A stretch of 64,000 nt of DNA, taken from Pseudomonas flavescens. Its GTDB lineage: Bacteria; Pseudomonadota; Gammaproteobacteria; Pseudomonadales; Pseudomonadaceae. Below are positions 1-64,000 of the stretch, one piece after another. The notes beneath the pieces are model-generated. The model made no database searches. It was given only the letters and a program-made list of their open reading frames with translations, and had not been told where the DNA came from. The translations under genes and the position numbers were made by a program. The stretch covers positions 124,001-188,000 of the forward strand of contig NZ_JACBYV010000001.1 of assembly GCF_013408425.1 (NCBI RefSeq), given 5' to 3'. The stretch's first letter is position 1; the number at the start of each line of letters is the position of its first letter.

Positions 1-1956
1 GTCATCGGAGTCGGTGCCGCCGCGTACCAGGGTATCCAGCGCCGCGCTCTGGGTCAGGCGAATCTGTTCTTCGCGCTCCACCGGGTTTTCCAGGCCGCGG
101 CGCAAGGCTCGCTTGGTTTCCGTGTAGAGCTGACGCATCAGGCTGGCGCGCCAGGAATTCCACAGGCTCGGGTTGGTGGCATTGATGTCGGCCACGGTGA
201 GCACGTAGAGGTAGTCCAGGTGGGTCTGGTCGCCCACGAACGCGGCGAAGTCATGGATCACCTGCGGGTCGGACAGGTCCTTGCGCTGAGCGGTGGTCGA
301 CATCGCCAGGTGGTTCTGCACCAGCCAGACGATCAGCCCGGTATCCCAGGCCGGCAGATGGTGGCGCCGGCCGAAGGCTTCGGCGTCGATGGCGCCGAGC
401 TCGGAGTGGTCACCGCCACGGCCCTTGCCGATATCGTGATAAAGGCCGGCCAGGTAGATCAGTTCGGGCTTTGGCAGCTTGTCGATCAGCTTGCTGGCCA
501 GGGGGAATTTCTCCGCCAGCTCCGGCCATTTGAACTTGCGCAGGTGCTTGATCAGGTTGAGCGTGTGCGCGTCGACGGTGTAGATGTGGAACAGGTCGTG
601 CTGCATCTGCCCGACGATATGGCCGAACTCCGGCAGGTAACGCCCGAGGATGCCGTAGCGGTTCATGCGGCGCAGATTACGGTGAATGCCCTGTTCGCAC
701 TTGAACAGCTCGATGAACAGGCTGGTGTTGCGGATGTCCTTGCGGAAATCGTCGTCGATCAGATGACGGTGATCGCGCAGCAGGCGAATGGTATCGGCGC
801 ATACCCCGCTCAGATTCGGGTGTTGGGCCATCAGCACGAAGATCTCGATGATGGCGAATGGCGTGCGCTTGAATACGTTCGGGTGGGTCACCTCGATGTA
901 GCCGTCACGAACCTGGAAACGGCTGTTGAGCGGCGTCGCCGGGCCACTGTCACCGGCACGCAGGATCTCTTCCTCGAAGTGCTGGTTGATCAGGTCGCTC
1001 AGCTCGGCGATGGCCATCACCACCCGGTAGTACTTCTGCATGAAGCGTTCGATGGTGCGCTTGGTGTCTCCCTCGTCGTACCCCAGCAGTTCGGCCACCT
1101 TGCTCTGGTGGTCGAACAGCAGGCGGTCTTCGGCGCGCCCGGCCAGCATGTGCAGGGCGTAGCGCACCTTCCAGAGAAACTCCTGGGAAGAAGCCAGCAG
1201 GGTGTATTCGCTTTCCAGCAGGAAGCCCTGGCCGACCATGGCGTGCAGGTTGAGGGTGCCGAAGTGGCGGCGTGCGACCCAGAGAATGGTCTGGATGTCG
1301 CGCAGCCCGCCGGGTGAGCCCTTGACGTTGGGCTCGAGGTTGTACTCCGTGTCGTTGTACTTGGCGTGTCGACCTTTCTGCTCGTCACGCTTGGCCAGGA
1401 AGAACTCCTGGCTCGGCCACATGTGCGCACTGGAGGTGACCTCCTGCATGCGTCCGCGCAGATGCTCATGGCCGGCGATGGTGCGGCTTTCCATCAGGTT
1501 GGTGATCACCGTCAGGTCGGCGCGGGCTTCTTCGCCGCACTCGGCGACCGAGCGTACGCTTTGACCGACTTCCAGGCCGATGTCCCAGAGCAGGGTAAGA
1601 AAGCCTTCGATCGCGTCGCGGAAGATTTCCTGATCATCGCTGCCGAGGAGGATCAGCAGGTCGATATCCGAATAGGGGTGTAGCTCGCCACGGCCATAGC
1701 CGCCTACCGCCAGCAGGGCGATTTCGGCGTCCGCGTTCCAGGCAAAGCGATTCCAGGCTTCGAGCAGAATCTGGTCGGTGAACCAGGCACGGTCCTCGAC
1801 CAGGCGGCGCACGTCGCGGCCGCCACGAAAGCGTGCATCGAGCACTTCGTGGGCGCGGCGGATGGCTTTCTTGAAGGCGCCGATGGGGCTGGACTTGAGC
1901 GCCAGTTCCGCCTGGAACTGGCCGCGATCGAACAACTCGGAGTCTACCTGCGGCAT
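1..1956 (-). CDS. glnD: Bifunctional [PII] uridylyltransferase/uridylyl-removing enzyme GlnD, 3' end outside window
   Basis: GlnD senses glutamine and uridylylates or deuridylylates PII proteins, so it controls nitrogen assimilation. The frame is open from an ATG at 1956 to the window edge (652 codons; the family is about 900 residues, so the C-terminal ACT domains are missing here). The nucleotidyltransferase signature [15 protein letters not shown] lies at residues 85-99 with the metal-binding DID. The HD hydrolase part is also visible, with [12 protein letters not shown] starting at about residue 507. The N-terminus reads [12 protein letters not shown], typical of Pseudomonas GlnD. The gene starts 38 bases after the map stop codon on the same strand, so map-glnD is probably one transcript. 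Confidence is high; only the missing end is unknown. Confidence 0.96.
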
Positions 1957-1994
1957 GCGGCGGCCTTCCTTCTATCTATAGGCGTGGTTCGAGA

Positions 1995-2795
1995 TCAGGG
2001 GGAAACACGTGCAATGGTGTCATCGCCGCGCAGGGTGAATATCTCGTAGCCATCGGCCGTGACCAGCAGGGTGTGCTCCCACTGCGCGGACAACTTGCGG
2101 TCCTTGGTGATCGCGGTCCAGCCGTCACCCAGTACGCGGGTTTCCGGGCGACCCTGATTGATCATCGGTTCGATGGTGAAGGTCATGCCTTCCTTGAGCT
2201 CCATGCCCGTACCGGCACGGCCGTAGTGCAGCACCTGCGGGTCCTCGTGAAACACCGAGCCGATGCCGTGGCCGCAAAACTCGCGCACCACCGAGAAGCC
2301 ATGCTTTTCGGCATGCTTCTGGATCACTTCGCCGATGTCGCCCAGGCGGGCACCGGGGCGCACCACCTCGATGCCCTTGTAAAGGCATTCCTGGGTGATG
2401 CGTGACAGGCGCTCGGCCCACTCCGGTACCTTGCCGACGTGGAACATGCGGCTGGTGTCGCCGTAGTAGCCGTCCTTGATGACGGTGATGTCGATGTTCA
2501 TCACATCACCTTCCTTGAGCGGCTTGTCATTGGGGATGCCGTGGCACACCACGTGGTTGAGCGAGGTGCAGATGGACTTGGGGAACCCCGGACGGCCTGG
2601 AGCGGCGCCATAATTGAGCGGCGCGGGAATGGCCTTCTGCACGTTGACGATATGCTCGTGGCAGAGGGTGTTCAGCTCGTCGGTGGTGACACCTGGCCTG
2701 ATGTGCTCGGCGATCATCTCCAGCACTTCGGCGGCCAGGCGGCCAGCGATGCGCATCTTCTCGATTTCATCGGGCGTCTTGAGGGTGACGGTCAT
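1995..2795 (-). CDS. map: Methionine aminopeptidase, type I
   Basis: Removes the initiator methionine from nascent proteins in the cytoplasm. The metal ligands of the type I family are all visible: two Asp in IDITVIKDGYYGDTS, His in GHGIGSVFHEDP, Glu in TFTIEPM and Glu in QWEHTLLVT. The ATG at 2795 (MTVTLKTPDEIEKMR) was chosen because it gives 266 residues with the family N-terminus; the open frame extends upstream by 21 residues that do not look conserved. The gene diverges from rpsB across a 298-base gap, the classic map/rpsB arrangement of gammaproteobacteria. The ribosome-binding site upstream of 2795 is weak. Confidence 0.96.
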   Translation of the reverse strand: MTVTLKTPDEIEKMRIAGRLAAEVLEMIAEHIRPGVTTDELNTLCHEHIVNVQKAIPAPLNYGAAPGRPGFPKSICTSLNHVVCHGIPNDKPLKEGDVMNIDITVIKDGYYGDTSRMFHVGKVPEWAERLSRITQECLYKGIEVVRPGARLGDIGEVIQKHAEKHGFSVVREFCGHGIGSVFHEDPQVLHYGRAGTGMELKEGMTFTIEPMINQGRPETRVLGDGWTAITKDRKLSAQWEHTLLVTADGYEIFTLRGDDTIARVSP

Positions 2796-2834
2796 GGTGA
2801 TCTCGGTATCTGTAAAGGACGCCATTCTAAGCCC

Positions 2835-2941
2835 CAAGCCTCGAGCTGCAAACCGCAAGTAGGAGCAGGACGCTCATCTTGGACTAGACTCACTTGCCCG
2901 GGACGCCGGACATTCAGCTTGTGGCTTGCCGCTTGTAGCTT
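2835..2941. repeat. Pair of AAGCTGC-type short repeats in opposite orientation
   Basis: Bases 2835-2859 and 2915-2941 are two runs built from AAGC/TGC-like units. The first reads as CAAGC...GCTGCAAACCGCAAG and the second as its approximate reverse complement, CAGCTTGTGGCTTGCCGCTTG. Similar degenerate strings (GCTTGCAGCTTG) are scattered between genes in Pseudomonas genomes, and a shorter one occurs here at 49009-49026. The copies sit in the map/rpsB intergenic region just upstream of the rpsB promoter. Their function is unknown. Confidence 0.5.
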
Positions 2942-2964
2942 ATGGCCGCTTCCTGTGGTATAAA
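2933..2964 (+). promoter_or_regulatory. Candidate rpsB promoter with extended -10
   Basis: TATAAA at 2959-2964 is directly preceded by TGG, an extended -10 motif, about 130 bases before the rpsB start. The -35 is poor (TTGTAG at 2933 is 20 bases away), as expected for an extended -10 promoter. The following 5' leader of more than 100 bases would fit the S2-autoregulated rpsB leader known in gammaproteobacteria, but I did not fold it. Confidence 0.55.
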
Positions 2965-3093
2965 ACGCGCCGCTTTACGGGGCAGACCCCGAAAGCTTAA
3001 CCCCACACACGTATCGACACGATTTCCTGGGTGCCCGCAAGGGTTGGAAATTGGGATGCGTGGAGGCCTAACCCGACTTATCAAGGAACTATC

Positions 3094-3837
3094 ATGTCCC
3101 AAGTCAATATGCGCGATATGCTGAAGGCCGGTGTGCACTTCGGCCACCAGACCCGTTACTGGAACCCGAAAATGGGCAAGTACATTTTCGGCGCGCGTAA
3201 CAAGATCCACATCATCAACCTTGAGAAGACCCTGCCGATGTTCAACGACGCGCTGTCGTTCGTTGAAAAGCTGGCTGCTGGCAAGAACAAGATCCTGTTC
3301 GTCGGCACCAAGCGTTCCGCTGGCAAGATCGTTCGCGAAGAAGCTGCTCGTTGCGGCTCGCCGTTCGTCGATCACCGCTGGTTGGGCGGCATGCTCACCA
3401 ACTACAAGACCATCCGTGCCTCGATCAAGCGTCTGCGTGATCTGGAAGTGCAGTCCCAGGACGGCACCTTCACCAAGCTGACCAAGAAAGAAGCGCTGAT
3501 GCGCTCGCGCGATCTGGAAAAACTGGATCGCAGCCTGGGTGGTATCAAGGATATGGGCGGTCTGCCGGACGCTCTGTTCGTCATCGACGTCGATCACGAG
3601 CGCATCGCGATCACCGAAGCCAACAAGCTGGGCATCCCGGTAATCGGCATTGTCGATACCAACAGCAGCCCGGAAGGCGTTGACTACATCATCCCGGGTA
3701 ACGACGACGCCATCCGCGCCATCCAGCTGTACATGGGTGCCATGGCCGACGCCGTTGTTCGTGGTCGCAGCAACGCTGGCGGCGCTACCGAGCAGTTCGT
3801 CGAAGAAGCACCGGCTGCAGAAGCTGCCGAAGGCTAA
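3094..3837 (+). CDS. rpsB: 30S ribosomal protein S2
   Basis: Structural protein of the small ribosomal subunit, bound to 16S rRNA between head and body and needed for S1 attachment. The start [27 protein letters not shown] at 3094 is the universal S2 N-terminus and has AAGGAA at 3083-3088 as ribosome-binding site. Other S2 hallmarks are FVGTKRSA, the RWLGGMLTN block and the [14 protein letters not shown] block. Length is 247 residues, normal for the family. It is followed by a strong hairpin and then tsf, the conserved rpsB-tsf operon. Confidence 0.98.
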
Positions 3838-3871
3838 GCGGTAACGCAGAGCATTTAGTGTTATGCGCTGC

Positions 3872-3900
3872 GCAAAAAGGGGGCTAGGCCCCCTTTTTGC
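3872..3900 (+). terminator. rpsB-tsf intercistronic terminator/attenuator
   Basis: A perfect 12-bp stem (GCAAAAAGGGGG paired with its complement) with a 5-base loop; the T run is inside the 3' arm. It lies between rpsB and tsf, so it probably lowers readthrough into tsf rather than ending the operon entirely. Confidence 0.75.
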
Positions 3901-3965
3901 CACTCACAGATTTGATCGCCTGCATGACGGGCGATGCTTGAAGACCTACCAAGAGGATTTTCAAA

Positions 3966-4829
3966 ATGGCAGAGATCACTGCAGCCCTGGTTAAAGAACT
4001 GCGCGAGCGTACTGGCCAAGGCATGATGGAATGCAAGAAGGCCCTGGTTGCCGCCGGTGGCGACATCGAGAAGGCCATCGACGACATGCGCGCTTCGGGT
4101 GCCATCAAGGCCGCCAAGAAAGCAGGCAACATCGCCGCTGAGGGCGCTATCGCCGCTCGCGTCGAAGGTGGCCGTGGCCTGATCATCGAAGTCAACTCGC
4201 AGACCGACTTCCTGGCTCTGCAGGACGACTTCAAAGGCTTCGTAAAAGACAGCCTGGATGAAGCCTTCACCCAGAACCTGACCGAAGTCGCGCCGCTGAT
4301 CGCTTCCCGCGAGTCCGCTCGCGAAGGTCTGGTTGCGAAGTGCGGTGAGAACGTCAACATCCGTCGTCTGACCGCGGTCGCTGGCGAAACCGTCGGTGCC
4401 TACCTGCACGGTCACCGCATCGGCGTTCTGGTCGTTCTGAAAGGCGGCAACGACGAGTTGGCCAAGCACGTTGCCATGCACGTCGCTGCTTCCAACCCGG
4501 CCGTGGTTTCGCCGGACCAGGTTTCCGAAGAGCTGGTTGCCAAAGAAAAGGAAATCTTCCTGCAACTGAACGCCGACAAGATCGCCGGCAAGCCGGAAAA
4601 CATCGTCGAGAACATGATCAAGGGCCGTATCAACAAGTTCCTGGCAGAAGCCAGCCTGGTTGAGCAAGCGTTCATCATGGACCCGGAAGTCAAGGTCGGT
4701 GACCTGGTCAAGAAAGCCGGTGCTGAAATCGTTTCCTTCGTACGTTACGAAGTGGGCGAGGGCATCGAGAAAGCCGAGAACGACTTCGCTGCCGAAGTCG
4801 CTGCTCAGGTTGCTGCCAGCAAGCAGTAA
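3966..4829 (+). CDS. tsf: Translation elongation factor Ts
   Basis: Guanine nucleotide exchange factor that recycles EF-Tu from GDP to GTP form. The N-terminal UBA-like segment MAEITAALVKELRERTGQGMMECKKAL and the downstream SQTDFLA motif are family signatures (TDFVA in E. coli, so V to L here). Length is 287 residues, as in other Pseudomonas. The gene begins 128 bases after rpsB, behind a terminator-like hairpin, with AGAGGA as likely ribosome-binding site. Confidence 0.98.
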   Translation: MAEITAALVKELRERTGQGMMECKKALVAAGGDIEKAIDDMRASGAIKAAKKAGNIAAEGAIAARVEGGRGLIIEVNSQTDFLALQDDFKGFVKDSLDEAFTQNLTEVAPLIASRESAREGLVAKCGENVNIRRLTAVAGETVGAYLHGHRIGVLVVLKGGNDELAKHVAMHVAASNPAVVSPDQVSEELVAKEKEIFLQLNADKIAGKPENIVENMIKGRINKFLAEASLVEQAFIMDPEVKVGDLVKKAGAEIVSFVRYEVGEGIEKAENDFAAEVAAQVAASKQ

Positions 4830-4854
4830 CAGGCGTCTAAGCTAGTGCCCCAGA

Positions 4855-4888
4855 AGAGGCTGCCCGCTCACGCGCGCGGCCTCTTTTT
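4855..4888 (+). terminator. Rho-independent terminator after tsf
   Basis: AGAGGC at 4855-4860 pairs with GCCTCT at 4879-4884, with extra GC pairing inside the loop, and is followed by a run of T to 4888. It sits about 25 bases after the tsf stop and separates rpsB-tsf from pyrH. Confidence 0.75.
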
Positions 4889-5016
4889 CAAATGGGATTT
4901 TTTTCCAAACGACGGTTGGTGCGCAGGGCACGAACGGTCGTGAGCGCTGTCGAAGCGCTCGATATGCGCGAGCCAAAGGGTTCGCACGTTTTCTTACGCC
5001 GCAGGAGAGACTGGTA

Positions 5017-5760
5017 ATGGCTCAGCAGGTGAGTGGTCGTCAACCGCGCTATAAGCGCATTCTGCTCAAACTTAGCGGCGAGGCCCTGATGGGGTCTGAA
5101 GATTTTGGCATCGACCCCAAGGTGCTCGATCGCATGGCGCTGGAAGTCGGCCAACTGGTCGGTATCGGCGTGCAGGTCGGTGTGGTGATTGGTGGTGGCA
5201 ACCTGTTCCGTGGCGCTGCGCTGAGCGCCGCTGGCATGGATCGGGTAACCGGCGATCACATGGGCATGCTGGCCACGGTGATGAACGCCCTGGCCATGCG
5301 CGATGCGCTGGAGCGCTCCAACATACCCGCGCTGGTCATGTCGGCCATCTCGATGGTCGGGGTTACCGACCACTACGATCGCCGCAAGGCCATGCGCCAC
5401 CTGAAAACCGGTGAGGTGGTGATTTTCGCCGCTGGCACTGGCAACCCATTCTTCACCACCGACTCTGCCGCCTGTCTGCGCGGTATCGAGATCGATGCCG
5501 ACGTGGTGCTGAAGGCAACCAAGGTGGATGGTGTGTACACTGCCGATCCATTCAAGGATCCGCACGCGGAAAAATTCGATCGCCTCACCTATGACGAGGT
5601 ACTGGATCGCAAGTTGGGCGTGATGGATCTGACGGCCATTTGTCTGTGCCGTGACCACAATATGCCACTGCGTGTTTTCAACATGAACAAGCCGGGTGCC
5701 CTGCTCAATGTCGTGGTGGGTGGTGCCGAAGGTACTTTGGTCGAGGAAAGTAAAGAATGA
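5017..5760 (+). CDS. pyrH: UMP kinase
   Basis: Phosphorylates UMP to UDP with ATP, an essential pyrimidine step; a bacterial amino-acid-kinase-fold enzyme. The start [24 protein letters not shown] has a good GGAGAG ribosome-binding site. The [15 protein letters not shown] and DHMGMLAT blocks are the nucleotide-binding and catalytic motifs. Length of 247 residues is normal. The last codons overlap the frr start (ATGA), pointing to coupled translation. Confidence 0.97.
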
Positions 5761-6314
5761 TCAACGAAATCAAGAAAGACGCCCAGGTACGCATGCAGAA
5801 GAGCCTGGAATCGCTGGCCCACGCATTCAGCCGCATCCGCACCGGCCAGGCCCACCCGAGCATTCTCGGCGGCGTGATGGTGCCTTACTACGGTGCCGAT
5901 ACACCGTTGAATCAGGTTGCCAGCGTGACCGTGAAGGATTCGCGCACCCTGCAGGTCGTGGCGTTCGAACGCAACATGCTGGCTGCCGTGGACAAGGCGA
6001 TCCAGAGCTCCGGCCTGGGGTTCAACCCGACCAACCTCGGCGAGCTACTGCTGATCTCCATGCCGGCACTGACCGAAGAAACCCGCAGGGGCTTCACCAA
6101 GCAGGCGCGTGACGCTGCGGAAGACGGCCGTGTGGCCGTGCGCAATATTCGTCGTGATGCCCTGAGCCAGCTCAAGGATCTGGTCAAGGAAAAGGAAATC
6201 AGCGAAGACGAAGAGCGTCGTGCTGCTGACGATATCCAGAAGCTGACCGACAAGTTCGTGGGCGAGATAGAAACTGCCGTCAAGCAGAAAGAAGCGGACC
6301 TGATGGCCGTTTAA
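5757..6314 (+). CDS. frr: Ribosome recycling factor
   Basis: Splits post-termination ribosomes together with EF-G. It is 185 residues, the standard RRF length, starting [20 protein letters not shown] with the conserved [10 protein letters not shown] segment near residue 30. The ATG overlaps the pyrH stop by four bases. The C-terminal helix contains [16 protein letters not shown] as in characterised RRFs. Confidence 0.98.
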
Positions 6315-6330
6315 CGGCCAGGAAGTCGCC

Positions 6331-7095
6331 ATGGACAATTCCAAAGTCGGTGCCGTGATGGCCGTTCCACGGCACGTGGCGATCATTATGGACGGTAACA
6401 ACCGCTGGGCGCGCAAGCGCCTGCTGCCTGGCGTGGCCGGTCACAAGGCGGGTGTCGATGCGGTGCGTGCGGTCATCGAGGTGTGCGCCGAGTCCGGGGT
6501 CGAGGTGTTGACCCTGTTCGCGTTTTCCAGTGAGAACTGGCAGCGTCCCGCCGAAGAGGTCGGGGCGCTGATGGAGCTGTTTCTCAGTGCGTTGCGCCGG
6601 GAAACCCGCAAGCTCGACGAGAACGGCATCAGCCTGCGTATCATCGGGGACCGTTCGCGCTTCCATCCTGAGCTCCAGGCTGCCATGCGGGAGGCCGAGT
6701 CCAGGACATCTGGTGGTGCTGGCGAAAAGCGCTTCATCCTGCAGATCGCGGCGAACTACGGTGGTCAGTGGGATATCGCCCAGGCTGCCCAGCGCCTCGC
6801 TCGCGAGGTTCAGGGCGGGCACCTGCAGCCTGAGGACATTACCCCTGGTCTGCTGCAAAGCTGCCTGGTCACCGGTGAGCTGCCCTTGCCCGACCTGTGT
6901 ATCCGCACCGGCGGTGAGCATCGGGTGAGCAATTTCCTGCTCTGGCAAATGGCCTACAGTGAGTTGTATTTCTCCGACCTGCTGTGGCCGGACTTCAAGC
7001 ACGACGCCATGCGCGCAGCGCTGGCGGATTTTGCTAAGCGTCAGCGGCGCTTCGGCAAAACCAGTGAACAAGTAGAAGCCGAGGCCCGCGCCTGA
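6331..7095 (+). CDS. uppS: Undecaprenyl diphosphate synthase (cis-prenyltransferase)
   Basis: Condenses isopentenyl diphosphate onto farnesyl diphosphate to make the C55 carrier lipid for peptidoglycan and LPS O-antigen. The catalytic block HVAIIMDGNNRWARKR starts at about residue 14 and includes the key Asp. The RIRTGGE-like block CIRTGGEHRVSNFLLWQMAYSE is near the C-terminus. Start 6331 has GGAAG upstream. The stop overlaps the cdsA ATG by one base. A candidate undecaprenyl phosphate translocase is encoded at 36567 in the same window. Confidence 0.97.
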   Translation: MDNSKVGAVMAVPRHVAIIMDGNNRWARKRLLPGVAGHKAGVDAVRAVIEVCAESGVEVLTLFAFSSENWQRPAEEVGALMELFLSALRRETRKLDENGISLRIIGDRSRFHPELQAAMREAESRTSGGAGEKRFILQIAANYGGQWDIAQAAQRLAREVQGGHLQPEDITPGLLQSCLVTGELPLPDLCIRTGGEHRVSNFLLWQMAYSELYFSDLLWPDFKHDAMRAALADFAKRQRRFGKTSEQVEAEARA

Positions 7096-7910
7096 TGCTC
7101 AAGCAACGAATCATCACGGCGCTGATCCTGCTGCCGATCGCCCTTGCAGGCTTTTTTCTGCTCGAGGGCGGCGCGTTCGCGCTGTTCATCGCTGCCGTGG
7201 TGGTGCTTGGTGCCTGGGAGTGGGCGCGCCTGGCCGGTTTCGCCACGCAGTCGCTGCGTATTGGCTACGCGGCGCTGGTGGCGGTGCTGCTATATGTGTT
7301 GCATGGTTTGCCCGTGCTGGCGCCCTGGCTTCTGGGTGTTGGCGTGCTGTGGTGGGTGTTCGCGACCTTTCTGGTGCTCAATTATCCGCACAGCAGCCGC
7401 TACTGGGGTGGTCTGCCGGGGCGCCTGTTGATCGGTCTGCTGATTCTGTTGCCCGCCTGGCAAGGGCTGGTGGTGGTGAAACAGTGGCAGCTGGCCAACT
7501 GGCTGATTCTGGCCGTGATGGCGCTGGTCTGGGTGGCGGATATCGGTGCCTATTTTTCGGGTAAACGATTCGGCAAGCGCAAGCTGGCCCCGCATGTCAG
7601 TCCGGGCAAGAGCTGGGAAGGTCTGATTGGCGGTCTGCTGCTCAGTCTGCTGCTGACCGTGGTCGTTGGTCTGTATCGTGACTGGTCGTTCGGCGAATTC
7701 CTGCTGGCTCTACCGGCTGCGGCTCTGGTGGTGCTGATTTCCGTGGTTGGCGATCTCACCGAAAGCATGTTCAAGCGTCAGTCCGGCATCAAGGACAGCA
7801 GCAATCTGCTGCCCGGTCATGGTGGCGTACTCGATCGCATCGACAGCCTCACTGCAGCGGTGCCGGTGTTCGCCGTACTGCTGTGGCTCGCTGGCTGGGG
7901 TGCGCTGTGA
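7095..7910 (+). CDS. cdsA: Phosphatidate cytidylyltransferase
   Basis: Integral membrane enzyme that makes CDP-diacylglycerol from CTP and phosphatidic acid, the branch point of phospholipid synthesis. The 271-residue protein has about eight hydrophobic segments. The CDS signature is near the C-terminus, where [36 protein letters not shown] contains the conserved Asp and metal-binding residues. It overlaps uppS by one base and its stop overlaps the dxr GTG. Confidence 0.97.
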
Positions 7911-9100
7911 GTCAGGTGCAGCGCATTACCGTGCTTGGCGCCACGGGCTCGATCGGCCTCAGCACACTCGACGTCATCGCCCGTCATCCTGACCGTTATC
8001 AGGTTTTCGCGCTGACCGCGTTCAGCCGCGTGGCGGAGCTGGAGGCCCTGTGCGTTATCCATCGGCCGAGCTTCGCCGTCGTTGCGGATGTGCAGGCGGC
8101 GAATGATCTGCAGGCTCGCCTGCGTCTCGCCGGCCTCGCGACCCACGTGCTGTTTGGCGAGGCAGGGTTGTGCGAGGTATCGGCGCATGCCGAGGTGGAC
8201 GCCGTGATGGCGGCCATCGTCGGTGCGGCAGGCCTCAAGCCCACGCTGGCGGCGGTGGAGGCGGGCAAGAAGGTGCTGCTGGCCAACAAGGAGGCGCTGG
8301 TGATGTCGGGCGCGCTGTTCATGCGTGCCGTACGGCAGAGTGGTGCCGTGCTGCTGCCTATCGACAGTGAGCACAACGCGATTTTCCAGTGCCTGCCGCA
8401 GGATTACGCCCGTGGCCTGCAGCCGGTTGGCGTGCGTCGCATCCTGCTGACCGCGTCCGGTGGCCCGTTTCGAGAAACCACGCCCGAGGCGCTGCATGCA
8501 GTGACTCCCGAACAGGCTTGCGCTCATCCCAACTGGTCGATGGGGCGCAAGATTTCCGTCGACTCGGCCAGCATGATGAACAAGGGGCTGGAGCTGATCG
8601 AGGCCTGCTGGCTGTTCGATGCGCGCCCTGATCAGGTCGAAGTGGTCATCCACCCGCAGAGCGTCATCCATTCGCTGGTCGATTATGTCGACGGCTCGGT
8701 ACTCGCCCAGTTGGGTAATCCCGACATGCGTACCCCCATCGCCCACGCCTTGGCGTGGCCGCAGCGCATCGATTCCGGTGTCGCGCCGCTGGATCTGCTG
8801 AAGATTGCGCGGCTTGATTTTCAGGCCCCCGACGACGTGCGCTTCCCGTGCCTGCGCCTGGCGCGTCAGGCGGCGGAGGCAGGTGGTAGTGCCCCGGCCA
8901 TGCTCAATGCAGCGAACGAAGTCGCCGTGGCGGCGTTTCTCGAACGGCGGATTCGCTTTACCGATATCGCGCGTATCATTGACGGCGTTCTCGAGGCCGA
9001 GCCGGCTGTTGCGGTCGAGTGTCTCGACGCCGTGCTCGAGGCCGACCGCCGTGCGCGGGAGTTGGCTGGGCAGTGGTTGAATCGTGGAGAGGTGGCATGA
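7907..9100 (+). CDS. dxr: 1-deoxy-D-xylulose 5-phosphate reductoisomerase
   Basis: Second step of the MEP isoprenoid pathway: converts DXP to MEP with NADPH. The NADPH site [14 protein letters not shown] is at the N-terminus. The catalytic and metal region reads [11 protein letters not shown], with [13 protein letters not shown] downstream. I chose the GTG at 7907, which overlaps the cdsA stop (GTGA), because it gives a 397-residue protein starting [15 protein letters not shown] like other Pseudomonas Dxr. A longer frame exists but adds a non-conserved stretch. Other MEP genes in this window are ispD and ispF. Confidence 0.96.
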
Positions 9101-10449
9101 GCGCACTGTATATGATCGTCGGTACCCTGATTGCGCTCGGGGTGCTGGTGACCTTTCATGAGTACGGTCATTTCTGGGTGGCCCGACGCTGCGGCGTCAA
9201 GGTGCTGCGTTTCTCGGTAGGCTTCGGCACGCCGCTGGTGCGCTGGCATGATCGCCAGGGCACCGAATTCGTGATCGCCGCCATCCCGCTCGGTGGCTAC
9301 GTGAAAATGCTCGACGAGCGTGAGGGCGATGTGCCCCCGGCGTTGGCCGAGCAGTCGTTCAATCGCAAGACCGTCGGGCAGCGTATCGCCATCGTGGCCG
9401 CTGGCCCGGCGGCCAACTTCGCATTGGCGCTGGTGTTCTTCTGGCTGGTGGCCATGCTGGGCAGCCAGCAGGTGCGCCCGGTCATCGGTGCCGTGGAGTC
9501 CGGCAGCCTGGCGCAAGTCGCCGGTTTACAGGCGGGCGAAGAAATCGTTTCGATCAACGGCAAGGCGACTGTGGGCTGGTCGGCGGTCAATCTGCAGCTG
9601 GTGCGTCGCCTTGGCGAAAGTGGCGAGCTGATGATTGCCACCCGGAATGTCGACGGCGGTGCTGACACCCTGCATCGTGTCGAACTGGACAATTGGCTGC
9701 GTGGCGCCAATGAGCCGGACCCGATCGCTTCGCTGGGCATTCGCCCCTGGCGTCCGAGCCTGGAGCCGGTGTTGGCCGAATTCGACCCCGAGGGGCCTGC
9801 GCAGGCTGCTGGCCTGCGTGCTGGCGACCGCCTGCTGGCGCTGAACGAGCAGCCGCTGGTCGATTGGCAGGATCTGGTCGACCGTGTGCGTGGGTTGCCA
9901 GGGCAGTCGGTATCCTTGTCGCTGGAGCGTGATGGGCAGCGTCTGGATGTGCCCGTCACCCTGGCCCGGCGTGGTGAAGGCGACGCGGTCAGCGGTTATC
10001 TGGGCGCCGGCGTCGCGTCCGCTCAATGGCCGCCTGAAATGCTTCGCGAGGTCAGTTATGGTCCGCTGGAGGCTGTCGGTGAAGGCGCGTCGCGCACCTG
10101 GACAATGAGCGTTCTGACCCTCGATTCGCTGAAGAAAATGCTGTTCGGCGAGCTCTCGGTAAAAAACTTGAGCGGGCCGATAACCATTGCTAAAGTGGCG
10201 GGCGCTTCGGCCGAGTCAGGCCTCGGGGACTTCCTGAATTTCCTCGCCTACCTGAGTATCAGCCTGGGTGTTCTCAATTTGCTGCCCATTCCTGTGCTGG
10301 ATGGGGGGCATCTGCTTTATTACCTGGTCGAGTGGGTGCGGGGTCGTCCCCTCTCCGAGCGGGTGCAGGGTTGGGGGATGCAGATTGGTATCAGCCTGGT
10401 GATCGGGGTGATGCTGCTGGCTCTGGTCAATGACCTTGGGCGCCTGTGA
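9097..10449 (+). CDS. rseP: Regulator of sigma-E protease RseP (site-2 zinc metalloprotease)
   Basis: Inner-membrane intramembrane protease that cleaves anti-sigma factors (RseA/MucA class) after a first site-1 cut, releasing sigma-E/AlgU. The zinc motif HEYGH is at residues 21-25 in the first membrane helix. Two PDZ modules follow (around residues 115-300), and the third ligand motif [10 protein letters not shown] is near the C-terminus. The ATG at 9097 overlaps the dxr stop and gives 450 residues. The location directly before bamA is conserved. Confidence 0.97.
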
Positions 10450-10522
10450 CCTCTGCTGAATTACATATCTTTCGTCTCGAACGACTGATTTCTTATCGTT
10501 AGTTGGAATAAGAAAGGACTTC

Positions 10523-12883
10523 ATGAAACGTCTGCTGCTACCTGCGGTTCTTGCCGCATTGATGATCGCCGAAGTTCACGCCGAGTCCTTCACCATCTCC
10601 GATATTCGCGTTAACGGCCTGCAACGCGTCTCCGCGGGCAGCCTGTTTGGTGCGCTGCCCCTGAACGTCGGCGAGTCGGCCGACGATCGCACGCTGGTCG
10701 AAGCGACCCGTGAGCTGTTCAAGACCGGTTTCTTCCAGGATATCCAGCTGGGTCGTGACGGCAACGTGCTGGTCATCACCGTGGTCGAGCGCCCGTCGAT
10801 TTCCAGCATCGAAATCGAAGGCAACAAGGCCATCAGCAGTGATGACCTGCTCAAGGGCCTGAATCAGTCCGGCCTGGCCGAGGGCGAGATCTTCCAGCGC
10901 GCGACCCTCGAAGGCGTGCGTAACGAGCTGCAGCGCCAGTACGTGGCCCAGGGTCGTTATTCCGCCGAGATCGATGCCGAAGTGATTCCGCAGCCGCGCA
11001 ACCGTGTGGCACTGAAGATCAACATCAACGAAGGCACCGTTGCAGCCATCCAGCACATCAACGTGGTGGGCAACAATGTCTTCTCCGATGAAGACCTCAA
11101 CGATCTGTTCGAGCTGAAGACCACCAACTGGCTGTCGTTCTTCCGCAACGACGACAAGTACGCCCGTGAAAAACTGTCCGGTGACCTCGAGCGCCTGCGT
11201 TCCTATTATCTGGACCGCGGCTACATCAACATGGACATCACCTCCACCCAGGTGTCCATCACGCCGGACAAGAAACACGTCTACATCACCGTCAACGTCG
11301 ATGAAGGCGAGAAATACACCGTCCGCGACGTGAAACTCTCCGGTGACCTCAAGGTGCCGGAAGAAGAAGTTCGTGCGCTGCTGTTGGTCAAGGAAGGCCA
11401 GGTGTTTTCCCGCAAGGTCATGACCACCACCAGCGAGCTGATCACCCGCCGTCTGGGTAACGAGGGTTACACCTTCGCCAACGTCAACGGCGTGCCCGAG
11501 CCGCATGATGACGACAACTCGGTATCGATCACCTTCGTCGTCGATCCGGGCAAGCGGGCCTACGTCAATCGCGTCAACTTCCGTGGCAACACCAAGACCG
11601 AAGACGAAGTGCTGCGTCGTGAAATGCGTCAGATGGAAGGTGGTTGGGCTTCGACCTACCTGATCGACCAGTCCAAGGTTCGTCTGGAACGTCTGGGCTT
11701 CTTCAAGGAAGTGAACGTCGAGACCCCGCAAGTGCCGGGCACCGATGACCAGATCGACGTCAACTACAGCGTCGAAGAGCAGGCTTCCGGTTCCATCACC
11801 GCCAGCGTCGGTTTCGCCCAGAACGCCGGTCTGATCCTCGGTGGTTCGATCACCCAGAACAACTTCCTGGGTAGTGGTAATCGTGTCAGCCTCGGCCTGA
11901 CTCGCAGCGAATACCAGAGCCGCTACAACTTCAGCTTCGTCGATCCCTACTGGACCGAAGATGGCGTGAGCCTGGGCTACAACGCCTTCTACCGCACCAC
12001 CGACTACGACGAGCTCGATGTCGATGTATCCAGCTACTCGGTCGACAGCCTGGGCGCCGGTATCAACATCGGTTACCCGATCAGCGAGACCGCGCGCCTG
12101 ACCTACGGCCTGACCGTGCAGCAGGACGAGATCAACACCGGCCGCTACACCGTCGACGAGATCTTCGACTTCACCCGTCAGGAAGGCGAGAAGTACCTGA
12201 ACTTCAAGGCATCCGTCGGCTGGTCCGAGTCCACCCTGAACCGTGGCGTGCTGGCCAACCGCGGCCACTCGCAGAGCCTGGTGTTCGAAACCACCGTGCC
12301 GGGTAGCGACCTGTCGTTCTACAAGCTCGACTACCGTGGCCAGGTCTTCAAGCCGCTGACCGATACCTACACCATGCGTTTCCATACCCAGCTGGGTTAC
12401 GGCGGCGCGTTCGGTTCCACCAGCAAGCTGCCGTTCTACGAGAACTACTACGCCGGTGGTTTCAACTCGGTTCGCGGTTTCGAAGACAGCAGCCTCGGCC
12501 CGCGCAGTACGCCGAGCACTGGTACGAACGCTGGAACCCTGGCCGACCCGGATCAGGATCCGTTGCCGTTCGGTGGTAACGTGTTGATTCAGGGCGGTGC
12601 AGAGCTGCTGTTCCCACTGCCGTTCGTCAAGGATCAGCGTTCGCTGCGTACCGCTCTGTTCTGGGACGTGGGTAACGTGTTCGATACCGACTGCAGCTCC
12701 GGGCAGAAACGTCGTGGCGACAGCTGTGACATCGATTTCGGCAACCTGGCCAGCTCGGTTGGTGTCGGTGTCACCTGGATCACTGCGCTCGGTCCGTTGA
12801 GCTTCAGCCTGGCGATGCCGGTGAAGAAACCGGACGACGCCGATACCCAGGTATTCCAGTTCTCCCTCGGCCAGACGTTCTAA
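10523..12883 (+). CDS. bamA: Outer membrane protein assembly factor BamA
   Basis: Core of the BAM complex that folds and inserts beta-barrel proteins into the outer membrane. A 20-residue signal peptide ending at HAES precedes five POTRA repeats (about residues 22-420) and a 16-strand barrel. The barrel carries the conserved VRGF motif of the substrate-facing loop at about residue 650, and the protein ends in the usual terminal aromatic (QTF). Length of 786 residues is normal. A 73-base gap separates it from rseP; skp follows. Confidence 0.98.
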   Translation: MKRLLLPAVLAALMIAEVHAESFTISDIRVNGLQRVSAGSLFGALPLNVGESADDRTLVEATRELFKTGFFQDIQLGRDGNVLVITVVERPSISSIEIEGNKAISSDDLLKGLNQSGLAEGEIFQRATLEGVRNELQRQYVAQGRYSAEIDAEVIPQPRNRVALKININEGTVAAIQHINVVGNNVFSDEDLNDLFELKTTNWLSFFRNDDKYAREKLSGDLERLRSYYLDRGYINMDITSTQVSITPDKKHVYITVNVDEGEKYTVRDVKLSGDLKVPEEEVRALLLVKEGQVFSRKVMTTTSELITRRLGNEGYTFANVNGVPEPHDDDNSVSITFVVDPGKRAYVNRVNFRGNTKTEDEVLRREMRQMEGGWASTYLIDQSKVRLERLGFFKEVNVETPQVPGTDDQIDVNYSVEEQASGSITASVGFAQNAGLILGGSITQNNFLGSGNRVSLGLTRSEYQSRYNFSFVDPYWTEDGVSLGYNAFYRTTDYDELDVDVSSYSVDSLGAGINIGYPISETARLTYGLTVQQDEINTGRYTVDEIFDFTRQEGEKYLNFKASVGWSESTLNRGVLANRGHSQSLVFETTVPGSDLSFYKLDYRGQVFKPLTDTYTMRFHTQLGYGGAFGSTSKLPFYENYYAGGFNSVRGFEDSSLGPRSTPSTGTNAGTLADPDQDPLPFGGNVLIQGGAELLFPLPFVKDQRSLRTALFWDVGNVFDTDCSSGQKRRGDSCDIDFGNLASSVGVGVTWITALGPLSFSLAMPVKKPDDADTQVFQFSLGQTF

Positions 12884-12931
12884 GCGTCTGCTCATGAATC
12901 ACGAAGACAGTTTTTCTGCAGGAGTTACACC

Positions 12932-13435
12932 GTGCGTAAGTTGACTCAACTGGTTCTGTTAAGCGCTGCTCTGCTGGCCACCCCGGCATTCGCGGAAATG
13001 AAGGTTGCGGTACTCAATTATCAAATGGCCCTGCTCGAGTCCGATGCGGCCAAGCGTTACGCCGTGGACGCCGAGAAGAAATTCGGCCCCCAACTGAACA
13101 AGCTCAAGACGCTGGAAAGCGACGCCAAGCGCATTCAGGATCGTATCGTCAAAGACGGTGAGAAGATGCAGACCGCCGAGCGCGAGCGTCTCGAGCTGGA
13201 CTTCAAGCAGAAGGCACGTGACTTCCAGTTCCAGTCCAAGGAGCTGAACGAGGCCAAGGCCGTCGCTGACCGCGACATGCTCAAGAAGCTCAAGCCCAAC
13301 CTGGACAAGGCCGTTGAAGAGGTCATCAAGTCCGGCAACTTCGATCTGGTGCTCGAGCGTGGTGCGGTGATCGATGTCAAACCCCAGTTCGACATCACCC
13401 GCCAGGTCATCGAGCGCATGAACCAGATGCGTTGA
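12932..13435 (+). CDS. skp: Periplasmic chaperone Skp (OmpH)
   Basis: Trimeric periplasmic chaperone that holds unfolded outer-membrane proteins on the way to BAM. It starts at a GTG with a strong GGAG ribosome-binding site. The signal peptide [21 protein letters not shown] is followed by [19 protein letters not shown] and a long charged alpha-helical, coiled-coil-rich body. Its 167 residues fit the family. The stop overlaps the lpxD start (TGATG). Confidence 0.95.
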
Positions 13436-14496
13436 TGATGTCCACACCTGTATTCACCCTCGGTCAACTGGCCGAGCGGTTGGGCGCCACCTTGCGTGGC
13501 GCTGCGGATCAGACGGTCGACGGGCTGGCAACCTTACAGGATGCCGGCCCGTCTCAGCTGACGTTCCTGTCGAACGCTCAGTACCGCAAGCACCTGCCTA
13601 GCTGCCAAGCCGCCGCGGTACTGCTGACTGCTGCTGACGCCGAAGGCTTCGCCGGCAATACGTTGATCGTGGCCAACCCCTACCTGGCCTACGCGTCGCT
13701 GTCCCACCTGTTCGATCGCAAGCCCAGGGCTGCGGCGGGGATTCATCCCACCGCCCTGGTGGCTGACGATGCTCAGGTGGACCCGAGCGCTGCGATCGGA
13801 CCATTCGTGGTGATCGAGAGTGGCGCGAAGGTTGGTGCAGGTGTGTCGCTGGGCGCGCATTGCGTGGTCGGTGCGCGCTCCGAGATCGGAGAGGGTGGCT
13901 GGCTGGCACCAAGGGTGACCCTGTACCACGATGTGCGTATCGGCAAGCGTGTGGTCATTCAGTCGGGTGCAGTGATCGGTGGTGAGGGCTTCGGCTTCGC
14001 CAACGAGAAGGGCGTTTGGCAAAAGATCGCCCAGATCGGTGGCGTCAGCATCGGCGACGACGTCGAGATCGGCGCCAACACCACGCTGGATCGCGGTGCG
14101 CTGTCCGACACCCGCATCGGCAACGGTGTGAAGCTGGATAACCAGATCATGATCGCGCACAACGTGCAGGTCGGTGACAACACGGCGATGGCAGCATGCG
14201 TCGGTATTTCCGGCAGCACGTCGATCGGCAAGAACTGCATGATCGCTGGTGGCGTTGGCATGGTTGGGCACATCGATGTGTGCGACGGGGTATTCGTGAC
14301 CGGCATGACCATGGTCACGCGCTCGATCACCGAGCCGGGGGCGTATTCATCCGGGACGGCCATGCAACCTGCAGGCGAGTGGAAGAAGAGCGTGGCGCGC
14401 ATCCGCCAGCTGGACGACATGGCACGGCGTGTGAAGCAGTTGGAAAAACAGCTGAATGCCGTGACCTCGAGCGGGAATGCCTCATCTGATGCCTGA
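13435..14496 (+). CDS. lpxD: UDP-3-O-(3-hydroxyacyl)glucosamine N-acyltransferase LpxD
   Basis: Third committed step of lipid A synthesis: adds the N-linked 3-hydroxyacyl chain from acyl-ACP. An N-terminal uridine-binding domain (about residues 1-100) precedes a left-handed beta-helix of hexapeptide repeats. The catalytic His is in [12 protein letters not shown]. The start is ATG 13435 ([17 protein letters not shown]) or the next ATG at 13438; the doublet resembles other Pseudomonas LpxD proteins. It overlaps the skp stop codon. Confidence 0.96.
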
Positions 14497-14545
14497 GCAT
14501 GGCTGATGCCGTGCTCTATTCTTTTTATTACGGGCTTCTCTGGAA

Positions 14546-14986
14546 ATGATGGACATCAACGAAATTCGCGAGTACTTGCCGCACCGTTACCCGTTCCTGC
14601 TGGTGGACCGGGTCACGGATCTGGATCTTGAAGGCAAGAGCGTTCGTGCCTATAAGAATGTCAGCGTCAACGAGCCATTCTTCAACGGCCATTTCCCCGA
14701 GCATCCGATCATGCCAGGTGTCCTCATCATCGAGGCCATGGCACAGGCGGCCGGTATTCTGGGCTTCAAGATGATGGACGTGAAGCCTGCCGACGGTACG
14801 CTCTATTATTTCGTTGGCTCGGATAAGCTACGCTTCCGTCAGCCGGTAGTGCCTGGCGACCAGCTGATTCTCGAGGCCAAGTTCCTCAGCAGCAAGCGCA
14901 GCATCTGGAAGTTCGAATGCAAAGCCACGGTCGATGGCAAGGAAGTGTGCTCGGCCGAAATCATCTGTGCGGAACGCAAGTTATGA
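14546..14986 (+). CDS. fabZ: 3-hydroxyacyl-ACP dehydratase FabZ
   Basis: Dehydrates 3-hydroxyacyl-ACP in fatty acid elongation and competes with LpxA/LpxD for the same precursor, which explains its place among the lpx genes. A single hotdog domain of 146 residues. The catalytic His and Glu lie in [21 protein letters not shown]. It starts at [22 protein letters not shown]. The stop overlaps the lpxA ATG (ATGA). Confidence 0.97.
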
Positions 14987-15759
14987 GTTTGATTGACCCT
15001 CGCGCCATCATCGATCCCAGCGCCAAGCTGGCTGACGACGTCGTCGTCGGCCCTTGGTCGATCATCGGGGCCGACGTAGAAATTGGCGAGGGCAGCGTGC
15101 TGGGTCCCAACGTGATCATCAAGGGACCGACCCGAATCGGGAAGCACAACAAGATCTATCAGTTCGCCTCGCTTGGCGAAGATACCCCTGATCGCAAGTA
15201 CAAGGGCGAACCTACTCGCCTGGTCATCGGTGACCACAACATCATCCGTGAAGGCGTGACCATGCACCGGGGCACCATTCAGGATCGTGACGAAACCACC
15301 ATCGGTGACCACAACCTGATCATGGCCTATGCCCATATCGGTCACGACAGCGTCGTCGGTAACAACTGCATTCTGGTCAACAACGTGGCACTGGCCGGTC
15401 ACGTGCACATCGGTGACTGGGCGATTCTGTCCGGCTACACCCTCGTGCACCAGTTCTGCCATATCGGTGCGCATGCCTTCGCCGGCATGGGCGCGGCGAT
15501 CGGCAAGGACGTTCCGGCTTACGTTACCGTTTCCGGCAACCCTGCCGAGGCCCGTAGCATGAACTTCGAAGGCCTGCGCCGTCGTGGCTTCAGCTCCGAG
15601 GCCATGCAGGCCCTGCGGCGTGCCTACAAGATCGTCTACCGCCAGGGTTTCACCATCGAGGAAGCGCTGGTCGAGCTGGAAGACGTGGCCGCCCAGTTCT
15701 CCGAAGTAGCGGTGTTCCGTGACTCCATCCTCACCTCCAGCCGCGGCATCACCCGCTGA
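14983..15759 (+). CDS. lpxA: Acyl-ACP--UDP-N-acetylglucosamine O-acyltransferase LpxA
   Basis: First step of lipid A synthesis, transferring 3-hydroxyacyl from ACP to UDP-GlcNAc. The left-handed beta-helix shows many hexapeptide repeats from residue 4 on. The catalytic His is in [15 protein letters not shown] and the C-terminal helical domain is intact. The ATG at 14983, overlapping the fabZ stop, gives [16 protein letters not shown] and 258 residues, which matches the family; an upstream extension of the frame is only fabZ in another phase. Confidence 0.97.
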
Positions 15760-15762
15760 CCC

Positions 15763-16896
15763 ATGGCTGAGGTATTGCGTGTCGCGCTGGTCGCCGGCGA
15801 GGCATCCGGCGATATTCTGGGTTCAGGCCTGATGCAGGCCCTGAAGGCACAGCACCCCAATGTGGAGTTCATCGGCGTGGGCGGCCCACGCATGCAGGCC
15901 GAGGGCCTGGTCAGCGACTTTCCCATGGAGCGCCTTGCGGTCATGGGGCTGGTCGAGGTGCTGGGTCGTTTACCCGAGCTGCTGTCGCGCCGTCGCCGGC
16001 TGATCGCCAGTCTCATCGCGCGCAAGCCCGATGTATTCATCGGTATCGACGCACCGGATTTCACCTTGGGTGTCGAACTGAAGCTGCGGCGTGCCGGAAT
16101 TCGTACCGTGCATTACGTCAGCCCATCGGTGTGGGCCTGGCGGCAGAAGCGCGTGCTGAAGATTCGCGAAGCCTGCGACCTGATGCTCACCCTGTTTCCT
16201 TTCGAGGCGCAGTTCTACGAGGCGCATCAGGTCCCTGTGTGCTTCGTCGGCCATCCGCTGGCAGATGCCATCCCGTTGCAGGCCGATCGCGCTGCGGCTC
16301 GCGAACTGCTCGGGCTGCCTCTCGAGGCTCCTGTGGTGGCCTTGCTGCCAGGTAGCCGCGGCGGTGAAGTGTCGCGTCTGGGCAGCCTGTTTCTCGATGC
16401 GGCGGAGCGTCTGCGTGCGCTGCGTCCGGGTGTACGCTTCGTATTGCCCTGTGCCAGCCCGGAACGTCGCCAACAGCTCGAGCAGATGCTCGGCGGTCGG
16501 GATTTGCCGCTGCAGTTGCTCGACGGTCGCTCCCACGATGCCCTGGCAGCCTGCGATGCCGTGCTGATCGCGTCCGGCACCGCTACCCTCGAGGCGCTGC
16601 TGTACAAGCGCCCGATGGTGGTGGCCTATCGTGTGGCGCCGATGACCTTCAGCATTCTCAAACGCCTGGTGAAGAGCCCGTACATCTCGCTGCCCAACCT
16701 GCTCGCGCAGCGCCTGCTGGTACCCGAGCTGATCCAGGACGCGGCCACCGCCGATGCCCTGGCTCGGACGGTGGCACCGCTGCTGGTCGATGGCGACGTG
16801 CAGACCGAGGGCTTCGATGCCATTCACCGCACCCTGCGACGCGGCGCCTCCGAGCGCGCGGCTGCCGCGGTGCTCGATCTGCTGGGGCGTCGCTGA
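15763..16896 (+). CDS. lpxB: Lipid-A-disaccharide synthase LpxB
   Basis: Membrane-associated GT-B glycosyltransferase (family GT19) that joins lipid X and UDP-2,3-diacylglucosamine. The 377-residue protein starts [17 protein letters not shown]. The [12 protein letters not shown] and [13 protein letters not shown] blocks and the C-terminal [20 protein letters not shown] nucleotide-binding region are family hallmarks. It begins four bases after lpxA and overlaps rnhB by one base. Confidence 0.97.
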
Positions 16897-17504
16897 TGCA
16901 AATGGGGCTGGATTTTTCGACCGTCGAAGAACTGGTCGCCGGTGTCGACGAAGTCGGCCGTGGCCCTTTGTGTGGCGCAGTGGTCACCGCCGCGGTGATT
17001 CTCGACCCGGCACGGCCGATCCTCGGTCTCAACGACTCCAAGAAACTCAGCGAGGCCCGGCGCGAGAAGCTGTTCGATGAAATCCGCGAAAAGGCCCTGG
17101 CCTGGTGCATTGCCCGCGCTGACGTGGAAGAGATCGACCGCCTGAATATCCTGCATGCCACCATGCTTGCCATGCAGCGTGCCGTCGAGGGCCTGAGCGT
17201 AACGCCAAAACTGGCGCTGATCGACGGCAATCGCTGCCCGAAACTCTCTGTGCCCAGTGCGCCGGTGGTCGGTGGCGATGCTCAGGTGCCGGCCATCGCC
17301 GCGGCCTCGATTCTCGCCAAGGTCAGTCGCGATCGCGAGATGCGTGAGCTCGACGCGCTGTATCCGGGTTATGGCATCGCCCTGCACAAGGGTTATCCGA
17401 CGCCCGTGCACCTCGAGGCCCTGATGCGCCTGGGCCCGACCCCCATCCATCGGCGCTCCTTCGCGCCGGTGCGCCGATTGCTGGAAGCCACTGGAGCGGA
17501 CTGA
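16896..17504 (+). CDS. rnhB: Ribonuclease HII
   Basis: Cleaves RNA in RNA-DNA hybrids and at single ribonucleotides in DNA. The acidic active site starts with [16 protein letters not shown] (Asp and Glu) and continues with the DGN of LIDGNRCPK. The [12 protein letters not shown] segment near residue 145 carries the last conserved Asp residues. Length of 202 residues is normal. The start overlaps the lpxB stop by one base; dnaE follows after 76 bases. Confidence 0.96.
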
Positions 17505-17518
17505 GCCTACTCAGGACG

Positions 17519-17546
17519 CTGTCCATCCTTCCAGTTACGGTACAAT
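17519..17546 (+). promoter_or_regulatory. Candidate dnaE promoter
   Basis: TACAAT at 17541-17546 is a good -10 box 34 bases before the dnaE ATG. The segment at the expected -35 distance (CTGTCC at 17519-17524) is a weak match. It lies in the only gap between rnhB and dnaE. Confidence 0.4.
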
Positions 17547-17580
17547 CCGCGTCTTGTCGCTTTTCCTGCAGGGCTTCTTC

Positions 17581-21120
<3,540 letters not shown>

Positions 21121-21365
21121 AATTGCGGTGCTGAAATGCGGGGCCAAGGCTCCGCACGAAGCCCGTGACACTGCATGATCGCCGCCGACGCGACCGAACC
21201 CCTCCGGGTTTGGCTGCCGAGTGAATGCCAAGGTGCATTCGCTGGCAGATTCGCTGCCGGAAGTGCCTTGCAAGTGTCGACCTGAATGCGCCTGTTCCTA
21301 TAAGGTAGGCGCCAAATGGATACACGCTCCCCGGCCCTGTGGCCGTCGACGCATGACGGATGCCT
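21121..21365. other. Intergenic region dnaE-accA
   Basis: There is no convincing gene in these 245 bases. A small inverted repeat (GAATGC...GCATTC around 21222-21240) is visible, and a TATAAG at 21299-21304 could be an accA -10 box, but I see no good -35. It probably contains the accA promoter. Confidence 0.4.
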
Positions 21366-22316
21366 ATGAACCCGAATTATCTCGATTTCGAACAGCCGAT
21401 TGCCGACCTGCAAGCCAAGATCGAAGAGCTTCGCCTGGTTGGTAATGACAACTCCCTGAACATCGGCGACGAAATCGCCCGTCTGCAGGACAAGAGCAGT
21501 ACGCTGACCGAGAGCATCTTCGGCAATCTGACCAGTTGGCAGATCGCCAGGCTTGCCCGTCACCCGCAGCGGCCTTATACCCTGGACTACCTGCAACACA
21601 TCTTCACCGAGTTCGACGAGCTGCACGGTGATCGTCATTTCTCCGACGACGCCGCCATCGTTGGTGGCGTTGCGCGCCTCAATGGCCAGCCGGCCATGGT
21701 CATCGGCCACCAGAAGGGCCGTGAGGTTCGCGAGAAGGTACGTCGCAACTTCGGCATGCCGCGTCCTGAAGGTTACCGCAAGGCCTGTCGCCTGATGGAA
21801 ATGGCCGAGCGCTTCAAGATGCCGATCCTGACCTTCATCGACACCCCGGGCGCCTACCCGGGTATCGATGCCGAAGAGCGCGGCCAGAGCGAAGCGATCG
21901 CCTGGAACCTGCGTGTCATGGCGCGTCTGAAAACGCCGATCATCTCCACCGTCATCGGTGAGGGTGGTTCCGGTGGTGCACTGGCCATCGGCGTGTGCGA
22001 CAACCTGAACATGCTGCAGTATTCGACCTATGCGGTGATTTCGCCGGAAGGTTGTGCGTCGATCCTGTGGAAAACCGCCGAAAAGGCACCGGACGCCGCT
22101 GAAGCCATGGGTATCACCGCCGAGCGCCTGAAGGGCCTGGGCATCGTCGACAAGGTGATCGCCGAGCCTCTGGGTGGTGCGCACCGTGATCCGGCCGCTG
22201 CCGCTGAATCCATCCGCCAGGTCCTGAGCGCTCAGCTCGAGGATCTCGGCAAACTCGATACCGATGCCCTGCTGGCGCGTCGTTACGAGCGTCTGATGAG
22301 CTACGGTATCGCCTGA
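21366..22316 (+). CDS. accA: Acetyl-CoA carboxylase carboxyltransferase subunit alpha
   Basis: Transfers carboxyl from carboxybiotin to acetyl-CoA, together with AccD, making malonyl-CoA for fatty acid synthesis. The 316-residue protein starts [23 protein letters not shown]. The oxyanion-hole glycines of the crotonase fold are in [13 protein letters not shown], and [10 protein letters not shown] is the preceding conserved block. An in-frame ATG six bases upstream (21360) is possible, but 21366 gives the usual family length. Confidence 0.97.
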
Positions 22317-22326
22317 TGCCGGTTTG

Positions 22327-22375
22327 CCCCGCAGGCATGCGAGTCGCCGTGCTGGCGACGCGCATGCCTGCGGGG
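22327..22375. repeat. Long perfect hairpin between accA and tilS
   Basis: The 15-base arm CCCCGCAGGCATGCG (22327-22341) is exactly repeated in inverse orientation at 22361-22375. Inside, GTCGCC and GGCGAC extend the stem by six more pairs around a GTGCT loop. There is no T run behind it, so it is either a non-canonical transcript end or a REP-like stabilising element. It lies 11 bases after the accA stop and 20 before tilS. Confidence 0.7.
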
Positions 22376-22395
22376 TCGCTTCGCTGAGCCGCCGC

Positions 22396-23721
22396 ATGAC
22401 CCTCGAATCGGCTCTGCTCGCGCGCCTCGCTCCGTGGCGTGAGGCATCTGCCTGGCGAGTCGCTTTCTCCGGCGGGCTCGACTCCACCGTGCTTCTGCAC
22501 GCGCTGGCAGTGGCTGCTCGAAGCCATGCACTGCCCCCCATCTCCGCTATCCATGTGCATCACGGTTTGCAGGCCGCGGCCGACGCCTGGCCGCTGCATT
22601 GCCAGCGCCTGTGCGATGAGCTGGGCGTGCCGCTGCATGTCGAGCATGTGCAGGTCGCGCCGGGTGCCAGTTTGGAGCGAGCGGCGCGTGACGCTCGTTA
22701 TGCTGCGTTTTCCGCGCGGCTGAATCCGGGGGAGGTACTGCTTCTCGCTCAGCATCAGGACGACCAGGCGGAGACCGTTCTCTATCGTCTGCTGCGTGGT
22801 GCTGGGGTGCGCGGTCTGGCGGCCATGGCGGCCAGCCGTGCGCTGGCCGCCGGGCATGCCGTGCGCCCCCTGCTGGACGTGCCGCGCAGCGCGCTGGAGG
22901 CTCATGCCGAGGCGCATGGGCTGCGCTGGGTGGAGGACCCGTCGAATGCCGACACCCGCCTTGCGCGCAATTTTTTACGTCGCGAGGTCCTGCCGCTCTT
23001 GCACGCGCATTGGCCTAAAGCATCCCAGGTACTGGCCCGTACCGCGGAGCATCAGGCCGAGGCGCTGGGGTTGCTGCAGGAGCTCGCCGAGCTCGATCTG
23101 CAGCGAGCCCAGGCGTCGCCGGCTTTCGATTGGCTGACCGTTCCCAGTCTGGATCTGCAAGCGTTGCGCGGACTTTCCGATGCCCGTCAACGCAACGTGC
23201 TGCGCCACTGGCTGGCTGATTTCACCCGCTTGCCCGATAGTCGCCATTGGCAGGGGTGGGTCGATCTGCGTGATGCGGGGCCCGACGCCAGCCCGGTCTG
23301 GCGACTGGAAAGCGGCGAGTTGCGACGTCATGGCGGTTGCCTGTTCTGGCTCGGTACTGGCTGGTCTGCAACCTGGTCGGGCCAAGCGCAGCCCTGGCCT
23401 CTGGTTGAGCAGCCACTGGCATTGCCGGGTAATGGTCGCGTCTGGCTCGAGGGCACCATACCGGAGGGACGGTTGAGCGTCGGCTATCGTCAGGGCGGCG
23501 AGATTCTCGAGGTGCCAGGGCGCGGTCGGCGTGATCTCAAGCGTCTCCTGCAGGAAGCCGGTGTGCCCGAATTCGTCCGTGGGCGCATCCCGCTGCTGTT
23601 GTGCGACGGACGGCCCGTGGCGCTAGCCAATCTGCTCGCCAGCCCCGGTTGCGGTACGTTTCACTGGCAGCCAACGCAGATCGATCGGCATCTTGCCGGG
23701 GCTGTCGACGTACGCGCCTGA
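22396..23721 (+). CDS. tilS: tRNA(Ile)-lysidine synthetase
   Basis: Modifies C34 of the CAU-anticodon tRNA-Ile to lysidine, changing it from Met to Ile decoding. The PP-loop SGGLDSTVLLHAL at about residue 20 binds ATP. The TilS-specific central and C-terminal substrate-binding domains follow. I chose the ATG at 22396 (MTLESALLARLAPWREA), giving 441 residues; the longer open frame runs back through the hairpin and is not credible. Codons look normal. Confidence 0.95.
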   Translation: MTLESALLARLAPWREASAWRVAFSGGLDSTVLLHALAVAARSHALPPISAIHVHHGLQAAADAWPLHCQRLCDELGVPLHVEHVQVAPGASLERAARDARYAAFSARLNPGEVLLLAQHQDDQAETVLYRLLRGAGVRGLAAMAASRALAAGHAVRPLLDVPRSALEAHAEAHGLRWVEDPSNADTRLARNFLRREVLPLLHAHWPKASQVLARTAEHQAEALGLLQELAELDLQRAQASPAFDWLTVPSLDLQALRGLSDARQRNVLRHWLADFTRLPDSRHWQGWVDLRDAGPDASPVWRLESGELRRHGGCLFWLGTGWSATWSGQAQPWPLVEQPLALPGNGRVWLEGTIPEGRLSVGYRQGGEILEVPGRGRRDLKRLLQEAGVPEFVRGRIPLLLCDGRPVALANLLASPGCGTFHWQPTQIDRHLAGAVDVRA

Positions 23722-26497
<2,776 letters not shown>

Positions 26498-26532
26498 CCG
26501 GCGTTTCCACGGTTCGCTTATCTGTTTCACCG

Positions 26533-26554
26533 CCCGGCCTTTTGGCCGGGTTTG
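26533..26554 (+). terminator. Terminator-like hairpin after kdsA
   Basis: CCCGGCC (26533-26539) and GGCCGGG (26544-26550) form a 7-bp stem with a TTTT loop, followed by TTTG. It lies 36 bases after kdsA and before eno; the short T run suggests partial termination. Confidence 0.6.
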
Positions 26555-26579
26555 TCATGTCAGCCCGGTCTGCCGTTGA

Positions 26580-27935
<1,356 letters not shown>

Positions 27936-27948
27936 GGTAGGTTCGCTC

Positions 27949-27971
27949 GGCGAGGTGGTCAACACCTCGCC
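27949..27971. repeat. Hairpin after eno
   Basis: GGCGAGGTG and CACCTCGCC form a perfect 9-bp stem with a GTCAA loop, 13 bases after the eno stop. No T run follows, so it may stabilise the eno mRNA end or act as a weak terminator before ftsB. Confidence 0.5.
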
Positions 27972-28092
27972 ACGCGGACGCTGTGAAGATCTGTCGAGTC
28001 GACTTCACGGTCTTGTCGGATGCCGATGACGCAGGGAGAATCGACAGATGTCCGCAGCAGCGACCCTTTCTTATCCGAGTGCCTCACCTGCC

Positions 28093-28371
28093 ATGCGTAG
28101 TTCCTACTGGCTGTTTCTCGTTCTGGTTCTGGTACTTGCAGGGCTGCAATATCGCCTGTGGGTCGGCGAGGGCAGTCTGGCGCAGGTTACCGATCTGCAG
28201 CAGCAGATTGCCGACCAGGAAGGCGAGAACGAGCGTCTGCTCGAGCGCAACCGCATCCTCGAGGCGGAAGTGATGGAGCTCAAGAAAGGCATGGAAACCG
28301 TCGAAGAGCGAGCCCGCCATGAGCTGGGCATGGTCAAGGACGGCGAAACCCTCTATCAGTTGGCTGAATGA
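28093..28371 (+). CDS. ftsB: Cell division protein FtsB
   Basis: Small bitopic divisome protein that forms the FtsQLB complex. One transmembrane helix (WLFLVLVLVLAGLQYRLW) is followed by a periplasmic coiled coil with heptads (LQQQIADQEGENERLLERN). The family length (92 residues) argues for the ATG at 28093. However, no ribosome-binding site precedes it, whereas an in-frame ATG at 28048 has GGGAG nine bases upstream and would add 15 residues to the cytoplasmic tail. The stop overlaps the ispD ATG. Identity is sure, the start is not. Confidence 0.92.
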   Translation: MRSSYWLFLVLVLVLAGLQYRLWVGEGSLAQVTDLQQQIADQEGENERLLERNRILEAEVMELKKGMETVEERARHELGMVKDGETLYQLAE

Positions 28372-29078
28372 ACACTCCTGATCTGCCGTCCTTCTGGGCG
28401 GTGATTCCGGCCGCCGGTATCGGTAGCCGCATGCGTGCCGACAAGCCCAAGCAGTATCTGCAGCTGGCCGGCAAGAGCATTCTCGAACATACCCTCAACT
28501 GTTTCCTCGACCATCCGTGCCTGCGTGGCGTGGTGGTCAGCCTGGCCGAGGACGACCCGTTCTGGCCAAACCTGAGTTGCGCCCGCGACCCGCGCATCCA
28601 TATTGCCAACGGCGGTGCCGAGCGCGCCGACTCGGTGCTCAATGCGTTGCTGCGTCTGGGAGAACTGGGCGCCAGTGAGCAGGATTGGGTGCTGGTGCAC
28701 GACGCAGCACGGCCCAATCTGGCGCAGTCCGATCTCGACCTTTTACTGGCCGAGCTGGCTGACGACGCGGTAGGCGGGCTGCTTGCCGTTCCCGCTCGTG
28801 ACACCCTCAAGCGTATCGGCAGCGATGGGCGTGTGCGCGAAACCATCGATCGCTCGGTCATCTGGCAGGCCTACACACCGCAGATGTTCCGCCTGGGTGC
28901 CTTGCACCGCGCGCTCGCCGAAGCACTGGTATCGGATGTTGCAGTGACCGACGAAGCGTCGGCCATCGAGTGGGCCGGTCAGTCGCCACGTCTCGTCGAA
29001 GGCCGGGCGGATAACCTCAAGGTCACCCGCCCGGAAGACCTGCACTATCTGGAGCGCGTCTGGCGCGGCCGCAGCTGA
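28368..29078 (+). CDS. ispD: 2-C-methyl-D-erythritol 4-phosphate cytidylyltransferase
   Basis: Third step of the MEP pathway: joins MEP to CTP to give CDP-ME. The nucleotide-binding N-terminus reads VIPAAGIGSRMRADKPKQYL. The VHDAARPNL, TDEASAIE and LKVTRPEDL blocks are family hallmarks. Length is 236 residues. It is coupled to ftsB by an ATGA overlap; ispF, often fused or adjacent in other bacteria, is 4.5 kb away here. Confidence 0.97.
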   Translation: MNTPDLPSFWAVIPAAGIGSRMRADKPKQYLQLAGKSILEHTLNCFLDHPCLRGVVVSLAEDDPFWPNLSCARDPRIHIANGGAERADSVLNALLRLGELGASEQDWVLVHDAARPNLAQSDLDLLLAELADDAVGGLLAVPARDTLKRIGSDGRVRETIDRSVIWQAYTPQMFRLGALHRALAEALVSDVAVTDEASAIEWAGQSPRLVEGRADNLKVTRPEDLHYLERVWRGRS

Positions 29079-29094
29079 CGCCGTTGCTCCACCG

Positions 29095-29172
29095 GTAGGA
29101 GCCCCGCCCCCGCGGCGAATCCTTCAGGCGACGCCGGCACCGCGGCAAGGCCCCATCGATTCGTACTGGGGC
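29095..29172. repeat. REP-like element between convergent genes
   Basis: The string starting GTAGGAGCCCCGCC at 29095 and ending in GCGGCGAA resembles the Pseudomonas REP pattern (GTAGGAGC...GCGAA) with a CCGC/GCGG stem. A second hairpin, GCCCCA (29150-29155) with TGGGGC (29167-29172), lies just behind, and GATGCTCC at 29173-29180 mirrors the first GGAGC. It sits between the ends of ispD and the HPF-like gene and may serve as a two-way transcript end. Confidence 0.5.
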
Positions 29173-29202
29173 GATGCTCCGGGTGGCGCAGGTGGACCGC
29201 TC

Positions 29203-29526
29203 TCAGTGAATCCACTTGTTGGCGTTTTTGCCAAGGTTGCGATCGAGCACACTGGTGAGCCTGTTCATGGCGCCGTCGATGGCCTGCTGCATTTCGCAGG
29301 CATCGAAGGACACCGACATGGGGTCGCGCCCCTTCATGCGTGCTTCTACCTTGCAGCGTTTGTCCTGGGGGCCGCTTTTCAGGGCGTTTTCGTCGGAGAG
29401 ATGAATTTCCACGCGGGTGAGATGTTCCTCATAGCGCTGTAACTTGTCTCGTACTCGGCTTCGGATATCCGTCTTGAATGCCATCGAGGTGTCGACGTGT
29501 TTTCCGCTGTTGACCATGACCTGCAT
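29203..29526 (-). CDS. HPF/RaiA-family ribosome-associated protein
   Basis: A 107-residue protein of the sigma-54 modulation/hibernation factor fold. It starts MQVMVNSGKHVDTS and contains the pattern RVEIHLSDENALKSGPQDKRCKVEARMKG, typical of this family (beta strand, polar loop, basic strand). I chose the ATG at 29526 because GAGGAA lies six bases upstream; longer starts exist. The main hpf of Pseudomonas is beside rpoN, so this is probably a paralogue; ribosome binding is inferred from the family only. It stands alone, convergent with ispD. Confidence 0.8.
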   Translation of the reverse strand: MQVMVNSGKHVDTSMAFKTDIRSRVRDKLQRYEEHLTRVEIHLSDENALKSGPQDKRCKVEARMKGRDPMSVSFDACEMQQAIDGAMNRLTSVLDRNLGKNANKWIH

Positions 29527-29637
29527 AACCATTTCCTCATGCTGGTGGGTTCGCAACGGCCCGAACAAGGGCCTCATGATTTACGACGGGGTGATGACGA
29601 CAGAGGTTCGCGGACGGTTGTGACAGCATATGAGCGG

Positions 29638-30525
29638 CTAGGTGTATTCGACTCGTTGGCTCAAACCGTCACGCAACGCATCGATCAGTTGCCTGACCTT
29701 GGGCGACAGATGCCGTTGTTGCGGGTAGAGCGCCCACACCGCGGTATTCGGTGGCTGGTGATTGGCGAGCAGGGACACCAGGGCGCCACTGCGCAGGTGT
29801 TCGAGCACGTAATAGTCGGGCAGCTGGCACAGGCCCAGCCCGCCGAGCGCCGCATCCAGCACGGCCTGGCCGCTGTTGCAGCGCCAGTTGCCCTGAACCC
29901 GTTGCGAGGCTTCGCGGCCATCTAGCTGGAATGTCCAGACATCGCTGCTGCCAACCAGGCAATTGTGTCGAGCCAGCTCCGAGAGGCTGTGCGGGCGACC
30001 GTAGCGCTGCAGGTAGTCAGGCGATGCGCACAGGTACATGCGCCTTGGCGCCAGGCGCGTCGCGAGCATTCGCGAGACCTGCAGGCGGCCCAGGCGAATG
30101 GCGATGTCGAAACCGTCCTGGAGCAGGTCCAGGGTGCGATTGCTCAGTTCGATATCCACGGAAAGCCTCGGGTGGCGGGCGGCGAAGGCGGTGACCAATG
30201 GCACGATGAAGCGCTCGCCATAGGCCACCGCACAGGTCATGCGCAGCAGCCCCTTGGGCTCGCCGCCCAGATCGCCAATCGCATTGAGCGCTTCCTCCCG
30301 TGCATCCTGCAGGCGCTGGCAATGCTGCAGAAAGGTCTGACCCGCCTCGGTCAGCGCCACCTTGCGCGTGGTGCGATAGAACAGCCGGGTATGCAGGCGT
30401 TCTTCCAGGCGGGCGATTTGTCGGCTTACCTGGGATGAAGACAACCCCAGGCGTTCGGCGGCAGCCGTGAACTGGCCGCATTCCGCCACAGCGACGAATT
30501 CGTCCAGGCCTTCCCAGCGATTCAT
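29638..30525 (-). CDS. gfnR: LysR-family regulator, likely of the formaldehyde genes
   Basis: The N-terminal winged helix-turn-helix (WEGLDEFVAVAECGQFTAAAERLGLSSSQVSRQIARLEERL) and a substrate-binding domain give 295 residues. The ATG at 30525 is preceded by GGGGAAG. The gene is divergent from frmA (134 bases apart), as PA3630 (gfnR) is in P. aeruginosa, where it is reported to control adhC-fghA. The symbol rests on that position and the overall match. A GCAA-N7-TTGC inverted repeat at 30570-30584 in the shared promoter region is a possible binding site. Confidence 0.85.
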   Translation of the reverse strand: MNRWEGLDEFVAVAECGQFTAAAERLGLSSSQVSRQIARLEERLHTRLFYRTTRKVALTEAGQTFLQHCQRLQDAREEALNAIGDLGGEPKGLLRMTCAVAYGERFIVPLVTAFAARHPRLSVDIELSNRTLDLLQDGFDIAIRLGRLQVSRMLATRLAPRRMYLCASPDYLQRYGRPHSLSELARHNCLVGSSDVWTFQLDGREASQRVQGNWRCNSGQAVLDAALGGLGLCQLPDYYVLEHLRSGALVSLLANHQPPNTAVWALYPQQRHLSPKVRQLIDALRDGLSQRVEYT

Positions 30526-30566
30526 GTTCTTCCCCTTTTGCTTGGCCAGCGATTGATTGTCCCTAG

Positions 30567-31772
<1,206 letters not shown>

Positions 31773-31831
31773 TCAGTGGGGCGGATAACGCCGTCGCCCG
31801 ACGGCTTGTCCGCCGCCCGTGAGGACTCGTC

Positions 31832-32677
31832 ATGACTTTGGAAATCGTTTCCAGCAACAAGAGCTTTGGCGGCTGGCACAAGCGCTATCGCCACCGCTCC
31901 ACGTCGCTCAACTGCGACATGGTGTTCGCCGTCTATCTGCCGCCGCAAGCCGAGAAGGGCGCCAGGCTGCCAGTGCTGTATTGGCTCAGCGGGCTGACCT
32001 GCACCGACGAGAACTTCATGCAGAAGGCCGGCGCCCAGCGCATGGCAGCCGAGCTCGGCCTGATCATCGTCGCCCCCGACACCAGCCCGCGCGGTGAGGG
32101 CGTGCCGGACGACGCCAATGGCGCGTACGACTTCGGTCTGGGTGCCGGCTTCTACGTCAATGCGACGCAGGAGCCCTGGGCGCGTCATTACCGCATGTAC
32201 GATTACGTGGTGCAGGAACTGCCAGCGTTGATCGAGGCCAACTTTCCGGTATCCGACAAGCGCGGTATCGCCGGACACTCCATGGGCGGCCACGGCGCGT
32301 TGATCTGCGCGCTCAAGAATCCGGGGCGTTATGCTTCGGTCTCGGCCTTTTCGCCGATCACCAATCCGCTGAACTGCCCGTGGGGCGAGAAGGCGTTTTC
32401 CAACTATCTCGGTGACGACCGTTCGCGCTGGCGCGAATGGGATGCCAGCGTGCTGATCGCCGATGCGACGGAGAAGTTGCCGATTCTGGTGGACCAGGGA
32501 GATCGTGACGATTTTCTCGACGGCCAGCTCAAGCCTCATGCGCTGGAAGCGGCGGCCAAGGCGGCCAGCCATCCGCTGACCCTGCGCCTGCAGCCGGGGT
32601 ATGACCACAGCTACTACTTCATCGCCAGTTTCATCGAAGACCACTTGCGCCATCATGCCGAGGCGCTGGCTCGCTGA
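31832..32677 (+). CDS. fghA: S-formylglutathione hydrolase
   Basis: Hydrolyses S-formylglutathione to formate and glutathione, completing the pathway begun by FrmA. An alpha/beta-hydrolase (esterase D family) of 281 residues, with the nucleophile in [10 protein letters not shown] at about residue 149. The catalytic Asp is probably in [10 protein letters not shown] and the His in YDHSYYF. The ribosome-binding site GAGGA precedes the ATG. A terminator follows the gene. Confidence 0.97.
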
Positions 32678-32683
32678 ATGAAA

Positions 32684-32716
32684 AAGGGCGCTACCGGTTC
32701 AACCGGCAGCGCCCTT
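32684..32716. terminator. Bidirectional terminator between fghA and dps
   Basis: AAGGGCGCT (32684-32692) pairs with AGCGCCCTT (32708-32716), with an inner CCGG-TTCAA-CCGG stem. A-rich sequence on the left and T-rich on the right let it work for both converging genes. Confidence 0.75.
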
Positions 32717-32733
32717 CCTTTCGCTGCTACGGA

Positions 32734-33279
32734 TCACTCACCCAGACTGGATCTCAGCATCCAGGCATTCTGCTCGTGCACGCCGATGCGCGCTACCAGC
32801 ATGTCGTGGCTGAACAGGTCACCGGCTTCTTCGGCGAGTTCAGCGAACTCGCTCATGCGCCGAGCCACTGCTTCGTTGTCCTTCACCAGCTCGCCGATCA
32901 TCTGCGGTGTAGGTTTGTGTGGCGCTTCATTGTCGATGACGGTGAGCGCGCGGAAGGTTTCCCCACCGGTCGGCGCCAGTTTGCCCAGGGCGCGGATACG
33001 CTCGGCAAGCTCGTCAGCGGCCTGATGAATTTCGTTGTACTGCGCGTCGGTCAGCTTGTGCAGGCCATAGAAGTTCGAGCCTTGCACGTTCCAGTGCACG
33101 CCCAGGGTCTTGACGTACAGGGTGTAGCTGTCCGCGACCGCCTTGGTCAGTGCTTCAGCGACCTTCTCGCGGGCAGCGCCATCGACGCTGGTATTGATGG
33201 CCAGGCCATCGCCCTTGAGTTTCTGTGCGCTGGCTTTTGCCTTGGGTTTTGCTGCTGTCGGTTTGCGTGCTACGGCCAT
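32734..33279 (-). CDS. dps: Dps family ferritin-like DNA-binding protein
   Basis: Forms 12-mers that oxidise and store iron and can coat DNA during stress or stationary phase. The N-terminal tail is rich in Lys and Ala (MAVARKPTAAKPKAKASAQKLKG), the type that binds DNA. The inter-subunit ferroxidase residues are visible in GVHWNVQGSNFYGLH and ADELAERIRALG. The ATG at 33279 has GGAG just upstream and gives 181 residues. The gene lies alone, convergent with fghA and divergent from ispF. Confidence 0.93.
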   Translation of the reverse strand: MAVARKPTAAKPKAKASAQKLKGDGLAINTSVDGAAREKVAEALTKAVADSYTLYVKTLGVHWNVQGSNFYGLHKLTDAQYNEIHQAADELAERIRALGKLAPTGGETFRALTVIDNEAPHKPTPQMIGELVKDNEAVARRMSEFAELAEEAGDLFSHDMLVARIGVHEQNAWMLRSSLGE

Positions 33280-33610
33280 GATGGTCTCCATGGTTGCTAG
33301 AAATGTTTTGCTACCTCTTGTCGACTATCCGTAGGGCGAGAACATTCCAACATTTTCGCGATATAGAGTTTGCGAAGGCGGTGGAGGGGGAAGCTGCCTT
33401 GCGGTTTTTCTCTTCAGGTCGCCTGTACGGTCGCGCGCTGACGCCCTGAGCAACCTGTGCCGGAGCGCGGTGTTTTGCTCGACATGGAGATCACTGAAAA
33501 TGGCTAGGCGGGAATGGGTTTTATTCCATTGGCCGCTTCAGCAGCCGGGCAAGTCCGCCTCCAGTTGTTCTTTCGGGTAGAATCGGCCTTTTTTGCGAGG
33601 GCATCGGTTC
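33280..33610. other. Intergenic region dps-ispF
   Basis: About 330 bases with promoters for two divergent genes. TAGAAT at 33578-33583 is a good -10 candidate for ispF, with no strong -35. I found no clear OxyR or other operator for dps and no convincing small gene. Confidence 0.4.
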
Positions 33611-34084
33611 ATGCGGATTGGCCATGGTTACGATGTGCACCGCTTCGGCGATGGGGATTTCATTACCCTGGGCGGTGTGCGTATCCCCCACAAGTTCGGC
33701 CTGGTTGCCCACTCCGATGGCGATGTGGTGCTGCATGCCCTTGCCGATGCGTTGCTCGGCGCCGTAGCGCTCGGTGATATCGGCAAGCATTTCCCGGATA
33801 CCGACCCTGACTTCAAGGGCGCTGACAGCCGTGTGCTGTTGCGCCATGTGCTGGGGCTGGTTCACGCCAAGGGCTGGAAGGTTGGCAACGTCGACGCCAC
33901 CATCGAAGCTCAGGCGCCAAAGATGGCTCCGCATATCGAAGCGATGCGCCGGCTGATCGCCGAGGATCTGCAGGTCGAACTGGATCAGGTCAACGTCAAG
34001 GCCACCACCACCGAGAAGCTGGGTTTCGTGGGCCGTGAAGAAGGTATCGCGGTGCATGCCGTGGCCTTGCTGGTCAGCGCATGA
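33611..34084 (+). CDS. ispF: 2-C-methyl-D-erythritol 2,4-cyclodiphosphate synthase
   Basis: Fifth step of the MEP pathway, forming the cyclic diphosphate from CDP-ME-2P. It starts [12 protein letters not shown] with the zinc ligands Asp and His. The [17 protein letters not shown] and [17 protein letters not shown] blocks complete the active site. The ATG at 33611 gives the standard 157 residues. The stop overlaps truD (ATGA). Confidence 0.97.
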
Positions 34085-35139
34085 CCGAACTGGAACTGCT
34101 CGGCCCGCGGGCCTATGGCGAGCCCTGCGGAAAGGCTGTTCTTAAGGCCGTCGCCGAGGATTTTCAGGTCGACGAAGTGCTGGATATCGAATTGTCCGGC
34201 GCAGGTGAGCATCTGTGGCTGTGGGTCGAGAAGCGTGGCCTGAATACCGAGGAGGCTGCTATCCGCCTGGCGCGTGCCGCCGGAGTGCCGGTACGAATGA
34301 TCAGTTATGCCGGGCTGAAGGATCGCCAGGCGTTGACTCGGCAGTGGTTCAGCCTGCATTTGCCCGGCAAGAGCGATCCCGATCTGGGTAAGGCTCAGGA
34401 CGAATCCCTGGTGATCCTCAAGCAGGTTCGCCATTCGCGAAAGCTGCAGCGCGGCGCCCATGCTGCCAATGGTTTCATCCTGCGCCTGACTGCCTTGCAG
34501 GCCGATCAGGCGGCGCTGGATGAACGCCTGAGAAGCATCGCCGCCCAGGGCATTCCCAATTACTACGGCGCTCAGCGCTTCGGTTTCGAGGGCGGCAACG
34601 TTGCGCATGCCCGGCATTTCGCCGAGCGCAAGGAGCTGCCGGAAAAGCGCAATGTGCGCTCTCGCGTCCTGTCGGCCGCGCGCAGCTTTCTGTTCAACCG
34701 GGTATTGGCCGAGCGAGTCGCCGCCGGCACCTGGAACCAGGCGCAGCCCGGCGACCTGCTGGCGTTCACCAACAGCCGCAGTTTTTTCGCTGCCGGTGAA
34801 GCCGAATGCCTGGATCCGCGATTGGCCCAGCTGGACTTGCACCCGACCGGTCCGTTGTGGGGCGAAGGCCCGTCCCCAGCGGCTGGAAGCACTCGACATC
34901 TGGAGCAGGGCATCGGTGACGCCGAGGCGCAGCTGGCCTTATGGCTGGCAGAAGCGGGCATGGCGCACGAACGGCGTATCCTGCGCCTCCCCATTAGCGG
35001 TTTGACGTGGCATTATCCCGAGCCTGACATTCTGCAACTGGAATTCGTCCTGCCGGCTGGATGTTTCGCCACTGCTCTGGTGCGCGAAATCGTCGACCTT
35101 TTGCCTGCAGGGCAGACGGACAACCCATGCGTATTCTGA
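34081..35139 (+). CDS. truD: tRNA pseudouridine(13) synthase TruD
   Basis: Converts U13 of tRNA-Glu to pseudouridine. The catalytic Asp is in [15 protein letters not shown]. The NGFILRLT and [13 protein letters not shown] segments are TruD-specific. Length of 352 residues is normal. It starts inside the ispF stop and its own end overlaps surE by 13 bases. Confidence 0.96.
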
Positions 35140-35879
35140 TTTCAAACGATGACGGCGTGGCCGCACCGGGCCTTGCCGCGTTGCATGCTGCGCTGGCCGA
35201 TTACGCCGACTGCACAGTGATTGCACCCGATGGTGACCGAAGCGGCGCGAGCAGTTCGCTGACCCTCGATCGCCCGCTGCACCCGTGCGTCCTGGCCAAC
35301 GGCTACATCAGTCTCAATGGTACGCCGACCGACTGCGTGCACCTGGGACTCCATGGCCTGCTGCCCGACGTTGCCGATCTGGTCGTGGCGGGTATCAACC
35401 TGGGGGCCAACCTCGGTGATGACGTGCTGTATTCAGGTACCGTAGCCGCGGCTCTCGAAGGCCGTTTCCTGGCCCGCCCGGCATTCGCCTTTTCGCTGCT
35501 TTCGCGTTCCGCCGAAAACATGCCGACCGCCGCTTATTTCGCTCGCAAGCTGGTCGAGGCCCATGAGCAGCTCGATCTGCCGCCGCGCACCGTGCTCAAC
35601 GTCAACGTGCCCAATCTGCCACTCGAGCATATCCGTGGCGTGCAACTGACCCGACTCGGCCATCGCGCTCGGGCTGCGGCGCCGGTGAAAGTGGTCAACC
35701 CGCGTGGCAAGGAAGGTTATTGGATCGCCGCTGCCGGCGACGTGGAAGATGGCGCTCAGGGCACCGACTTTCACGCGGTGATGCAGGGCTACGTCTCGGT
35801 AACGCCGCTGCAACTCGACCGCACCTATCAGGATGGCCTGAATCGCCTCAAACCCTGGCTGGAGGGGCTGATGACATGA
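35127..35879 (+). CDS. surE: 5'-nucleotidase SurE
   Basis: Metal-dependent (Mn/Mg) nucleoside monophosphate phosphatase linked to stationary-phase survival. The ATG at 35127 gives [19 protein letters not shown] with the metal-binding NDDG at the N-terminus, then [10 protein letters not shown]; 250 residues. The longer frame is truD in another phase. It overlaps truD and pcm, the conserved surE-pcm-nlpD-rpoS neighbourhood. Confidence 0.97.
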
Positions 35880-36544
35880 ATCGGGAGCATGACCGCCACG
35901 GGATTGGCATGACCTCTCAGCGCACCCGCGAGCGCCTGATCCAGCGTCTCTACGATGAAGGCCTGTCGAACGCCCAGGTGCTCGAAGTGATTCGCCGTAC
36001 ACCGCGCCATCTGTTCGTCGACGAGGCACTGGCCCACCGTGCCTATGAAGACACGGCGCTGCCGATCGGCCATAACCAGACCATCTCGCAGCCCTACATG
36101 GTCGCGCGCATGAGCGAGTTGCTGCTCGCCGCCGGTCCGTTGGACAAGGTGCTGGAGATCGGTACGGGGTCCGGTTACCAGACAGCGATTCTGGCTCAAC
36201 TGGTCGAGCGGGTGTTCACGGTCGAGCGCATTCAGGGCCTGCAGGAACGGGCCAAGGAACGACTGGTCAAACTCAGCCTGCGCAACGTGGTGTTCCGCTG
36301 GGGCGATGGCTGGGAAGGCTGGCCTGCACTGGCGCCCTACAATGGCATTATCGTCACGGCTGCTGCATCCGATGTGCCCCAGGCCCTGTTGGATCAATTG
36401 GCCCCAGGTGGGCGACTGGTCATTCCTGTCGGTTCAGGTGACGTTCAGCAATTGTTACTGATCATTCGCGAGGAACATGGTTTTTCTCGGCACGTACTCG
36501 ACGCGGTTCGGTTCGTGCCCCTGCTTAACGGCCCTCTGGCCTGA
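35876..36544 (+). CDS. pcm: Protein-L-isoaspartate O-methyltransferase
   Basis: Methylates L-isoaspartyl residues to start repair of aged proteins. The SAM motif is [16 protein letters not shown], and the [12 protein letters not shown] segment is specific to PIMT enzymes. The ATG at 35876 overlaps the surE stop and has GGAGGGG upstream, giving 222 residues; an internal ATG at 35909 ([10 protein letters not shown]) gives the 211-residue length known from P. aeruginosa. I kept the first because of its better ribosome-binding site. Confidence 0.96.
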
Positions 36545-36566
36545 TTCAATCAATACGGAAGGATGC

Positions 36567-37496
36567 ATGAAGAAAACCTTGTTGCTATATACCAAAGGGA
36601 TAGCCATGGGCGCTGTCGACGTGGTGCCCGGTTTCTCCGGTGGCACCGTCGCCCTGATCACAGGTATATACGACAAGCTGCTCGCCTCGTTTGCCGCCAT
36701 GCCCGAAGCGCTCCTGCTGTTCTTCCGCGGACGCGTCAAGGATGCCTGGCAGGCTTGCAACGCCAGCTTTCTGCTGGTCGTCATGCTCGGCATCCTCAGC
36801 AGCATCTTCACCCTGGCGCGGGCGATCAGTTTCCTGATGAGCGAGCACCCGGTACCGCTGTGGGCGTTCTTCTTCGGTCTTGTGCTGGTTTCCGTGTACC
36901 TGGTGGGGCGCGAAGTGAGTGCCTGGCGCGCCAATCGGCTGGTCGGTTTCGCAGTGGGGCTGGCGTTCGCGCTGTGGATCACGCTCGCTGTGCCCATGCA
37001 GCTCTCCGCTGACCCACTGATGCTGTTCATCGCCGGCGCCATCGCCATCAGCGCGATGATTCTGCCGGGCATCTCTGGGAGCTTCATCCTGGTGTTGCTG
37101 GGGCTTTACCCGGTGGTGCTGGGTGCCGTGAAGAATTTCGATCTGGCGGTACTGGCGATATTTTCTGCCGGTTGCGTGCTGGGCCTGCTGACCTTTTCCA
37201 AGGCACTGAGCTGGCTGCTGGCGCATATGCGCGACCTGACCATGGCGTTTCTCGCTGGCCTGATGCTGGGTTCGCTGGTCAAGGTATGGCCCTGGAAGCA
37301 GACGCTTACATGGCAAATCAACCGTCATGGTGAATCGTTTCCTCTGGAACAGGTCAATCTACTGCCGTGGCAGTTCTCTGATGTCAGTGGCGAAGACGCA
37401 CAACTGCTGCTGGCCATTGCCCTGAGCTGTTTTGCCATCGTATTGGTGCTGGGTGTGGAATGGCTGGCGCGCCGCCGCCAGTTGCAAGAAGTCTGA
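36567..37496 (+). CDS. DUF368 membrane protein, candidate PopT-type undecaprenyl phosphate translocase
   Basis: A polytopic membrane protein of 309 residues with about eight to nine hydrophobic helices. The DUF368 signature GIAMGAVDVVPGFSGGTVALITGIYDKL is near the N-terminus, and a second glycine-rich motif, ILPGISGSFILVLLGLY, lies mid-protein as an internal repeat. DUF368 proteins (PopT) have been reported to return undecaprenyl phosphate across the inner membrane; applying that here is inference from the family. The ATG at 36567 has GGAAGGA upstream. It sits between pcm and nlpD, where P. aeruginosa has no such gene. Confidence 0.85.
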   Translation: MKKTLLLYTKGIAMGAVDVVPGFSGGTVALITGIYDKLLASFAAMPEALLLFFRGRVKDAWQACNASFLLVVMLGILSSIFTLARAISFLMSEHPVPLWAFFFGLVLVSVYLVGREVSAWRANRLVGFAVGLAFALWITLAVPMQLSADPLMLFIAGAIAISAMILPGISGSFILVLLGLYPVVLGAVKNFDLAVLAIFSAGCVLGLLTFSKALSWLLAHMRDLTMAFLAGLMLGSLVKVWPWKQTLTWQINRHGESFPLEQVNLLPWQFSDVSGEDAQLLLAIALSCFAIVLVLGVEWLARRRQLQEV

Positions 37497-37548
37497 CGTT
37501 TCGGCGTTCGTTACGGGTCGCTCGAGGCCGTCTGCAAGGGAGATACGG

Positions 37549-38406
37549 GTGAGTTTCACAGCCAATCAAGGGCGCTTTTGCTCGGGCATGCTACGCAATG
37601 TGCTGGTTCTGGCCGTGTTGAGCACGGTACTGGCAGGTTGTGCCAGCTCGCACTCCGGTAATGTGCAGGTAGTGGACCGCAACAACGCTGCCGCGCAGCG
37701 CCAGCCGGTGACGTCTGGTCAATACCGCGTGCAACGAGGAGACACACTTTACTCCATCGCCTTTCGCTACGGCTGGGACTGGAAAGCGCTGGCCGCCCAC
37801 AACGCCATCGCCGCTCCCTACATGATCCGGGTTGGCCAGGTTATTCGCTTCGGCTCAGGCAGTTCGAGCAGGCCGGTAGCGACCTCGTCCCCTTCTGCCA
37901 GCACACCTGTAGTGACTACGCCAAGTCGGCCAACCACGCCGGTTCAGGCGCCTCCGGCAAGAACCACCACACAGCCTTCGACGCCGGTCGTCGTGACCCC
38001 GGCAACCACGCCCGTGGAGCCTGTTCAGCGTTCGGCGACGGGGTGGGCATGGCCTGCCAGTGGTGCGATTATCGGACGTTTTTCCTCAAACGGTAGTTTG
38101 AATAAAGGCATTGATATCGCAGGTGAATTGGGACAGCCTGTCCTTGCTGCGTCTGGTGGATCCGTTGTCTACGCCGGGAGTGGGTTACGGGGCTACGGTG
38201 AATTGGTGATCATCAAACACAGCGATACCTACGTGAGTGCCTACGGTCACAACCGAAGGCTGTTGGTACGTGAGGGGCAGCAGGTCAAAGTCGGGCAACA
38301 GATTGCCGAGATGGGTTCCACAGGAACTGACCGGGTGAAGCTTCACTTCGAGATTCGCCGCCAGGGTAAGCCTGTAGATCCAATGCAATACCTGCCACGT
38401 CGTTGA
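37549..38406 (+). CDS. nlpD: NlpD-type lipoprotein, LysM + degenerate LytM (M23)
   Basis: Activates amidases during septum splitting and carries the main rpoS promoter region in many gammaproteobacteria. The GTG at 37549 has AGGGAG upstream and gives a lipoprotein signal ending LAGC (Cys31). A LysM domain (YRVQRGDTLYSIAFRYGWDWKAL) follows, then a Pro/Thr-rich linker and a LytM domain. In the LytM domain the first zinc ligand His is replaced (NKGIDIA), which argues against peptidase activity. An ATG at 37588 is a possible shorter start. Confidence 0.93.
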   Translation: MSFTANQGRFCSGMLRNVLVLAVLSTVLAGCASSHSGNVQVVDRNNAAAQRQPVTSGQYRVQRGDTLYSIAFRYGWDWKALAAHNAIAAPYMIRVGQVIRFGSGSSSRPVATSSPSASTPVVTTPSRPTTPVQAPPARTTTQPSTPVVVTPATTPVEPVQRSATGWAWPASGAIIGRFSSNGSLNKGIDIAGELGQPVLAASGGSVVYAGSGLRGYGELVIIKHSDTYVSAYGHNRRLLVREGQQVKVGQQIAEMGSTGTDRVKLHFEIRRQGKPVDPMQYLPRR

Positions 38407-38514
38407 TCTGTCGCTCGTTCGCCCCTCATGTGGGATGGACGGGCTCGGATGTTGCCAAGGATAACGGCGCATCGGGGCTTGCTGGTCGAACTCAGCAAGG
38501 GACGGAAGAATAAA

Positions 38515-39525
38515 ATGGCACTCAAGACCAAAGAAGCGCCGGAGTTTGACATCGACGATGAAGTGCTCCTGATGGAGCCCGACATCGATCTTGACGATGG
38601 GGCAGGCGAGCAGGCTGGTACCAAGACCACTGCGCGCGCCAAAGCCAAGCCATCCACCGGCAGCAAGCAACACAAGTACATCGACTACACCCGGGCGCTA
38701 GACGCCACTCAGCTTTACCTCAACGAAATCGGTTTTTCCCCCCTGCTTACCCCGGAAGAGGAAGTGTTCTTCGCGCGTCTGGCGCAGAAGGGCGATCCTG
38801 CCGGTCGTAAGCGCATGATCGAGAGCAACCTGCGGCTGGTGGTCAAGATCGCCAGGCGCTACGTCAACCGCGGGCTCTCGCTGCTGGACCTGATCGAAGA
38901 GGGCAACCTCGGTTTGATCAGGGCCGTCGAGAAATTCGATCCCGAGCGTGGTTTCCGTTTTTCCACCTACGCCACTTGGTGGATTCGGCAGACCATCGAG
39001 CGGGCGATCATGAACCAGACCCGCACCATTCGCCTGCCCATTCATGTGGTCAAGGAGCTCAATGTCTACCTGCGCGCAGCGCGGGAATTGACCCAGAAGC
39101 TCGATCACGAACCGTCCCCCGAAGAAATCGCCAACCTGCTGGAAAAGCCGGTGGGCGAGGTCAAACGCATGCTCGGGCTGAATGAGCGGGTATCGTCCGT
39201 TGACGTGTCGCTTGGCCCAGACTCTGACAAGACGCTGCTCGATACGCTCACCGATGATCGGCCCACCGATCCCTGTGAGTTGCTGCAGGACGACGATTTG
39301 TCCCAAAGCATCGATCAATGGCTCTCGGAACTGACCGACAAGCAGCGTGAGGTGGTGGTGCGCCGTTTCGGTCTGCGTGGTCATGAGAGCTGTACGCTCG
39401 AGGAGGTAGGTCAGGAGATTGGCCTGACCCGTGAGCGCGTTCGGCAGATCCAGGTGGAGGCGCTGAAGCGCCTGCGCGAGATACTCGAGAAGAACGGTCT
39501 TTCCGCCGATTCTCTGTTCCAGTAA
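38515..39525 (+). CDS. rpoS: RNA polymerase sigma factor RpoS
   Basis: Master sigma factor of stationary phase and general stress. Region 1.2/2 reads [23 protein letters not shown]...[38 protein letters not shown] (in two blocks). Region 2.4 is [17 protein letters not shown]. The region 4.2 HTH is [21 protein letters not shown]. The ATG at 38515 with GGAAG upstream gives 336 residues. It follows nlpD by 108 bases; further promoters probably lie inside nlpD. Confidence 0.98.
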
Positions 39526-39547
39526 ACCCCGGCCTGCCAGGCCTTGT

Positions 39548-39577
39548 GCCAGTCAGCTCCGCTGACTGGCTTTTTAT
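39548..39577 (+). terminator. rpoS terminator
   Basis: GCCAGTCAG and CTGACTGGC form a perfect 9-bp stem around CTCCG, followed by TTTTTATT, 23 bases after the rpoS stop. Confidence 0.85.
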
Positions 39578-39632
39578 TGGGCGCGTGATTCCGGCAAACC
39601 GGTTCGCAGCGCGTCCTGCTCGCTCGGTGAGC

Positions 39633-39660
39633 AAAAAAAACGGCGCCCATGTGGGCGCCG
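39633..39660 (-). terminator. mqo terminator
   Basis: On the minus strand CGGCGCC/GGCGCCG form a GC-rich stem with a CATGTG-like loop, followed by eight T (the A run at 39633-39640 on the plus strand), 21 bases beyond the mqo stop. Confidence 0.8.
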
Positions 39661-39680
39661 TCTCGCTTTCCTGTGTCCGA

Positions 39681-41183
39681 TCAGAGCGGCTGCGTTTCCT
39701 TTAGCTGCAGCAGGGCATCCGAGTGCGATTGCACGGCACGATATTGCTCTGCATCGCTGCTCAGTACCGCAGAAGGTGCTGGGAACATCTCGTGCAGCTT
39801 GCTGCTCCACTCGGCTGATGCCGCCTTTTCGGGGAAGCAGCGGCGAATCAGGTCGAGCATGATCGAGACCGTTACCGAGGCGCCTGGCGAGGCACCCAGC
39901 AGGGCGGCGATGGAACCGTCCTTGGCTGCCACCAGCTCGGTACCGAACTGCAGAATGCCGCCTTTCTTGGTGTCCTTCTTGATGATCTGCACGCGCTGGC
40001 CGGCGATCTCCAGGCGCCAGTCACTGGCCTTGGCTTGCGGATAGAAGCCGCGCAGCGTATTGAGGCGCTGATCCTGGGATTGCATCACTTCCTTGACCAG
40101 ATAACGGGTCAGGTCGAAGTTGTCGCGAGCCACTGCCAGCATCGGGCCGATGTTGTTGAGGCGTACCGACATGGGCAGGTCGAGGAACGAGCCCTTCTTC
40201 AGGAACTTGGTGGTGAAGCCGGCGTAAGGTCCGAACAGCAGGGATTTCTTGCCGTCGACGACGCGGGTATCCAGATGCGGCACCGACATGGGTGGCGAGC
40301 CCACTTCGGCCTGGCTGTACACCTTGGCCTGGTGCTGGTTGACCACTTCCGGGTTGTCGCAGCGCAGCCACTGGCCGCTGACCGGGAAGCCGCCAAAGCC
40401 CTTGCCTTCCGGAATGCCCGACATCTGCAGCAGGGGCAGGGCACCGCCCCCGGCACCGAGGAACACGAAGCGGGCCTGGATCTCGCGGTGATTACCGCTC
40501 TTCGGGTCCTTGGTGCTTACGCGCCAGCCGTGCTCGTTGCGGGTCAGGTCCGTGACGCGCTGGTTGCAGGTCACGCGAGCGTTGCTCTGCTGCACCAGGT
40601 AGTCCAGCAAGCTCTTGGTCAGCGCGCCGAAGTTGACGTCGGTACCGTTGGCCACGCGGGTCGCTGCAATCGGCTCGCCGGGATCGCGGCCTGGCATCAT
40701 CAGTGGCATCCACTGGGCCATGGTGTCGCGGTCTTCGCTGTACACCATGTCTTCGAAGGCATGGTGCACACGCAGTGCCTCGAAGCGTTTCTTCAGGTAG
40801 TCGATGCCTTTCTGGCCGCGAACGAAGCTGAGGTGTGGGACCGAGTTGATGAAGGTCTTCGGCGAGCCGAAGGTGCCTTTCTTGACCAGGTAAGCCCAGA
40901 ACTGCTTGGATTCCTCGAACTGGGCGTTGATGCTCACCGCCTTCTTGATATCGATGGAACCGTCAGCCGACTCGGGGGTGTAGTTGAGCTCGCACAGGCC
41001 GGCGTGGCCAGTGCCTGCGTTATTCCAGGGGTTGGAGCTTTCAACTGCACCGGCGTCCATCGCTTCCACGACTTCCAGCTTGATGCCCGGATCGAGTTCC
41101 TTGAGTAGCACGGCCAGCGTCGCGCTCATGATGCCGGCTCCGACCAGCACTACATCTACAGCTTCGTAATCGTTCTGCGCCAT
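39681..41183 (-). CDS. mqo: Malate:quinone oxidoreductase
   Basis: Membrane-associated FAD enzyme that oxidises malate to oxaloacetate and passes electrons to the quinone pool, replacing or supplementing malate dehydrogenase. The FAD-binding N-terminus reads [24 protein letters not shown]. The [21 protein letters not shown] block is specific to MQO. The ATG at 41183 with GGAG upstream gives 500 residues. Pseudomonas often has two mqo genes; which one this is cannot be told from the window. It converges on rpoS. Confidence 0.96.
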
Positions 41184-41670
41184 TACCACATCTCCAAAAA
41201 ATCAGCTTCCAATCGATGGCCTTCGGCCTGGGCGTAGATGCGCCTGTCAGCGGTTGCAGAGCTGTCCTGGGGATCCGGGTGACGGGAGGGGGTCGCCTTG
41301 TCCTGCCGCAAGATGATTCATATGTTCGCCACACTCTTGTGAAGTTATTGAAACCGTTTTTTCACGTTCTTTTGGAACGCGAACCTCAAAAGTTCATGTG
41401 CCTGTTGGGCCATCCTCGGCGGCAGATGTTCCGCGAAAACGCGGTAATCGCTGCATGGAGCGAGGACGGCTGTCGATATCGAGCAGCACGAAGTGGGCGA
41501 CTCTCTGTGGCGTTGCCGATGGCTTGAAGTGCATCAGCGGTACGGCGAGGCCGATCAGGAGGCGTCCTTATAATCGGGGCGCGATTATAAGGCGAAAGCG
41601 AGAGAATTGATCAGATGCGTGTGACTTTTATTGCACGCGCAGTTCTGCCTGCAAACGCCCGGATGTGCGT
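41184..41670. other. Mostly non-coding region upstream of mqo
   Basis: About 490 bases without a supportable gene on either strand. It should hold the mqo promoter (minus strand) and contains the TATAAT-bearing inverted repeat at 41566-41592. Confidence 0.4.
41566..41592. promoter_or_regulatory. Inverted repeat with TATAAT on both strands
   Basis: CCTTATAATCG (41566-41576), spacer GGGCG, and CGATTATAAGG (41582-41592) form a perfect 11-base inverted repeat. Each arm contains the consensus -10 hexamer TATAAT, one per strand, so it could be two face-to-face promoters, an operator, or both. No clear -35 or target gene is apparent nearby. Confidence 0.5.
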
Positions 41671-41865
41671 TCAGCGGGAGGTGAAAGCGCTGTCCGGGAG
41701 CGCGGAGCCGAGCCAGGCGAGGCGTTGCTCGTTGACCTCGTGCCAGCTTGCAGGCCCCGGAGCATGGGCGCTCTGGCGAAATGCTCGGCATATGCCGTGT
41801 TCATCGACGCAGGCGAAAATCCGAGGGCGTGGTGGCAGTGCAGCCTTTTTCAGTAGTGCGCGCAT
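41671..41865 (-). CDS. Small hypothetical protein (64 aa)
   Basis: I do not recognise a characterised family. The 64-residue product starts MRALLKKAALPPRPRIFACVDEHGICRAFRQ and continues with WHEVNEQRLAWLGSALP. This layout (basic N-terminus, a CxxxxGxC-like strand pair, a Trp-Glu-Val segment and RLAWLG) looks like a real short protein and resembles small conserved hypotheticals I associate with Pseudomonas. The ATG at 41865 has GGAAG eight bases upstream. An overlapping plus-strand frame looks like a shadow. It is divergent from the YajG-type lipoprotein gene. Confidence 0.55.
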   Translation of the reverse strand: MRALLKKAALPPRPRIFACVDEHGICRAFRQSAHAPGPASWHEVNEQRLAWLGSALPDSAFTSR

Positions 41866-42009
41866 CAAACAAACTTCCATCGTGCAAAGCGACCAAAGTC
41901 TTATACCGCTGGCATGTGACGAGCACATGACCGGAACCGCGTTCACCCATTGCAGGTCGATTCGTTATACTTCGCGACGCCTTATGCGCCCCTCCATGGA
42001 GAACCGAGT

Positions 42010-42594
42010 ATGAATCGCCTGTTGTTTGGTCTGGTTGCCGCTCTCAGTCTGGCTCTTGTCGGTTGTGCCCACAGCCCGCAGCAAATCAGCCCGCAACCCA
42101 AGCTCATCGGATCATTGACCCCCGTTGGCCAGGGCCAGCCCGTGGTCGTACGCGTCGTTGACGGCCGTCCATCCCCGGTTCTGGGGACCCGTGGCGGTCT
42201 TTACCCGGAAACCAGCGCCATCAGCGTCGCTGGCCAGGACGTACTGCCCAAGCTGCAGGCTCAAGCCGAAGCCGCAGTGCGTTTGCTGGGCTTCACGCCT
42301 TCGGCCAACGCCTATAACGCGCCGCAACTGACCCTGACCCTGGCCGAGCTGAAGTATCAGTCGCCCAAGGAAGGTCTGTACGTCACCGAAGCCGACATGA
42401 CCGCCACCTTCCGCGCCGACGTGCAGAACAGCAATCGCCGTTACAGCGGCCGCTACGGTGCTTCTCTCAACCAGCGCTTCGGCATGGCGCCGAATCAGGA
42501 AACCAACACCAAGCTGGTCAGTGACGTGTTGAGCGATGCCCTGACCCGCACCTTCAAGGATCCGACGCTGTCGCAGATTCTCAGCGGTCAGTAG
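42010..42594 (+). CDS. YajG family lipoprotein
   Basis: A 194-residue lipoprotein. The signal peptide MNRLLFGLVAALSLALVGC ends in a lipobox with Cys19. The mature part contains VVVRVVDGRPSPVLGTRGG and a C-terminal helix typical of the YajG family, whose function is poorly known (outer-membrane lipoprotein in E. coli). The ATG at 42010 has GGAGAA upstream; an earlier in-frame ATG at 41950 would bury the signal. It is a single gene with its own terminator. Confidence 0.88.
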   Translation: MNRLLFGLVAALSLALVGCAHSPQQISPQPKLIGSLTPVGQGQPVVVRVVDGRPSPVLGTRGGLYPETSAISVAGQDVLPKLQAQAEAAVRLLGFTPSANAYNAPQLTLTLAELKYQSPKEGLYVTEADMTATFRADVQNSNRRYSGRYGASLNQRFGMAPNQETNTKLVSDVLSDALTRTFKDPTLSQILSGQ

Positions 42595-42610
42595 ATCGAT
42601 CACGCAGTAC

Positions 42611-42643
42611 GAAGAAGCCCCGACATGTCGGGGCTTCTTCATT
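42611..42643. terminator. Perfect palindromic terminator, two-way
   Basis: Bases 42611-42640 are a perfect 30-base palindrome (15-base arms, GAAGAAGCCCCGACA and complement). It lies between the convergent YajG-type gene and the acyltransferase gene. The GAAGAA/TTCTTC ends give T-rich tails in both directions. Confidence 0.8.
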
Positions 42644-42667
42644 TCTGAGCTAGCAGATTCTGCGTTA

Positions 42668-43834
42668 TCAGAGTGGCAGGCCAGCCTTGATGCGGTACTG
42701 GTTGCGCACCGGCATGGCGTACTGCTGCACCAGATAGGGCTGCTGTTCGCTCGGGCATTTGCCCAGGCGCTGCTGCCATTGCTCCCTGGCGGCGGCCAGC
42801 TCGGCGGCGTCGAACAGCGTCTCGGCCGCGGGAACATCGAGCTGTGCATCGCGCTCGTTCCACATCGCATACGCCAGGTAGTGCACGGGAAACAGGCGAT
42901 AGCCGGTGAGGATGTGCGCATCGGTGATGGCGGCCAACTGCTTGGCGTCTTCGAAGCCGCTGGTTAGCGGGTCGCCGAAATGCACGTGTACGCGACCTTT
43001 GTAGCCGGTGATGCCCAAGGCGATGCTCTTGTCGTCTTCACCCGGCTGTTTGGTGTAGCTGCCGGTCGTCGCACGGGTATAGAGCTCACGGGCCTTGGCG
43101 AGGTCGCAGGGATCATATTCATAGCTGATCGACACCGGAGTCAGCTTGAGGCTGCCGATGACCTCGGCGAACGGCTCGTCCTTGCGGCTCATGTGAAACA
43201 TCTTGAGGATCGCCGAATCGGTACGGTCGTCGCCGTCTTTCGCGCGACCTTCGGCCTGGGCGATCCAGATCGATTCGCCGTCGTGGCGAATCGAGTGGCT
43301 GATATAGGCCGACAGCAATTGGTAGGCTGCCAGCTTCTCGCGGCGGCCGCTGATCGAGCGGTGTACGATGAAGCTCTTGTTCAGGCGCATCAGATCGCTA
43401 ACGAAGGGCTTCTGCAGCAGGTTGTCGCCGATGGCGATACGTGGCGTCTGCAGCCCGGCGTGATACACCGCGTAATTGACGAAGGCCGGATCCATGACGA
43501 TGTCACGGTGGTTGGCCAGGAACAGATAGGCGCTGCCTGCCTTGAGGGTTTCCACCCCGGAGTAGGTCACGCCATCGGTGGCTTTCTCGACGGTGCGGTC
43601 GACGTAGGGCTCGATGGTGTCCTGCAGGGCTCTCACCGAATCGATGCCTCGCAACCGCGAACGCAGTCGGTGAGCTATAAGAGGTTTGAGCAGCCAGCCG
43701 AATGGCCCCGCAAGACGCGGGAAACGAAACTGGGTAAGGATGTCGAGGAACGCATCGTCGGCCAACAGGCGCGCCAGAACCGCTGGAATTTCCGCGTCGG
43801 CGTAGGGTCGGATGCTATCGAATTCGCCCATCAT
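42668..43834 (-). CDS. PlsB/PlsC-type glycerolipid acyltransferase
   Basis: A 388-residue protein with the acyltransferase motif I NHRDIVMDPAF (HxxxxD-like) at about residue 105. The downstream IWIAQAEGRAKDGDD block resembles the motif III EGTR region. No membrane helix is obvious. The family transfers acyl chains to glycerol phosphate or lysophosphatidate; the exact substrate is not known. It starts at the MM doublet (43834) with AAGAGA upstream. It is monocistronic and convergent with the YajG-type gene. A different acyltransferase lies at 63392. Confidence 0.85.
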   Translation of the reverse strand: MMGEFDSIRPYADAEIPAVLARLLADDAFLDILTQFRFPRLAGPFGWLLKPLIAHRLRSRLRGIDSVRALQDTIEPYVDRTVEKATDGVTYSGVETLKAGSAYLFLANHRDIVMDPAFVNYAVYHAGLQTPRIAIGDNLLQKPFVSDLMRLNKSFIVHRSISGRREKLAAYQLLSAYISHSIRHDGESIWIAQAEGRAKDGDDRTDSAILKMFHMSRKDEPFAEVIGSLKLTPVSISYEYDPCDLAKARELYTRATTGSYTKQPGEDDKSIALGITGYKGRVHVHFGDPLTSGFEDAKQLAAITDAHILTGYRLFPVHYLAYAMWNERDAQLDVPAAETLFDAAELAAAREQWQQRLGKCPSEQQPYLVQQYAMPVRNQYRIKAGLPL

Positions 43835-43983
43835 GATCTCTTGTGATTGTCGCTGCGATTGAGAGGTTGAGCGCCCCGTCGAGGAGAGCCGCCGCCGTTC
43901 GGGCCCGCGAGCACGACGACAGCCGACCCGAGAGGCAGCAATAGACCGCCCATTATACCCTGCAAGTCACATGGAGGCGCCCT

Positions 43984-44166
43984 ATGCTGGAAACCCAGGA
44001 CTATCAATGCCCGTATTGCGGTGAGCCGGTCGAGGCCGTGTTGGACCTGTCGGCCGGTGATCAGCAGTACATCGAGGACTGCCCAGTGTGCTGCCGGCCA
44101 ATCGTGTTTTCGCTCAATACCGATGGTGTGGAGTGGCAACTGGACGTAAGGGGGGAGAATGACTGA
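43984..44166 (+). CDS. CPXCG-motif cysteine-rich protein
   Basis: A 60-residue protein with two Cys pairs: CPYCG at residues 9-13 and CPVCCRP near residue 33, probably one zinc ribbon. The family is known only by this motif. A strong GGAGG ribosome-binding site precedes the ATG. The stop overlaps the next gene by one base, so both are likely made together. Function unknown; binding to a nucleic acid or protein is a guess. Confidence 0.85.
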   Translation: MLETQDYQCPYCGEPVEAVLDLSAGDQQYIEDCPVCCRPIVFSLNTDGVEWQLDVRGEND

Positions 44167-44426
44167 TGAAGCGGATCTACGAGCCCCAGGACCTTATGGA
44201 GGGTGAGTTGTTGAAAGGCATGCTCGCCAGCGAGGGCATTCAGGCGCATCTGGTCGGTGGCCACCTGGTTGGCGCGGTGGGCGAGCTGCCGGCCTGTGGT
44301 CTGCTGGGTATGCTGGTCGAGGATGATGATTGCGAGCGCGCCCGCCAGTTGATCGCCGAGTACAATGGTGCGCAACCGCTGCCCGGTGACGAGCCGGATA
44401 ACTTCCAGGGTGTGTTGCTGTGCTGA
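44166..44426 (+). CDS. DUF2007 (putative signal-transducing protein) family
   Basis: An 86-residue single domain starting MKRIYEPQDLMEGELLKGMLASEGIQAHLVGGHLVGAVGELPA. This matches the DUF2007 pattern, with the conserved LLxxxGI element and the later VxxDDxERARxLI helix. The fold resembles PII/ACT-like small regulators, but no ligand is known. It overlaps the CPXCG gene by one base and is followed 37 bases later by the SRAP gene. Confidence 0.85.
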   Translation: MKRIYEPQDLMEGELLKGMLASEGIQAHLVGGHLVGAVGELPACGLLGMLVEDDDCERARQLIAEYNGAQPLPGDEPDNFQGVLLC

Positions 44427-44463
44427 TGCAGCCGCGCGTCCCTCCCTCCTGATCGGGTCACCC

Positions 44464-45081
44464 ATGAGTGGACGCTTCGCCCTGTTTCGCTGGACGCCTG
44501 CTTTTACGGCGCTGGCCGGTTTTCCCGCTGATCAACAGCCTCACTGGAATCTGGCGCCCGGCGCTCAGGTGCTCCTGCAGCGTGCCGATGGCGAGCAGCG
44601 TTCGCTGGCGCGGGCGCGCTGGGGGCTGACACCGCCCTGGCTCACCGACCTGTCGAAGACGCCAGCCCACGCGCGTGCCGAGACGCTGGTCGATCAGCCC
44701 ATGTTTCGCGACGGCTTTCGCCTGCGGCGCGGGTTGATCCCGGCCAACGGTTTCTACGAGTGGCGCGGTGCCGCCCGCAAACGCCCCTACTGGTTGAGCG
44801 GCCAGGACTCGCTCCTTTACTTCGCGGCCATCTGGGAAGCCTATCCGGTCGACGGGCATGTCTACCTCAGCACTGCCATGGTCACTCAGGCCGCTGCCAC
44901 GCTGCGTCGCCCGCTGATTCTGAATGCGCAGGATCAGCAGCGCTGGCTGGCTGCGGATACACCGCTGGAGGAGCTGAAGGCGCTGCTCGTCGGGGCACCG
45001 CAGCCCCTGCGGGAACGGGTATTGAGCAACCTGGTCAATGATCCGAAGCTCGACGGGCCGGAGTGTCTGACCCCCGCCTGA
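44464..45081 (+). CDS. SRAP (YedK/HMCES)-family protein with degenerate active site
   Basis: SRAP proteins shield abasic sites in single-stranded DNA by a Cys2 thiazolidine crosslink. This 205-residue protein keeps the fold landmarks NLAPG, ARAET, GFYEW (Glu99) and RRPLIL. But residue 2 is Ser (MSGRF instead of MCGRF), the Asn before AR-ET is His69, and the His before RRP is Thr146. Three of the four catalytic positions known from E. coli YedK (C2, N75, E105, H160) are therefore changed. The ATG at 44464 was chosen for the MSGR start. It probably has a non-catalytic or altered role. Confidence 0.85.
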   Translation: MSGRFALFRWTPAFTALAGFPADQQPHWNLAPGAQVLLQRADGEQRSLARARWGLTPPWLTDLSKTPAHARAETLVDQPMFRDGFRLRRGLIPANGFYEWRGAARKRPYWLSGQDSLLYFAAIWEAYPVDGHVYLSTAMVTQAAATLRRPLILNAQDQQRWLAADTPLEELKALLVGAPQPLRERVLSNLVNDPKLDGPECLTPA

Positions 45082-45148
45082 CCGCTCGGCTTGCGAGCAC
45101 CTCTAACAGCCCCTAGCATACGTCGCTCAGTTCTCAGGGAGATCCAGC

Positions 45149-45964
45149 ATGAAATCGTCGTTGTCTTTCACCACTCTGGCAGCGGCATTGCTGTTGGCAG
45201 GATGCCAGGCCGTCAATACCACCAGCGGTGGAGCGGTCGGCGTCGAGCGCAAGCAGTACATGTTCAGTGCGCTGTCGACCGATGAAGTCAACCAGATGTA
45301 TGCCCAGTCCTATCAGGCAACGCTCAAGGAAGCCTCCACCAAGGGCGTGCTGGACAAGAACAGCGCGGATGCCAAGCGCCTGCAGCGTATCGCCGACCGG
45401 TTGATCAAGCAGGCGCCACTGTTCCGGCCCGATGCCGCTCAGTGGCAGTGGGAGGTCAACCTGATCGACAGCCCGGAACTGAACGCCAACTGCGGCCCGG
45501 GCGGCAAGATCATTTTTTACACCGGCATCATCCAGAAACTGAAACTCACCGATGACGAAATCGCCGCGGTAATGGGCCACGAAATCGCCCACGCCCTGCG
45601 CGAGCATGGGCGTGAGGCGATGTCCAAGGCCTATGGTGTGAACCTGGCCAAGCAGGGCGCCGCTGCGCTGTTGGGTGTGACACCGGACAAGATGGCCCTG
45701 GCCGATGCCGCGGTGAACTACGGCATGACCCTGCCCAACAGCCGCAGCAACGAGAACGAAGCCGACCTGATCGGTCTGGAGCTCTCGGCACGTGGCGGTT
45801 TCAACCCGAATGCGGCGGTTACCCTGTGGGAGAAAATGGCCAAGGCCAGCGAGGGTTCGCCACCTGAGTTCATGAGCACTCACCCCGCGTCTTCGAGCCG
45901 CATCGCATCCCTGCAGGCCGCCATTCCGAAGGTGATGCCGCTGTATCAGCAAGCGAAGAAGTGA
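45149..45964 (+). CDS. M48-family metallopeptidase lipoprotein (LoiP/YggG-like)
   Basis: A 271-residue lipoprotein. The signal ends LLAGC (Cys19), so the protease is probably anchored to the outer membrane facing the periplasm. The zinc motif HEIAHAL is at residues 144-150, with the third ligand in SNENEADLIG. The family includes E. coli LoiP, linked to envelope stress. GGGAG lies upstream of the ATG. It stands alone between the SRAP and SDR genes. Confidence 0.92.
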   Translation: MKSSLSFTTLAAALLLAGCQAVNTTSGGAVGVERKQYMFSALSTDEVNQMYAQSYQATLKEASTKGVLDKNSADAKRLQRIADRLIKQAPLFRPDAAQWQWEVNLIDSPELNANCGPGGKIIFYTGIIQKLKLTDDEIAAVMGHEIAHALREHGREAMSKAYGVNLAKQGAAALLGVTPDKMALADAAVNYGMTLPNSRSNENEADLIGLELSARGGFNPNAAVTLWEKMAKASEGSPPEFMSTHPASSSRIASLQAAIPKVMPLYQQAKK

Positions 45965-46024
45965 TCTGGACAGCGTGCGTGATCGTCCTGGGCTAGCCGT
46001 TTTTCGGCTGCGCGGGAGTCGTTC

Positions 46025-47023
46025 GTGAAAATTGCCGTCGTCGGCGCGTCGGGCCTGCTCGGTCATCACGCGGCGCGCGCGGTCAAGGCTGCCGGGCATC
46101 AGCTGGTACTGGTCCATCGTCTGTCTTCGCGCATCGAGCGCCTGGCCTATCTCGGTGCAGAATGCCGGGCAGCCGAGCTGCTCGATCAGCAGGCTCTGAC
46201 CAGGGCCCTGCAGGGCGTAGACGGCGTGATTTTCTGCGCTGGCTATTATCCGCAGCGGCCCCGCCACTGGCAGGACGAGGTCGCCAGCGCGCTCGATCAG
46301 ACCCAGCGTTTCTACAACGCCTGCCAGGCTGCCGAGGTGACGCGCATCGTCTACGTCGGCTCGGCCATCGCGCTGCCTCGGCACCCATCGGGGCAGCCTG
46401 GGCATGAGGGGCTGTTCTACGACGAAATGCCGCGCTCGCGTAATGCCTACCTTCTGTCCAAATGGGCGCTGGACCAGCAGGCCCGTGAGCAGGCGCGTGC
46501 CGGGCTGCCGGTGGTGATCGCGATTCCCGGCCTGTGTATCGGTGAGCTGGATGCCGGGCCAAGCAGCGGGCGGCTGATCACTGCCATCGACAGTGGCGAG
46601 ATGCGCGGCTACGTGCCGGGTCAACGCAATCTGATCGATGCCAGCGAAGCGGGGCGTGGCTTGCTGTTGGCTCTGGAGCATGGCCGTGTGGGGGAACGCT
46701 ACCTGATCACCGGCGAGAACATTCCGATGGCCGATCTGGTCGGGCGTATCGCCGAGCGGCTGGGTGTCGCCGTGCCGGCAGAGTTGTCACTGAACAAGGC
46801 CAACGGTCTGGCGGCATGGGGCAGGCTGCGTCATCGCCTCACCGGCGCCTGGCCGTGGCTCGATGAGACGGCCATCGCGCTGATGTCCGGAAGCCAGTTC
46901 CTCGACGGGCGCAAGGCCCGTGAAGAACTGGGTTTCGTTGCCCGCCAGTCGGTGGACGATACCTTGCAGCGCAGCATTCAGTGGTTCGCCGAGAACGGCT
47001 ATCTGCGCCGTCGCCCGGCTTAG
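46025..47023 (+). CDS. NAD-dependent epimerase/dehydratase (extended SDR) family protein
   Basis: A 332-residue protein. The N-terminal cofactor motif is VVGASGLLGHHAARAV (GxxGxxG), and the active-site YLLSK (Y-x3-K) lies in NAYLLSKWALDQQ. It is an extended SDR, related to NAD(P)H-binding dihydroflavonol reductase-like enzymes; the substrate is unknown. It starts at GTG with GGGAG upstream. It is convergent with the GDT1-family exporter gene. Confidence 0.85.
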   Translation: MKIAVVGASGLLGHHAARAVKAAGHQLVLVHRLSSRIERLAYLGAECRAAELLDQQALTRALQGVDGVIFCAGYYPQRPRHWQDEVASALDQTQRFYNACQAAEVTRIVYVGSAIALPRHPSGQPGHEGLFYDEMPRSRNAYLLSKWALDQQAREQARAGLPVVIAIPGLCIGELDAGPSSGRLITAIDSGEMRGYVPGQRNLIDASEAGRGLLLALEHGRVGERYLITGENIPMADLVGRIAERLGVAVPAELSLNKANGLAAWGRLRHRLTGAWPWLDETAIALMSGSQFLDGRKAREELGFVARQSVDDTLQRSIQWFAENGYLRRRPA

Positions 47024-47076
47024 GGGCTGTTGACCTTTCGGCGCCGCCGCGGTGAAGCGTCAGCAGGCCTCGGCGA

Positions 47077-47667
47077 TCACTTGCCGACGAGGCCGCTCAG
47101 CAGTAGTGCCTGATAGGCCGCATAGAGCGCCAGCGCCGCGAAGGCGGTGGCGGCCAGCCGACGGATCAGGGTGAGGGGCAGGCGATCAGCGGCGAAGTTG
47201 CCAGCCAGTACCACCGGCACGTTGGCGATCAGCATGCCCAGGGTGGTGCCGATGACCACCATGATGAAGTGTGGGTACTGGGCGGCGAGCATCACGGTGG
47301 CTACCTGGGTCTTGTCGCCCATTTCGGCCAGGAAGAAGGCGATCAGGGTGGTCAGGAATGGGCCGTAGCGTCTCAGGTTGGAGCTTTCGTCATCGTCGAG
47401 CTTGTCCGGAATCAGCGTCCACAGCGCCACGATGATGAACGAGGCGGCGAGTATCCAGCTGAGCAGCGCGGGCGAGAGCAGCCCCGCTACCCAGTTACCG
47501 ACCGCGCCAGCCACCAGGTGGTTGGCCAGCGTGGCAACCACCATGCCCCAGATGATCGGCCACGGCCTGCGGAAGCGCGCGGCCAGCAGCAACGCGAGCA
47601 GCTGCGTCTTATCGCCGATTTCCGCCAGGGCGACGATCAGGGTGGGAACGAAAAGAGATTCCAGCAT
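47077..47667 (-). CDS. TMEM165/GDT1 (UPF0016) family cation exporter, probably Mn2+
   Basis: A 196-residue inner-membrane protein with six predicted helices arranged as two inverted halves. Each half carries the family motif E-x-G-D-K-T (EIGDKT at residues 16-21, EMGDKT at 115-120), which binds Ca/Mn in homologues. Bacterial members export manganese. The long upstream leader contains a manganese riboswitch (47823-47909), strong independent support for an Mn role. No obvious partner gene. Confidence 0.92.
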   Translation of the reverse strand: MLESLFVPTLIVALAEIGDKTQLLALLLAARFRRPWPIIWGMVVATLANHLVAGAVGNWVAGLLSPALLSWILAASFIIVALWTLIPDKLDDDESSNLRRYGPFLTTLIAFFLAEMGDKTQVATVMLAAQYPHFIMVVIGTTLGMLIANVPVVLAGNFAADRLPLTLIRRLAATAFAALALYAAYQALLLSGLVGK

Positions 47668-47680
47668 CAGGTTTCCTAAA

Positions 47681-47816
47681 GGGGCGGGTAGACACGGCTA
47701 TGACACGTACAACCTTCCCGCCCCGGGTAAGGTGTTCGTGTCATAGGTCTTGTCAAACCCTGCGCGGCACTCGTGCTTGCTGTGGCCGAGTTGCGCAGAC
47801 CCGTCTTGGCGGGTCT
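47681..47816 (-). promoter_or_regulatory. Expression platform of the Mn riboswitch
   Basis: On the minus strand the aptamer is followed by AGACCCG-CCAAGA-CGGGTCT (47797-47816). Then comes a long imperfect hairpin closed by CTATGACACG/CGTGTCATAG (47698-47746). Its loop region contains GGGGCGGG (plus 47717-47724), exactly complementary to CCCGCCCC next to the ribosome-binding site (plus 47681-47688, ATG at 47667). The two pairings exclude each other, so this looks like translational control by RBS masking. Confidence 0.6.
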
Positions 47817-47822
47817 TGGGTC

Positions 47823-47909
47823 GCACGCACCATGGTCAACCGACCAAGTATGTTGATGCATGCCGGGCGAGCTGGCGCTCGCGGGAGACTACTCCCCTAG
47901 GACGCGCGC
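47823..47909 (-). promoter_or_regulatory. yybP-ykoY family manganese riboswitch aptamer
   Basis: Minus-strand sequence shows the two conserved loops of this family: GGGGAGTAG (plus 47889-47897) and TCAACATACT (plus 47848-47857). The closing helix P1 is GCGCGCG (47903-47909) with TGCGTGC (47823-47829). These loops form the Mn2+ site in known structures. It lies about 155 bases upstream of a GDT1-type exporter gene, the usual target, and should raise exporter expression when Mn2+ is high. Confidence 0.9.
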
Positions 47910-47970
47910 ATTCTGCCCAAGTGGGGCGCTTTGGGCAAGGCCTGCGCCGTTGTGCCGCAGGCCCGATGCG

Positions 47971-48969
47971 TCAGCGGCTGAGCGCCTGGTAGATGCGGAA
48001 GCCCTCGGCATCGGCCAGGGTGTGGCAGGTGCCGATATGCTGTTCGATCAGGGGCTGGTATTTGAGGAAACGGTTGGCCACCAGGCGAATCTGCCCACCC
48101 TTGCGCAGATGCTTGCCGGCCTGGCGCAACAAGTCCTCGCTGGCCTGATAGTGGGTGTGCACGCCCTGGTGGAAGGGCGGGTTGCTGAGGATCGCGCTCA
48201 ACTCCGAGGGCGCCGCGGCGATGCCATCACCGCTGATGACGTCGGCTTCCAGGCCGTTCGCGGCAAGGGTCAGGCGGCTGCTGGCGACGGCGAACGCATC
48301 GACGTCCAGCAGGGTGACGTGGCTGTGCGGATAGCGACGTTTGAGCACCGCGCCGAGTACGCCGGCGCCACAGCCGAAGTCCAGCAGATGACCGCTCGGC
48401 AGCTCCTCCAGATGGTCGAGCAGCAGGGCGCTGCCGATATCCAGCCGGCCGTGACTGAACACGCCTGGAAGGGTGATCACCTCCAGCGGGCCGTCATCGA
48501 GCGGCAGTGTGTAGCGCTGCGCCAGTGCGCAGAGGTCCGGGGTGGCAGGGGCCTGATCCACGCGCACTTGCCAGAGCTGGCAATGACGTGCGCTGTCGAG
48601 CTTGCGCGGCGTGCCATAAGCGGCCATCTGTTTGGCCGCACGCTCGACACCTGCGCGCTTCTCACCGACCAGATAGAGCACGCCGCCTGGCAGGCGGGCC
48701 GCCAGAGCGTCGAGCAGGTAACCGGTCAGCTCGCGGGACTTGGGCAGAAACAGCACGGCAGAGTCGAAGCTGGCCTGCGGCGGGGCCACGCCAAACGAGC
48801 TGCGTTCGGCGAAGCGCGCTTCGAGTCGGCCGTGGTCGCCGGCGTGCCAACTCCAGCCAAGGGCGTGTGGCAGTTGTCCGAGTAGGTCATCGGCCGGGAG
48901 CCCTGCGAGCAGCATCGGGCCGTTGAACAGCTCGGCCTGACGCAGCAGCACTTCACTTCGCGGATCCAT
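47971..48969 (-). CDS. rsmC: 16S rRNA (guanine(1207)-N2)-methyltransferase
   Basis: Methylates G1207 of 16S rRNA. The 332-residue protein has an N-terminal pseudo-MTase domain and a C-terminal SAM-binding domain. The latter contains [17 protein letters not shown] (motif I) and the catalytic NPPFHQG (motif IV, N-P-P-F). The ATG at 48969 has GGGGGAG upstream; a longer frame adds 20 residues. It could in principle be the related RlmG, but the length and NPPFHQG context favour RsmC. Confidence 0.9.
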
Positions 48970-49053
48970 GAGATCTCCCCCGGCAAAAGCGCGAAGGGTA
49001 GGGGCGCCAGCTTCAAGCTGCAAGCCCAAAGCCGACGGAGAACGGAAGAGCCC

Positions 49054-50019
49054 TCAGTTCACCTGACGTATTGCCTGGCCTGACAGAAAGCCTGCGGCAT
49101 TTTCTGCCAGTTGCCCGACGATCCGCTGGCGCGCCTCGCGACTGCCCCAGGCGCTGTGCGGGGTGACGATCAGGCGAGGAATGTCGGCAGCCAGCAGCGG
49201 GTTGCCATCGCGCGGTGGTTCCTGGGTCAGCACATCGGTGGCTGCGCCGCCGAGCTTGCCGGCACGCAGGGCATCGGCCAGGGCCTGCTCGTCGATGAGG
49301 CCCCCACGCGCGGTATTGATCACGAAAGCGCCGGGCTTGAGCAGGCCCAGTTCGCGGGCGGTGATCAGGTTGCGGGTCTGCTCGGTCAGCGGGCAATGCA
49401 GGGTCAGTGCGTCGACCTGGGGCAGCAGCTCATCGAGCGGCAGGCGATCCGCCCGCGGTGGGCGGCCTGGCAGTTGCCCGTAGAGCACGCGCATGCCGAA
49501 GGCTTCGGCCAGCCGGGCGACGGCGCCCCCCAGTTCACCGTGGCCGAGCATACCCAGGGTCTTGCCTTCGAGCTCGACGATCGGGTGGTCGAGCAGGCAG
49601 AACATCGGCGATTGCTGCCAGCGACCGGCGCGGATGTCACGCTGGTACTCCGCCAGGCTGGTGGCCAGGGCGAGTAGCAGGGTGAGGGTGTGCTGCGCGA
49701 CCGAGGGGGTGCCGTAGCCCTGGCAGTTGCAGACGGCGACGCCACGGCTGCGGGCGGCATCCAGGTCGACATTGTTGGTGCCGGTGGCGCTTACCAGTAC
49801 CAGTTGGAGATCCGGGCAGGCGCCGAGCACCGAGGCGTCGATCACTGCCTTGTTGACGATGGCCACGCGGGCGCCCTGCAGTCGTTCGATGACCTGTTCC
49901 GAGGTACTCCGCTCGTGGAGCACCAGCTCGGCGAACTGCTCGTGCAGTGGAGTCATGTCCAGATCGCCCAGATCGAGGGAGCGATAGTCGAGAAATACTG
50001 CGCGGCCGGTTTTACTCAT
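49054..50019 (-). CDS. D-2-hydroxyacid dehydrogenase (glycerate dehydrogenase-like)
   Basis: A 321-residue NAD(P)-dependent dehydrogenase. The Rossmann motif is GMLGHGELGGAVA, and the catalytic Arg, Glu and His are in NTARGGLID, TQEPP and VTPHSAWGS. The family reduces hydroxypyruvate, glyoxylate or other 2-oxoacids. The substrate here is not certain; the HprA-like overall pattern suggests hydroxypyruvate. The ATG at 50019 has AAAGGT upstream. Confidence 0.9.
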   Translation of the reverse strand: MSKTGRAVFLDYRSLDLGDLDMTPLHEQFAELVLHERSTSEQVIERLQGARVAIVNKAVIDASVLGACPDLQLVLVSATGTNNVDLDAARSRGVAVCNCQGYGTPSVAQHTLTLLLALATSLAEYQRDIRAGRWQQSPMFCLLDHPIVELEGKTLGMLGHGELGGAVARLAEAFGMRVLYGQLPGRPPRADRLPLDELLPQVDALTLHCPLTEQTRNLITARELGLLKPGAFVINTARGGLIDEQALADALRAGKLGGAATDVLTQEPPRDGNPLLAADIPRLIVTPHSAWGSREARQRIVGQLAENAAGFLSGQAIRQVN

Positions 50020-50162
50020 CAGCTGTACCTTTCTGGCGTTCTTGTCGGGAGGTAAAGTGCAGCCTATCAGAACCTCTACGCCACTGGCGGCGGCTTGACC
50101 CGCGAGGGCCACGACTGGACCGCCGAGTGCCGAACACCGTTTGAAGCCGATGCGGAGCCGTT

Positions 50163-50792
50163 ATGTACTGGATGGAATTCTTCACCGTTGCCCTGATCCA
50201 CCTGCTGGCAGTGGCCAGCCCCGGGCCGGACTTCGCCATCGTGGTGCGAGAGAGCGTCGCGCACGGACGCCGCACGGGTGTGTTCTGCGCGCTGGGCGTG
50301 GGCATGGGGATCTTCGTTCACGTGGCATATTCGCTGCTGGGTATCGGCCTGATCGTTTCCCAGTCCATCGTACTGTTCAATGCCTTGAAGTGGCTGGCAG
50401 CCGCCTATCTGCTGTACATCGGCTTCAAGGCACTGCGCGCCAGGCCGGCCACTGCGGCTGCCGCCCGGAACCAGGCTCCAGCGCTTGCGCGCACGCGCCG
50501 CGGGGCCTTCGTCACGGGCTTCGTCACCAATGGCCTGAACCCCAAGGCAACGCTGTTCTTCCTGTCGCTGTTCACCGTGGTGATCAACCCCCACACGCCG
50601 CTGCTGGTTCAGGGCGGTTACGGCGTTTACCTGGCAGTGGCAACCGCATCGTGGTTCTGCCTGGTGGCCATGCTCTTCAGCCATCAGCGGGTGCGTGATG
50701 GTTTTGCCCGCATGGGGCACTGGTTCGATCGCCTGATGGGCGCGGTGCTGGTCGGTCTGGGTATCAAGCTGGCCTTCACCGAGCTGAAGTGA
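50163..50792 (+). CDS. LysE/RhtB family amino acid exporter
   Basis: A 209-residue membrane protein with five to six helices. The start MYWMEFFTVALIHLLAVASPGPDFAIVVRESVAHGRRTG contains the conserved PGPDF motif of the RhtB/LysE family. FVTNGLNPKATLFFLSLF is the second conserved block. The substrate (threonine, homoserine, lysine or others) cannot be told. GGAG precedes the ATG by six bases. Divergent from the dehydrogenase gene. Confidence 0.92.
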   Translation: MYWMEFFTVALIHLLAVASPGPDFAIVVRESVAHGRRTGVFCALGVGMGIFVHVAYSLLGIGLIVSQSIVLFNALKWLAAAYLLYIGFKALRARPATAAAARNQAPALARTRRGAFVTGFVTNGLNPKATLFFLSLFTVVINPHTPLLVQGGYGVYLAVATASWFCLVAMLFSHQRVRDGFARMGHWFDRLMGAVLVGLGIKLAFTELK

Positions 50793-50824
50793 GGAGCACG
50801 GGAGTGCTCCTGCTTCACTGAGCG

Positions 50825-52000
50825 TCAGATGATTTCCACGGCGATTGCCGTCGCCTCGCCACCGCCAATGCACAGCGAGGCGATGCCACGCGTGCCGCCG
50901 GTCTGGCGCAGCGCGTTGATCAGCGTGATGATGATCCGCGAGCCGGTCGAACCCACCGGGTGACCCTGGGCGCAGGCGCCGCCGTATATGTTCACCTTGT
51001 CGTGATCGAGGCCGTGTTCGCGGATGGCCAGCAGGCTGACCATGGCGAAGGCTTCGTTGATTTCGAACAGATCGACCTCATCCTTGTGCCAGCCGACCTT
51101 GCGCAGCAGGTTGCCGATGGCGCCGATCGGGGCAAGGGTGAACTCGCTGGGATCCTGGCTCTGCGTGGCGTGCGCGACGATTCGTGCCAGCGGTTTGAGG
51201 CCGCGCGCCGTGGCCTGTTCGGCACTCATCAGCAGCAGCGCGCTGGCACCATCGGAGATCGAACTGGCGTTGGCCGCGGTAATGCTGCCGTCCTTGCCAA
51301 AGGCTGGCTTGAGAGCAGGAATACGCTCGATCCTGGCACTCAGGGGCTGCTCGTCTTCACTCACCCGTACGTCGCCCTGGCGGGTGCTCAGGGTGACGGG
51401 CACGATCTCGTCGGCCAGCAGCCCTGTGGCCATGGCATGCTGCGCGCGGCGCAGCGATTCGATGGCATAGGCATCCATGGCTTCGCGGGTGATGCCATGG
51501 CTATCAGCGGTTTCCTGAGCGAAAGAGCCCATCAGACGGCCCGTGCGGGCATCCTCCAGGCCATCGAAGAACATGTGGTCCTTGACCTCGCCATGGCCCA
51601 TGCGCAGGCCTCCACGGGCCTTCGGCAGGAGGTACGGGGCGTTGGACATGCTTTCCATGCCGCCGGCGATCATCACCTCGTTGCTGCCAGCCTTGATCAG
51701 ATCGTGGGCCAGCATCACGGCTTTCATGCCCGAGCCACAAAGCTTGTTGAGGGTGGTGCAGCCTGTGGCACTGGGCAGCCCGGCGGCCAGGGATGCCTGG
51801 CGGGCCGGCCCCTGCTTGAGCCCCGCGGGCAGAACGCAGCCCATGATCACTTCCTGCACATCGGCCGGCGCTATACCTGCCTTGGCTACCGCGGCGCGAA
51901 TCGCCGCAGCCCCCAGTTCAACGGCGCTGAGTGTCGACAGGCTGCCCTGAAAACCACCCATGGGCGTACGAGCGCCGCTGACGATGACGATCTCTGACAT
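50825..52000 (-). CDS. Acetyl-CoA acetyltransferase (thiolase)
   Basis: A 391-residue thiolase. The nucleophile Cys88 is in TLNKLCGSGMK. The C-terminal motifs are NEAFA, GHPVGSTGSR (catalytic His) and CIGGGEA (second Cys). Its closest type is the AtoB-like biosynthetic/degradative acetoacetyl-CoA thiolase rather than FadA. It is divergent from the acyl-CoA ligase, suggesting a shared role in fatty acid or short-chain acyl metabolism. Confidence 0.93.
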   Translation of the reverse strand: MSEIVIVSGARTPMGGFQGSLSTLSAVELGAAAIRAAVAKAGIAPADVQEVIMGCVLPAGLKQGPARQASLAAGLPSATGCTTLNKLCGSGMKAVMLAHDLIKAGSNEVMIAGGMESMSNAPYLLPKARGGLRMGHGEVKDHMFFDGLEDARTGRLMGSFAQETADSHGITREAMDAYAIESLRRAQHAMATGLLADEIVPVTLSTRQGDVRVSEDEQPLSARIERIPALKPAFGKDGSITAANASSISDGASALLLMSAEQATARGLKPLARIVAHATQSQDPSEFTLAPIGAIGNLLRKVGWHKDEVDLFEINEAFAMVSLLAIREHGLDHDKVNIYGGACAQGHPVGSTGSRIIITLINALRQTGGTRGIASLCIGGGEATAIAVEII

Positions 52001-52168
52001 GCTCTACCTCGTTCTAGTTGGTTATGGCGAAACCTGCATGGCGGTTCCAGCATGACGGCAGAATCATCCTTTCGGCTGATTGAACGGGCGCGCGCCCGCG
52101 CTACCGTCGGCCAGAGTGCCAAGACACTCAGGCTTCGCTACCAACAATAGTCCAGAACAGGTGAGCCC

Positions 52169-53851
52169 ATGCTGCAGACCCGCATCATTCCTCCCGCTGC
52201 CAATGCCCATCAATACCCACTGCTGATCAAGCACCTGCTGCTCTCCGGCTGTCGCTACGAGAAAACCCGCGAGATCGTCTACCGGGACACCCTGCGCTAC
52301 AGCTACGCGACCTTCGCCGAGCGGGTGGCTCGCCTGGCCAACGTGCTTGCTCAGGCAGGGGTCAAGGCCGGGGACACGGTAGCGGTCATGGACTGGGACA
52401 GCCATCGTTATCTGGAGTGCATGTTCGCGGTGCCGATGATCGGTGCGGTGCTGCATACCATCAACATCCGTCTGTCACCCGAGCAGATCCTTTACACCAT
52501 GAACCACGCCGATGACCGTTTCGTGCTGGTCAACAGTGATTTCGTGGCGCTTTATCAGGGCATTGCCGATCAGCTCACCGGTGTCACCGGTACGCTGCTG
52601 CTGACCGACGCTGACGATTGCCGTGCAGCGCTTCCCAACCTGCTCGGCGAGTACGAGAGCCTGCTCGCGGCAGCCAGCCCGGTATACGAGTTCGTCGACT
52701 TCGACGAGAACTCCGTGGCCACCACCTTCTACACCACGGGGACCACCGGCAACCCCAAGGGCGTGTACTTCACCCATCGGCAACTGGTGCTGCACACCCT
52801 GTCCATGGCCTGCACGGTCGGCAGCCTGGACAGCATCCGCCTGATGGGCAGCGACGATGTCTACATGCCGATCACGCCGATGTTCCACGTGCATGCCTGG
52901 GGCGTGCCCTATGTCGCCACCCTGCTGGGGGTCAAGCAGGTCTATCCGGGGCGTTACGAGCCGGAAATGCTCTGCAAGCTGATCAAGGGCGAGCGGGTGA
53001 CCTTCTCCCACTGCGTGCCGACCATCCTGCAGATGCTGCTCGGCGCCCCGGGCGCCCAGGGATACGATTTCAAGGGGTTGAAGATCATCATCGGGGGCAG
53101 CGCCCTGAATCGCACCCTCTACGATGCGGCCAAGGCCAGCGGCATTCAGCTCACGGCAGCCTATGGCATGTCGGAAACCTGCCCGCTGATTTCCTGTGGT
53201 TACCTCAACGAGGAGTTGCTGGCGGGCAGTGAGGACGAGCGCATCACCTACCGCATCAAGGCGGGTATTCCAGTCCCACTGGTCGAGGCGGCGATCATGG
53301 ACGCCGACGGCCAGCAGTTACCAGCCGATGGCGAAACCCAGGGTGAACTGGTGTTGCGCTCCCCCTGGCTGACCCAGGGCTATTACCGCGAACCGGACAA
53401 GAGCGAGGAGCTGTGGGCTCATGGCTGGCTGCACACCGGCGATGTGGCGACTCTGGACGCCATGGGCTTCATCGAGATTCGTGACCGCATCAAGGATGTG
53501 ATCAAGACCGGTGGCGAGTGGATATCTTCCCTGGAACTGGAAGACCTGATCAGCCGTCATCCCGCAGTGCGTGAAGTCGCGGTGGTTGGCGTGGCCGATC
53601 CGCAGTGGGGCGAGCGCCCGTTCGCATTGGTGGTGGCGAAGGAGGGGCAGGAGATGGACGCGAGGATTCTCAAGGAGCACCTCAAGCCTTTCGTCGAGCA
53701 GGGCCACATCAACAAGTGGGCGATTCCCACTCAGATCGCCCTTGTTACCGAAGTTCCCAAGACCAGTGTGGGCAAGCTGGACAAAAAGCGCATTCGCGTC
53801 GACATCGTGCAGTGGCAGGCGGCAGGAAGTGGGTTTCTGTCGACCCTGTAA
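52169..53851 (+). CDS. Fatty-acyl-CoA ligase (AlkK-like)
   Basis: An ANL-superfamily enzyme of 560 residues that activates a carboxylic acid, probably a medium- or long-chain fatty acid, via an acyl-adenylate. The P-loop [11 protein letters not shown] is at about residue 191, AYGMSETCP near residue 331 and the hinge [15 protein letters not shown] near residue 440. The pattern recalls P. putida AlkK-type ligases. It is preceded by AGGTGAG and lies just upstream of the DUF1302/DUF1329 pair. Confidence 0.92.
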
Positions 53852-53876
53852 GGCACGAATTTCAACGGCGAAAATG

Positions 53877-53890
53877 TGACTGATCAGTCA
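53877..53890. promoter_or_regulatory. Palindromic motif TGACTGATCAGTCA
   Basis: A perfect 14-base palindrome 26 bases after the ligase stop and about 190 bases upstream of the DUF1302 gene. Its 12-base core recurs with one mismatch at 53950-53961. Candidate operator. Confidence 0.5.
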
Positions 53891-53941
53891 AACAAGCGTT
53901 TGGCTTGCTAATTGCTGGATTCGAGCCATTCTTGGCTTGTC

Positions 53942-53961
53942 ACGGATGGGACTGATCCGTC
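53942..53961. promoter_or_regulatory. Second copy of the palindromic motif plus inverted repeat
   Basis: GACTGATCCGTC (53950-53961) differs from the 53878-53889 copy at one base. It also lies inside an ACGGAT-N7-ATCCGT inverted repeat (53942-53960). The spacing between copies is 72 bases, nearly seven helical turns. Confidence 0.45.
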
Positions 53962-54006
53962 GAAACCTGCGAGCCAGAGTGTCTCGAGCACTGTAAATCA
54001 CTCTTT

Positions 54007-54041
54007 CGGGTGATCACCCGGCAAGGCTCGCTGGCTATAGT
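54007..54041 (+). promoter_or_regulatory. Candidate DUF1302 promoter with overlapping palindrome
   Basis: CGGGTGATCACCCG (54007-54020) is a perfect 14-base palindrome where a -35 box would lie for TATAGT at 54036-54041. This is 37 bases before the DUF1302 ATG. A protein bound there should block or replace the -35 contact. Confidence 0.45.
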
Positions 54042-54077
54042 CAATCAGCCATAACAAAAACAAATGGAGTAGCGTCG

Positions 54078-56048
54078 ATGACCAACACAACAAGGCCGTT
54101 CTGGCGTCTGGCAAAACTGCCGCTGGCCGTCAGCCTCGCATCAGCTCTCGCCAGCCCGGCATTCGCCGTCAATTTCAATATCGGGGAGATCGAAGGGCAA
54201 TTCGATTCGTCGCTGTCGGTAGGGGCCAGTTGGTCGACGTCCAAAGCTGACAAGAATCTGATCGGTGTCAACAACGGTGGTTACGGGCTTTCGCAAACCA
54301 CTGACGATGGCCGGTTGAACTTCAAGCGTGGCGAGACCTTCTCGAAGATCTTCAAAGGTATCCACGATCTCGAACTCAAGTATGGGGATACTGGTGTTTT
54401 CGTACGTGGCAAGTATTGGTACGACTTCGAACTCAAGGACGAGGGTCGCGAGTTCAAGGACATCAGTGATTCCAACCGCAAGGAAGGCGCCAAGTCTTCT
54501 GGCGGCGAGCTGCTCGATGCATTCGTCTACCACAATTACAGCATCGCCGATCAGCCCGGTACCGTGCGTCTGGGCAAGCAGGTAGTCAGCTGGGGCGAAA
54601 GTACCTTCATCCAGAACAGCATCAATGCGATCAACCCGGTAGACGTCGCTGCGTTCCGCCGTCCCGGTGCCGAGGTCAAGGAGGGGCTGATTCCGGTCAA
54701 CATGTTCTACGTGTCGCAAAGCCTGACCGATAATCTGTCTGCGGAGTTCTTCTATCAGCTGGAGTGGGACCAGACCGTCGTCGACAACTGCGGCACCTTC
54801 TTCTCGCAGCCTGACGTTTACGCGGATGGCTGTAGCGACAACCTGGCCGTTCTCAGTCCTGCCCTCGGGTCGCTGTCAGGGTTCGGTGCCGCGGCTGGCG
54901 CAGGCTATCGCACCACCTCCGAAGGGGTGATCGTTCCTCGCGGTGCCGACAGAGATGCCCGTGACGATGGTCAGTTCGGCCTCGCGCTGCGTTGGTACGC
55001 GCAGGAGCTGGATACCGAGTTCGGTGCCTATTTCATGAATTATCACAGCCGTGCGCCGATCTTCAGCGGACAGGCAGCTTCCGCGGCAACAGTAGCTGCT
55101 GCACGGTCAGCGCCTACCGGGCTGGCTACTTCATTGATATCGGCCCGCTGTGCGACGCTCGGGGCTACATGCGCCACGCCAGGAGGGTTGGCCGCGGTCA
55201 GGAATGCCGTGCTTTCCAGCGCCCAATTCCAGACTGCCGCTACAGGTCTGGCGTCTGCTGCGATTGCGGGCAATAGCCGTTACTTTATCGAATACCCTGA
55301 AGATATCCGTCTTTATGGGTTGAGCTTCTCCACCACGTTGCCGACAGGCACCGCTTGGAGTGGTGAAATCAGTTACCGGCCGAATGCCCCCGTACAAATC
55401 AACTCGACCGACATTCTCTTTGGTGGTTTGACCCTTATCGACCCATCCGTATCGCCGATCCAGGCAGTCGCGGGGCAGGACAGTCACGGTTACCGCCGCA
55501 AGGAAATCACCCAGCTGCAAACCACGTTCACTCACTTCTTCGACCAGGTCATGGGTGCAGCCCGTATGACCGTCGTCGGTGAAGTCGGCTGGACGCACGT
55601 CGGCGGCCTGGAGAGTGTTTCGGAAATCCGCTACGGCCGCGATCCCGTATTCGGCCCAGGCCCATTGGCGGGCGGGCGTTGCCAGTCGCTCAACGCTAGC
55701 ACCATCGGTGCAGGCGATGCGCGGAACGTCAGCCGCTACTGCGAAAACGATGGTTTCACCACCTCCGATTCGTGGGGCTATCGCATGCGGGCCATCTGGG
55801 ATTACAACGATGCATTCGCCGGCGTGAACCTCAAGCCCAACGTGGCCTGGTCCCATGACGTGAAGGGTTATTCCCCAGGCCCAGGTGCCAACTTCGAAGA
55901 AGGCCGCAAGGCCGTCAGCCTGGGCGTCGATGCCGAGTACCAGAACACCTACACGGCCAGCCTCGCCTACACCAACTTCTTCGGTGGTGACTATAGCGTG
56001 CAGGACGATCGCGACTTCGTCGCCCTCAGCTTCGGCATGAACTTCTAA
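54078..56048 (+). CDS. DUF1302 outer-membrane protein
   Basis: A 656-residue protein. The signal peptide ends ALASPAFA, followed by VNFNIGEIEGQFDSSLSVGASW and alternating beta strands of a barrel, as in DUF1302 proteins. It ends in Phe, as outer-membrane proteins usually do. A loop of about 80 residues (roughly residues 333-410, FSGQAASAATVAAARS...) is rich in Ala, Ser and Thr and may be surface exposed. DUF1302 and DUF1329 genes occur together, often with lipid-related genes; the substrate is unknown. GGAG lies upstream of the ATG. Confidence 0.9.
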   Translation: MTNTTRPFWRLAKLPLAVSLASALASPAFAVNFNIGEIEGQFDSSLSVGASWSTSKADKNLIGVNNGGYGLSQTTDDGRLNFKRGETFSKIFKGIHDLELKYGDTGVFVRGKYWYDFELKDEGREFKDISDSNRKEGAKSSGGELLDAFVYHNYSIADQPGTVRLGKQVVSWGESTFIQNSINAINPVDVAAFRRPGAEVKEGLIPVNMFYVSQSLTDNLSAEFFYQLEWDQTVVDNCGTFFSQPDVYADGCSDNLAVLSPALGSLSGFGAAAGAGYRTTSEGVIVPRGADRDARDDGQFGLALRWYAQELDTEFGAYFMNYHSRAPIFSGQAASAATVAAARSAPTGLATSLISARCATLGATCATPGGLAAVRNAVLSSAQFQTAATGLASAAIAGNSRYFIEYPEDIRLYGLSFSTTLPTGTAWSGEISYRPNAPVQINSTDILFGGLTLIDPSVSPIQAVAGQDSHGYRRKEITQLQTTFTHFFDQVMGAARMTVVGEVGWTHVGGLESVSEIRYGRDPVFGPGPLAGGRCQSLNASTIGAGDARNVSRYCENDGFTTSDSWGYRMRAIWDYNDAFAGVNLKPNVAWSHDVKGYSPGPGANFEEGRKAVSLGVDAEYQNTYTASLAYTNFFGGDYSVQDDRDFVALSFGMNF

Positions 56049-56076
56049 GCGCCCGTATTCATAGGAAAATGCATTT

Positions 56077-57444
56077 ATGAACACAACGAAAAGACTGTTG
56101 CAGACCGGCGCTCTGACCTTGTCGCTGCTGGCCTGCAGCGTGATGGCGGCGGTATCTTCGGATGAGGCCGCCAAGCTGGGTAATACCCTGACGCCGATTG
56201 GTGCGGAGAAAGCAGGCAATGCCGATGGCAGCATTCCAGCATGGACCGGTGGTTTGCCGATCAATGCCGGGGCTGTGGATGGTGGTGGTTTCCTGGCCGA
56301 TCCATTCCCCAACGAGAAGCCGCTGTTCACCATCACCGCGCAGAACGTCGAGCAGTACAAGGACAAGCTCACGCCGGGCCAGTACGCGATGTTCAAGCGT
56401 TACCCGGAAACCTACCGGATGCCGGTATTCCCAACCCACCGTACGGCGAATCTGCCGGATAACATCATTGCGGCAGCCAAACTCAATGCCACCAACACCA
56501 AGCTGATTCAGGGTGGTGAAGGCCTGGAGAATTTCCAGCTGGCCAACCCCTTCCCGATTCCCAAGGACGGTCTGGAAGCGATCTGGAACCACATCACCCG
56601 CTACCGTGGCGCCAGCGTTCGACGCCACGTCGTACAGGTGACGCCGCAGGCCAATGGCTCGTTCAGCCCGGTCAGCCTGGAAGAGGAGTTCGCCTTCCGC
56701 GGGATGATGAAGGACGTCGATACCAGCAAACCCAGCAATATCCTGTTCTACTTCAAGCAGCGGGTAACGGCGCCTTCGCGCCTGGCCGGCAACGTGCTGC
56801 TGGTGCATGAGACGATCGATCAGGTGAAGGAGCCGCGCATGGCGTGGTTGTACAACGCCGGTCAGCGCCGCGTGCGTCGTGCGCCGCAGGTGTCCTACGA
56901 TGGCCCGGGTACCGCAGCCGATGGCCTGCGTACCTCGGATAACCTGGACATGTACAACGGTTCGCCGGATCGCTATGACTGGCAGTTGCTGGGCAAGAAG
57001 GAAATCTACATCCCCTACAACAGCTACCGCATCGATTCGCCGAAACTGAAGTACAGCGATATCGTCAAGGCTGGGCACTTGAACCCGGATCTGACCCGTT
57101 ATGAGCTGCACCGCGTCTGGCACGTGACCGCTACCCTCAAGCAGGGCGAGCGTCACATCTATGCCAAGCGTGACTTCTATCTCGACGAGGATACCTGGCA
57201 GGCCTCTGCCATCGACCACTACGACGGTCGCGGTACCCTGTGGCGTGTAGCCGAAGCCCACGCGCAGTACTACTACGACAAGCAGGTACCTTGGTACGCG
57301 GTGGAAGTCATCCACGACCTGCTGTCCGGTCGTTACCTCGCTCTGGGTCTGAAGAACGAAGAGAAGCGTGCTTACGAGTTCGACTATCCGGCCAAGGAAA
57401 GCGATTACACCCCGGCAGCCCTGCGTCAGTCCGGCGTTCGCTGA
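56077..57444 (+). CDS. DUF1329 periplasmic/outer-membrane-associated protein
   Basis: A 455-residue protein with N-terminal signal MNTTKRLLQTGALTLSLLACSVMAA (cleavage either before the second Ala or as a weak lipobox at LLAC). The mature part matches DUF1329, whose fold is related to LolB-type lipid carriers (family knowledge). The AWTGGLP motif is near residue 53. It starts 28 bases after the DUF1302 stop with AGGAAAA upstream, so both are one operon, and it ends in a strong terminator. A role in transport of a hydrophobic compound is inferred. Confidence 0.9.
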   Translation: MNTTKRLLQTGALTLSLLACSVMAAVSSDEAAKLGNTLTPIGAEKAGNADGSIPAWTGGLPINAGAVDGGGFLADPFPNEKPLFTITAQNVEQYKDKLTPGQYAMFKRYPETYRMPVFPTHRTANLPDNIIAAAKLNATNTKLIQGGEGLENFQLANPFPIPKDGLEAIWNHITRYRGASVRRHVVQVTPQANGSFSPVSLEEEFAFRGMMKDVDTSKPSNILFYFKQRVTAPSRLAGNVLLVHETIDQVKEPRMAWLYNAGQRRVRRAPQVSYDGPGTAADGLRTSDNLDMYNGSPDRYDWQLLGKKEIYIPYNSYRIDSPKLKYSDIVKAGHLNPDLTRYELHRVWHVTATLKQGERHIYAKRDFYLDEDTWQASAIDHYDGRGTLWRVAEAHAQYYYDKQVPWYAVEVIHDLLSGRYLALGLKNEEKRAYEFDYPAKESDYTPAALRQSGVR

Positions 57445-57464
57445 TCAGCGCATGGAGGAGAGAG

Positions 57465-57489
57465 AACCGGCCTCAGGGCCGGTTTTTTC
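57465..57489 (+). terminator. Terminator after DUF1302-DUF1329
   Basis: AACCGGCC and GGCCGGTT form an 8-bp stem with a TCAG loop, followed by a T run, 20 bases after the DUF1329 stop. Confidence 0.85.
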
Positions 57490-57657
57490 TTGCCTGTAGA
57501 AACGCTCGATCGTATTCGGGGGAGACCTGCGAGCCTGTGCATGCCGGACGCATCCTGAATCATCCAGAGCGGTTATGGAGGCTTCTAAAGCGCCGGGTTA
57601 CCGACTAGGCTCACCAGTCACTCTGCCCACTTCGCTGCGCCGTTCAAGATTCTGCTG

Positions 57658-60366
57658 ATGATCGACCCTTCTCCTTCACTGCGTGCCGCTCCCATCGTCG
57701 TATCGGGCGAGGGCTGCGGGCATTTCTTTCGGCCACCTCTGCCGCAGGGCTACATAAAACGGCCACGTCTCTGTGAGCGGCTGCTGCACGGCCTGGGCGG
57801 GCGTCTGCTGTTCATCGGCGCACCTGCCGGTTTCGGCAAGAGCTCCTTGGCCATCGAGTTCTGCGAAGGCCTGCCGGCAGGCTGGCAGAGCCTGTGGCTG
57901 GGGTTGGCCAGCCGCGACAGCGATCCTGGCCGCTTTCTGGAGCGGCTTCTGGCCGGGCTGCAATCCTGTTATCCCGGCCTGGCGAGCGAGGCTGCCGGCG
58001 TGCTCAAGCTGCGCCAACGTCACCAACCGTTCGCCTTCGAAGCCTGGCTGGGCGAGCTGCTCGACGAACTGGGTGAGCGCCTGGATACCGCCAGGCCGTT
58101 ACTCGTCGTCCTCGACGACTACCACTTGGCGCAGGGCGCGGTACTCGACGGTTGCCTGCAGTTCCTGCTCAATCACTTGCCTGCTGGGTTGATACTTCTG
58201 GTCACCAGCCGTCAGCGCCCTGACTGGCATCTCGCGCGTCTTCGTTTGTCACGGCAACTGCTGGAACTGCAGGAGCAGGACTTGCGTCTCGACGAGCGAG
58301 AGGTCGAGACGCTGCTGCGTGAGCGGGGTGTGAGGCTGACTGCCGCCGAGCTGGCGGAATTGCGCCTGCGCAGCGAGGGCTGGGTGGCCGGTCTGCGTCT
58401 CTGGCTACTGGCGGCCGAAGAGGGTGGGGCGGTGCGTGGGCAGGCAGGTCTGCAGGGCGCTCAGGGGTTGATTCGCGACTATCTGCTCGAAGAGGTGATC
58501 GGCCGCCAGCCACAAGCGGTACAGGCATTTCTCTACGAGACGGCAGGCCAGGAACGTATCTGTGCAGAGCTGTGCGATGCCCTGCGCGATGCACGGGACA
58601 GCAGCGAAATTCTCCGTCACCTGCAGGCCCATCAGGTCTTTCTGGTGCCCCTCGACAGCCAGGGCCGCTGGTTTCGTTATCACCATCTTTTCTCCGATCT
58701 GTTGCGTGCCCGCTCTGAGCCGGCCCTGGCCAATGGTCGACATCTGCGTGCCAGCAACTGGTTCGCTGCCCAGGGTTTGATCGGCGAGGCGGTCGAGCAT
58801 GCCCTGCGTGCCGGGCAGCCAGGCGTTGCCGCACAACTGGTTCAGAACCTCTCCGAGGAACAACTGCTCGGTGAGCAGGACTTCGCCGCCTTGCTGCGCT
58901 GGAAAGCCAACCTGCCGGACAGCCTGCTGGTCAGTACGCCACGGTTGATAGCCCTGTACGGCTGGGCACTGGTGCTGGCCTGCCAGCTGGATGCCGCCGA
59001 AGATCTGATCGGGCAACTGCAGCGCTTTCTGCCAGCGCCAGATGCCGAACAGCAGCGCAACCTGATCGCGCAATGGCTGGCGCTCAGCGGGGTCATCGCG
59101 CGTGGGCGGGGTGACAGTGACAGGGCCCGACGTCACTGCGAGGCGGCTTTGCAGGATCTGCCCCTGGAACGTTATGGGCAGCGGCTGCTGTGCCTGTCCA
59201 CGCTGGGCAATCTGGCCATTAGTCAGAACGACATCTGGCAGGCTCGAGCGATCAACCGCAACGCCCTGGAGCTGGCGCAGCGGGTCGGCAATCCATTGTT
59301 CGAGGCCCTGGTGCATCACGACCGGGCGCGCAGCCTGCAGGCCCGCGGCGAAGTGTCCCGGGCGCTTGGCGAAGTCGAGATCGGCCTTGCCAGGTTGCGC
59401 GGCTTGCCGGGGGACGCGTACGCCACCCGGGCACGTTTACGGCTTTATGGCGGGTATCTGCTGACCGTGCGCCTGCAGCCACAGGATGCCCGTGAGCAGT
59501 TGCGCGCCGGTGTCAGCGAGGCGCGTGCCTGTCGTGACCTGGGCGTGCTGCTCGGGCATTGCTGCCTGGCCGCGCTGGACGGCCGAGAAGGCCGCTTCGC
59601 CGAAGCATTCGCCGAACTGGCCGAGGCCGAGCGGCTGATGCACATGTGGGATGTGCCGGCGGTGTATTACCTGGCGATCATCACCCTGAGCAAATGCGAA
59701 CTCTGGCTGCTTCAGGGCCAGACCGAGCTGGCTGCGGTCTGGCTGCAGCGCCTGGCCGAAACCTACGGTGGAGAACAGGCTGCGGCAGCGCCGGAGTTCC
59801 AGCCTCAGTTGCACCTGCACATCGCCTTGCTGCAAGGCGTTCTGGCGACCACCCAGGGCCGTGCAGAGGCGGCCGAGCGATTCTTTTCCGGGCTGGCGAA
59901 AACCGGCATCGATAGCCTGCCAGGGACGACGGCACGGGTGCAGATGATCCTGCTGTTGCGGCGTGCCGGCCGCGAGCATGAGGCACGCATGCAACTGCGA
60001 GGTTGTGTGCAGGCATTGGCAGGTGGTGCGCTGCTGCCGTTTCGGCAACTGCTGGAACAGGAACCGCAATGGCTTGGCGAGCGCCTGCGCGAGTACCCGA
60101 ACTGCCCGCTGTGCCTGTCGCTGCTGGAGCAGTTGCCCGCTGCGGTGGTTCTGCCCACCGCGTGTTGCGAAGGGCTGAGCACTCGCGAGCTGGCGGTACT
60201 GCAACTGATCGCGCAGGGGTGTTCCAACCAGCAGATCAGCGAGCGGCTGTTCATTTCCCTGCACACGGTGAAAACCCACGCACGCCATATCAATGGCAAG
60301 CTCAACGTGCAGCGCCGCACCGAGGCCGTGGCCCGAGCACAGGTGCTGGGGCTGCTGAATTCCTGA
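57658..60366 (+). CDS. MalT/AlkS-like LuxR-family transcriptional regulator (LAL type)
   Basis: A large 902-residue ATP-dependent regulator. The Walker A motif GAPAGFGKSS is at residues 54-63, and LLVVLDDYH is a Walker B-like block. A long TPR-like helical region forms the sensor arm, and the C-terminal LuxR HTH reads LSTRELAVLQLIAQGCSNQQISERLFISLHTVKTHARHINGKL. Size and layout match MalT and P. putida AlkS, which bind an inducer with ATP and activate nearby operons. The inducer here is unknown; the DUF1302-DUF1329 operon is the likely target. The ribosome-binding site is weak. Confidence 0.9.
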   Translation: MIDPSPSLRAAPIVVSGEGCGHFFRPPLPQGYIKRPRLCERLLHGLGGRLLFIGAPAGFGKSSLAIEFCEGLPAGWQSLWLGLASRDSDPGRFLERLLAGLQSCYPGLASEAAGVLKLRQRHQPFAFEAWLGELLDELGERLDTARPLLVVLDDYHLAQGAVLDGCLQFLLNHLPAGLILLVTSRQRPDWHLARLRLSRQLLELQEQDLRLDEREVETLLRERGVRLTAAELAELRLRSEGWVAGLRLWLLAAEEGGAVRGQAGLQGAQGLIRDYLLEEVIGRQPQAVQAFLYETAGQERICAELCDALRDARDSSEILRHLQAHQVFLVPLDSQGRWFRYHHLFSDLLRARSEPALANGRHLRASNWFAAQGLIGEAVEHALRAGQPGVAAQLVQNLSEEQLLGEQDFAALLRWKANLPDSLLVSTPRLIALYGWALVLACQLDAAEDLIGQLQRFLPAPDAEQQRNLIAQWLALSGVIARGRGDSDRARRHCEAALQDLPLERYGQRLLCLSTLGNLAISQNDIWQARAINRNALELAQRVGNPLFEALVHHDRARSLQARGEVSRALGEVEIGLARLRGLPGDAYATRARLRLYGGYLLTVRLQPQDAREQLRAGVSEARACRDLGVLLGHCCLAALDGREGRFAEAFAELAEAERLMHMWDVPAVYYLAIITLSKCELWLLQGQTELAAVWLQRLAETYGGEQAAAAPEFQPQLHLHIALLQGVLATTQGRAEAAERFFSGLAKTGIDSLPGTTARVQMILLLRRAGREHEARMQLRGCVQALAGGALLPFRQLLEQEPQWLGERLREYPNCPLCLSLLEQLPAAVVLPTACCEGLSTRELAVLQLIAQGCSNQQISERLFISLHTVKTHARHINGKLNVQRRTEAVARAQVLGLLNS

Positions 60367-60444
60367 CCACCGGCTGCAAGCGTGAAGCCCCGCTTTACGG
60401 CTAGAATCCGCCCTTGGCCCGCCACCCGCTTTACAGGAACGCCC

Positions 60445-61089
60445 ATGCAAGCTTCACGACCTAGCCTGATCCGCGAAACCTTCCCCGTCGGCCCGTTGCA
60501 GTGCAACTGCACGATCATCGGTGATCCTTTGACCGGCAAGGCCATAGTCGTCGATCCGGGCGGCAATCCGGAGTTGATCATGGCGCGCCTGGAAGTGCTG
60601 GGCCTGAAAGTGGTGAGCATCATCCATACCCATGCGCACCTCGATCACTTTCTCGCCTCCGGACAGATGAAAGAAAAGACCGGTGCAACCCTGCACCTGC
60701 ACAAGGACGATCAGTTTCTCTGGGACAACCTGGAGATGCAGTGCCAGATGTTCGGCGTGCCCTACACGCCCGTACCTGCGCCTGACCAGTGGCTGGCCGA
60801 TGACGAGGCGCTCGCCTGCGGCTGTGGCGTGGCGCTGCATACGCCGGGTCATACACCGGGTTCGATGAGCTTCTGGTTTCCGGAGGCCAAGTTGCTGATT
60901 GCCGGCGATACGCTGTTTCGCCGGGGCATCGGGCGGACCGATCTGTGGGGCGGTGACTATGCCACCATCGAACGCTCGATCAAGCAGCGATTGTATCGCC
61001 TGGACGAGGAGGCGACCGTGGTCACCGGCCATGGCGCGGACACCCGGCTGGGCGACGAGATGCGCGAGAACCCCTTCGTGCGGGCTTGA
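60445..61089 (+). CDS. MBL-fold metallo-hydrolase (glyoxalase II-like)
   Basis: A 214-residue protein. The zinc motif HTHAHLDH is at residues 61-68, further ligands are in HTPGHTPGS and AGDTLF, and the last His is in VVTGHGADT. This is the short glyoxalase II/YcbL type without the C-terminal substrate domain. The ATG at 60445 has ACAGGAAC upstream; the longer frame adds 21 residues without support. The substrate is probably a thioester, but this is not proven. Confidence 0.9.
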   Translation: MQASRPSLIRETFPVGPLQCNCTIIGDPLTGKAIVVDPGGNPELIMARLEVLGLKVVSIIHTHAHLDHFLASGQMKEKTGATLHLHKDDQFLWDNLEMQCQMFGVPYTPVPAPDQWLADDEALACGCGVALHTPGHTPGSMSFWFPEAKLLIAGDTLFRRGIGRTDLWGGDYATIERSIKQRLYRLDEEATVVTGHGADTRLGDEMRENPFVRA

Positions 61090-61215
61090 AAAACAAGTCG
61101 TTACAGATTTTTCCCTTTGCAGTTGTTAGGCTGCGTCAGGAACTTGGCGCTTTTCCGTGGTTCGAAGCCGCGGGCCAAGCCTGACATCTACACGCAACGA
61201 CACAAGGGAATCATC

Positions 61216-61872
61216 ATGAACAACTGCCGCTCTCTGATGGCTGCTATCGCTGTATTGGCCATTCTCTCCGGCTGTACGGCCAACCCCTATACCGGCGAAA
61301 GCCAGGCCGGCAAGGCTGGGATCTATGGCGGCGTTGGTGCCCTGGCAGGCGCTGCTGTCGGTGCCGCGACCTCGAGCAAGAAGGATCGCAAGAAAGGTGC
61401 GCTGATCGGAGCTGCCGTCGGTGGCGCGGCGGGCGGTGGCTACGGTTACTACGTCGATACTCAGGAAGCCAAGCTGCGTCAGCAGTTGCAAGGCACAGGC
61501 GTTCAGGTGCAGCGCAACGGCAACGACCTGACGCTGATCATGCCGGGCAATATCACGTTCGCCAGCAACTCGGCGGACATTTCCAGCAGCTTCTACCCGA
61601 CGCTGAATTCGCTGGTGCTGACCTTCAAGGAATTCAACAAGAACGGCGTGAATATCGTCGGTCATACCGATAGCACCGGTTCTGCCGATCTCAACCAGAA
61701 CCTGTCTACCCGCCGTGCCCAGAGCGTTGCCTCGTACCTGTCGGCCAATGGTGTCGACTCGTCGCGCATCTCCTCTTACGGAGCCGGCCCCAACCAGCCT
61801 ATCGCCAGCAATGCCAATGAAGCTGGCCGCGCGCAGAATCGCCGGGTGGAGATCAATCTGCGTCCGCTGTAA
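61216..61872 (+). CDS. OmpA-family lipoprotein with glycine zipper (YiaD-like)
   Basis: A 218-residue lipoprotein with Cys20 at LSGC. A glycine/alanine-rich membrane-like segment (YGGVGALAGAAVGAATS...) follows, then a C-terminal OmpA domain. That domain carries the peptidoglycan-binding signature NIVGHTDSTGSADLNQNLSTRRAQSV. It probably links the outer membrane to the cell wall. GGGAA precedes the ATG at 61216. Confidence 0.93.
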   Translation: MNNCRSLMAAIAVLAILSGCTANPYTGESQAGKAGIYGGVGALAGAAVGAATSSKKDRKKGALIGAAVGGAAGGGYGYYVDTQEAKLRQQLQGTGVQVQRNGNDLTLIMPGNITFASNSADISSSFYPTLNSLVLTFKEFNKNGVNIVGHTDSTGSADLNQNLSTRRAQSVASYLSANGVDSSRISSYGAGPNQPIASNANEAGRAQNRRVEINLRPL

Positions 61873-61891
61873 GAACCCAAGGCTCATCAGA

Positions 61892-61916
61892 AACCCCGCC
61901 CCGGCGGGGTTTTTTG
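61892..61916 (+). terminator. Terminator after the OmpA-family gene
   Basis: AACCCCGCC and GGCGGGGTT form a 9-bp stem with a two-base CC loop, followed by further T, 19 bases after the stop codon. Confidence 0.8.
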
Positions 61917-62046
61917 ATGCCTGTGATTCTGCAGGCTGGCACGTGGCTATGTGGCCGGGCAAGGCTAGACTGGTGAGAGGAATGGTCGAACCCGGCGCGA
62001 GCTTGTCGATGCCGTCAGGCGTCGAAGCTCGCTGCGGGACGCAGTC

Positions 62047-63387
62047 ATGGGCATGGAGGTAGGTGTGCAGGATCAGGATAAGACGCTGGGAATCCTCGTC
62101 GTCGATGACCGCTGGGACAACCTGGAGGACATGCAGGAGCTGCTGGAGGATATTGGCCGGCCGGTGCACTGCCTCGACTCCGGCGCCAAGGCCCTGGAAT
62201 TTCTGGCACAGGGGCAGGTGGGGCTGGTGCTGCTCGATGTGCAGATGCCACGCATGGACGGTTTCGAGGTGGCGCGACGCATGCGCGATGATCCGCGTAC
62301 GCGCTTCACACCGATCATCTTCATCTCCGGGATGATCCAGACCGATGACGTCCTCAGTCAGGGCTACGGCGCCGGTGCGGTGGATTTCATTTCCAAGCCG
62401 GTGCAGCCGGCGATCCTGCTGCACAAGGTGCGCGCGCTGCTCGAGCGTGAGCAGTATCGCAGCGGCCTGTTGCGCCTCAGCCAGCAACTGGAGCGCGAGC
62501 GCGCCTTCAATGCTTCGATTCTCGACAACACCGCCGAAGGCATCATGGTGGTGGGCGACGATGGGCGCGTGCGCTTCGCTAACCCGGCGATCGCCAGAAT
62601 GCTCGGTTGTCAGGACGCCGAGCTGGCCGGCAGCGAGCTGCTGACCTGGATCGATACGCCCCGCGAGGAACGCTGGCAAGCGTCGAGCTTCTACCAGCAT
62701 TGGCTGCGTCGGGAGAACCTGCGTCTGCACGATGCCAACCTGCGTACCCGGGATGGACAGCGTGTGCCGGTAGCGCTGTCTTGCTCGCCGCTGCCCGATG
62801 AGCAGAACGCGATGATTCTGCTTGCGCTGGACATGTCGGTGGTTCGCGACCTGCATCAACAGCTCGAGTCGCTGGCCATCACGGATGCGCTGACGGGATT
62901 ACTCAACCGGCGCGGTTTTCTTCAGGAGCTGCAGGCTGCGATCTCGCGCAACGAGCGCACCGGTCAGAAGGCCGCGTTGCTCTACCTCGATCTGGATGGC
63001 TTCAAGCACATCAACGACACCCTGGGGCACGAGATGGGCGATCAGGTACTGCGCTGGGTCAGTGTGCAGCTCAAGACCTGCCTGAGGCCCTACGACCATC
63101 TGGCGCGCATCGGGGGCGACGAGTTCACGGTGATCATCGACAGCCTGGGCAGTCCGGCCGATGCCGCGTCAGTGGCGGAGAAACTGATCGAGCAGGTATC
63201 CAGTGAGCAGCGTTTCCAGGGCGAGTCGTTCAGTCTGGGCGTCAGCATCGGTATCGCCTTGCTGCCCGCCGATGGCAATACCATCGAAGAGGTGCTGCGC
63301 GCCGCCGATACCGCGATGTACGCGGCCAAGCGCGGCGGGCGGCGGCAGTTCTGCTTTTACGGTGCCGAGCTGCAGCCGCTGAGCTGA
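62047..63387 (+). CDS. REC-PAS-GGDEF diguanylate cyclase
   Basis: A 446-residue response regulator making cyclic di-GMP. The receiver domain has acidic residues at 20-21, the phospho-acceptor Asp64 (VLLDVQMPRMDGFE) and Lys in ISKPVQ. A PAS domain (about residues 155-265) follows, then GGDEF with the intact motif at 356-360 and an RxxD inhibition site at 347-350 (RPYD). A GTG at 62065 with GGAGGT four bases upstream could be the real start, giving 440 residues. The partner kinase is not in the window. Confidence 0.93.
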   Translation: MGMEVGVQDQDKTLGILVVDDRWDNLEDMQELLEDIGRPVHCLDSGAKALEFLAQGQVGLVLLDVQMPRMDGFEVARRMRDDPRTRFTPIIFISGMIQTDDVLSQGYGAGAVDFISKPVQPAILLHKVRALLEREQYRSGLLRLSQQLERERAFNASILDNTAEGIMVVGDDGRVRFANPAIARMLGCQDAELAGSELLTWIDTPREERWQASSFYQHWLRRENLRLHDANLRTRDGQRVPVALSCSPLPDEQNAMILLALDMSVVRDLHQQLESLAITDALTGLLNRRGFLQELQAAISRNERTGQKAALLYLDLDGFKHINDTLGHEMGDQVLRWVSVQLKTCLRPYDHLARIGGDEFTVIIDSLGSPADAASVAEKLIEQVSSEQRFQGESFSLGVSIGIALLPADGNTIEEVLRAADTAMYAAKRGGRRQFCFYGAELQPLS

Positions 63388-63391
63388 CGGC

Positions 63392-64000
63392 TCAGGGATG
63401 CTGCTGGTGCAGCCGTTCCAGCTGGACGTCCTTGTCGTGCCAGAGCGCGTTGATCCATTGCTGGAATTCCTTGCGATAGGCTTCGTCCTGATCATAGGCG
63501 CGACCGATGAAGTGCGTGGGGATCGGTAGCTGCTCGATGAGTACCACCACGTCTTCCAGCTGGCCACTCAGCAGCGCCCAGAATCCTGGGCTGCCCTTGG
63601 GATAATGCAGGGTGACGTTGATGATGCCGTGCAATTGCTCGCCCATGGCATCGAGTACGAAGGCCAGGCCACCCGCCTTGGGCTTCAACAGATAACGGTA
63701 GGGGGACTGCTGTTCTCGGTGCTTGGCCGGCGTCAGCCGCGTGCCTTCGACGAAGTTGAAGATGCCGACAGGGTTGTGTCGGAATTTGGTGCAGGTACGC
63801 CGGGTGGTCTGCAGGTCCTTGCCTTTCTTCTCCGGGTGCCTGGCCAGGTATTCCTTGGAGTAGCGCTTCATGAACGGGAAACCCAGCGCCCACCAGCACA
63901 GCCCGATTACCGGTACCCAGATCAACTCCTGCTTGAGGAAGAACTTCAGCGGGCGGATTCGTCTGTTGAACAGGTACTGCAGCACCAGAATATCTACCCA
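63392..64000 (-). CDS. PlsC-type acyltransferase, 5' end outside window
   Basis: An open frame of 202 codons plus stop that runs off the right edge; the start and the NHxxxD motif are beyond it (the first visible residues are WVDILVLQYLFNRR). It contains the hydrophobic IWVPVIGLCWWALGFPFMKRY and the substrate motif FVEGTRLTPAK of lysophosphatidic acid acyltransferases. It resembles E. coli YihG. The codons and GC content are like the neighbours. It is convergent with the diguanylate cyclase gene, four bases away. Confidence 0.9.
   Translation of the reverse strand, partial: WVDILVLQYLFNRRIRPLKFFLKQELIWVPVIGLCWWALGFPFMKRYSKEYLARHPEKKGKDLQTTRRTCTKFRHNPVGIFNFVEGTRLTPAKHREQQSPYRYLLKPKAGGLAFVLDAMGEQLHGIINVTLHYPKGSPGFWALLSGQLEDVVVLIEQLPIPTHFIGRAYDQDEAYRKEFQQWINALWHDKDVQLERLHQQHP

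Follow-up and report, generated by a model that had tools for sequence, protein, structure and literature searches.

A manganese riboswitch upstream of a GDT1-type gene in Pseudomonas flavescens and its candidate pseudoknotted expression platform

How might a manganese-sensing leader RNA decide whether ribosomes reach the gene that follows it? This question is raised by a 64,000-nucleotide stretch of the Pseudomonas flavescens genome (the window), in which a riboswitch is located upstream of a predicted Mn homeostasis gene coding for a GDT1 protein (PF01169, 143.6 bits). An earlier note on this DNA had described a manganese riboswitch with conserved loops, a GDT1-type exporter gene downstream, and a long hairpin with a segment complementary to a stretch beside the ribosome-binding site (RBS). 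The features of the leader and its gene are as follows.

47898 to 47903, minus strand: 5' strand of the switch helix P1.1, GUCCUA, which pairs with UAUGAC (47745-47740) in 5 of 6 rows, assigned by analogy with the Xanthomonas oryzae P1.1
47755 to 47909, minus strand: Mn2+ riboswitch aptamer (RF00080 match, cmscan, 46.6 bits)
47889 to 47897, minus strand: L1 core, GGGGAGUAG (GGGGAGTAG as read), from direct reading and the RF00080 alignment
47847 to 47856, minus strand: L3 core, UCAACAUACU (TCAACATACT as read), from direct reading and the RF00080 alignment
47816-47797 and 47796-47761, minus strand: two hairpins of the variable arm of the aptamer, from minimum free energy (MFE) folds
47746 to 47751, minus strand: AAGACC, the 3' part of L1, outside the window's Rfam match (AGACC anchor)
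47737 to 47745, minus strand: switch strand UAUGACACG, at once the 3' strand of P1.1 and the 5' strand of hairpin S1
47698 to 47746, minus strand: S1, the long hairpin that competes with P1.1, of 17 bp and, in the MFE fold, a further 4 pairs at its apex (CCCG/CGGG)
47717 to 47724, minus strand: 5' strand of helix S2, GGGGCGGG, in the S1 loop, supported by covariation with 47681-47688
47689 to 47697, minus strand: linker L3, CCGUGUCUA, running from S1 to S2 (10 nt if C47746-G47698 is open)
47681 to 47688, minus strand: 3' strand of S2, CCCGCCCC, ending 3 nt before the Shine-Dalgarno sequence
47674 to 47677, minus strand: Shine-Dalgarno sequence AGGA, 6 nt before ATG, from direct reading
47077 to 47667, minus strand: open reading frame for a GDT1-family (UPF0016/TMEM165, MneA-type) membrane transporter of 196 aa (PF01169, 143.6 bits)

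The aptamer is as the earlier note described it. The covariance-model search that the note had proposed returned, with cmscan, a match to RF00080 (Mn2+, yybP-ykoY) at minus 47909-47755, scoring 46.6 bits against a gathering score of 45 (E 2.6e-9); there is no further Rfam match in 47600-48000 at E ≤ 1. The conserved metal-site sequences of L1 and L3 (GGGGAGUAG, UCAACAUACUUGG, and AAGACC) are all in place, as evidenced by direct reading and the RF00080 alignment. Judged by sequence, the feature is a member of the yybP-ykoY Mn2+ riboswitch family, with a predicted selectivity for Mn2+. Matches to RF00080 occur in 395 of 398 genomes of the same genus, the window's own genome counted, and in 129 of the 398 genomes of a phylum scan. 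Elsewhere in the window, the sole other match at gathering scores is a t44 RNA (RF00127; 2986-3072, plus strand, 76 bits).

The 3' side of the leader is covered unevenly by the Rfam model. Among 74 loci compared for where the match ends, three of the values being spoiled by contig ends, the match stops 1-10 nt before AGACC in 29, mainly of the Pseudomonas type, and extends at least 50 nt past it in 34. In the alignments of four loci (L115, L116, L140, and L153), model positions ~98-169 form a single unpaired loop within a 7-bp helix; these unpaired positions (~70, after P3) cover AGACC, S1, and S2, and the model carries no annotation of P1.1, S1, or S2 there. The window's own alignment instead puts its 3' part on the variable arm (47801-47755), with reduced posterior values. 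Because the unpaired model positions seem to fall on this arm, the window's low RF00080 score may partly reflect misalignment. The earlier note also mentioned a second small hairpin in the expression platform. If 47816-47797 or 47796-47761 was meant, that hairpin falls outside the platform, because both precede AAGACC and belong to the variable arm of the aptamer.

The regulated gene starts with ATG at minus 47667-47665. Its GDT1 assignment, which the earlier note had made, is borne out by the PF01169 match; the GDT1/MneA-type protein is probably a Mn exporter, a role predicted from sequence. A comparison with NCBIfam returned no family for it at E ≤ 0.001. The closest named GDT1 loci among the matches listed come from P. 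daroniae (97%), P. seleniipraecipitans (95%), and P. straminea (93%). Within 47600-48150, we found neither a terminator-like site (hairpin plus U-run; 0 sites) nor a sigma-70-like site. On the upstream side, 61 nt (47910-47970) separate the aptamer match from the stop codon of a methyltransferase gene (MTS domains).

What connects the aptamer to this gene begins at its closing helix. In the X. oryzae structure, as described in the accessible part of PMC6754395, the 3' half of L1 and P1.1 consist of GAGACC followed by a switch strand. The equivalent in the window is AAGACC-UAUGAC (47751-47740), and P1.1, the closing helix of the aptamer, is present, with 5 of 6 rows paired. The description in the earlier note needs correction at this point: the 3' strand of the switch helix (47751-47740) lies beyond the Rfam match, 4-15 nt outside it. 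The switch strand UAUGACACG is also perfectly complementary to CGUGUCAUA (47707-47699), with which it makes the base of S1, and S1 has a base pair probability of 1.00 when the leader of the window is folded free. Because the switch strand is common to both, P1.1 and the base of S1 are mutually exclusive. The two exclusive folds of the earlier note, which opposed the long hairpin to the helix beside the RBS, need to be replaced accordingly: the true exclusive pair is P1.1 (47903-47898/47745-47740) versus the S1 base (47745-47737/47707-47699). In L042, L043, and L045 (Azotobacter, Stutzerimonas, and a Pseudomonas metagenome-assembled genome), CAUGACACG serves as the switch strand, and both of its partners are changed to match. 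Across a diverse set of loci, the covariation of P1.1 is weak (z 2.8, 82/20000).

The second helix, S2, links the hairpin to the ribosome-binding region. The loop of S1, ACCCGGGGCGGG, holds GGGGCGGG (47724-47717), and direct reading confirms what the earlier note had reported, coordinates included: this 8-mer is the exact reverse complement of CCCGCCCC (47688-47681). In the window, S2 ends 13 nt before ATG. The strands run in the order S1-5', L1 (ACCC), S2-5', then with no gap S1-3', L3 (CCGUGUCUA), and S2-3', which by sequence is the order of an H-type pseudoknot. Since GGGGCGGG sits in the loop of S1, the two helices can coexist as such a pseudoknot. In an ideal A-form estimate, made with textbook geometry parameters, ~40 Å has to be bridged over the 17-bp S1, which a linker of 9-10 nt can reach, and we infer that the joint formation of S1 and S2 in one molecule would be geometrically allowed. 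In the MFE fold of the window, S1 is extended at its apex by CCCG/CGGG pairs that take up four S2-5' bases; these pairs would need to open for S2 to form.

These folds bear on the idea that access to the RBS is set by two mutually exclusive structures, the long hairpin and the GGGGCGGG/CCCGCCCC helix. In nested folding, where pseudoknots cannot be represented, the free leader has S1 but no S2, and the leader with P1.1 enforced has S2 but not the full S1, as might be expected from exclusive folds, and the apical extension of S1 does claim four bases of S2-5' in the window. Against this, S2-5' lies inside S1 and is followed by S1-3', also in distant relatives. Moreover, simple exclusion between the hairpin and S2 would mean that Mn promotes S2 and turns the gene off, the opposite of what the accessible parts of reports on Mn exporters describe (PMC11647493, PMC9603457, PMC13274385). 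Because S2-5' sits inside S1 and regulation would run in the wrong direction, we set exclusive folds aside as unlikely. Other points of the earlier note fare better: the riboswitch family and the GDT1-type gene are supported, no intrinsic terminator is found, and the platform is worth describing, although its hairpin and S2 need not exclude each other. Folding the leader with and without the aptamer closed, as the note had suggested, did yield S1 in the free state and S2 together with P1.1, but nested folds cannot display the pseudoknot itself.

Is S2 more than a local coincidence? We ran a parser keyed to four elements (the L1 core, CAACA, AGACC, and the S1 helix) on 131 loci. The loci are best-scoring matches rather than a random sample, the GDT1 set being the best 80 of at least 576. 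The parser, which requires the AGACC anchor, handled 115 of the 131; the 16 others are 13 of the 80 GDT1 loci, which are without the aptamer motif, L064 and L082, where the platform is seen by eye, and E. coli alx (L113). Removal of the mis-parsed E. coli mntP (L114) left 114 records, which were reduced to 31 representatives of <72% identity. In a MAFFT alignment of 23 of these representatives, the register of S2 shifts by a column between lineages, and for this reason permutation tests were used in place of a pair count from an alignment.

In the 31 representatives, loops scored with their own tails reached 23.9, compared with 19.5 for swapped tails (sd 0.65; 0/20000 permutations) and 17.6 for dinucleotide-shuffled tails; L003, L080, and L129 were apparently scored in the wrong register in the swap test. 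With windows fixed independently of S2, in 29 of the 31 representatives (L122 and L128, which have long loops, were left out), the own score was 23.8 versus 19.1 for swaps, again with 0/20000. Restricting the swaps in these 29 to the GGCC and non-GGCC groups still gave 0/20000, and each group alone gave 11 and 5/20000. A small signal stays in the reversed-tail control of the same 29, where the score was reached in 658/20000.

A new set of 89 loci was assembled after S2 had been proposed (29 from the phylum scan and 60 further ones). They were taken in score order, the last few being hand-picked, and nearly all come from outside the genus (L157 is inside). The parser handled 77 and failed on 12; 19 of the 77 were removed as >72% alike, which left 58 platforms, none of which was dropped. 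Here, own tails scored 24.3 and swaps 18.1 (z 12.7, 0/20000), and the own score exceeded the mean swap in 49 of the 58 and the 95th percentile in 22. An uninterrupted helix scoring at least 18 is found in 48 of the 58 new platforms, compared with 20.6 expected from swaps, and one of at least 7 bp in 50, compared with 29.6 expected. The 48 helices are 48 different strand pairs (e.g., UUAGAGGGC/GCCCUCUAA, UUCACGGUCGGACG/CGUCCGACCGUGAA, and GGGGGCGGGAUCGAC/GUCGAUCCCGCCCCC), and pairs that contain A and U are among those of S2 (GCCGAGCUU/AAGCUCGGC, UUAGAGGGC/GCCCUCUAA, and UUCACGGUCGGACG/CGUCCGACCGUGAA). As far as these comparisons of sequences go, the strand changes are large-scale compensatory changes, and S2 covaries. 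In the 50 new loci with an interior of 15-40 nt, the reversed-tail control gave z 2.9 (63/20000), while a region 40-72 nt downstream gave z 0.5.

That S2 is a chance product of G- and C-rich stretches is, in our view, extremely unlikely. The Pseudomonas strands are indeed runs of G or C, and the reversed-tail controls keep their small signal, but the complementarity recurs in many differing sequences, those with A and U included, and the downstream control is flat at the z 0.5 just given. The permutations also bear on another candidate, in which UCCUA of the P1.1 5' strand (47898-47902) acts as an anti-Shine-Dalgarno sequence when S1 forms. It is complementary to UAGGA (47674-47678) and paired in the window's free MFE fold, but it does not covary across relatives (8920/20000 in the 29 representatives; 7966/20000, z 0.3, in the 50 new loci). 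As a general mechanism it is unsupported, and we regard it as very improbable.

The placement of S2 is conserved along with its pairing. A strict search pattern (switch strand, then hairpin, then CCCGCCC) is matched in 388 of 398 Pseudomonas genomes (the window's own genome counted). Although the letters vary, S2 lies 19-23 nt from AGACC in 24 of the 31 representatives, and L3 measures 8-13 nt in 26; the S1 ends of L003 and L004 were set by hand for these geometry counts. An AGG, GGA, or GAG follows the end of S2 at 0-3 nt in 86 of 115 loci, yet this close spacing is seen in just 12 of the 31 representatives, and 13 of the 31 have no such triplet within 14 nt of S2; in some of these (e.g., L092), the helix itself runs into the triplet. 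These spacing counts place the knot at the ribosome site, yet the step to the Shine-Dalgarno sequence is not always fixed.

By sequence, then, the window has the aptamer, the exclusive P1.1/S1 pair, and a conserved, covarying S2 that adjoins the Shine-Dalgarno sequence. Two marks of RBS occlusion by H-type pseudoknots are present as well, namely, a loop-tail complementarity that covaries and an RBS that borders the 3' helix (3 nt in the window). From these we infer a knot in which S1 and S2 are both formed, which keeps the ribosome out and is released by Mn. We propose, with somewhat more confidence than doubt, that the Mn2+ riboswitch controls translation of the GDT1/MneA-type gene via this pseudoknot. 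Without Mn, UAUGACACG would leave P1.1 and form S1, whose loop GGGGCGGG would pair with CCCGCCCC just upstream of the Shine-Dalgarno sequence, and the H-type pseudoknot of S1 and S2 would keep the 30S subunit off. With Mn, L1 would dock on L3, P1.1 would be stabilized and reclaim the switch strand, and the base of S1 would be opened, weakening the pseudoknot and allowing the ribosome to load.

The direction of control can be compared with that of characterized genes. According to the accessible parts of the reports, the RBS of E. coli mntP is inaccessible without Mn, Mn turns the gene on, and Rho acts on the untranslated leader (PMC11647493); also, translational fusions of mntP increase with Mn (PMC9603457). 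Because mntP shares the layout, these observations support S1 plus S2 as the OFF state. Likewise, in what is accessible of the respective papers, X. oryzae yebN increases with Mn, an effect ascribed to MntR (PMC3136493), and Vibrio parahaemolyticus mneA is induced by Mn through a mechanism left open there (PMC13274385).

The way in which Mn would release S2 is less simple. When P1.1 is enforced in nested folding, S2 still forms in the window (P 1.00). Among 26 of the 31 representatives folded in this way (L080, L122, L124, L128, and L129 were left out), S2 has a P of at least 0.75 in 19, of 0.60 in one, and of 0.00-0.20 in six; rough energy sums for joint S1 and S2 give S2 a similar weight in both states. 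This persistence means that thermodynamics alone fails to explain release by Mn, which may instead have a kinetic basis, follow from lost stacking and linker contacts, or reflect steric effects that the docked aptamer exerts. The same folds could suggest that the pseudoknot aids translation in a standby-like manner, forming when Mn closes P1.1: with P1.1 formed, they favor S2 in 19 of the 26 representatives, and a pseudoknot is essential for standby-mediated translation of tisB, as stated in the accessible part of PMC7708055. We consider this improbable, given that S2 lies 0-3 nt before a Shine-Dalgarno-like triplet in the 86 of 115 loci noted above, though in 12 of 31 representatives, and that in L003 and L004 it spans positions -11 to -22 relative to ATG or, counted from an in-frame GTG, stops 1 nt short of that codon.

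Alternatively, the main output could be Rho-dependent termination in the untranslated leader, with the platform coupling translation to transcription. Such termination is reported for E. coli mntP in the accessible part of PMC11647493, and 47600-48150 contains no intrinsic terminator-like site; nevertheless, Rho-dependent termination would add to ribosome blocking, not replace it, and we think it rather unlikely to be the main output.

The blocking pseudoknot that we favor resembles several known systems in part. Transcriptional yybP-ykoY switches, as covered in the accessible parts of PMC6754395 and PMC11087558, are alike in their aptamer cores and in having a P1.1 whose 3' strand is captured, when Mn is absent, by a hairpin further downstream; that hairpin is described as an intrinsic terminator, whereas the window's hairpin has a loop that pairs next to the Shine-Dalgarno sequence and no terminator-like site is found. 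The E. coli mntP switch (accessible parts of PMC11647493 and PMC9603457) is likewise translational and turned on by Mn, and its leader sequence shows an S1 and a candidate S2 arranged as in the window. It differs in an extra hairpin inside S1, in serving MntP rather than GDT1, and in an S2 that is weak alone, and what is accessible of those two papers describes a masked Shine-Dalgarno sequence and no loop-tail helix. The H-type pseudoknots of preQ1-I and SAM-II have the same S1/L1/S2/L3 order, and their 3' helix either contains the RBS or adjoins it; that of Tte preQ1-I takes in no more than the first RBS nucleotide (PMC10907184, accessible text). In those riboswitches the pseudoknot is the aptamer and is stabilized by the ligand, whereas in the window it would be a platform distinct from the aptamer and would be undone once the aptamer has bound its ligand. 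The L5-L13 kissing loop of cobalamin riboswitches, in the accessible text of the same review, is alike in that a loop-mediated helix controls the RBS; there, two hairpin loops kiss and are stabilized by the ligand, whereas in the window the loop's partner would be a single-stranded tail, and the pairing would belong to the ligand-free state.

Within the accessible literature, we found neither a Mn experiment on the window's leader nor a description of a pseudoknot platform for Mn riboswitches, although the founding mntP papers may draw the platform. The terms yybP, Mn2+, and manganese are absent from the accessible text of the review on RBS-occluding pseudoknots (PMC10907184), and the accessible parts of a P. 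citronellolis tellurite-resistance paper and of a drug-target review do not describe the platform. The aptamer is known; the pseudoknotted platform appears new, and earlier mntP drawings (Dambach 2015, Price 2015) may pre-empt it. A pseudoknot backed by covariation is a concrete, mutable target. It would explain the conserved spacing from aptamer to start codon, and it would let Rfam annotate P1.1, S1, and S2. It also makes testable how a short, weak switch helix opens a very stable GC helix by the ribosome site.

The layout is not confined to GDT1 genes. The window's own genome has a second RF00080 match, of 37.4 bits and below the cut-off, before mntP (L002; G000:C1:1793722-1793876, minus strand), with the L1 core, CAACA, AGACC, S1, and an 8-bp S2, GGUCGGGC/GCCCGACC. 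The layout is also found before mntP in L012 and L126, the latter with G-U pairs, all three mntP genes being confirmed, and by eye the leaders of L013 and L015 equal that of L012. As a tentative generalization, which we hold to have slightly less than an even chance of being right, the translational Mn riboswitches of Pseudomonadota before GDT1, MntP, and Na/Ca-exchanger genes, that of E. coli mntP included, may share one platform: an anti-P1.1 hairpin whose loop knots before the start and is undone by the bound aptamer. If so, a ligand-bound aptamer would undo a tertiary knot, not a simple anti-Shine-Dalgarno stem.

Individual loci give this proposal uneven detail. In E. coli K-12 mntP, S1 (CACAUC..GAUGUG) encloses an extra hairpin, and a candidate S2, GCUGGGG/CCCCGGU, lies 1 nt before AGGA; taken alone, this S2 is not significant, as 152 of 2,000 shuffles reach its score. 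Before MntP-like frames, identified by eye, both strands are changed: CUGGGG/CCCCGG in L193, AGUUGGG/CCCAACU in L182, and GGUUGGG/CCCAACC in L164. The unparsed E. coli alx (L113) offers no clear case of S2. At most, by eye, an alx loop CGGAAG is complementary to CUUCCG downstream, which lies within another hairpin followed by a U run.

Finally, two Pseudomonas loci, L003 (G244) and L004 (G336), have RF00080 matches of 68.4 and 60.6 bits before a Na_Ca_ex (PF01699) gene, which to our knowledge is not a usual member of the Mn riboswitch regulon. Their S2, GACCGGGUAAGC/GCUUGCCCGGUC, is 12 bp long and lies over the ribosome-binding region (-11 to -22 of ATG), and its end is 10 nt upstream of ATG and 1 nt upstream of a GTG in the same frame.
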